A DNA stretch of 32,441 nucleotides from Rhodoferax sp. (GTDB taxonomy: Bacteria > Pseudomonadota > Gammaproteobacteria > Burkholderiales > Burkholderiaceae_C), in NCBI GenBank assembly GCA_030683195.1, contig JAUXQA010000012.1, positions 1 through 32,441 on the forward strand, written 5' to 3'. Positions 1-32,441 of the stretch are shown here, piece by piece (position 1 is the stretch's first letter; the number at the start of each line of letters is the position of its first letter). The notes under the pieces are model-generated. The model did no database searches. It was not told where the DNA came from and saw only the letters and a list, made by a program, of their open reading frames with translations. Both the position numbers and the translations under genes were made by a program.

Positions 1-401
1 GCGTTTGGCTGCACGGGCGGCGGGTCTTGCTGGTGGATGACGACCCGCTGGTGCAGCTGGCCATGCAGGCGCTGCTGGGCGGTTGGCAGCTGGATGTGCG
101 CACGGCCACGCGCGGCGACGAATCGGTGCTGGCGGTGTGCCACAGTGGCTGGGAGCCCGAATGTGTGCTGTGTGATTTCAGACTGCCTGGCCCCATGAAC
201 GGCATTGAGCTGCTGGACTTTTTGCAACAACAATTCCCCACCGCCATCGGCCTGCTTATTACCGGTGAAATGGTGCAAACCGTGCAACAAGCCGCCGAAG
301 ACGCGGGCTACATGCTGCTCTCCAAGCCCGTGGATGCCAGTGTGCTGGCCTACACCCTGGGGGCTTTGCTGGAGCGCCGCCGCGAGGAAAGAACGCCATG
401 A
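1..401 (+). CDS. C-terminal receiver domain of a (probably hybrid) sensor histidine kinase, truncated by window start
   Basis: Frame is open to the window edge (VWLHGRRVLLVDDDPLVQ...); receiver hallmarks LVDDD, CDFRLPG, LLSKPVD; overlaps next gene by 4 nt (ATGA). Confidence 0.8.
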   Translation, partial: VWLHGRRVLLVDDDPLVQLAMQALLGGWQLDVRTATRGDESVLAVCHSGWEPECVLCDFRLPGPMNGIELLDFLQQQFPTAIGLLITGEMVQTVQQAAEDAGYMLLSKPVDASVLAYTLGALLERRREERTP

Positions 402-1012
402 ACATTTTGATTGTGGATGACCACCCGCTCACCTGCCAGGGCCTGGCAGCCCTGCTGTCTGCCACCCAGCTGGGCGCGCAGGTGCAAAGCGCCTACTCGG
501 CTGCGCAGGCGCGCCTGGCACTGCAAAAGCTGCCCAAACCAGACTGGATTTTTCTGGACATCAACCTGCCGGACGACCCGGAGCACGCGCTGTTCAGAGG
601 CTTGTGTGAATCCACCTGGATTGACCACACAGTGCTGATATCGGCCGACCCACAGCATCGGCTGATTCGCCGGGCTTTGGCGGAAGGTGTGCGGGGATTT
701 ATTCCTAAAACCGCAGACCCGGAGCTGGTGCTCGATGGATTTTCCCGCATTTTGGCGGGTGAATTTTATGTACCCTCCGCCCTGGCGATGCAACTGAGAG
801 ACACGGCCCACTCAGATTCGCGCCCCTTGTCGCCCCGCTTGCAACAAGTGCAAGAATTGTTGTTGCGTGGCACGGCCAACAAAATAATGGCTCGCCAGCT
901 GGGGTTGTCCGACCACACCGTCAAAGAATATGTTTCGTCGGTGCTGACCTTTCATGGCGCTGCCAACCGACTGGAGCTGGTGCTCAAGCTCTCCAAAGAG
1001 ATCAACCCCTAA
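398..1012 (+). CDS. LuxR/NarL-family response regulator
   Basis: N-terminal receiver (MNILIVDDHPLTCQGL, FLDINLPDD) and C-terminal LuxR-type HTH (LSPRLQQVQELLLRGTANKIMARQLGLSDHTVKEYVSSVL). Confidence 0.88.
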   Translation: MNILIVDDHPLTCQGLAALLSATQLGAQVQSAYSAAQARLALQKLPKPDWIFLDINLPDDPEHALFRGLCESTWIDHTVLISADPQHRLIRRALAEGVRGFIPKTADPELVLDGFSRILAGEFYVPSALAMQLRDTAHSDSRPLSPRLQQVQELLLRGTANKIMARQLGLSDHTVKEYVSSVLTFHGAANRLELVLKLSKEINP

Positions 1013-1124
1013 TCGCGCTACTGGACTGCTACACAATTATTCGACTAAATCCAATAGATAAGCCGGCTAGGGAACGCTTTGCCGAATTTTCAAACAAAAA
1101 TATCAAACCGCTTTCAAACCCCCA

Positions 1125-2525
1125 TCAAACCGCCGGCAAAACCACATCTATCTGCGCCCCACCGCTTGGCGCGCGTGACACGCGCAACTCACCCTGGTGG
1201 CTGGTCACCAGGTCGCGCACCACGGCCAAACCGATGCCGTGACCAGGCACCTGTTCATCCAGTCGCACCCGACGCCCCGGCACGGCTTGATCGTCGGCAA
1301 AGCCGGGGCCGTCGTCAGTGATGCAGATGCACAAGGCTTTGCCTTCCAGCCACAAACGCACCGACACCGCGCTGCGGGCCCACTTGGCCGCGTTATCCAG
1401 CAGATTGCCCAGCAGCTCGAAGGCATCACCCTCGTCCAGGCGCCAGCTGAGCTCAGGCGCACAGTCCACAGTGAAGCTCAGGTTCTTCTCCATATAGACC
1501 TTGGCCAGCGTGCCCTGAATCCGAGTAACAACCGGCGCCAGCGCGAGGAGCGGGGCAAAGCGGGCTGCGCCACTGGCGCCGGCGCGGCCGAGCTGGTGCA
1601 TGACGATGCCGTCCATGCGCGTGACCTGTTGCGCCACCATGGCGGGCAGTTGGTCCGGCTCATCCAGCGTGGCGCGCAAGGCCGCCAGCGGTGTTTTGAG
1701 GCTGTGAGCGAGATCGTCCAGCGCCTCCTTGTAGCGGGTTTGGCGCGCGCGCTCCTGGTCGATCAGACCATTGAGGTTGTGGGTGAGCCCCGCCAGTTCA
1801 CTCGGGTAACGGCCCTCCACCTTGCCCTGATCGCCTTGTTCAATGCGCTGGATTTCACGGGCCATGCCGCGCAAGGGCGCCAAGCCCCAGCGCAGCAGCA
1901 GCACCTGGGTGAGCAGCAACAAAAGCGCTGCTCCGCCCAGCCAGCTCAGCAAGGTGCGGTCAAACGTCCGCAATTCGCGGCTCAGGGCCGCGGCGTCTTC
2001 CAGCACCGAGAACACCAGCGGCGCCGTGCGGTCGTTGTCGGACCAGGTGACGGCGTAACTGGCAGCCAAAAACGTCTGCCCAGGCGGGCGGTTATCGCCC
2101 TGCCCGGCAGGCGGGGCCGCCACGGTTTCAAACTGCCACTGCCCGGTGGCCAGGCGGCGCTGAAACGGCAGGGACGAGGGCGCCGACACAACCGACGATG
2201 GCGACGGCGAACTGAGCCCCAATGTGGACAAAGACTGCCACTCCTCGTTGTTGTCCAGGTTGGCAATGTTGGCGTACAGGCCCGACGCGGGCAGGGACAA
2301 GCGGGGTTCGGCCAACGCAGCCGGCATGACGAGCGAGCCCCGGGCATTGAGCTCGGCCCCCGCCATCAGCAGGTACACCGTGGTTTGCAAGCGGGCAAAG
2401 CGGGCGGCGCGCACGCTGTCGGCGTGCGCCTGTTGCACCGCCCAGCCGGCTCCCGCCAGAAAAGCCAGCAGCACCAGCGCAGCGCCCAGCCCCAGCCGCG
2501 CGCGAATGGACAGGGGCGGTTTCAC
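1125..2525 (-). CDS. PhoQ-like sensor histidine kinase
   Basis: Two TM segments, HAMP-like region, H-box DDLAHSLKTPLAALRATLDE, N box ELLGNLLDNAAKWA, G box ITDDGPGF / GHGIGLAVVRDL; overlaps the regulator gene by 4 nt. Confidence 0.92.
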   Translation of the reverse strand: MKPPLSIRARLGLGAALVLLAFLAGAGWAVQQAHADSVRAARFARLQTTVYLLMAGAELNARGSLVMPAALAEPRLSLPASGLYANIANLDNNEEWQSLSTLGLSSPSPSSVVSAPSSLPFQRRLATGQWQFETVAAPPAGQGDNRPPGQTFLAASYAVTWSDNDRTAPLVFSVLEDAAALSRELRTFDRTLLSWLGGAALLLLLTQVLLLRWGLAPLRGMAREIQRIEQGDQGKVEGRYPSELAGLTHNLNGLIDQERARQTRYKEALDDLAHSLKTPLAALRATLDEPDQLPAMVAQQVTRMDGIVMHQLGRAGASGAARFAPLLALAPVVTRIQGTLAKVYMEKNLSFTVDCAPELSWRLDEGDAFELLGNLLDNAAKWARSAVSVRLWLEGKALCICITDDGPGFADDQAVPGRRVRLDEQVPGHGIGLAVVRDLVTSHQGELRVSRAPSGGAQIDVVLPAV

Positions 2526-3193
2526 TGCATCACAAAGCGGTAGCCGCGCCCGCGCAGGGTCTCGATGGGCACCCGCGTTCCGTCGGGATCGAGCTTGCGG
2601 CGCAGCCGCCCCACCAGCACCGCCAGCACGTTGCTGTCCCGGTCTTCGTCACGCGGGTACAGATAATCCGACAACTCCTGCTTGCTCACCACCCGGGCGC
2701 GCTCGCGCACCAGCAATTCCAGCACCCGATACTCGAAGGTGGTGAGTTCCAGCGCTTGGTCATTGAGCCGCGCGGTCTGGGCTGAAAAGTCGATGCTCAA
2801 CGCCCCCAAAGTGAGCACGTCGGAGGTGGCTTTGAGCGAGCGGCGCAGCAGCGCCTTGAGGCGCGCGGCCAGCTCCGGGTATTCAAAGGGCTTGACCAGG
2901 TAGTCGTCGGCCCCGGCCTCCAGCCCGGTCACCTTGTCTTGCCAGCTGCCACGCGCGGTCAAGATCAAAATGGGCAGGGTCCGGCCCTCGGCGCGCAGGG
3001 TTTGTACCACCGTCAGGCCGTTCACCTTGGGCAGGCCCAGATCGACAATGGCCAGGTCCAGCGGGTACTCCCGGGCCTGGAACAGGCCGTCTTCCCCGTC
3101 AACGGCCAAATCGACCCGGTAGCCATCGGCCTCCAACTGGCGCTTCAAGCCCAGTCGCAAAATGGCATCGTCTTCAATCAACAGCAAGCGCAT
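2522..3193 (-). CDS. OmpR/PhoP-family response regulator (ORF open to 3214; start MRLLLIEDD preferred)
   Basis: MRLLLIEDDAILRLGLKRQLE..., VDLGLPKVNG, VKPFEYPELAARLKALLRR; C-terminal winged helix ...SNVLAVLVGRLRRKLD...TLRGRGYRF. Confidence 0.93.
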   Translation of the reverse strand: MRLLLIEDDAILRLGLKRQLEADGYRVDLAVDGEDGLFQAREYPLDLAIVDLGLPKVNGLTVVQTLRAEGRTLPILILTARGSWQDKVTGLEAGADDYLVKPFEYPELAARLKALLRRSLKATSDVLTLGALSIDFSAQTARLNDQALELTTFEYRVLELLVRERARVVSKQELSDYLYPRDEDRDSNVLAVLVGRLRRKLDPDGTRVPIETLRGRGYRFVMQ

Positions 3194-3214
3194 GGGGGCC
3201 TCCGTGTCTGGCAA

Positions 3215-3451
3215 CTACAGCGTGCGCCCGCTGGCCACGTCAATCAACACCAGCCTGACCTCACCCTGGGGCGTAAGCACCTTGACCCGCCAAACCGGCC
3301 GGCCCTCGCGCTCAATTTTCTCGACCGCCAGCACCCGCCCGCCAGTGGCTTGGCGCGCCAAGCTGGTGGCGTCATCGCGGCTGATCTCCGCCCAAGCGGG
3401 CGAGGCCAGTGCCATCAGAGCAACAGTGAAGAAAGTGAGCAGAAATTTCAT
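3215..3451 (-). CDS. Small secreted PepSY-domain protein
   Basis: Signal peptide MKFLLTFFTVALMALASPAWA then PepSY-like ISRDDATSLARQATGGRVLAVEKIEREGRPVWRVKVLTPQGEVRLVLIDVASG; directly upstream of the regulator. Confidence 0.82.
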   Translation of the reverse strand: MKFLLTFFTVALMALASPAWAEISRDDATSLARQATGGRVLAVEKIEREGRPVWRVKVLTPQGEVRLVLIDVASGRTL

Positions 3452-3512
3452 GGGGCGTAGGGGGCTGGGTCAGTCAATACACAACATCGTACCCGCGCCA
3501 CTGGCTGTCGGG

Positions 3513-4100
3513 CTAGCGCTCAATCGGGTCCACGGTCACACGCACGGCCAGGGTCTGGCCGGGGTGGTTGCGCATGAAGGTGGTGTACTGCTGGCCGTGG
3601 TAGTCGTAGGTCACGCGGTAGCCCGTAAGGCGGGTTTGCGTGTCGTTCACGGTGCGGCAGCGTTGCACCTCGCGCTGGGCGTTTTCATACTGGCCGTTGC
3701 CATATTGGCCTTGGGCATATTGGCCGCGCTGATCGACCTGGTTGCGATTCTCAAGCCGATCCCCGGTGATGGCGCCCAGCACCACACCCAGGGCCGTGGC
3801 GGCGTCTTTGCCACTGCCGCCACCAATCTGGTTACCCAGCACGCCACCGGCCAGACCACCCACAATGGCGCCGCCGTACTGGCGGGCTTGCGGCTCGTTC
3901 CCGTACACGCGGGCCTGTGGTTCGCCGCGGTAGCGTCCGTCGCGTTCATTGATCCAGTGGCTGGTGCACTCGTTGCGTGGCTGGATGACGTTCTCATACT
4001 GGGCATCCACGTTGCGAATGCGGGCCTGGTCGACAAAAGTCTGCGCCTGGACTCCCAGCGCACCGGCAGTCAGCAAGCTGGCAATGACAAGACGTTTCAT
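3513..4100 (-). CDS. Glycine-zipper 2TM-domain envelope protein
   Basis: Signal peptide MKRLVIASLLTAGALGVQA; glycine zipper YGGAIVGGLAGGVLGNQIGGGSGKDAATALGVVLGAITGDRLENR; Q/Y/G-rich low-complexity linker. Confidence 0.85.
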   Translation of the reverse strand: MKRLVIASLLTAGALGVQAQTFVDQARIRNVDAQYENVIQPRNECTSHWINERDGRYRGEPQARVYGNEPQARQYGGAIVGGLAGGVLGNQIGGGSGKDAATALGVVLGAITGDRLENRNQVDQRGQYAQGQYGNGQYENAQREVQRCRTVNDTQTRLTGYRVTYDYHGQQYTTFMRNHPGQTLAVRVTVDPIER

Positions 4101-4192
4101 GAAAAGCTCCTTGGGTTGGTGTGGAGGCTAGTGTGCAGCGGGCTGCATGAACGAACGCTGAACCAAACGCAAATAGCTGGCCGGGTGTTCAC

Positions 4193-5125
4193 TTACGCGT
4201 TGCGAACGATCACCCCGTCAAGGGTGGCGGCACCTGAGCGCACCAAGTCGTTCACCAGCGACTGCACCCATTCAGCAAATACGCGGTCCGCAAAGTGGGT
4301 TTTATGAATCATCGCAAAGTACGGCGTGGCCTGCGCCCAGGCCGTCAGCGTGGCCAGCTTGACGCTTTGCACCTCCAGTAAACGAAACTTGATCAGCACC
4401 TTGGACGCATAGTTGATGTGCTTGTCGGGGTTGTTCACAAAATTGGCCAGGCGCTCGCGGGCCACCGCAATGGCGGGCGCCACCTCGGTGAACGCCGGGC
4501 CGTGACCGGGAATCACCATCAGGGGTTGGAGTGACTCAATCAGATCGATGGTCTTGCCCACGGCCTCAAAGGCGTCCACGCCCTCCAGCTCAGGAAACAC
4601 CACGCCAAAACCGCGCTCCCAAAGCGCATCGGCGGAGATCAGCAGCCGGGACTCGGGGTCGAACAAAACCACCGAGTGCGGGTCGTGGCCGGGCGCGGCG
4701 TGAATCTGCCATTGCATGCCGCCGAGGCGGATTTCGGTGTCGGGCACCAGCACCGCGTCAAAGCCAAACTGGGGGCAGCTCTGGCCGGTGGGCGCGTAGG
4801 TCAGGGCCTGAGCGTCCCAGGTGCGCACATGCTCGGACAAACCGGGTGGAATGAACGTGGTCATGCCGGGGTAAGCCTTTTGCAGCGCGGCATTGCCACC
4901 GCAGTGGTCGCTGTGCAAATGGGTGTTGACCAGCACATCCAGGTTCTCGCCGTCCAGCGCATCGTCCAGCAGCGCCAGGGTTTGCGCCGAGTGGGTAACG
5001 TAGCCGCTGTCAATCAGCGCCGAGCCTTCGGCACTGTCAATCAGGATGTTGTTGGACGACAACCAGCCGCGCTCAAAAAGGGTGATGTTGTCAGGGAGCG
5101 CTGCGCGCTGCAGGGAGGTGGACAT
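4193..5125 (-). CDS. MBL-fold metallo-hydrolase (ORF open to 5194; MSTSLQRAALPDN start preferred)
   Basis: HLHSDHCGGN zinc motif, GHDPHSVVLFDPESRLLISADALWE, VIPGHGP. Confidence 0.88.
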   Translation of the reverse strand: MSTSLQRAALPDNITLFERGWLSSNNILIDSAEGSALIDSGYVTHSAQTLALLDDALDGENLDVLVNTHLHSDHCGGNAALQKAYPGMTTFIPPGLSEHVRTWDAQALTYAPTGQSCPQFGFDAVLVPDTEIRLGGMQWQIHAAPGHDPHSVVLFDPESRLLISADALWERGFGVVFPELEGVDAFEAVGKTIDLIESLQPLMVIPGHGPAFTEVAPAIAVARERLANFVNNPDKHINYASKVLIKFRLLEVQSVKLATLTAWAQATPYFAMIHKTHFADRVFAEWVQSLVNDLVRSGAATLDGVIVRNA

Positions 5126-5246
5126 GGGTAATTCCAGTGAAGGGTTGGGTGGCGGGGGAGCGGGACACCGCAGGAGTGAGCCGAATTGTCTCACTGGGGT
5201 GGCTACACTTCAGTCCTGCCTGATATAACGAGACCGGAGCCCCGCC

Positions 5247-5459
5247 ATGCCCACCATTGTGACCCTTGATCCCTGCGCCTGCCCGCTGTGCGGGCAAGCC
5301 AATCAGTGCGCCATGGAGCGCGAGCGCACCAGCGGCGTCAAGCAGCCGTCATGCTGGTGCACGCAGGCCAGCTTTAGCGCCGAACTGCTGGCACGGGTGC
5401 CCGAGGCGGCACGCCAGCAAGCCTGCATTTGCGCCACCTGCGCCGGGCAACCCACATGA
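5247..5459 (+). CDS. Cysteine-rich CWC-family protein
   Basis: CPLCGQANQCAMERERTSGVKQPSCWCTQASFSAELLARVPEAARQQACICATC; characteristic CxxC...CWC pattern. Confidence 0.85.
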   Translation: MPTIVTLDPCACPLCGQANQCAMERERTSGVKQPSCWCTQASFSAELLARVPEAARQQACICATCAGQPT

Positions 5460-5689
5460 TGCGCTGGCTGGACCGTTTCCCCCTGCTCTGGCTGGTGCTG
5501 CTGGCCGGCTGGATGGCCGTCGCGCCCATTTCACCTGAGCCGCACTTGATCGAGAAGCTGCGCATGCTGGGGCAAGGCACCCTCACCCGCCCGCTGGACA
5601 TCTTTGATCTGGCGATGCATGCCGCACCATTGTTGCTGCTGGCGGTGCGGCTGTGGCGTCGCGCTACCGGCCGCATCACACCGCCCTGA
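5456..5689 (+). CDS. Small membrane protein of unknown function
   Basis: ATG at 5456 overlaps the CWC stop (ATGA); MMRWLDRFPLLWLVLLAGWMAVAPISPEPHL...; two hydrophobic segments. Confidence 0.6.
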   Translation: MMRWLDRFPLLWLVLLAGWMAVAPISPEPHLIEKLRMLGQGTLTRPLDIFDLAMHAAPLLLLAVRLWRRATGRITPP

Positions 5690-5839
5690 GGCAACAAGCG
5701 CCCAAGGCGACAGGGGTCAAGGCCTCAAACCCAGGCTTGGGGGTATGCTGGCAAGCCCTTGTTTTCGCCAGGAGCCATCACCGACCCAGTTGTCGAGCCG
5801 CTTGGGTCCTGGCTTCACCCCACTCAGGAGATATGCACC

Positions 5840-7462
5840 ATGCTTCAACCCAGCCTCATGATGGACTGCCCCTTGTTGGTATCCAACATCATCGAACATG
5901 CCGCCACCCAATTCGGCAGCGTCGAAGTGGTCTCGCGCGAGACGCACGGCCCGCTGTTCAGGTACACCTACGCGCAGTGCGCCGCACGTGCCCGCAAGCT
6001 GGCCAACGCCCTCAAGGGCCTGGGGCTGGAGCCCGGCAACGCGGTCGGCTCCATTGCCTGGAACAACCACCGCCACCTGGAAGCGTACTACGCCGTTTCG
6101 GGCAGCGGCATGGTCATGCACACCTGCAACCCCCGGCTGCAAGCCCAGCAACTCATCTACATCATCAACCACGCCGAAGACCAGGTGGTGCTGTTTGACG
6201 CCACCTTTGCCCCGCTGGTCAAAGGCATTGCCGCACACTGCCCACAGGTCAAGGCCTGGGTGTGCCTGAGCGGCTCGGCCAACACCGTGGCCATTGAAGG
6301 TGTGGCCAATGTGCTGTGCTATGAGGAACTCATTGCCCCACACAGCGAGCAGTTCGAGTGGCCCCAGTTTGACGAGCGCACCGGCGCTGCCCTGTGCTAC
6401 ACCTCGGGCACCACCGGCAACCCCAAGGGCGCCTTGTATTCGCACCGGGCCATTGTGCTCAACGCCATGTCGGGCTGCCTGCCCGGCATCTTGTCGCTCT
6501 CACCGCAAGACACGGTCTTGCCGGTGGTGCCCATGTTCCACATCAACGCCTGGTGTATTCCGTACGCCGCGCCCATCGGCGGCGCCCGGCTGGTCTTGCC
6601 CGGCCCGCGTCTGGACGGCGCCAGCCTGTATGAACTGATGGAGACCGAGCGGGTCACGGTCAGTGCGGGCGTACCCACCATCTGGCTGGGCCTGATGCAG
6701 CACCTGGAGCAGCACGGCCTTCACTTCTCCACCATGCGCCGCACGGCCGTGGGCGGCTCGGCCATGCCGGTGTCCTTGATTGCCAAGTTTGCCGACGAAT
6801 ATGGTGTGGAAGTGCGCCACGGCTGGGGCATGACCGAGACCACCGCAGTCGGCACCATGAGCTCCCTCACCCCCAAAGACATGGCCCTGGCGCCCGCCGA
6901 ACGCCACGCCATGATCGCTCGCCAGGGGCGCTCGGTGTTTGGCGTGGAGATCAAAATCGTGGATGAAGCTGGCGCCACCCTGCCACGCGATGGCGTCAGC
7001 CAGGGCGAGCTGATGGTACGCGGGCAATGGATCATCACCGGCTATTACAAGAGCGAGGTCTCACCCCTGGTCGACGGCTGGTTCCCCACCGGCGACATTG
7101 CCACTATTGATGCCCTGGGCATGATGCAAATCCGCGACCGCGCCAAAGACGTCATCAAGACCGGAGGCGAGTGGATCAGTTCCATTGACCTGGAAAACGC
7201 CGCCATGGGCCACCCGGCCGTCGCCATGGCGGCTGTCATTGGCGTCAAGCACCCCAAATGGGACGAGCGGCCCCTGATCTTCATCGTGCGCAAGCCCGGC
7301 CAAACCCTGGAGCGTGACGACATGCTGGCCTTCCTGGCCGAGCGCGTGGCCAAGTGGTGGGTGCCCGATGACGTGATTTTTGTCGACTCCCTGCCCGTGG
7401 GCGGCACCGGCAAAGTGCAAAAAGGCGACCTGCGCAAGCAATACGGTGGCGTGTTCAGCTAA
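5840..7462 (+). CDS. Long/medium-chain acyl-CoA ligase (AMP-binding enzyme)
   Basis: P-loop-like YTSGTTGNPKGALYSHRAIVL, GWGMTETTAVG, GWFPTGDIATID, RAKDVIKTGGEWIS, GKVQKGDLR; ORF open from 5759 but ATG at 5840 follows a GGAG. Confidence 0.94.
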   Translation: MLQPSLMMDCPLLVSNIIEHAATQFGSVEVVSRETHGPLFRYTYAQCAARARKLANALKGLGLEPGNAVGSIAWNNHRHLEAYYAVSGSGMVMHTCNPRLQAQQLIYIINHAEDQVVLFDATFAPLVKGIAAHCPQVKAWVCLSGSANTVAIEGVANVLCYEELIAPHSEQFEWPQFDERTGAALCYTSGTTGNPKGALYSHRAIVLNAMSGCLPGILSLSPQDTVLPVVPMFHINAWCIPYAAPIGGARLVLPGPRLDGASLYELMETERVTVSAGVPTIWLGLMQHLEQHGLHFSTMRRTAVGGSAMPVSLIAKFADEYGVEVRHGWGMTETTAVGTMSSLTPKDMALAPAERHAMIARQGRSVFGVEIKIVDEAGATLPRDGVSQGELMVRGQWIITGYYKSEVSPLVDGWFPTGDIATIDALGMMQIRDRAKDVIKTGGEWISSIDLENAAMGHPAVAMAAVIGVKHPKWDERPLIFIVRKPGQTLERDDMLAFLAERVAKWWVPDDVIFVDSLPVGGTGKVQKGDLRKQYGGVFS

Positions 7463-7547
7463 TTGATACCGCAGCGGTTTCGGTAAACTCCCGCCGACCC
7501 CGCTGCGCTCAAGCCAGTGAAACGCTGAAGTTCAACTGATACCGACC

Positions 7548-7769
7548 ATGCCCCCTTACCTGACATTTTGTGAGAACCGCCTGACATCACTGGACACCGC
7601 CAGCCAGGCCGAGATACGGGCGCTGGCCGCAGAGGCGATGGGCTGGCAGCCTCTGGGGCCAAGCGCTTACCTGCACCTCGGCGATGCCGAGGGCGAGGAA
7701 AACGTCATCCATGTGGTGGGCGTTCCGGACACCATCCTGGCCGGGCTGAATGTGTTGCTGCTGTCGTAA
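7548..7769 (+). CDS. Conserved-looking small hypothetical protein
   Basis: ATG ORF of 73 aa, upstream of and co-directional with the next ORF; codon usage similar to neighbours. Confidence 0.5.
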   Translation: MPPYLTFCENRLTSLDTASQAEIRALAAEAMGWQPLGPSAYLHLGDAEGEENVIHVVGVPDTILAGLNVLLLS

Positions 7770-7789
7770 CCCGAGGAAACAGTCACCCC

Positions 7790-8305
7790 ATGCCAGACCT
7801 GCAGCGAATCACCACGCAATACATCGATGCCGAAGACCGCCTTCGCCTCACCGGTGAACTCGCCCCAGGGGAAGTGGTCGTTCTCTGGCTGACCCAGCGT
7901 TTGATGCATCGCTTGATCGGTCATTTGTGCCGCAGCCTGGACGATCCGGCACCCCACCTGCCGCAAAGTCGGCGCTTGCAGGCCGATGTGATTCAGAGTT
8001 TTGCCCAGCAGGCGGCCAGAGCGCAACTGCCAGCGCAGCCCGCCGTGCAAGCCAGCGACGCATGCCAGCAATGGTTGGTGGCGGCTATCGATATCAGCCA
8101 AGCACCCAACAAGACCTCACTGACGTTCAAAGGCAGCCTGCCCAACCACGACGCCCGCCTGACCCTGCAGGAACAGCCACTTCGCCAGTGGCTCAGCATT
8201 GTGTTTGAACAGTGCACCCAAGCCGGCTGGCCCGTGGCGGTTTGGCCGGACTGGGTGAAAGAGGCCTCCCTGCCCTTGCATGATCAACCCACCCTGCTGC
8301 AATAG
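7790..8305 (+). CDS. Hypothetical protein, 171 aa
   Basis: Intact ATG ORF with no competing ORF; sequence EDRLRLTGELAPGEVVVLWLTQRLMHRLIGHLC not confidently assigned to a family. Confidence 0.65.
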   Translation: MPDLQRITTQYIDAEDRLRLTGELAPGEVVVLWLTQRLMHRLIGHLCRSLDDPAPHLPQSRRLQADVIQSFAQQAARAQLPAQPAVQASDACQQWLVAAIDISQAPNKTSLTFKGSLPNHDARLTLQEQPLRQWLSIVFEQCTQAGWPVAVWPDWVKEASLPLHDQPTLLQ

Positions 8306-8383
8306 CGCGCGCTCCCGGGGCCGCCCCCCTTTGATCATGGCCAGTCAGCTTTGATAGTTTCTGGATTCACAGGCCAACGCCTG

Positions 8384-9628
8384 TCATGCTTTGGGCGGTG
8401 TTCCTTCGGCATTTGAGACGACAACATCGATTTGGATCAAAGCATTGCCGGCCAATCCAGATACGCCAACTGTTCTTCGGGCAGGAACACCGCCCGGGAA
8501 GAATGTGGTGTAAACCTCGTCCACCGCTGCCACGTCTTCGATGTTTTTAAGGGCGATGTTTACTTTCACTGTATCGCTCATGACGTGGCCGATACTTTCA
8601 ACAATCGCCTTGATGTTTTTCAGGCACTGGCCCGCCTGTTCCTTGACGCCGCCAGCGATCATTTCACCAGTTTTTGGATCCAAAGCCAATTGCGCTGAAA
8701 TATGGTTGTAGTGAGAAAAGGCGACAGTTTGTGAGAAGGGGCCTCTTGTCGCATTGTCCGTATTGTTTGCTTTGATGACGATGTTGCGCGCGTCTTCAAC
8801 CGCTTGCGGGGGTGTGCCGTCTCCGTGTGACACAACGGCTTCGATTTGCACCAACGCATCCATCGGCAACGCTGAAGCCACCACGGCCGTCAACGCTGGC
8901 ACATAGCCCGGGAAATATGTTTTATAGGCTGCAGTTGCAGTTTTGATGTCCGAGACATTTGTCACGAACAAGGTGATTCTGACCACATCATCCATCACGT
9001 GGTCGATGCTCTCCAAAATGCACCGGATGTTTTTCAGGCACTGCTCACTCTGCTCTTTGACGCCGCCCGCGACCAGTTCGCCAGTTTGGGGATCCAAAGG
9101 CAACTGGGCTGAGATATTGTTGTAGTGAGAAAAAGCGACGGTTTGTGTAGACAGAGGACTTTTGGGTGCGCTTTCCGTATTTCTTGCCACTTTGACAAGG
9201 TCGCCGGCCTGCGGCGCTTGCGGAATGGTGCCTTCGCCGTTGGATACAAGGGCTTCAATTTGCACCAGCGCACCCAGGGGTAAAGCGGCAACAGCAAGGG
9301 TTGTCCGGGTAGGAACATAGCCGGAGAAGAACGTTGTAAAAACTTCATCTACAGCGTCCATATCCGATATGTTCTTGACGAATGTAGTGAGCCTGACCAC
9401 ATCGTCCATCGCATGGTCGATGCTGTCCAGAATGGCCTTGATGTTTTCAAAGCACTGCCGCGCTTGCTCTTTGACACCGCCGGCCACCAATTCACCGGTT
9501 TTTGGATCGACAGGCAGCTGAGCTGCGAGATTGTTGTAGTGAGAGAACGCGACGGACTGTGAATAGGGGCCTGTACTTTTTGGCGCATTTGCCGTATTTC
9601 TTGCCAAGACTGCGTTGTAGTTACTCAT
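8384..9628 (-). CDS. Protein with three tandem RidA (YjgF/YER057c/UK114) domains (ORF open to 9700; MSNYNAVLARN start preferred)
   Basis: Three copies of [Q/S]xVAFSHYNxxxAQLxxDPxTGExxAGGVKEQxxQCxxNIxxIxxSIxHxMxDxVx, spaced exactly 138 codons (V of VAFSHYN encoded at ~9553, 9139, 8725). Confidence 0.92.
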   Translation of the reverse strand: MSNYNAVLARNTANAPKSTGPYSQSVAFSHYNNLAAQLPVDPKTGELVAGGVKEQARQCFENIKAILDSIDHAMDDVVRLTTFVKNISDMDAVDEVFTTFFSGYVPTRTTLAVAALPLGALVQIEALVSNGEGTIPQAPQAGDLVKVARNTESAPKSPLSTQTVAFSHYNNISAQLPLDPQTGELVAGGVKEQSEQCLKNIRCILESIDHVMDDVVRITLFVTNVSDIKTATAAYKTYFPGYVPALTAVVASALPMDALVQIEAVVSHGDGTPPQAVEDARNIVIKANNTDNATRGPFSQTVAFSHYNHISAQLALDPKTGEMIAGGVKEQAGQCLKNIKAIVESIGHVMSDTVKVNIALKNIEDVAAVDEVYTTFFPGGVPARRTVGVSGLAGNALIQIDVVVSNAEGTPPKA

Positions 9629-9887
9629 GAGATGATTGAATTCTGGGGTTGTAGTTGTAAGCTGATTTAACGTGATTTGGAAACCGGACAAGCATTTCAA
9701 CTGCCTTCTGGACAGAATCGTAGCTTTGATCGACCACTAACCCACGTTAAAACCCTAGGGATTCTCGCTGCAGACCGACTCTTGGGCAAGCCACTGCCAT
9801 CACCAAAAATGTGCCTGCTGGTCGAAGACATGGTCGCCTGACACCAGCCCGCCCAAAGCGGGGCAGGACCGGTGTGAATGATGCGAA

Positions 9888-9933
9888 TTCAATAGCTGCA
9901 AACACAATAGACACGCCGGCCAGAGGTCAATTT
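9888..9933 (+). repeat. Dispersed 46-nt intergenic repeat, copy A
   Basis: ttcaatagc-N16-acgccggccagaggtcaattt; shares 9 nt at the left end and 21 identical nt at the right end with copy B at identical spacing. Confidence 0.7.
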
Positions 9934-9947
9934 TTCCATAAAAAGCC

Positions 9948-10976
9948 TCATGCCACCCCCACCCAGCGCTTGCGGCTGGTGCGCAGGCTGTAGCGGGCGC
10001 GGTAGGCGGCCGGCAGGTCGCCGGTCTGGCGGGCAAAAAGCCGCCGGAAGGTGCCGGTGTCCTGGTAGCCGCACATCTGCCCGACCTGCTCCACGCTCAC
10101 ATAGGTGGTCTCCAGCAGCACCCGCGCGCGGGCCACGCGCAGGCCATGCAAATAGTCCAGCGGGCTTTGTCCGTAGGCGCTGGCAAAGTGGCGCAAGAGC
10201 GTGCGTGGGCTGGTGGCAGCGGCCTGCGCCGTGGCACTCAGGCTGTAGGGCTCGGTCATGTGGTCTTCCAGCCAGCGGCGCGCCCGCTCCAGCGCGCCGG
10301 GGGGCAGCAGGCGGGGCAGGCCACCCAGCGCCATGCCGGCGGCCACCTGCTGACGCGACTCAGAGTGCAAAAAAACGTGGGCTGCGGCCATCGCCAGCTC
10401 GGCCACGGGGGTGTGACTCAGCATGTTCAGCACCACCTCGGTGGCCAATACCGGAGAGTCACAGGTCCAGACCCGGTCGTCCACGGTCCAGGGCCGGTCG
10501 GTCACCAGGGCCACGCCCGGGGCGTGGCGCAGCACCGGCCCGACAAACGGCCACGGCACCACCGCCTGACGCTGCAAAAGCCCCACTTCGCCCAGTAACG
10601 CCACCCCTGTGCTGAGCCCGGCGACCAAGCCACCCGCGGTATGCACTTGCGCCAGCCGGGCGGCTGACGGGGCAGCCTGGGTGACGAGTTGGTCCAGGTG
10701 GGGCCCGCTTTGCGCGTGCCAGCCGGGCACCACCACCATCGAGGCGCGCCCCCGCCAGCGTGACCCCTGAGGCAGAGACTGCGGCACGCGGGCACCTCGG
10801 GCGCACCACCAGCGCCAAGTCACCGGATCGGTCACGCGGGGCGTGCGCATGGCGGCCACCAGGTTGATGCAGCGCAGCACATCCACCACGGCCAACGCGG
10901 CCCCGGCCAGAACCTCGGGCCCCCAAAAAATGTCAATACACAACACGGGGCTGGCGGTTTGGGCAGGCAATGACAT
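9948..10976 (-). CDS. GlxA-family transcriptional regulator (DJ-1/PfpI-like domain + AraC HTH)
   Basis: C-terminal AraC HTH: LSATAQAAATSPRTLLRHFASAYGQSPLDYLHGLRVARARVLLETTYVSVEQVGQMCGYQDTGTFRRLFARQTG; N-terminal amidotransferase-like region. Confidence 0.88.
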   Translation of the reverse strand: MSLPAQTASPVLCIDIFWGPEVLAGAALAVVDVLRCINLVAAMRTPRVTDPVTWRWWCARGARVPQSLPQGSRWRGRASMVVVPGWHAQSGPHLDQLVTQAAPSAARLAQVHTAGGLVAGLSTGVALLGEVGLLQRQAVVPWPFVGPVLRHAPGVALVTDRPWTVDDRVWTCDSPVLATEVVLNMLSHTPVAELAMAAAHVFLHSESRQQVAAGMALGGLPRLLPPGALERARRWLEDHMTEPYSLSATAQAAATSPRTLLRHFASAYGQSPLDYLHGLRVARARVLLETTYVSVEQVGQMCGYQDTGTFRRLFARQTGDLPAAYRARYSLRTSRKRWVGVA

Positions 10977-11071
10977 GGCGAAAACACCCTCTATGTTGGC
11001 AACTGTTGCACTTTAGCCCAGGGCGCTTATCCCGTAGCATGAATCCTTCATCTGACCCACCAGGAGTTTTC

Positions 11072-12088
11072 ATGCGCTCACTGCCTCTTGCCGCCGCCCC
11101 TGCCTCACACGGCGGGCCCCGACCGAGCCGCCGCCATGTGGTGCTGGCGGGTGCCGCCACGCTGGCCGCTCCCCTGGCTTGGGCTCAACCCGGCTTCCCC
11201 AGCAAGCCGCTCACGCTGATCGTGCCGTTCACGGCGGGCGGTGCGTCGGATGTGGGCGCCCGCATGCTGGGCACGGAGCTGGGCAAACTGCTGGGCCAGA
11301 CCGTGGTGGTGGAAAACCTGGCCGGCGCCGGTGGCGCACTGGCCGTGCAAAAACTCATTCGCGCACCCGCCGACGGCCACACGCTGCTCTACGGCGGCAT
11401 GAGCGAGACCTTGCTGGTGCCTCTGATCAACCCCAGCCTGGGCTACAAACCCGAAGACCTGTTGCCCGTGGCCCTGGCGGGCAGCTCACCTATTTTGTTT
11501 GTGGTGCGACCTGAATTCCCGGCCAACACCATGGACGAGCTGGTGGCCCTCGTGCGCAAAAACCCCGGCAAGTACAGCTTTGGATCCGCCGGCATTGGCT
11601 CGTTTGCCCATGTGATGGGTGAGGTGGTCAAGGAGCGCGCGGGCATGTTCATGGTGCACATCCCGTACCGGGGCGGGCAGCAAATCATCACCGATGTGAT
11701 TGGCGGCCAACTCGACATGGGCATCACCACCGCCGCCAACGCGGCGTCGATGATTGCCAACAAACGGATCAAGGCGCTGGGCGTGTCGGCGGGGGAACGG
11801 GTGCCGGTAATCAAGGACGTGCCGACTTTCTCTGAGTCAAATGCACTCAAGGGCCTGCAGATGAGTGTGTGGGCTTTTGTTTACGCCCCCAACAACACGC
11901 CCGCAGCGGTAGTGGAACGGCTGAACACGGCCATCAACACCGCTCTGATGGTGCCCGCGCTCAAGGAGGCACGGGTTCGGCTGGCCTCCGACCTGCCCTC
12001 ACTGATGACGCCGGCACAGTCTCGCGCCTTTATTGCGGCAGAACAGGCACTGTACAAGCCGGTAACCAGCCGCATCAAGCCGGAGTAG
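11072..12088 (+). CDS. Bug/TctC-family tripartite tricarboxylate transporter solute-binding protein
   Basis: Tat-like SRRHVVLAGAATLAAPLAWA; FPSKPLTLIVPFTAGGASDVGARMLGTELGKLLGQTVVVENLAGAGGALA...; CAGGAG upstream of the ATG at 11072. Confidence 0.92.
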   Translation: MRSLPLAAAPASHGGPRPSRRHVVLAGAATLAAPLAWAQPGFPSKPLTLIVPFTAGGASDVGARMLGTELGKLLGQTVVVENLAGAGGALAVQKLIRAPADGHTLLYGGMSETLLVPLINPSLGYKPEDLLPVALAGSSPILFVVRPEFPANTMDELVALVRKNPGKYSFGSAGIGSFAHVMGEVVKERAGMFMVHIPYRGGQQIITDVIGGQLDMGITTAANAASMIANKRIKALGVSAGERVPVIKDVPTFSESNALKGLQMSVWAFVYAPNNTPAAVVERLNTAINTALMVPALKEARVRLASDLPSLMTPAQSRAFIAAEQALYKPVTSRIKPE

Positions 12089-12091
12089 GCG

Positions 12092-13273
12092 ATGCCAGAA
12101 ACCGCAAATCAAAGCGCGCACGCAGCACAACCCGGGCAAGCCCAAGACCCCCAAGACGCAGCCAACGGCACTGGCGGTTACGCCCCAAACTACGCGACCG
12201 CCCGCCAGCAGTTTCTGGCCGCAGCCACTCTGGCGGGCGTTGCGCTGGAGAGCCTGCCACACCCGCAACGCGGCCCCGACGGCGGCGAACTCGCCATTGA
12301 CCTGGCCTGGCTGGGCCCGCGCGACGCCCGACGCGTGCTGGTGCTGATCAGCGGCACGCATGGCGTGGAGGGCTACCAGGGCAGCGCAGCGCAAGTGGGC
12401 TTCTTGGGCCACACCGCCAGCACCCTGCCAGCGGATACTGCCGCGCTCTTGATACATGGCCTGAACCCGTACGGCTTCGCCTGGGTGCGCCGGGTGAATG
12501 AAGACAACGTCGACCTGAACCGCAACTACCTGGACTTCTCGCGCCCGCTGCCCAGCAACCCGGGCTACGGGCAAGTGCACACCCTGATCCTGCCCGAGGC
12601 ACTCACCCCGGCGGCACTGGGGCAGGTGCAGCAGCAGTTGGTGGATTACATGGCGCGCGTGGGCAAGGCGGCAGCCGCCACGGCCATCACCGGGGGGCAG
12701 TACACCCATCCGGACGGCATTTTTTATGGCGGCCAGGGCCTGTGCTGGTCCAACCGCCAACTGGCCAGCATCGCCGGACGCTACCTGCAGCAGGCCCGCG
12801 TGATCTGCGTGCTGGACCACCACACTGGCTTGGGACCGGTAGGCCACACCGAGCTGATCTGCCGCCACCCCGCAGGCTCGCCCGAGCTGGCACTGGCACG
12901 CGCCTGGCTGGGGCCGGATGTCACTTCCCCGGCCGCAGGCGAATCGGCCTCGGCCGTGATTGATGGCAATGTGCGCATGGCCTTTGGCAGCCTGTGCCCG
13001 CACGCGCAAGTGGTGTCGGTCTGCCCCGAGGTCGGCACGGCCCCCGAGTCCCAGGTGCTGGCGGCCTTGCTGGCTGACAACTGGCTGCACCAGCGCGGCG
13101 CGCCACTCTCGGCACTGGGTGACGGTGTGCGCCAGCAAATGATGGGTGCCTTTTGCCCCCGCGATGCCGCCTGGCGCGCCCAGGCGTTGGCGCGCGCCAT
13201 GGCCATCCACCGCAGCGCACTGGTCGGGCTGAGCAGCGTGGCGCTTGAACCGCTCGCGCTGGATCACGCATGA
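12092..13273 (+). CDS. DUF2817 / M14-like metallo-hydrolase
   Basis: VLVLISGTHGVEGYQGSAAQVGFL, ALLIHGLNPYGFAWVRRVNEDNVDLNRNYLDFS; begins 3 nt after the preceding stop. Confidence 0.87.
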   Translation: MPETANQSAHAAQPGQAQDPQDAANGTGGYAPNYATARQQFLAAATLAGVALESLPHPQRGPDGGELAIDLAWLGPRDARRVLVLISGTHGVEGYQGSAAQVGFLGHTASTLPADTAALLIHGLNPYGFAWVRRVNEDNVDLNRNYLDFSRPLPSNPGYGQVHTLILPEALTPAALGQVQQQLVDYMARVGKAAAATAITGGQYTHPDGIFYGGQGLCWSNRQLASIAGRYLQQARVICVLDHHTGLGPVGHTELICRHPAGSPELALARAWLGPDVTSPAAGESASAVIDGNVRMAFGSLCPHAQVVSVCPEVGTAPESQVLAALLADNWLHQRGAPLSALGDGVRQQMMGAFCPRDAAWRAQALARAMAIHRSALVGLSSVALEPLALDHA

Positions 13274-14814
13274 ACGCCGCAGCTTCACTTGCGCCCCGCC
13301 CCCTGCGTGTGGGTGTGTGCGGCTTCTTTATTGAGTGCAACCGTTGGTCCCCGCTGAGCACGGCCGACAGCTTCTTCGCCGGCATGGACCTGGCCGGTGA
13401 CGCCCTGCAAGCCGAACTCCGGCGCGAGCAGCCCCGCACCTTGCCCGACACGGCCGGCTTTGTGGCCGCCATGAACCGGCTCGGGCCTTGGGAACCTGTG
13501 GCCTTGCGCTTGGCCGCAGCCCAGCCCGGAGGCCCGGTGATGCACAGCTACTTCGAATCTGTCGCCCGAGATATCGAAGCGCGCCTGCTGGCCGCAGGCC
13601 CGCTGGACGCCGTGTTCATTTCATCCCATGGCGCCGCGCTGACCACCGAATGCGACGACCCGGATGGCGAGTTGTTTGAACGCATCCGCGCCATCGTGGG
13701 ACCAAATGTGCCAGTGGTGGCAGTGCTGGACTTGCACACCAATGTGTCGAGTCGCATGACCGATGCCCTGTCTGCGTTTGTCGCTTACCGCACCAACCCC
13801 CACACCGACCTGCGCGAGCGCGGTGAAGAGGCCGCGCAACTCCTGTACACGCTAGTGGCCCACGGCCCTGGAGTGGTGGAACTCGTCAAATTGCCCCTGG
13901 TTCCCCCGGCCACCACGCAACTGGTGAGGCCCGGCTCGCCTTACGCCGATCTGATTGCACTGGGGCAGACCCAGGCGGGTGGGTCAATTCTGAACGTGTC
14001 GCTGTGCGGCGGCTTTGCGTTGGCGGACTGCGCCAAGTGCGGCTTTTCAGTGGTGGTGACTGCGCAAGACGGCAACCGGGCTGCTGCCCGGGCCCTGGCG
14101 ACCGAACTCGCGCGCGCCGTGTGGCAGCAGCGCCACCGATTTGTCTCGCCGCTCACGCCTTTGCCCGATGCCGTGCGCGCTGCCGTGCTGGCCGGCCGCC
14201 CCGGGGGCCAGCCCCTGATATTGGCGGACGTGGCCGACAACCCGGGCGGTGGCGGGGGTGGCAACACCGTCACGCTCCTGCTCGCCCTGCTCAGTTCGGG
14301 TGCCCAGGGTGTCTTGCTGGGGGTGTTCACCGACGCCGCACTGGCCAGCGAAGCCCACGCGCGGGGCGTCGGCGCTGAATTCACCGCGCACTTCAACCGC
14401 GACAGCACCGATCCAGTGATTGCACCCTCCCTCAGTCACCCGGCCCGCGTGCTGACCCTGTCCGACGGGCGTTTTGTCGGGCGCCAAGGCATGGTGAGCG
14501 GCTCGCAGCAGACCATGGGGCACTCGGCCCTGCTGGACCTGGGCGGCGTGCGGGTAGCGGTGATCTCACAGCGCCAGCAACTCATTGACCCCGCGCAACT
14601 TGACGTGCTGGGCGTGGACCTCGGCACCGTGTGCACCCTGGCCGTCAAGAGCCGAGGGCATTTTCGGGCCGCTTTTGAGGGGTTTGCACCGCCTGACCGC
14701 ATACTGGAGGTGGATTGCCCCGGCCTGACCACGCCCAACCTCGCCACCTTGGCGTGGACCCGCCTGCCGCGCCCTATTTTCCCCCTTGACCAAGACCTTA
14801 CCTGGACCCCCTGA
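13270..14814 (+). CDS. M81-family metallopeptidase (MlrC-like)
   Basis: FISSHGAALTTECDDPDGELFERIR, VVAVLDLHTNVSSRMTDAL, AYRTNPHTDLRERGEEAAQLL, ADVADNPGGGGGGNT; overlaps previous gene by 4 nt (ATGA). Confidence 0.9.
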   Translation: MNAAASLAPRPLRVGVCGFFIECNRWSPLSTADSFFAGMDLAGDALQAELRREQPRTLPDTAGFVAAMNRLGPWEPVALRLAAAQPGGPVMHSYFESVARDIEARLLAAGPLDAVFISSHGAALTTECDDPDGELFERIRAIVGPNVPVVAVLDLHTNVSSRMTDALSAFVAYRTNPHTDLRERGEEAAQLLYTLVAHGPGVVELVKLPLVPPATTQLVRPGSPYADLIALGQTQAGGSILNVSLCGGFALADCAKCGFSVVVTAQDGNRAAARALATELARAVWQQRHRFVSPLTPLPDAVRAAVLAGRPGGQPLILADVADNPGGGGGGNTVTLLLALLSSGAQGVLLGVFTDAALASEAHARGVGAEFTAHFNRDSTDPVIAPSLSHPARVLTLSDGRFVGRQGMVSGSQQTMGHSALLDLGGVRVAVISQRQQLIDPAQLDVLGVDLGTVCTLAVKSRGHFRAAFEGFAPPDRILEVDCPGLTTPNLATLAWTRLPRPIFPLDQDLTWTP

Positions 14815-14816
14815 AC

Positions 14817-15827
14817 ATGGACTTATCCCGCTTTCCCCGCCGCCGTTACTCAGTTGGACCCACACCCCTGGAGTTTTTGCCCAACTTCACCCGCGCCCTG
14901 AGCCCCCAGGGCGACGGCCCCAACATCTGGATCAAGCGCGATGACATGCTGGGCCTGTTCCCCGGCGGCAACAAGACCCGCAAGCTCGAATTTTTGATGG
15001 CCGATGCCCTGGCCCAGGGCACCGACACGCTCATCACCTGCGGCGCGCCCCAAAGCAACCACTGCCGCATTACGCTGGCGGCCGCCGTCAAAGAAGGCCT
15101 CAAATGCCGCTTTGTGATTGAAGAGCGGGTGCCCGGCAGCTTCAACGAGACGGCCAGCGGCAACCATTTCATGTTCCGCCTCATGGGCGTGGAGTCCCTC
15201 ACCGTGGTGCCCGGAGGCAGCAACATGGCCGCTGCCATGCAACAGGTGGCCGACGAGCTGGCTGCCGAGGGCCGCAAGGGCTACATCATCCCCGGCGGCG
15301 GCTCCAACGCACTGGGCGGCCTGGGTTACGTGGCCTGTGCGCAAGAGCTGCAAGAGCAGTTTTTCGAGCAAGGCGTGCGCATCGACCGCGTGGTGGTGGG
15401 CTCCGGCAGCTCGGGCACGCACGGCGGGCTGCTTGCAGGATTTTTGGGCAACCACATCAACATCCCCATCGTGGGCATTGGCGTGAGCCGCGATCCCGCC
15501 GATCAGGAGCCGCTGGTGCACAAGGAAGCGCAGGCCGTGGCCGACCTGCTGGGCACTGGCATGACCATTCCGCGCGACGCGGTGGTGAGCGTGGGCGGCT
15601 ACTGGCAACCCAAATACTCCATCCCGAACGACGCCATGGTGGAGGCCGTGCAACTCCTGGCCCGCACCGAGGCAATTCTCCTGGACCCGGTCTACACCGG
15701 CAAAATCATGGCCGGCCTGATCGGCCTGGCACGCCAAGGCTTTTTCAAACCGGGCGAAAACGTGCTGTTTTTACACACCGGCGGCATGCCGTCCCTGCAC
15801 GCCTATGAACGGGAGTTGCTGGCCTGA
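14817..15827 (+). CDS. PLP-dependent D-cysteine desulfhydrase / ACC-deaminase family enzyme
   Basis: IWIKRDDMLGLFPGGNKTRKLEFLMADAL, GAPQSNHCR, VVVGSGSSGTHGGLLAG, LDPVYTGKIMAGLI, LFLHTGGMPSLHAYE. Confidence 0.9.
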   Translation: MDLSRFPRRRYSVGPTPLEFLPNFTRALSPQGDGPNIWIKRDDMLGLFPGGNKTRKLEFLMADALAQGTDTLITCGAPQSNHCRITLAAAVKEGLKCRFVIEERVPGSFNETASGNHFMFRLMGVESLTVVPGGSNMAAAMQQVADELAAEGRKGYIIPGGGSNALGGLGYVACAQELQEQFFEQGVRIDRVVVGSGSSGTHGGLLAGFLGNHINIPIVGIGVSRDPADQEPLVHKEAQAVADLLGTGMTIPRDAVVSVGGYWQPKYSIPNDAMVEAVQLLARTEAILLDPVYTGKIMAGLIGLARQGFFKPGENVLFLHTGGMPSLHAYERELLA

Positions 15828-15834
15828 TTATTAT

Positions 15835-15880
15835 TTCAATAGCAATCCAGGCAATTAATACGCCGGCCAGAGGTCAATTT
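15835..15880 (+). repeat. Dispersed 46-nt intergenic repeat, copy B
   Basis: ttcaatagc-N16-acgccggccagaggtcaattt; same length and ends as copy A. Confidence 0.7.
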
Positions 15881-16010
15881 GGCGCTTAAAGCACGCCCGC
15901 AAGCGACGGGCACCCCGGAGAGGCGACTTTTGAGCCCGCGAGGCGAGCATTTCGGTGTAATCTCACCCGGGTTTTGTATGCCCGTACAACTTTTCATCAA
16001 GGTAGCCACC

Positions 16011-16379
16011 ATGAACCTATTTCGATCCAGCTTGCTATTGACCGCCTTGACTGCCGTCATGGCCCAAGGCTCCGCGTTTGCCGGCGCGGCCGACTTCACC
16101 CTGGTGAACCGCACCGGCTATGACCTGCGCGAGGTCTACATTTCTCCCTCCAACAAAAACGCCTGGGGCAAAGACCGCATGGGAGACTATGTGCTGGAGA
16201 ACAACAAGCAACGCCTGTTCAAGTTCTCGGACAAAAGCGCTTGCACCCAGGACTTGAAAGTGGTCTTTGACGATGACGGCTCCGAAGTCATCTGGGAGGA
16301 CTTCGACCTGTGCGAACTCAACAAAATAACCCTGCGCTACAACCGCAAGACCGACGTGGTGTCGGCCGACACCGAATAA
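16011..16379 (+). CDS. Secreted hypothetical protein
   Basis: Signal peptide MNLFRSSLLLTALTAVMAQGSAFAGA; mature domain DFTLVNRTGYDLREVYISPSNKNAWG...; start at 16011 within the larger ORF. Confidence 0.7.
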   Translation: MNLFRSSLLLTALTAVMAQGSAFAGAADFTLVNRTGYDLREVYISPSNKNAWGKDRMGDYVLENNKQRLFKFSDKSACTQDLKVVFDDDGSEVIWEDFDLCELNKITLRYNRKTDVVSADTE

Positions 16380-16388
16380 GCGTCGCCC

Positions 16389-16634
16389 ATGCCCGCCACT
16401 GAAATCACCGTTACCTCGGCCGGCGTGGTCGCGGGCAAAGAAATGCTCATTCCCACGGGCAAAGAAGGCCCGGTGCTGGCGCACCTGCAAGATTGGCTCA
16501 GCGCCAAAATCAAGGCCAAAACCGCCGTCAAAGACGTGAGCGCGTCCGTGCTGGTCAAAGGCATCAAGCAATGGGCGGCGTATGAGGAAAAAGCAGGCTC
16601 CAAAAAAGTACTGACCGTCTTCAAAATCACCTGA
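16389..16634 (+). CDS. Small hypothetical protein
   Basis: ATG ORF of 81 aa, 9 nt after the preceding stop. Confidence 0.5.
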   Translation: MPATEITVTSAGVVAGKEMLIPTGKEGPVLAHLQDWLSAKIKAKTAVKDVSASVLVKGIKQWAAYEEKAGSKKVLTVFKIT

Positions 16635-16709
16635 GCGCCCCGGAAAACAGGCGCCTGCGCCCCGCCCGCAGACTCACTCCAACACCCCCATCACCGACAG
16701 GATCCCAAC

Positions 16710-16958
16710 ATGACCACAACCCAAGAAACACAAGCCTGGGAGGCGCTCAAGCGCCTCGGAGACGCAGCGCTGGAGCGCGGAGGCGTCCAGGCGGTGCTTC
16801 AGATGTTCGTCGCCGTGCTCACATCTGCCGAGCAGGTTGCCCAGGAGAGCGAAGCCGCAGGCAACCCCGATGAGATGGCGACCGAGGTCATCTCCACTTG
16901 GTTGTCAACGACCTACGTACCCGAGATGCTGGAAGCAATGACGCAGACCCCGCCGTGA
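16710..16958 (+). CDS. Small hypothetical protein
   Basis: ATG ORF of 82 aa; stop overlaps the likely GTG start of the MFS gene (GTGA). Confidence 0.55.
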   Translation: MTTTQETQAWEALKRLGDAALERGGVQAVLQMFVAVLTSAEQVAQESEAAGNPDEMATEVISTWLSTTYVPEMLEAMTQTPP

Positions 16959-18178
16959 GCTCGCACCTTCGACTCTGGTTTCGTTTGGTGCCGGCCTATG
17001 CCGCCGGGTATTTTTTATCCTACGGGCTGCGCAGTGTGAACGCGGTGATTGCCCCGGAGCTGATGCAGGAGTTGAGCATCACGGCGGCCGGGTTGGGCCT
17101 GCTCACTTCCGCCTATTTTTTGGCGTTTGGCTTGTTTCAATTGCCGCTGGGCTTGCTGCTGGACCGCTTTGGCCCGCGCCGGGTCGAGGCCGGGCTGTTG
17201 TTGGTGGCTGCACTGGGCTGCGTGCTGTTTGCCCTGGGCACCTCGCTGGAGACGCTGGCGGTGGGGCGCGCCTTGATCGGGTTGGGGGTGTCGGCCTGCC
17301 TGATGGCCAGCTTCAAGGCCTTCAGCCAGTGGTTTCCGAGTGAGCGACTTCCCTCGCTCACCGCCACGATCATGGTGGCGGGTGGCTTGGGCGCCTTGTC
17401 GGCCAGCGTGCCGATTGAAGCCGCGCTGCCGTTGTTGGGATGGCGCGGCGTGTTCTGGGTCTGCGCAGCCCTGCTGGTGCTGGCAGCCGGGTTCCTGATG
17501 ACGGTGCCCGACAAGGCAGTTACCGCCACGGGCGAGTCGATTGGTCAGCAGATCCGGGCACTGGGCAGCATCTATGGCAACCCCGTTTTTTGGCGTTTTG
17601 CGCCCCAGGGCTGCTTCATCGTCGGGGGCTTCATGGCGATTCAGGGCCTGTGGGCGGTGCCGTGGCTGATGGAGGTCAACGGCGCCAGTCGCACGGACGC
17701 TGCGGGCACCCTGCTGTTGCTGGCACTGTCCATGCTGGTAGGCTTTTTGTTTGTAGCCACCTGTTCGGGCTGGCTGTCCAGGCGAGGCATCACGCCCATG
17801 ATGCTGCTGCGCACCGGCATGGGTCTGGCACTGGTGGCCGAGCTGGCCATCATTCTGAAGCTGGCCCCGCCGGCGTTGTTGTGGCCGCTGTTGGGCATCA
17901 CCTTCAGCTTGGGCAATATCGCTTATTCGCAGCTGAGTTCGGCTTTTGCAGTGAGCATGTCCGGGCGGGTGAACACGGCCCTCAATCTGGTGGTTTTTGT
18001 AGGCGCCTTCAGCCTGCAATGGGGCATTGGCGCCGCCGTCGATGCCTTTGGCGCCACAGGGTTCACCCGGGCTGGGGCATTCCAGGCGACCCTGGCCAGC
18101 TTGCTGACCCTGCAGACGCTGGCTTTTCTGTGGTTTTTGGTGCCGCTCAAATGGGGACGTAAGTCCGGCGGCGTTTGA
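16955..18178 (+). CDS. MFS transporter
   Basis: About 12 hydrophobic segments; LPLGLLLDRFGPRRVEAGLLLVAALG motif; GTG start at 16955 preferred over the ORF-track start. Confidence 0.9.
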   Translation: MSSHLRLWFRLVPAYAAGYFLSYGLRSVNAVIAPELMQELSITAAGLGLLTSAYFLAFGLFQLPLGLLLDRFGPRRVEAGLLLVAALGCVLFALGTSLETLAVGRALIGLGVSACLMASFKAFSQWFPSERLPSLTATIMVAGGLGALSASVPIEAALPLLGWRGVFWVCAALLVLAAGFLMTVPDKAVTATGESIGQQIRALGSIYGNPVFWRFAPQGCFIVGGFMAIQGLWAVPWLMEVNGASRTDAAGTLLLLALSMLVGFLFVATCSGWLSRRGITPMMLLRTGMGLALVAELAIILKLAPPALLWPLLGITFSLGNIAYSQLSSAFAVSMSGRVNTALNLVVFVGAFSLQWGIGAAVDAFGATGFTRAGAFQATLASLLTLQTLAFLWFLVPLKWGRKSGGV

Positions 18179-18473
18179 TGGTCACCACAGGCGGTGGCCC
18201 CACGCGGGCCACCGTTCTTTGCACCGGATAAGAGGGCTCCTCGGGCTTGGCTTTGGCCATCGCACGGGTCAACTGGGAGCTGTTCAGCGGAGTGACGTAA
18301 TCCCCCACCACTTGGACGTACTGCCCATCTTCCGTCATGGCCAGCGCGCCCATTTGGGGACCACGCCTGACACTACCGAGCAAACGCAAGGCGTCGCCCT
18401 CTGGCCGTGCATAGGTGTAACGGGACCACTCAGGCACCCCGAGTCGCACGAACCAAGCTACTTTTTTTGCCAA
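18147..18473 (-). CDS. Hypothetical protein, 108 aa
   Basis: ATG ORF ending tail to tail with MFS (32-nt overlap); composition not obviously an antisense artefact. Family not recognised. Confidence 0.55.
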   Translation of the reverse strand: MAKKVAWFVRLGVPEWSRYTYARPEGDALRLLGSVRRGPQMGALAMTEDGQYVQVVGDYVTPLNSSQLTRAMAKAKPEEPSYPVQRTVARVGPPPVVTIKRRRTYVPI

Positions 18474-18722
18474 TTTCTGTCTTTCTCGCAGGTCAGATTA
18501 AATATTCACGCCAAGGATTTTCGCGCAAAAAGACGCCTTTGCGCAATTTGAAACACCAGCGATACAACTTAGCCCGGGTATTTTGGCTGATTCAACGCAC
18601 GGGGCGCCTGCCCAAAATGACCTTGGGCGCATACTGCAGCAGCGCCTCCAGTCTGCGCCGCAGACAAAAAGAGCCGCACACCCACCCCCTCTGCCCGCCC
18701 CCCCAACTCCAAGGAAAGCCTT

Positions 18723-19484
18723 ATGCCCACTCGCAAGGAAGCCACCGCTCCTACCCAGGCCATTCCTTTTGTATGCAATGAACACGACAGCAAATCCCTG
18801 CACTTCTCCAACAGTCAGGAGCAAAGCAAGATGCTGGTGAGCCAGCCCAATGAACTGGCTGTGGACTACACCCGAACGATGATGGGCTTTTTGCTGCTGA
18901 AACAAAAACCTAGTCACATTTTGATGATTGGCCTGGGTGGGGGCAGCCTGGCCAAGTATTGCCACCAGCATTTGCCGGACACGGAACTCACCGTGATCGA
19001 AATCAACCCGCTGGTGATCGCCTTGCGCGGCGAGTTCCAGGTGCCGGATGACAACGAACGCTTCCATGTCATTGAGGCCGATGGCGCCAACTTTGTGCGC
19101 GATACGGACCAGCTGTTTGATGTGGTGCTGGTAGACGGCTTTGACCAGCAGGGCCAACCGGCGCAGCTGTGCTCCCAGCATTTTTATGAGGACTGCAGCC
19201 GCGTGCTCGAAGCCCCCGGCGTGCTGGTGGTAAATCTGCATGACGACCATGCGTTTTACGAAGTTTTTATTGACCGGATCAATCGGTCTTTTGACAGCAA
19301 CACCGCCGAAGTGGCAGCCAACGACGAAGGCAATGTAATCATTTTTGCCGGTAAAGGCCTGCCCGTGTCGCCGTATGCCTTGCGCAACGCGATCCAGGGC
19401 GTTCAAGACACCTGGAACGAGCACCCGTCATCCAGGCCAGACCTGCCTCAAGCCCTGCGCCTCTTGACCAGCGCTGCAGCGTGA
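18723..19484 (+). CDS. Spermidine-synthase-like (SAM/dcSAM-binding Rossmann) protein, paralog 1
   Basis: YTRTMMGFLLLKQKPSHILMIGLGGGSLAKYCHQHLPDTELTVIEINPLVIALRGEFQVP...FDVVLVDGFDQQG. Confidence 0.87.
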   Translation: MPTRKEATAPTQAIPFVCNEHDSKSLHFSNSQEQSKMLVSQPNELAVDYTRTMMGFLLLKQKPSHILMIGLGGGSLAKYCHQHLPDTELTVIEINPLVIALRGEFQVPDDNERFHVIEADGANFVRDTDQLFDVVLVDGFDQQGQPAQLCSQHFYEDCSRVLEAPGVLVVNLHDDHAFYEVFIDRINRSFDSNTAEVAANDEGNVIIFAGKGLPVSPYALRNAIQGVQDTWNEHPSSRPDLPQALRLLTSAAA

Positions 19485-20296
19485 CGGCGGACGCCCTGAA
19501 CCGGGGCTTCACGACTCTGACGCCGCGGGTGCTGCCCTTTGTTCGGGGCAATGAGGCTACTTTGTCCCTGCATTTCAACCTGGGTACGATTCAAAGCCGG
19601 ATGGTGCGCCAGAAACCTTTTGACCTGGATTTGCCCTACACCAGGACCATGATGGGTTTTCTCCTCTTCCTGCCGCAGCCAACACATATTTTGATGATTG
19701 GTCTGGGCGGGGGTTCCCTGGCCAAGTTTTGCTACCGAAACCTGCCCGAGACCCGCATGACCGTGGTCGAAATCGACCCCCTCGTTGTGGCCATGCGACA
19801 GCAGTTCCTGATTCCCGGGGATGACGCGCGCTTATCGGTGGTGTGTGCCGATGGGGCAGCCTTTGTGCGCGACGCCAAGCCCGAATTTGATGTGATTCTG
19901 GTCGATGGCTTTGATGCCGGGGGGCAGTCCGACGCGCTCACCACACAGGCGTTTTACGACCATTGCCACCAGTGCCTGAGCGGGCACAGCCTGATGGTCG
20001 TCAACCTCGACAAGGGACACCCGGATCACGCCTGCTTCGTGCAGAGAATTCGCCAAACCTACGCCGATCAGGTGTTGATTCTGGACGTGGATGAGCGCGA
20101 CAACTGCATTGTTCTGGCTGGCAAAGGTGTGTCTCTGGCCGCCAGCGACATGAACCTGAGTGCGGCGCTGGGGCACCACAGGCCTGATGTACAAAGCCAA
20201 CTCAAAGGCGAGTTTGAACGCATCTTGCGCGTGCTGCACAAATTGGAGCCTTTGGCGACCGAGCCGGGCCTGCGCTTTCCCCAACTCACGCTTTAA
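19481..20296 (+). CDS. Spermidine-synthase-like protein, paralog 2 (GTG start)
   Basis: YTRTMMGFLLFLPQPTHILMIGLGGGSLAKFCYRNLPETRMTVVEIDPLVVAMRQQF...FDVILVDGFDAGG; overlaps paralog 1 by 4 nt (GTGA). Confidence 0.87.
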   Translation: MTADALNRGFTTLTPRVLPFVRGNEATLSLHFNLGTIQSRMVRQKPFDLDLPYTRTMMGFLLFLPQPTHILMIGLGGGSLAKFCYRNLPETRMTVVEIDPLVVAMRQQFLIPGDDARLSVVCADGAAFVRDAKPEFDVILVDGFDAGGQSDALTTQAFYDHCHQCLSGHSLMVVNLDKGHPDHACFVQRIRQTYADQVLILDVDERDNCIVLAGKGVSLAASDMNLSAALGHHRPDVQSQLKGEFERILRVLHKLEPLATEPGLRFPQLTL

Positions 20297-21597
20297 AGCG
20301 CGCGGGACCCGTCGGCCGGCAACACCACCACGGGCGCAAAGCCGCCGCCCTCAGTGCGAAAGTTGGTGGTTTGCCCGGTATACATCCGCGCAGCCATCAA
20401 CTGCACGCGGCCCGCGTAGGTGTAGGCCCGCAGGTCGAACTTGAGGTCACTCAACACGCCATCCACCTCAATCAGCCGCTGCGCTGGCGGCACCAGCGCC
20501 TGGGCCACGAAGTCACCAGCCAAAATTTCGCTCCAGACCCGGCGCGTGAGTTTGTCACCCCGGTAAGCGGCCTTGGCACCATAGCCCGCCACGGGCTTGA
20601 AAAACAAGTGCCGACGCTGGGCCCACAGGTCCTCGGCCTGCTCGGGGGTCACCAACCGGGTGGACGGCACGACCGCCGACAGCAACCGGCGGTCCTCCGG
20701 CGAAACACCCCAACCCGCCAACACCTCATCCTGGCTCAAGACCACCAGGTTGCGCTTGTCCGCCCACAGGGCATGGGCACGCGGGTCAGGGGTGAGTACC
20801 ACGGCACCGGCCTCAAAGGCCAGGCGCAGGGCCTCGTGTCCGGGCTCAGCCAGATAAAAATCAGTCAACCGGTTGTAAACCAGGTCCACCGCTTGCTCGC
20901 CATGCCACAGCACGCCCTCTCGCCAGGTCAGGCCGGCAGGGTCACTGATGCGGGCGGTGACCCCATGGCGCTCAAACAGGTGCTGAAACAGGGCAAATTC
21001 TGGCGCCAGGTATTGCACATCGGGCGCGTCATCCACGATGAGAACCGTGCGCAGGGGCATATCGCCGCGCTGGCGACGCCACTCGGCCATGAACATCTCA
21101 AAGAACTCGGCCTCCAGCGTGTCGGGGGGCGCCACCGGCCCGAGCGCCAGGTCCATCGCCTCGCAACAGCTTTGCTGAGCCCGCGCCAGCGCCACATTCA
21201 GGAGCGCACCGCCCGCATTGGTGTTGATTTCAATCAGCCGGGGCCCCGTGGGGCTCAAATGAAAGTCGTACCCCATACACGCCCCGATCGGACCAAAATT
21301 GTGATGGGCCACCGCAGGCGCGCGGGCCAGTGCCTGCGCCTGGTAAGCCGACAGTGCGGCCACCCGTTCAATGGCGGCGATGGTCTGGGCGATTCGGTCC
21401 GCCATCTCACCGGACAAAAAAACCACCGTGGACGAAAAAAGATGGGGCCGGGTTTGCGTGATGCTGTCCATCAGGCCGGGCACGCCCGCATGACTCTCCA
21501 GCTCCTCACGCAGCAGTTCCCGGCTCAAGGTGCGGCAATAGCAGTGCTGGTTCAGGGTGTCGGCTGTGGTCGGTATCGGAGTGGGGCGATCGGTCAT
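20293..21597 (-). CDS. Hypothetical protein with ATP-grasp-like features (ORF open to 21702; MTDRPTPIPTTADTLNQ start preferred)
   Basis: PRLIEINTNAGGALLN and HLFFKPVAGYGAKAAYRGDKLTRR...FVAQALVPP resemble ATP-grasp nucleotide/metal-binding segments. Confidence 0.7.
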   Translation of the reverse strand: MTDRPTPIPTTADTLNQHCYCRTLSRELLREELESHAGVPGLMDSITQTRPHLFSSTVVFLSGEMADRIAQTIAAIERVAALSAYQAQALARAPAVAHHNFGPIGACMGYDFHLSPTGPRLIEINTNAGGALLNVALARAQQSCCEAMDLALGPVAPPDTLEAEFFEMFMAEWRRQRGDMPLRTVLIVDDAPDVQYLAPEFALFQHLFERHGVTARISDPAGLTWREGVLWHGEQAVDLVYNRLTDFYLAEPGHEALRLAFEAGAVVLTPDPRAHALWADKRNLVVLSQDEVLAGWGVSPEDRRLLSAVVPSTRLVTPEQAEDLWAQRRHLFFKPVAGYGAKAAYRGDKLTRRVWSEILAGDFVAQALVPPAQRLIEVDGVLSDLKFDLRAYTYAGRVQLMAARMYTGQTTNFRTEGGGFAPVVVLPADGSRAL

Positions 21598-21809
21598 ATG
21601 GAACTCTGGGTGGACTCTGGATGCAGGTTGATTGTGGTTTGCAGCATACGCCCTGGCAGTGCGACTCATCCGTTCATCCCGCCAACCGGCAGTTCGTCGC
21701 ATGTCTGCTGGACAATTCTTCGGCTTGCCCTACGATTCGACGCATTTCCTGCGGCCACACGGGCCGCCCCGCCCAACGGCCTTGATTTTTTTGATCCGGA
21801 GAGACCCGC

Positions 21810-22958
21810 ATGCTGCATCGCTTGTTCATCGCGCTCGCCCTGGCCACCAGCGTGACCGCTTGCGACCAATTCTCGGGGAAGGGCGACGCCAAAAAGGCAG
21901 CAAACAGCCCGGCGCCCACGCTGCTCATTGCCCCGGAGGACGTGTTCACCGTTGAGGCCCGGCCGCTGGTGTCCGGCCCGGTCATGACCGGATCGATCCA
22001 ACCCGAACGCAAAGCCGACCTGCGGGCCGAGGTCTCGGCCGTGGTGCTGCAGGTGCTCAAAGACAACGGCGACGTCGTGCGCCGGGGCGATCTGCTGGCG
22101 CGCCTGGACCCCACCGCCATCCGGGACAACCTGCAGTCGGCGCAAGACAACACCCGCAACGCAGCGCAGTCGCTGGACCAGGCCGAGCGCAACCTGCAAC
22201 GCCTCAGGACCCTGCGCGCCTCCGGCATGACGTCATTGCAGGCGCTTGATGACGCCGAAGTGCGCCGCAACGGCGCAACCAGCGAGTTATCGGCCTCCCA
22301 GGCCCGCGCCGTGCTGGCCGGGCAGCAACTGGAGCGCACCTTGGTGCGGGCGCCGTTTGATGGCGTGGTGAGCGAACGCAAGGTGTCGGCTGGCGACACG
22401 GCCGCCGTTGGCAAGGAGTTGCTCAAGGTCATCGACCCCGCCAGCATGCGGTTTGCCGGCCGCGTGTCGGCAGACAAGATCGGGGTGGTGGCCGTCGGTC
22501 AGCCGGTGAGTTTTCGCATCAATGGGTACGCGGGGCAGGCGTTTCGCGGCAAGGTGACCCGGGTTGACCCCAGTGCCAACGAGGTGACCCGCCAGGTCGA
22601 GGTGTTGGTGAGCTTCGTGGATGCCATGCAGCCCCGCGTATCGGGTTTGTATGCCGAGGGGACGATTGAGTCCGCCAGCGCCCAGGCACTCACGCTGCCT
22701 GAATCGGTGTTGCTGCGAACCGGCGACAAGTCGTCGGTCTGGCGCATCAGGGCCAACGCCTTGAACCAGGTGGAATTGGCATTGGGCGCGCGCGACCCGC
22801 GCACGGGTGACTATGAGGTGCGCAGCGGGCTGAGCGAGGGCGACCTCGTGCTGCGCAACCCCAGCCCCAGCTTCAAGGAAGGCCAGCTGATCAACAGGGT
22901 AACCGCCACCCACCCGCCGGGCACCGCCCCCAGCGCTGTGGTCGGCAAGGGAACATAA
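21810..22958 (+). CDS. RND efflux periplasmic adaptor subunit (lipoprotein)
   Basis: Lipobox-like SVTAC; adaptor motif RKADLRAEVSAVVLQVLKDNGDVVRRGDLLARLDP; LVRAPFDGVVSERKVSAGDTA. Confidence 0.93.
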   Translation: MLHRLFIALALATSVTACDQFSGKGDAKKAANSPAPTLLIAPEDVFTVEARPLVSGPVMTGSIQPERKADLRAEVSAVVLQVLKDNGDVVRRGDLLARLDPTAIRDNLQSAQDNTRNAAQSLDQAERNLQRLRTLRASGMTSLQALDDAEVRRNGATSELSASQARAVLAGQQLERTLVRAPFDGVVSERKVSAGDTAAVGKELLKVIDPASMRFAGRVSADKIGVVAVGQPVSFRINGYAGQAFRGKVTRVDPSANEVTRQVEVLVSFVDAMQPRVSGLYAEGTIESASAQALTLPESVLLRTGDKSSVWRIRANALNQVELALGARDPRTGDYEVRSGLSEGDLVLRNPSPSFKEGQLINRVTATHPPGTAPSAVVGKGT

Positions 22959-22960
22959 CC

Positions 22961-25900
22961 ATGTTTCTGTCCAACTTCAGCATCAAGCGCCCCACCGCCA
23001 CCGTGGTGCTCATCATCGCCCTGATGGCCGTGGGCCTGCTGGCCATGAGCAAACTGCGTGTCAACCAGAACCCGGATGTGGAAGTACCCGGCCTGTTTGT
23101 CACCATCGCCTACCCTGGCGCCTCACCCGACACGGTGGAGCGCGAGATTGTGAACCGCATCGAAAAATCATTGCAAAGCATCTCCGGCGTGACCGAGGTG
23201 AACTCCAACTCCACCGAAGGCAGCGCCCGGTTTGACGTGCTGTTCTCGTTCAAGAAAAACATGATCGAGGCCACCGATGAGGTGCGCAACGTGATCTCCA
23301 GCGTGCGCTACAAGCTGCCCACCGAAATGCGCGAGCCGGTGGTGCGCCGCTACGACCCCTCGGCGCAACCCATCATGAACCTGGCCCTGTCCTCCAGTTC
23401 CCAAAGCCACGCCGAAATCTCGCGCCTGGCGGAAGACCTGCTGGCCGACAAGCTGCGGGGCGTGCCCGGCGTGGCCGCTGTCAACATCAGTGGCGCCCTC
23501 AAACGCGAACTGTCGGTGCTGTTGCGCTCCGAGAAGCTGCGCGAATTCAACATCTCGGTGAGCGAGGTGGTGAGCGCGTTGCGGGCCCAGAACACCAACG
23601 CCCCGGTCGGCAAGGTGCGTGGCAAACTCGACGAGGAAAGCATCCGCCTGGTGGGTCGCATCGAGTCGCCCGCCGAATTTCAAAACATCGTCATCAAACG
23701 CTTTGGCGGCCAGGTGGTGCGCCTGGGGCAGGTGGCCACCATCGAGGACGGCTTTGCCGATGTGGACAGCCTCAGCACCCGCAGTGGCAAGCCCAACGTC
23801 GGCATTCAGGTCACCCGCTCGCGGGATGCCAGCACGGTGAGCGTGGCGGCAGCCCTGCGCGGCGTGATCAAGGACGTCAACACCGGGTTGGCCAAAGACC
23901 ACCCCGGCACGCAGATTGACATCACCCGTGACGGGGGCGTGGATGCGCAGCGCAGCCTCAACAACGTGATCGAGTCCCTGATTCTGGGCGCAGTGCTAAC
24001 CATATTTGTGGTGTACGCGTTTTTGAACTCCTGGCGATCCACCTTCATCACGGCGCTGAGCTTGCCCACCTCGGTCATTGCGGCCTTCATTGCCGTGTGG
24101 CTGTGCGGATTCACCCTCAACTTCATGACCCTGCTGGGGCTCTCGCTGGCGATTGGCGTGCTGATTGACGATGCGATTGTGGTGCGCGAAAACATCGTGC
24201 GCCACATGGAGCGTGGCTCGGATCGCCGCACGGCCGCGCTGGAGGGCACGGCCGAAATCGGCATGGCGGTGGCAGCCACCACGTTCTCCATCATTGCGGT
24301 GTTCATTCCGGTGGCGTTCATGCCAGGTGTCTCGGGCGAGTGGTTCCGGCCCTTTGCCCTGACCGTGACTTGCTCGGTGCTGGTGAGTCTGGGCATCTCC
24401 TTTACCCTGGACCCCATGCTGTCGGCTTACTGGGGCGACCCCGTGGACCACCACACGGCGCCCAAAAAAGGGTTGAGTGCGGTGCTGGCGCGCTTCAATG
24501 TCTGGTTTGACCACCAGTCGGATCGCTATGGGCACGTGATTGCCTGGGCCCTGCACAACCGCCGCTGGATGACTGCCATCGCGTTGCTCAGCCTGGGGGC
24601 TGCGATCGGATTGCAGGTCAAGTGGGGCGGCACCAGCTTTCTGCCCACCGCAGACTCGGGCAACCTGATGATTGAGGTGCGCACGCCGGCCTCCTCGTCC
24701 ATTGAGTACGCGCGCCTCAAAATGGAGCGCGCCGCCGAACTGGCCCGCATGATCCCGGAAACCAGGGACACCAACAGCAACATCACGGCCAATGGCGGAC
24801 GCATTTACGTCGACATTGGCAAGCGCAACACGCGCCAGCGCAGCGCCAAGGCAATTGCCGTCGAGTTGAGGGAAAAGGTGCGCACTCTGGTGGGTGCTGA
24901 CTATGTGGTGATGGACGACCTGAACAACGGCGCACGCAAGCCGATTCAAATCGACTTCACGGGACCGGATTCCCGCAAGCTGCTGGAGATCACCAGCGCC
25001 TACATGGACCAATTGCGCTTGGTACCCGGTGCGGTCGATGTGGGACTGTCCCAACAAGACCCCAAGAAGGAACTGAAGATCGAACTCAACCGGGGACTGG
25101 CCAACTCCATCGGCATTTCAGCCAGTGACGCCGCCCAAGCCTTGCGGATCGCCTTTGCCGGCATTGAAGTGGGCGACTGGGTGGACCCCACGGGCGAGAC
25201 CCGTGATGTGGCGGTGCGCCTGCACCCCGATGACCGGGTGAAAAAAGAGAATATCGAGCGCCTGCCCATTGCCGTAACCGGCACCAACCAGATGGTTCCG
25301 CTGGACCAGATCGCCACCATCACCATGGGCAAGGGCCCCTCCGGCATCCAGCACGTCAACGGCAAACGCAACATCACCGTGTCGGCCAACGCGCAGGGCC
25401 GCTCCAACGGCGAAGTCACCGAAGACGCCCTGAAGCTGGCCAAGTCCTTCGACTATCCACCCGGCTACGGCCTGGCCCTGGGGGGCGCCGGGCAAGACCA
25501 GAAGGAGTTGTTCACCGAGATGCTGATTGCACTGCTCTCGGGCATTGGTTTGATGTACCTGATATTGGTGATCCAGTTTGGCTCGTTCACGGCGCCGCTG
25601 GCGGTGATGCTCTCCTTGCCCTTGTCCCTGATTGGCGTGGTTCTGGCGCTGCTCGTCACCGGCGGCTCATTGAACCTGATGAGCTTTATCGGCGTCATCA
25701 TGCTCATGGGCTTGGTCGCCAAAAACGCCATTTTATTGCTGGACGCCGCCCGCAAGCGCGAGGCCGAGGGTTTTGGCCGGGAAGAAGCGCTGATGCATGC
25801 CGGGCGCATGCGCCTGCGCCCGATTTTGATGACCACATTTGCCCTGATTGCCGGCATGCTGCCGGTGGCCCTGGGCCTGGGTGAAGGCGGCGAGTTCTAC

Positions 25901-26161
25901 CAGCCGCTGGCGGTGGCGATCATTGGCGGCACCATGACCTCCACCCTGCTGACCCTGCTGGTGGTCCCCACCTTTTACGACAGCATTGAAATTGCACGTG
26001 ACCGCATGGTGGCCAAGTTCCAGCGCCGGGCACAAACGGGCAATGGCCTGCTGGCCTTTTTGCAAACCCTGGCCGAGGCTGTTTTCACCCTGCTGCTGCT
26101 GCGCGTGTTGTACCGCGGGGTGGGGCAGCTCTTCAACCGCCGTGGCGCCGCGTCGTCATAG
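22961..26161 (+). CDS. RND efflux inner-membrane permease
   Basis: 1066 aa; FSIKRPTATVVLIIALMAVGLLAMSKLRVNQNPDVEVP, PGASPDTVEREIVNRIE, LLGLSLAIGVLIDDAIVVRENI, GLVAKNAILLLDAARKR, RLRPILMTTFALIAGMLPVALGLGEG. Confidence 0.96.
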   Translation: MFLSNFSIKRPTATVVLIIALMAVGLLAMSKLRVNQNPDVEVPGLFVTIAYPGASPDTVEREIVNRIEKSLQSISGVTEVNSNSTEGSARFDVLFSFKKNMIEATDEVRNVISSVRYKLPTEMREPVVRRYDPSAQPIMNLALSSSSQSHAEISRLAEDLLADKLRGVPGVAAVNISGALKRELSVLLRSEKLREFNISVSEVVSALRAQNTNAPVGKVRGKLDEESIRLVGRIESPAEFQNIVIKRFGGQVVRLGQVATIEDGFADVDSLSTRSGKPNVGIQVTRSRDASTVSVAAALRGVIKDVNTGLAKDHPGTQIDITRDGGVDAQRSLNNVIESLILGAVLTIFVVYAFLNSWRSTFITALSLPTSVIAAFIAVWLCGFTLNFMTLLGLSLAIGVLIDDAIVVRENIVRHMERGSDRRTAALEGTAEIGMAVAATTFSIIAVFIPVAFMPGVSGEWFRPFALTVTCSVLVSLGISFTLDPMLSAYWGDPVDHHTAPKKGLSAVLARFNVWFDHQSDRYGHVIAWALHNRRWMTAIALLSLGAAIGLQVKWGGTSFLPTADSGNLMIEVRTPASSSIEYARLKMERAAELARMIPETRDTNSNITANGGRIYVDIGKRNTRQRSAKAIAVELREKVRTLVGADYVVMDDLNNGARKPIQIDFTGPDSRKLLEITSAYMDQLRLVPGAVDVGLSQQDPKKELKIELNRGLANSIGISASDAAQALRIAFAGIEVGDWVDPTGETRDVAVRLHPDDRVKKENIERLPIAVTGTNQMVPLDQIATITMGKGPSGIQHVNGKRNITVSANAQGRSNGEVTEDALKLAKSFDYPPGYGLALGGAGQDQKELFTEMLIALLSGIGLMYLILVIQFGSFTAPLAVMLSLPLSLIGVVLALLVTGGSLNLMSFIGVIMLMGLVAKNAILLLDAARKREAEGFGREEALMHAGRMRLRPILMTTFALIAGMLPVALGLGEGGEFYQPLAVAIIGGTMTSTLLTLLVVPTFYDSIEIARDRMVAKFQRRAQTGNGLLAFLQTLAEAVFTLLLLRVLYRGVGQLFNRRGAASS

Positions 26162-27070
26162 TGCCCGAGGCAAAGCCTCGGCCAAAAAGTCAAACACCGT
26201 CCGAATGCGCTGGCTGGTCCGGATTTCGCGGTGCACCGCCAGCCACATCGGCAGCGGCGGGATGCTCAATAACCCCGGCAGCACCCGCAGCACATCGGGA
26301 TCGGTTCTCGCCAGGTAGTCAGCACAAAACCCCACACCCAACCCGGCGCGAACGGCCTGCCATTGCACGATGAAATCGTCGCTGCGCAGCACAAAGGCGT
26401 CGCGCGTCACGGGGAAACCCATGGCCTGAAAACCTTGCAGGATCGCGTTATCGGTGTCGCTGCCAATCAGGTCGTGCTGCAGCAGATCGGCGGGCGCTCT
26501 CAAGGCACCGTGGCGCGCAAGGTAACTGCGGTGCGCATAAGCGCCCAGACTCACGTCGCCGAGCTTGCGCGCCACCAGCGACGCCTGCTCGGGCCGCACC
26601 ATGCGCACGGCAATGTCGGCCTCGCGGCGCAACAGGTTGCTGACTTGGTTGCTGGACACCAGCTCCACCTGAATCTCGGGCAGCGCCAGACGCAATTGCG
26701 CCAGTACCGGCGGTATCAGGACGACCGCCACCGGCACGCTGGCCGTGATGCGCACCGTGCCGCTGGTTTGCGTTTGTGCGCCCGACAAGGTGCGTGACAG
26801 TTGCAGCGCGCCCGCCTCCATGCCGCGCGCCGCCACGGCGAGTTGCAGCGCCATGGCGGTAGGCACCAGCCCGCGACCTGTACGCTCAAACAAGACCACA
26901 CCAAGCTGGCTCTCCAACTCAGCCACGTGCCGACCCACGGTGGGCTGGCTCATCTGCAAGACGCGCGCGGCACCCAGCAGGCTGCCTTGGTCAAGGGCGG
27001 TCAAAAAGGAGCGAATCAGGCCCCAGTCAAAATTTTGCAATTTGGGCGGCTGGTGATCGGAGGTATTCAT
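26156..27070 (-). CDS. LysR-family transcriptional regulator
   Basis: N-terminal HTH FLTALDQGSLLGAARVLQMSQPTVGRHVAELESQLGVVLFERTGRGLVPT. Confidence 0.93.
   Translation of the reverse strand: MNTSDHQPPKLQNFDWGLIRSFLTALDQGSLLGAARVLQMSQPTVGRHVAELESQLGVVLFERTGRGLVPTAMALQLAVAARGMEAGALQLSRTLSGAQTQTSGTVRITASVPVAVVLIPPVLAQLRLALPEIQVELVSSNQVSNLLRREADIAVRMVRPEQASLVARKLGDVSLGAYAHRSYLARHGALRAPADLLQHDLIGSDTDNAILQGFQAMGFPVTRDAFVLRSDDFIVQWQAVRAGLGVGFCADYLARTDPDVLRVLPGLLSIPPLPMWLAVHREIRTSQRIRTVFDFLAEALPRAL
26165..26181. terminator. Candidate hairpin just after the RND stop codon (no clear U-tract)
   Basis: Perfect 7-bp stem, 3-nt loop: CCGAGGC-AAA-GCCTCGG, starting 4 nt after the permease stop and inside the 3' end of lysR. 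Confidence 0.35.
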
Positions 27071-27157
27071 TGATGGATATCAGGTATGGCTATTTATGCA
27101 ATTGTGTCGCGAGCGCTTCGTTTGCACAATCAAGGCATCGCACCCAGGGAGAACACC

Positions 27158-28333
27158 ATGCAACGCAGAAACTTCATTCGCCTGACCGGGGGCGGCGTCA
27201 TTGCCGCCGCCACCTTGAGCACCGCCGGACTCACGGGCTGCGCCCCAGGCATGCCACCCGAAGCCGTTGAGGCCTGGCGCGGTCCATCGCCCGACCTGGC
27301 AACCACAGATGTGCGCCGCTGGCTGCTGAGCTACGCGATTTTGGCGCCGCACTCGCATAACCTGCAGTCCTGGATCGTGGACCTGAGCACGCCCAACGAG
27401 ATCTTGCTGCGCTGCGACTTGAAGCGCCTGCTGCCCCAGACCGACCCGCTGTCGCGCCAGATCATGATGAGCCACGGCACCTTTCTGGAGCTACTTGATT
27501 TGGCCGCCAAAGAGCGCGGCCTGCGGGCCGACATCAGCTTGTTCCCGGAAGGCGCCTTTGGCCCGGAGCAGCTTGACACCCGCCCGGTGGCCCGCATCCG
27601 CCTGACGCCTGACGCTTCTGTGCAAAAAGACCCGCTGTTTTCCCAAGTGCTGCTGCGCCACACCAACCGCAGCGCCTACGATATGAGCCGCCCGGTGCCC
27701 GTCGCCGCATGGCAGGCCATGGCTGACGCCGCCAAGCCTTATGCCCTGCAATTTGGCCAGGTGGGCACGGACCAGGCTGAACTCATGACAAAGCACCGTC
27801 TGATTGCCGCCGAGGCCTGGCGCATTGAGCTGACCACGCCACGCACCATCATGGAGTCTTTTGACGTGCTGCGGGTGGGCGCGAAGGAGATTGAGCAGCA
27901 CCGTGATGGCCTCTCGCTGCTCGACGCCAAGGTGGTCTGGCTCAACCGCCTGGGCCTGTTTGACCGCAGCAAGGCCCCGGCGCCGGAGGACTTCGCCACC
28001 ACCAGCCAGATCAAGTCCTTTGGTGTGAATCTGGACGCCACGCCCGGCTTTTTGTGGATGGTGACCGAGGGCAATGACCGCGCCACCCAGATCAACGCCG
28101 GGCGGGCCTACGCCCGCGTCCAACTCGCCGCCACGGCGCAGGGGCTGGTGATGCAACCGCTCTCACAAGCGCTGCAGGAATACCCGGAGCAGAAAAAACC
28201 GTATGCCGACATCCACGCCCTGACCGGCGCCACCCGTCCGGGCAAGACGGTGCAAATGTGGGCCCGGGTGGGCTACGCGCCAGCCGCCTCGCCAGCCCCG
28301 CGTCGGCGCCTGCAGGACTTTATTCAGACCTGA
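27158..28333 (+). CDS. Nitroreductase-like (Acg-type) Tat-exported lipoprotein
   Basis: MQRRNFIRLTGGGVIAAATLSTAGLTGC: twin-arginine motif plus lipobox; LAPHSHNLQSWIVDL and LLRHTNRSAYDMSRPV are typical of the nitroreductase fold. Confidence 0.82.
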   Translation: MQRRNFIRLTGGGVIAAATLSTAGLTGCAPGMPPEAVEAWRGPSPDLATTDVRRWLLSYAILAPHSHNLQSWIVDLSTPNEILLRCDLKRLLPQTDPLSRQIMMSHGTFLELLDLAAKERGLRADISLFPEGAFGPEQLDTRPVARIRLTPDASVQKDPLFSQVLLRHTNRSAYDMSRPVPVAAWQAMADAAKPYALQFGQVGTDQAELMTKHRLIAAEAWRIELTTPRTIMESFDVLRVGAKEIEQHRDGLSLLDAKVVWLNRLGLFDRSKAPAPEDFATTSQIKSFGVNLDATPGFLWMVTEGNDRATQINAGRAYARVQLAATAQGLVMQPLSQALQEYPEQKKPYADIHALTGATRPGKTVQMWARVGYAPAASPAPRRRLQDFIQT

Positions 28334-28870
28334 GGCTTGGTCCGGATCAGCGCAGCCGACTGTGGCCAAGTCGTCCACCCTGACGTCCAAGCCTTGCACC
28401 ACAGGCGGGCTGCGCGGGCCAGAAATATTCCGCTGAAGGTACCGTACACCGCACCAAGGCACACGCCGAAGTTGGCGTTGCGGGCCAGAGCGGGCGACAG
28501 GCTGGTGGCTACGCCAACCCCGTACTTGGTGAGGAAAATGCCCATGATGAGCATCAGTGGCACCCAACTGCCGGGCATCGTGAAGCGGCGCTCCAACGGG
28601 TTGTAGAGCGTGCCATTTGGCAACGGCCGCTGCAACACCAGGGTGCCGGCGACACCTGCGGCGCCCAGCCACGCCATCAAGACCCAGGGTGCGGCGCCAA
28701 AGGCAGTCACCGTTCCAAGCAGCGACAGTCCGGTCATCGCCACAGGCATGAGGGTGATCCGTTTGAGCGATGCCGTGCGCGTGACCGTCTGCGTGTAGCC
28801 CAGCCACAGCAGTGCGAGCAGAAGAATCCAGACCCAGCGGGGGGGGGTTGGCGAGAATTTGGTAGCGCAT
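28324..28870 (-). pseudogene. DUF6622-like small membrane protein, frame broken at a C9 tract near the N-terminus
   Basis: Plausible start MRYQILAN.. (cat at 28868-28870) lies one frame away from the membrane-protein frame PPRWVWILLLALLWLGYTQTV...; removing one C from the 9-C run (28839-28847, - strand) joins them. Confidence 0.65.
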
Positions 28871-29072
28871 AGTGGGGCCTGATGAGGTGATGGGATGCCC
28901 GAACTGTGCTCGGTGCACGCCCAAACCGCGATCACTTTGAGACCAAACGCCGGATACCGGGTGCGAAACGCAGCGCTGTTCTGGTTCTATCGACACCCTC
29001 CGCGAAACTACGGTCATCGCCGCTTTCACACTTGGTTATCTCGAATTTTGAGGTGATACAACGGTAAATTTA

Positions 29073-29395
29073 ATGATGTTGAAAGCTGTCGCTGCGACCG
29101 TTCTTGTTTGTTTTTGAGCGCTTGCGCAACGCCAACAGTAGTTCAAACCAAACAATCCCGTGACTCGGATTTATCCTGCGTCCATTTCAAAGATGCGTAT
29201 GCGGAAGCGCAAGATTTTGAAAGTAAGGCTCGCAAAGAACGCGGTGTTACTGGCACCGATGTCGCAGCGGTCATTTTGTTTTGTCCTGCGATGATCGGGA
29301 CTTACAAGAACACCGAGAAAGCGATTGACGCTGCAAAGGATCGCCAAAAACACCTTGAGAGAATTTCCAGCGATAAGAAGTGCGCGCAGCTTTGA
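29073..29395 (+). pseudogene. Small putative lipoprotein, frame broken in a T-run inside the signal peptide
   Basis: ATG-ATG at 29073 gives MMLKAVAATVLVCF* ; the other frame gives FLSACATPTVVQTKQS... One extra T in the T5 run (29111-29115) yields MMLKAVAATVLVCFLSACATP, a classic lipoprotein signal. Confidence 0.6.
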
Positions 29396-29673
29396 GGCAA
29401 TTTGAAGCAAGCAAGCAAGACCTGATTTCTTGCATGTTTTTCCGGGGCGGTCGATTGACTGCGAGCCACTGCCGGACGGCAGCGTGCACGTGGTCGCAAA
29501 CCAGCCCAAAACGCCCGCCATTAACCGGTTTTTAAATTTTTTGGCACGGGAATGTGTGGCAAGACCACTGAAGATCTCTTCAATAAGACGCGCGGCGAAG
29601 GTTGGAACCCATGATCAGTGCTGGTTCAAGGTGTCGGCAAGGCTGGGGCTCAGCACGGGCGCGACGTTCCCGG

Positions 29674-30225
29674 TCATGGGGGGCTTCCCAACCGCCGGTC
29701 GTATTCGGTCAATGGTTCGATCTCAACCTCGGCACCTCCCAGCGCCACCAGGCCGATTCGTTCGGCCGCAGCGTGGCTCAAATCCAGCACGCGCCCCGGG
29801 TGAAACGGACCCCGGTCAGTGATGCGCACAATCACCTCCTCGCCGCTGGCTACCCTGCGCACGCGCACATAGCTGTGAAAGGGCAAGGTCCGGTGGGCAG
29901 CGGTAAAGCCCGAGGCGCTAAAACGCTCGCCGCTGGCCGTGCGTTGGCCATTGAATTTTTTGCCATACCAGGACGCCCGGCCCCGCTGATTCAAGGGCAC
30001 ATCGGCCACCCGGGGTGGCGGCGTTTGATCAAGGAGTGGAACGTCTGCGCCCTTGTCGGCCGATGCAAGGGCTTGCACCGGAAGTTGCGGCGCGGCTGGC
30101 AAGTCCTTCGTCAAGTTGGGCTGCGCCAGGCTCGCGGGCGGCAGTGAGCCGGGAGGGGGTGTCATGCAACCCACCAGAGTGAGCACACCCAGAGCCACTG
30201 CCAGCTTGACGCACCAAAGTGTCAT
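29674..30225 (-). CDS. rlpA: RlpA-family septal ring lytic transglycosylase (ORF open to 30258)
   Basis: Lipobox LTLVGC; GRASWYGKKFNGQRTASGERFSASGFTAAHRTLPFHSYVRV...VIVRITDRGPFHPGRVLDLSHAAAERIG. Confidence 0.92.
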   Translation of the reverse strand: MTLWCVKLAVALGVLTLVGCMTPPPGSLPPASLAQPNLTKDLPAAPQLPVQALASADKGADVPLLDQTPPPRVADVPLNQRGRASWYGKKFNGQRTASGERFSASGFTAAHRTLPFHSYVRVRRVASGEEVIVRITDRGPFHPGRVLDLSHAAAERIGLVALGGAEVEIEPLTEYDRRLGSPP

Positions 30226-30485
30226 CCGTGGAGTTGGCAATGTGCAGGGCCTACGCAAGGGGCGTATTTAACTGACACGTCGGCAATACGCTGCAGCGGG
30301 GTTTGAAGAAAGTGGTCGTTGAGAGTCATGCCGGAGACGAACACCCCCAACCTGCTCGCGCTGGCGATTGCCGGGCTGGTTTTGCGACAGCGTGAACGTC
30401 GAGTCGTGAACGCGGCCTGGCGGCTCGGAGGCAACGACACAAGGGCGGAGCGATTGAAGGTGACCATGGATGAACCTGAGCAGTC

Positions 30486-30989
30486 TTATCTCAGCAACTC
30501 AGCCAGCCTGTAAAAGGCATGGTGCACGGTGGCCGCCCGCACCGCTGCACGGTCGCCCTCAAAATGGCACTTTTCAGTTACCACCTGCCCCGGCACAGCA
30601 AAGCCGAACCAGACCGTGCCCACCGGTTTGGCCGGGCTGCCACCGGTCGGCCCCGCCACGCCGGTGACGGCCACGGCCACTTGGGCGTGCGAGTGAGCCA
30701 GCGCGCCGACCACCATCGCCCGCGCCACGCCTTCGCACACGGCGCCTGCCCGGCGCAACAGCCTCGCCTCCACCCCCAGCAGCTCCATCTTGGCGTCGTT
30801 GGAGTAGGTGACAAACCCGCGCTCAAACCACACGCTGGACCCAGCCAGATCGGTACAAGCGGCTGAAATCAAGCCGCCCGTACAACTCTCGGCGGTTACC
30901 AGCTTTAATTCTCTTTTGATAAGCAAATCAGCCACTAGCCGGCATAAATCATCGGTGGAGGTTGTCGTTTTTAATAGCAAATCAGTCAT
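30486..30989 (-). CDS. pncC: CinA C-terminal-type nicotinamide-nucleotide amidohydrolase (ORF open to 31004)
   Basis: LVTAESCTGGLISAACTDLAGSSVWFERGFVTYSNDAKMELLGV...VAVAVTGVAGPTGGSPAKPVGTVWFGF; start overlaps pgpA stop. Confidence 0.92.
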   Translation of the reverse strand: MTDLLLKTTTSTDDLCRLVADLLIKRELKLVTAESCTGGLISAACTDLAGSSVWFERGFVTYSNDAKMELLGVEARLLRRAGAVCEGVARAMVVGALAHSHAQVAVAVTGVAGPTGGSPAKPVGTVWFGFAVPGQVVTEKCHFEGDRAAVRAATVHHAFYRLAELLR

Positions 30990-31567
30990 GTAAAAAATCT
31001 CCATCCGGCAATCACCAGCAGGGCACAGGCAGCCGCCACCAGGTCGTCGAACATGATGCCAAAGCCGGCCTTGCGCCAGGCGTGCCGGTCCGTGGCGGGG
31101 TTGACGCCGTGGTAGAGCTGATCGGCCCAGCCCACGGGGCCGGGCTTGACTGCATCAAAAAAGCGGAACAGCGCGAAGGCCGCAATTTGCCCCCACAGGC
31201 CCGCTGGCATCACCAGCCACAGCACCAGCCAGAAGGCCACGACTTCATCCCACACCACGGAGCTGGGGTCCAGCACACGCAGGTTGCGGGCCGTGACGGT
31301 GCTGGCCCACCAGCCCATGAGGGCCGAGAACGCCAGCAAGAGCGCCCAGCGCGTGTCATTCATGTAGGGCTGCATCACCAAAAACGCCAGCCACGCCCAC
31401 AGCGTGCCGGCCGTTCCGGGCGCGACCGGGCTCAGGCCGGAGCCAAAACCCAAGGCGATGAAGTGGGCCGGGTGGTGCAGCATGAAGCGCACCGTGGGGC
31501 GCACGGGACCCAGCGGGCGCGACGACTCAGCAACGGGTTCTTGCACTACAAAAGGAAACTCAGACAT
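30986..31567 (-). CDS. pgpA: Phosphatidylglycerophosphatase A
   Basis: HFIALGFGSGLSPVAPGTAGTLWAWLAF, DPSSVVWDEVVAFWLVLWL, ALFRFFDAVKPGPVGWADQLYHG...FGIMFDDLVAA. Confidence 0.94.
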   Translation of the reverse strand: MSEFPFVVQEPVAESSRPLGPVRPTVRFMLHHPAHFIALGFGSGLSPVAPGTAGTLWAWLAFLVMQPYMNDTRWALLLAFSALMGWWASTVTARNLRVLDPSSVVWDEVVAFWLVLWLVMPAGLWGQIAAFALFRFFDAVKPGPVGWADQLYHGVNPATDRHAWRKAGFGIMFDDLVAAACALLVIAGWRFFT

Positions 31568-31578
31568 GGCGCAATGAC

Positions 31579-32441
31579 TCAGGGAATTCGGGCAAAGTGA
31601 TCAAAGGATGCAAAGGTGTTGGCTACTGTCAGGCCCTGCCCATCGACCAGGCGCAGGCCGCGCTCAGCCTCCATCGTGCCGATGCGGGTCACAGGCGTCT
31701 GACTGACGTGGGCCGCAGCCTCAACCTCTTGCCGGGCGGCAACCGGGGCCGTAAACAGCAGCTCGTAGTCGTCGCCGCCGGCCAGGGCCCAGGTTCGCCA
31801 TTGGTTTAGAGCTATTTCAGAGCCAAATAGCCCTCTAGCCGTTGTATCACATGCCTTGGCCGCTATTAAATTAACTACTTCATCCACCTGAACAGTGGCG
31901 CCCACGCCCGACTGCACCAGGATGTGACCCAAGTCACCCAGCAGGCCGTCGCTAACATCCACGGCGGCCGTGGCCACGCCACGCAGCGCCAAACCCAAGG
32001 CGACACGCGGGGTCGGACACTCCAGGCGGGCTCTCGCGGCTGCCAGCACGTCGGCGGGCACCGCCACCTTGTTCTGCAACGCCTCCAGCGCCAGCCGGGC
32101 ATCACCCAGCGTGCCGCTCACATACAGGTCATCACCCGCCTGCGCCCCTGAGCGCAGCAGGGCTTGAGACCGCCCTGCCACCACCGGCACCTCGCCAAAT
32201 ACGGTAATGCAGATATTGAGCGGGCCTTGCGTGGTGTCGCCCCCGACCAGTTCGCAGCTGTGGGCATCGGCCAGCGCCAGCAGGCCTTCGGAAAAGGCTG
32301 CCAGCCAGGCTTCATCGGCACCTGGCAAAGCCAGCGCGAGCGTAAACGCCACCGGGCGGGCGCCACAGGCGGCCAGGTCGCTCAAGTTGACGGCCAGCGC
32401 CTTGTGGCCCAGGGTGCGCGGGTCCACATCGGCAAAAAAAT
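31579..32441 (-). CDS. thiL: Thiamine-phosphate kinase, N-terminus beyond window
   Basis: FADVDPRTLGHKALAVNLSDLAACGARPVAFTLALALPG, LVGGDTTQGPLNICITVFGEVP, DVSDGLLGDLGHIL, ALAGGDDYELLFTAP. Confidence 0.93.
   Translation of the reverse strand, partial: FFADVDPRTLGHKALAVNLSDLAACGARPVAFTLALALPGADEAWLAAFSEGLLALADAHSCELVGGDTTQGPLNICITVFGEVPVVAGRSQALLRSGAQAGDDLYVSGTLGDARLALEALQNKVAVPADVLAAARARLECPTPRVALGLALRGVATAAVDVSDGLLGDLGHILVQSGVGATVQVDEVVNLIAAKACDTTARGLFGSEIALNQWRTWALAGGDDYELLFTAPVAARQEVEAAAHVSQTPVTRIGTMEAERGLRLVDGQGLTVANTFASFDHFARIP
31825..31870 (-). repeat. Divergent copy C of the 46-nt repeat, inside thiL
   Basis: - strand tttaatagc-N16-acaacggctagagggctattt: 8/9 and 16/21 matches to copy A/B ends at the identical 46-nt span. 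Confidence 0.5.

Follow-up and report, generated by a model that had tools for sequence, protein, structure and literature searches.

RidA is a small detoxifying enzyme that is normally a ring of three chains. In a 32,441-nt contig of a Rhodoferax genome (JAUXQA010000012.1, the whole of which was analysed and is called here the window), one open reading frame carries three RidA domains in a single chain. The locus raises the question of how this chain arose, whether it folds as a ring by itself, and what has become of its three active sites.

Three RidA domains in one reading frame

The gene lies on the minus strand, about which the first-pass annotation of this DNA was silent, and reads from an ATG at 9628 to 8384. 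This ATG is the likely start, over an upstream TTG at 9700, because MSxYNAV opens most relatives. The gene and its domains are:

8384..9628 (stop codon included), minus strand: 3x-RidA gene, 414 aa (ORF, Pfam PF01042, TIGR00004)
9236..9607, minus strand: RidA domain 1, about residues 8-131 (Pfam best stretch 13-128; repeat copy 9215-9514)
8822..9193, minus strand: RidA domain 2, about residues 146-269 (repeat copy 8801-9100; TIGR00004 match 8831-9181)
8408..8779, minus strand: RidA domain 3, about residues 284-407 (repeat copy 8387-8686; TIGR00004 match 8417-8752)

A profile search, as the first-pass annotation had proposed, bears out its claim of one ORF with three complete RidA domains: PF01042 (E 4.1e-74) and TIGR00004 (E 2.5e-85) each match three stretches of the 414-aa protein. 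The whole protein scores 282.9 bits with TIGR00004, above the curated cut-off of 106.25; taken singly, domain 1 passes (115.9) and domains 2 (85.2) and 3 (97.9) stay below it. A DNA repeat search found three 300-nt copies, of which the middle one shares 63% and 70% identity with the outer two. Their start-to-start distances are 414 and 414 nt, which agrees with the spacing of 138 codons reported earlier for both intervals. Each domain contains the motif VAFSHYNxxxAQLxxDPxTGExxAGGVKEQ, as had been said. The three-domain repeat structure is not due to chance.

The architecture itself is not new. Niehaus et al. (2015) named a subset of RidA proteins with three tandem-fused domains 3x-RidA, gave EF_0115 of Enterococcus faecalis V583 as an example, and already read these proteins as presumably covalently linked trimer units (PMC4433059). 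The window's protein belongs to this published group, and the novelty that had been attached to a single-chain RidA trimer is lost, name and covalent-trimer reading having been in print since 2015. Whether the architecture is common and already characterised, a doubt raised with the original claim, can be answered in part: 3x-RidA is named in print, and no biochemistry was found in the literature searched. Our literature search, which covered few subscription journals, found the name 3x-RidA in PMC4433059 only and, within the same coverage, no report of activity, oligomer or structure for any 3x-RidA. An E. faecalis RidA family protein of 422 aa, from the same species as EF_0115 and maybe another protein, has 59.8% identity with the window's. 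With 3x-RidA of the E. faecalis type the window's protein shares full-length homology and a SHYN motif in all three domains; it differs in lacking an 8-residue loop and the arginine in domain 2 and is otherwise alike.

Origin of the triplication

Relatives were collected by a scan of 84,980 genomes seeded with peptides of the window's protein, so that single-domain RidAs are not expected among the matches. The scan confirmed 199 relatives, and 80 were kept; all 80 of these loci are full-length triples of 410-425 aa, 66-78% identical to the window's protein, and they span seven phyla (Bacillota, Pseudomonadota, Bacteroidota, Actinomycetota, Acidobacteriota, Chloroflexota and Spirochaetota).

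The exact 414-nt period would be expected from a recent tandem duplication in the window's genome, or from an assembly artefact. The domains themselves speak strongly against both. The three domains of the window's protein are 51-56% identical to one another, compared with a median of 77-81% for the same domain between proteins, and the relatives are full-length in 80/80 cases. We also built a domain tree, another of the checks proposed earlier, from 98 domains (78 from 26 triples, plus 20 single-domain RidAs). All 78 triple domains fall on one side, apart from the single-domain RidAs, with support 100/100; third domains group together (100/98), as do second domains (95/85), and first domains form two pieces at the base. 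Domains 1, 2 and 3 of different bacteria thus group by position, which indicates one ancient triplication before the spread of the gene. A recent duplication was rejected on the domain identities and the tree, and we give it, or an artefact, practically no credence. Of the internal duplication proposed by the first-pass annotation, the three homologous domains stand; a recent date for it is not supported.

The period has a different explanation. Among 81 full-length proteins (window included) the spacing between SHYN motifs is 138/147 residues in 72 and 138/138 in 5, so that an exact 138-codon period cannot serve as a mark of fresh duplication. Ten of 88 proteins, the window's included, have no counterpart to 8 residues that precede the domain-2 arginine in the others, and this difference, with one residue in domain 3, accounts for the equal 138/138 period, which on these alignments is secondary. 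Seven of the 10 proteins without the domain-2 loop also lack the domain-2 arginine, compared with 6 of the 78 with it. The loop reads DSAIAR at L003:6001-7269 (+) and in most relatives, lies just before the domain-2 arginine, and is strongly conserved where present.

Predicted fold and probable ring closure

The AlphaFold2 check suggested with the original claim was run on a shallow alignment of 81 sequences and gave a compact model of the window's protein, with a pLDDT of 89.3 and a pTM of 0.92, which fits a closed pseudo-trimer better than separate beads. We compared this model with solved structures by two methods. The best rows from Foldseek were single-domain RidAs. A second structural aligner placed first the single-chain chorismatase 4bps (Z 27.3, rmsd 2.7 over 280 residues, model 29..405); the single-domain RidAs among its listed matches reached a Z of at most 23.0 (5v4d, Z 23.0, 126 residues). 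Each of the 47 different solved sequences that phmmer listed from the PDB has the length of a single domain (117-165 aa), and no three-domain relative is among them.

Since RidA domains trimerise between chains, the window's protein might be a string of three independent domains, which would form trimers with those of further chains, and the low pLDDT of the first linker (52, residues 131-140) would fit such an arrangement. It is nevertheless very unlikely in view of the pTM of 0.92 and of the superposition across all three domains at rmsd 2.7, because loose beads would hardly match a compact protein of one chain over that extent. The protein is likely, on that pTM and this one superposition, to be a closed single-chain pseudo-trimer, and we infer that the ring is closed in solution. 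The covalently closed trimer of the first-pass annotation is thereby retained as the likely fold, if not as a new idea.

In Arabidopsis RidA a salt bridge between K136 and E182 helps to keep the trimer assembled (PMC4960622). With positions placed by counting from the arginine, the basic residue is kept in 79, 81 and 81 of 81 proteins in domains 1, 2 and 3, the domain-1 exceptions being two Ala, and the acidic residue in 81/81 in each domain. Covariation of the pair (residues 79, 217 and 355 with 125, 263 and 401) gave no usable signal.

Active-site arginines and the SHYN motif

Changing the arginine to Ala nearly abolishes activity of plant and Salmonella RidA (PMC4433059). The positions considered here are:

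9305..9307, minus strand: Arg108, domain-1 counterpart of essential RidA Arg105 (Arg kept in 69/90 proteins)
8891..8893, minus strand: Leu246 in place of the domain-2 arginine, a presumably dead site (Arg kept in 77/90)
8477..8479, minus strand: Arg384, domain-3 arginine (invariant, 90/90)
9533..9544, minus strand: SHYN of domain 1, residues 29-32 (90/90; predicted beta-hairpin, strands 25-28 and 31-34)
9119..9130, minus strand: SHYN of domain 2, residues 167-170 (90/90)
8705..8716, minus strand: SHYN of domain 3, residues 305-308 (90/90)

The window's protein has arginine in domains 1 and 3 and Leu in domain 2, and at the position of Tyr17 it has Y, S and F in domains 1, 2 and 3; these differences show that the sites have diverged, in support of the earlier suggestion that the three interface sites could specialise. 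In a set of 88 proteins, counted by alignment columns, the arginine is kept in 68, 75 and 88 for domains 1, 2 and 3. All three arginines are kept in 57/88 proteins, so that dependence on one site is not general, and the domain-3 arginine stands alone in 2/88. On the gene tree the arginine changed at least 6 times in domain 1 and 7 times in domain 2; finding 0 of 13 changes in domain 3 has a probability of about 0.005 if the sites are equal, a rough figure from a quick tree with 36/85 inner branches open. The domain-3 site would then be the essential one. The Tyr17 counterpart is invariant in no domain (Tyr in 72/88 in domain 1). A pairing of Tyr17 with Arg384 across the interface that closes the ring was considered and rejected: members from E. 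faecalis and Photobacterium have no Tyr at the domain-1 position, and which way the ring runs could not be read.

SHYN occurs in all three domains in 90/90 triples and in 0/20 single-domain RidAs. When the domains of one protein are compared with each other, identity is 88-93% over residues 26-39 and 16-17% over residues 8-25, which points to strong, symmetric constraint on the SHYN region. Fusion of the ring might have freed two sites to decay, with SHYN forming a second site close to the pseudo-threefold axis, where three histidines might bind a metal or an anion; we consider this combined proposal quite unlikely. If the SHYN second site were real, the protein would be an asymmetric domain-3 enzyme with a symmetric element that single-domain RidA lacks. 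Neither the bias towards the domain-3 arginine nor the SHYN motif was found in the literature searched; both add modestly to the published description.

Distribution and gene neighbourhood

The gene has a patchy distribution and is probably mobile. Full triples are present in 3/148 relatives searched and in 7/398 genomes of the phylum, the window's counted in both; G088 is another carrier within the window's genus. The gene has a GC content of about 50-56%, compared with 62-72% in the flanks, and the gene tree mixes phyla. Divergent copies lie in plasmid records, among them at least 7 V. parahaemolyticus plasmids of 85-104 kb (57% identity). A conserved neighbourhood was sought and rejected: among neighbour clusters across 81 loci none apart from the gene itself is common to more than 14 loci (the most shared, cluster 1, is found in 14/81, with a median of 324 aa and a median distance of 3.8 kb), and 11 loci compared gene by gene by eye, the window included, look unrelated. 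The lack of a conserved neighbourhood, the GC contrast, the phylum-mixing tree and the plasmid copies together argue for horizontal spread of a stand-alone gene.

A divergent branch (L095-L098 and L130, 61-64% identity) comes from Vibrionaceae-like genomes; L097, L098 and L130 have the domain-2 loop, and L095 and L096 lack it. A full triple of 58.5% identity is also carried by a 139-kb record titled Enterococcus phage (OR846589.1), probably mislabelled host DNA.

In the window, an AraC-type regulator (9948-10976, minus strand) adjoins the 3x-RidA gene and is divergent from a likely operon (10970-15827, plus strand) with a TctC receptor, a DUF2817 protein, an M81/MlrC metallopeptidase and a PALP-family enzyme, the last of which is located as follows:

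14817-15827, plus strand: PALP-family gene, in the window, 5 kb from the 3x-RidA gene

By name we take this enzyme to be D-cysteine desulfhydrase/ACC-deaminase-like. It was considered as a source of 2-aminoacrylate (if a D-cysteine desulfhydrase) and set aside, as it lies 5 kb off and none was noticed by eye in ten other loci. Further along, at 18723-20296 on the plus strand, two adjoining ORFs with a 4-base overlap share TRTMMGFLL and HILMIGLGGGSLAK stretches and resemble, by eye, tandem spermidine-synthase-like paralogues.

Probable function

The window's protein and single-domain RidA (TdcF, YjgF, UK114; TIGR00004) share the fold, the Arg105 counterpart, the salt-bridge residues and the expectation of imine hydrolysis; they differ in that the former has one chain for three, a SHYN hairpin and non-equivalent sites. 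By this analogy it is probably an imine/enamine deaminase. The chorismatases 4bps and 5a3k, which we take to be single-chain RidA-like pseudo-trimers of FkbO/Hyg5 type, superpose as one chain on all three domains of the model (Z 27.3 for 4bps) and differ in chemistry and in sequence (13-14% identity). At the cut-offs used, the window's protein matched RidA-type families and no chorismatase in Pfam, in NCBIfam and in a phmmer search of the PDB. The catalytic residue of Hyg5 is Glu334 (PMC7170507); near the chain end, it would fall close to the domain-3 acid D401 by aligned ends (405 to 340).

This likeness allows that the three-domain chain has given up imine hydrolysis for a different, single-site chemistry, as chorismatases did on the same fold. 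Such a change would suit the fact that the best superposition is with chorismatases and not RidA, the replacement of the usual RidA hairpin by SHYN in all three domains (90/90 compared with 0/20), and a domain 3 with D for E (76/81) and an extra Arg (76/81). At E 1e-15, in a search in which the window's genome is 70% complete and the others are drafts, TIGR00004 matches 25/25 carrier genomes, 18 of them beyond the triple, so that the triple need not do the RidA job there. However, the arginine of imine hydrolysis is invariant in domain 3, and the likeness to chorismatases is one of fold alone. Furthermore, the triple's domains are the sole matches in 7/25 carriers (the window's, G014, G088, G534, G544, G547 and G550), of which the first six are Comamonadaceae, and this fits a RidA role. 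We regard a different chemistry as unlikely, if worth keeping in mind.

The reading that we hold with good confidence is that of an anciently triplicated 3x-RidA, a closed pseudo-trimer and probable imine/enamine hydrolase encoded by a probably mobile stand-alone gene, with the domain-3 cleft constant. An ancient triplication of RidA would have given one chain folding as a closed pseudo-trimer, and the gene would have spread alone by horizontal transfer. Imines and enamines such as 2-aminoacrylate would be hydrolysed at the inter-domain clefts, as in RidA. Fusion would let the three clefts evolve apart, and for this reason only the Arg384 cleft would be universal, those of domains 1 and 2 being optional; in the window's protein the domain-2 cleft would have lost its arginine.

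In the window's genus 42/89 genomes match TIGR00004, three of them through the triple, and in Comamonadaceae a RidA function that is weak or missing in most relatives may be provided by the triple. Outside this family it appears, from the genomes compared, to be an extra beside other RidA-type proteins. With single-chain trimers one can test cleanly how many of its active sites a symmetric enzyme requires. The 3x-RidA proteins form a series of this kind in nature: several lineages have lost site 1 or site 2, and none of the 90 proteins has lost site 3. Each site of a 3x-RidA can also be mutated separately, which is impossible in a homotrimer.

Follow-up and report, generated by a model that had tools for sequence, protein, structure and literature searches.

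A divergent regulator facing four closely packed genes raises the question of what a periplasmic receptor, two metallo-hydrolases and a PLP enzyme may do together. The genes lie in a 32,441-nucleotide stretch of DNA from Rhodoferax sp. (the window), which bears the whole five-gene block and is counted as one of the close loci compared below. The regulator, a GlxA/FtrA-like member of the AraC family (9948 to 10976, minus strand), is recognised by Pfam profiles (HTH_18/HTH_AraC). Its best NCBIfam match is FtrA, with 103 bits over residues 76-330 against a cut-off of 425, and the N-terminal DJ-1/PfpI-like domain is seen solely through this sub-cut-off similarity. The start of the regulator is separated by 95 bp from that of the Bug (TctC-type) periplasmic receptor gene (11072 to 12088, plus strand; PF03401, E 1e-55), whose likely start is the ATG at 11072 with an AGGAG ahead of it. 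The receptor has a TctC domain and, by inspection, a twin-arginine (SRR) signal sequence. Downstream on the plus strand follow genes for a DUF2817 protein (12092 to 13273; E 9e-113), an M81 metallo-hydrolase (13270 to 14814; DUF1485 3e-72, MlrC_C 3e-39) and a fold-type II PLP enzyme (14817 to 15827; PALP 8e-46). The intergenic distances are 3, -4 and 2 nt, the DUF2817 and M81 genes overlapping by 4 nt. All gene positions and gaps given by the sequence-only reading, and the divergent GlxA-type regulator 95 bp upstream, hold on re-examination; the single transcript that it read from the gaps is likewise supported, the Bug, DUF2817, M81 and PLP genes forming one apparent transcription unit.

That reading would have been refuted by a lack of conserved synteny beyond the strain, and such synteny exists. 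An M81 scan of 85,462 species genomes, together with searches of the bacterial family and the genus, yields 23 close loci (M81 at least 58% identical to that of the window) after removal of contigs found twice. All are metagenome-assembled, with record titles, where given, of Rhodoferax, Ramlibacter, Comamonadaceae and Burkholderiales, and the operon looks common to many freshwater relatives. The contig runs past M81 in 20 of the 23, which makes these testable for a downstream neighbour. A PLP gene lies directly downstream of M81 in 16 of them (the window, L043-L048, L051, L052, L054, L061, L074, L228, L229, L230 and L236). Among the other testable loci, a mere remnant of the PLP gene survives in L042, and L040, L049 and L050 have M81 with no PLP gene downstream, L050 offering merely about 1.1 kb there. 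The divergent regulator is present in 18/23 loci, two of the copies being fragments. The DUF2817 gene, implied earlier to be a core member, turns out to be optional: it occurs in six of the 23 (the window, L049, L056, L228, L229 and, as a fragment, L061), and all five genes in full order are found in the window, L228 and L229. In L236 an internal deletion extends from the regulator into M81, which with the near-loss of the PLP gene in L042 shows that erosion of the operon is under way in certain lineages.

The M81-PLP pair itself recurs in three different surroundings, which argues that the two proteins work together: the Bug operon, a PccB-PccA-VOC-M81-PLP arrangement (L051, L052) and a GlxA-M81-PLP-alpha/beta hydrolase-Bug-aspartate dehydrogenase arrangement (L047, L048). 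When M81 and PLP searches of the bacterial family are compared, no such linkage is seen outside this M81 clade. Across loci the GlxA, Bug, M81 and PLP proteins diverge in step, with r of 0.71-0.93 between their sequence distances, a descriptive figure of which shared ancestry alone could give part. Viral contigs scanned with DUF2817 and the PLP enzyme contain no relatives, and E. coli genomes give no DNA match.

The intergenic region between regulator and receptor contains a predicted promoter/operator block (10983 to 11048, plus strand) that aligns without gaps and with constant spacing in 11 loci (the window, L041, L043, L044, L045, L049, L056, L074, L228, L229 and L230). Its form is TTGGCAAC-N3-TGCACTTTA-N19-TAnnAT, the first element also being written TTGGC(AAC), and the eight loci first aligned agree in full at 22 of the 66 columns. 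In the window the first two elements occupy 10996-11015 and, after 19 nt, a -10-like TAGCAT lies at 11035-11040. The exact site occurs once in the genome; at three mismatches the other matches are at control level. The short palindrome GTTGGCAAC beside the -35-like stretch would fit an AraC-type activator.

A chance cluster of unrelated genes could be imagined from the patchy distribution of the close M81 (carried within the genus by about 10 of 90 genomes) and from the repeat that stands on each side of the block (9888 to 9933 and 15835 to 15880). This repeat is interspersed genome-wide, its core being found at 14 genome sites at up to two mismatches against none for a reversed control, and the two copies that bracket the five genes are the only exact core matches. 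In a Rhodoferax locus (L056) the block adjoins other genes, so that it may have moved. The recurrence of this gene order in further genomes nevertheless makes the block more than chance; the promoter block, a gene fusion described below and the correlated divergence also contradict a fortuitous cluster, whose probability we regard as close to negligible.

The two metallo-hydrolases named by the sequence-only reading both keep intact zinc ligands. In M81 these are E22, D154, H156 and H178, corresponding to E39/D167/H169/H191 of MlrC, the peptidase of linearised microcystin. In the M81 of L051 and L052 D154 is replaced by G, and this version of the enzyme may thus be altered. Kinship with MlrC suggests an operon for cyanopeptide degradation related to the microcystin mlr pathway; several loci appear lake-derived and cyanobacterial peptides carry D-residues. 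However, the operon M81 scores 142 bits against a cut-off of 999 with the MlrC model (NF041767), and the operon differs in layout and is devoid of any other mlr-type gene. The MlrC general base E70 is not kept in the clade either: one pairwise alignment had suggested it as a conserved base, and the multiple alignment ruled this out, the position being E53 here and A, Q, P, D, N, T or C elsewhere. A cyanopeptide function is thus very unlikely.

The DUF2817 protein, still annotated in Pfam as a protein of unknown function, carries H90, E93 and H244 (zinc), N143-R144 and E313, invariant in 23 aligned rows and equivalent to the M14-type catalytic set HxxE...NR...H...E. Foldseek searches with its AlphaFold model (pLDDT 85) match aspartoacylase/succinylglutamate desuccinylase, M14 carboxypeptidases and the cyanophycin dipeptide hydrolase CphZ (E 5.6e-7, at modest to weak TM-scores of 0.3-0.4), and an M14/aspartoacylase-like zinc hydrolase is predicted. 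A tie between the two hydrolases is provided by L228 and L229, whose DUF2817 and M81 genes are fused into a single open frame of 881 and 879 aa, respectively; the junction is short and nearly the same in both. The L056 genes also share a frame up to the contig end, an arrangement that may reflect an assembly indel. Proximity of M81 and DUF2817 in four other genomes, although real, was discounted as a common neighbourhood around a gene that by its sequence is pantothenate-kinase-like.

Both hydrolases have generic relatives in the same bacterial family. Generic M81 genes sit in operons with a Dpp ABC transporter and an amidase, and so resemble the present locus in combining M81 with uptake and amide-hydrolase genes; they differ in that M81 is 31-38% identical, uptake is of the ABC and not the Bug type, and there is no PLP gene. 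DUF2817 occurs in 148 of 300 sampled genomes of the family, about half. The generic form shares the domain and the M14-like residues but is only 36-43% identical and, in the loci examined, almost always adjoins an M20 amidohydrolase. The location of generic DUF2817 beside M20 genes and of many generic M81 genes beside Dpp transporters and amidases marks both by context as genes of amide or peptide hydrolysis. In L176-L191 the generic DUF2817 gene lies directly behind the M20 gene, suggesting a separate two-hydrolase unit. To our knowledge most M81 proteins lack an assigned substrate, and the compact operon, natural fusion and mapped promoter block offer a good handle for assigning both DUF2817 and M81.

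The sequence-only reading placed the PLP enzyme in the D-cysteine desulfhydrase/ACC deaminase family; a lyase tied to the M81 gene stands, and the label does not. D-cysteine desulfhydrase is ruled out as an identity by 285 bits against a cut-off of 429 (two further models give 272 and 267 bits against 610 and 469), and ACC deaminase (TIGR01274) by 237 bits against 392 and by T/T at the positions of the Glu/Leu pair, the active-site pair of ACC deaminase. The enzyme shares family and PLP fold with DcyD and ACC deaminase, and the T of YTGK and the T of HTGG are as in DcyD, but it has its own motif (GAPQSNHCR/SSGTHGG) and no cystine-transport operon; its PLP motif is intact. The best NCBIfam model is CuyA (NF052482), passed marginally with 479 bits against a cut-off of 450; the controls, CuyA of Ruegeria pomeroyi and DcyD of E. 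coli, score 553 and 405 bits.

This match suggests organosulfonate catabolism, in which a true CuyA would split D-cysteate into pyruvate, ammonia and sulfite, the hydrolases having first released the cysteate from a conjugate of N-acyl or peptidyl type. CuyA prefers D-cysteate (PMC11382572), a preference that would fit a D-amino-acid theme. In a family search, however, the scores above the CuyA cut-off split into a CuyA-type group at 522-561 and a lower group at 455-478 (overall, CuyA-type proteins reach 562 and the present clade spans 455-484), and a tree sets the present clade apart with support of 100/99. The operon enzyme belongs to the same fold-type II family as the R. pomeroyi protein but is 46% identical to it and lacks the CuyA motifs GATQSNHAR, ATGSAGTQAGL and YSGKG, carrying GAPQSNHCR, GSGSSGTHGG and YTGK; GTHGG/YTGK thus replaces GTQAG/YSGK. 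The exporter, racemase, taurine and TRAP genes observed near CuyA genes are all absent here. The nearest outsider of the clade is a Deinococcus protein whose gene adjoins an amino acid racemase gene. Because of the separate clade and the clean motif differences the NCBIfam name is not adopted here, and we consider the sulfonate route unlikely. On sequence criteria the enzyme is a fold-type II member of an uncharacterised clade beside CuyA. Since proteins devoid of the CuyA signature get through the CuyA model, cysteate degradation may be predicted too often for bacteria of this kind.

Members of the PLP clade are often found where M81 is absent, and the function of the clade is therefore independent of this operon. 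Several close relatives without M81 occur in propionyl-CoA carboxylase/methylmalonyl-CoA mutase clusters. In four of these (L143, L144, L148, L149) the PLP gene lies between PccA-VOC and 2-oxoacid:acceptor oxidoreductase genes, and L140 has the same type of cluster without the oxidoreductase; this company fits a 2-oxoacid product. From it the PLP enzyme could be taken to turn, for instance, a D-threonine-type residue into 2-oxobutyrate that supplies propionyl-CoA metabolism, and the operon to degrade peptides or amides bearing such residues. The tight PccB-PccA-VOC-PLP clusters beside methylmalonyl-CoA mutase and 2-oxoacid:acceptor oxidoreductase genes, the location of M81 between VOC and PLP in L051 and L052, and the D-Ser-dehydratase/D-Thr-aldolase-type neighbours of distant M81s all point this way. 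The case is one of context, though, and the Bug-type operon is devoid of propionyl-CoA genes; we also know of no enzyme of this PLP fold group shown to act on D-threonine, which counts against it. We judge a dedicated 2-oxobutyrate function improbable, and the propionyl-CoA clusters look like a separate amino-acid-to-propionyl-CoA route.

Context also bears on the configuration of the substrate. Of the more distant loci of the M81 clade, four of 11 (L055, L060, L062 and L078, in Cupriavidus, Boseongicola and Ciceribacter) adjoin proteins with PF01168 and PF14031, that of L060 assigned by similarity. These are D-serine-dehydratase-like, from an enzyme family whose substrates are D-serine, D-threonine or 3-hydroxy-D-aspartate. 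Family-wide, PF14031 near M81 is weakly enriched, with four genomes within 10 kb against about 0.9 expected by a hand estimate. The close locus L049/L235 adjoins DgcN and DgcA of D-glutamate catabolism (DgcA 405 against a cut-off of 400, DgcN 447 against 480). The segment L235:4823-19028, where an M81-DUF2817-Bug operon lies beside DgcA/DgcN, a Dpp transporter and a second, distant M81, is a possible D-amino-acid peptide island. The earlier guess of a D-amino-acid substrate thus gains support from gene context; its sulfur-containing alternative, for which CuyA as the closest model could speak, was not borne out.

The reading that we prefer, to which we give an about even chance, is a substrate-induced catabolic operon that frees an amino acid from a small amide or peptide. 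We infer that the GlxA-type activator would bind the conserved site, which overlaps the -35 region, and turn on the Bug, DUF2817, M81 and PLP genes as one message. In the periplasm the substrate, a small amide or peptide, would be captured by Bug and passed to a putative permease. In the cytoplasm M81, aided here by DUF2817, would hydrolyse the amide bond or bonds, and the PLP enzyme would then strip the beta substituent from the amino acid so freed, which is most likely a D-amino acid. This last step would yield ammonia and a 2-oxoacid, pyruvate or, if the substrate is beta-methylated, 2-oxobutyrate, which could enter central metabolism. A more specific version, held only tentatively, is that an unusual D-amino acid is released by the DUF2817-M81 pair, which some species have as a fused bifunctional protein, and is turned into a 2-oxoacid by a new subfamily of PLP lyases. 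No operon member has a characterised close homologue, and the proposal, if true, would provide first functions for DUF2817, this M81 clade and the PLP clade. The sequence-only reading did not recognise a described pathway; in agreement, a literature search found no M81-DUF2817 and no MlrC-desulfhydrase pathway, and the operon is apparently an undescribed, patchily distributed, catabolic one.

Two further genes lie just outside the repeats. On the right (16011-16379, plus strand) is a small secreted-looking protein of 122 aa that matches no Pfam family and has a weak, probably meaningless syringactin match of 19 bits. On the left (8384-9700, minus strand) three RidA domains are fused in one protein. 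A role for this RidA as a core partner in enamine clean-up was considered and rejected, since it is absent from related loci and outside the repeat. The R of the PxR motif, kept in the first and third domains, is by inspection an L in the middle one, and the same triple-RidA architecture occurs in one other genome (G311) of the 41 searched, with 76% identity.
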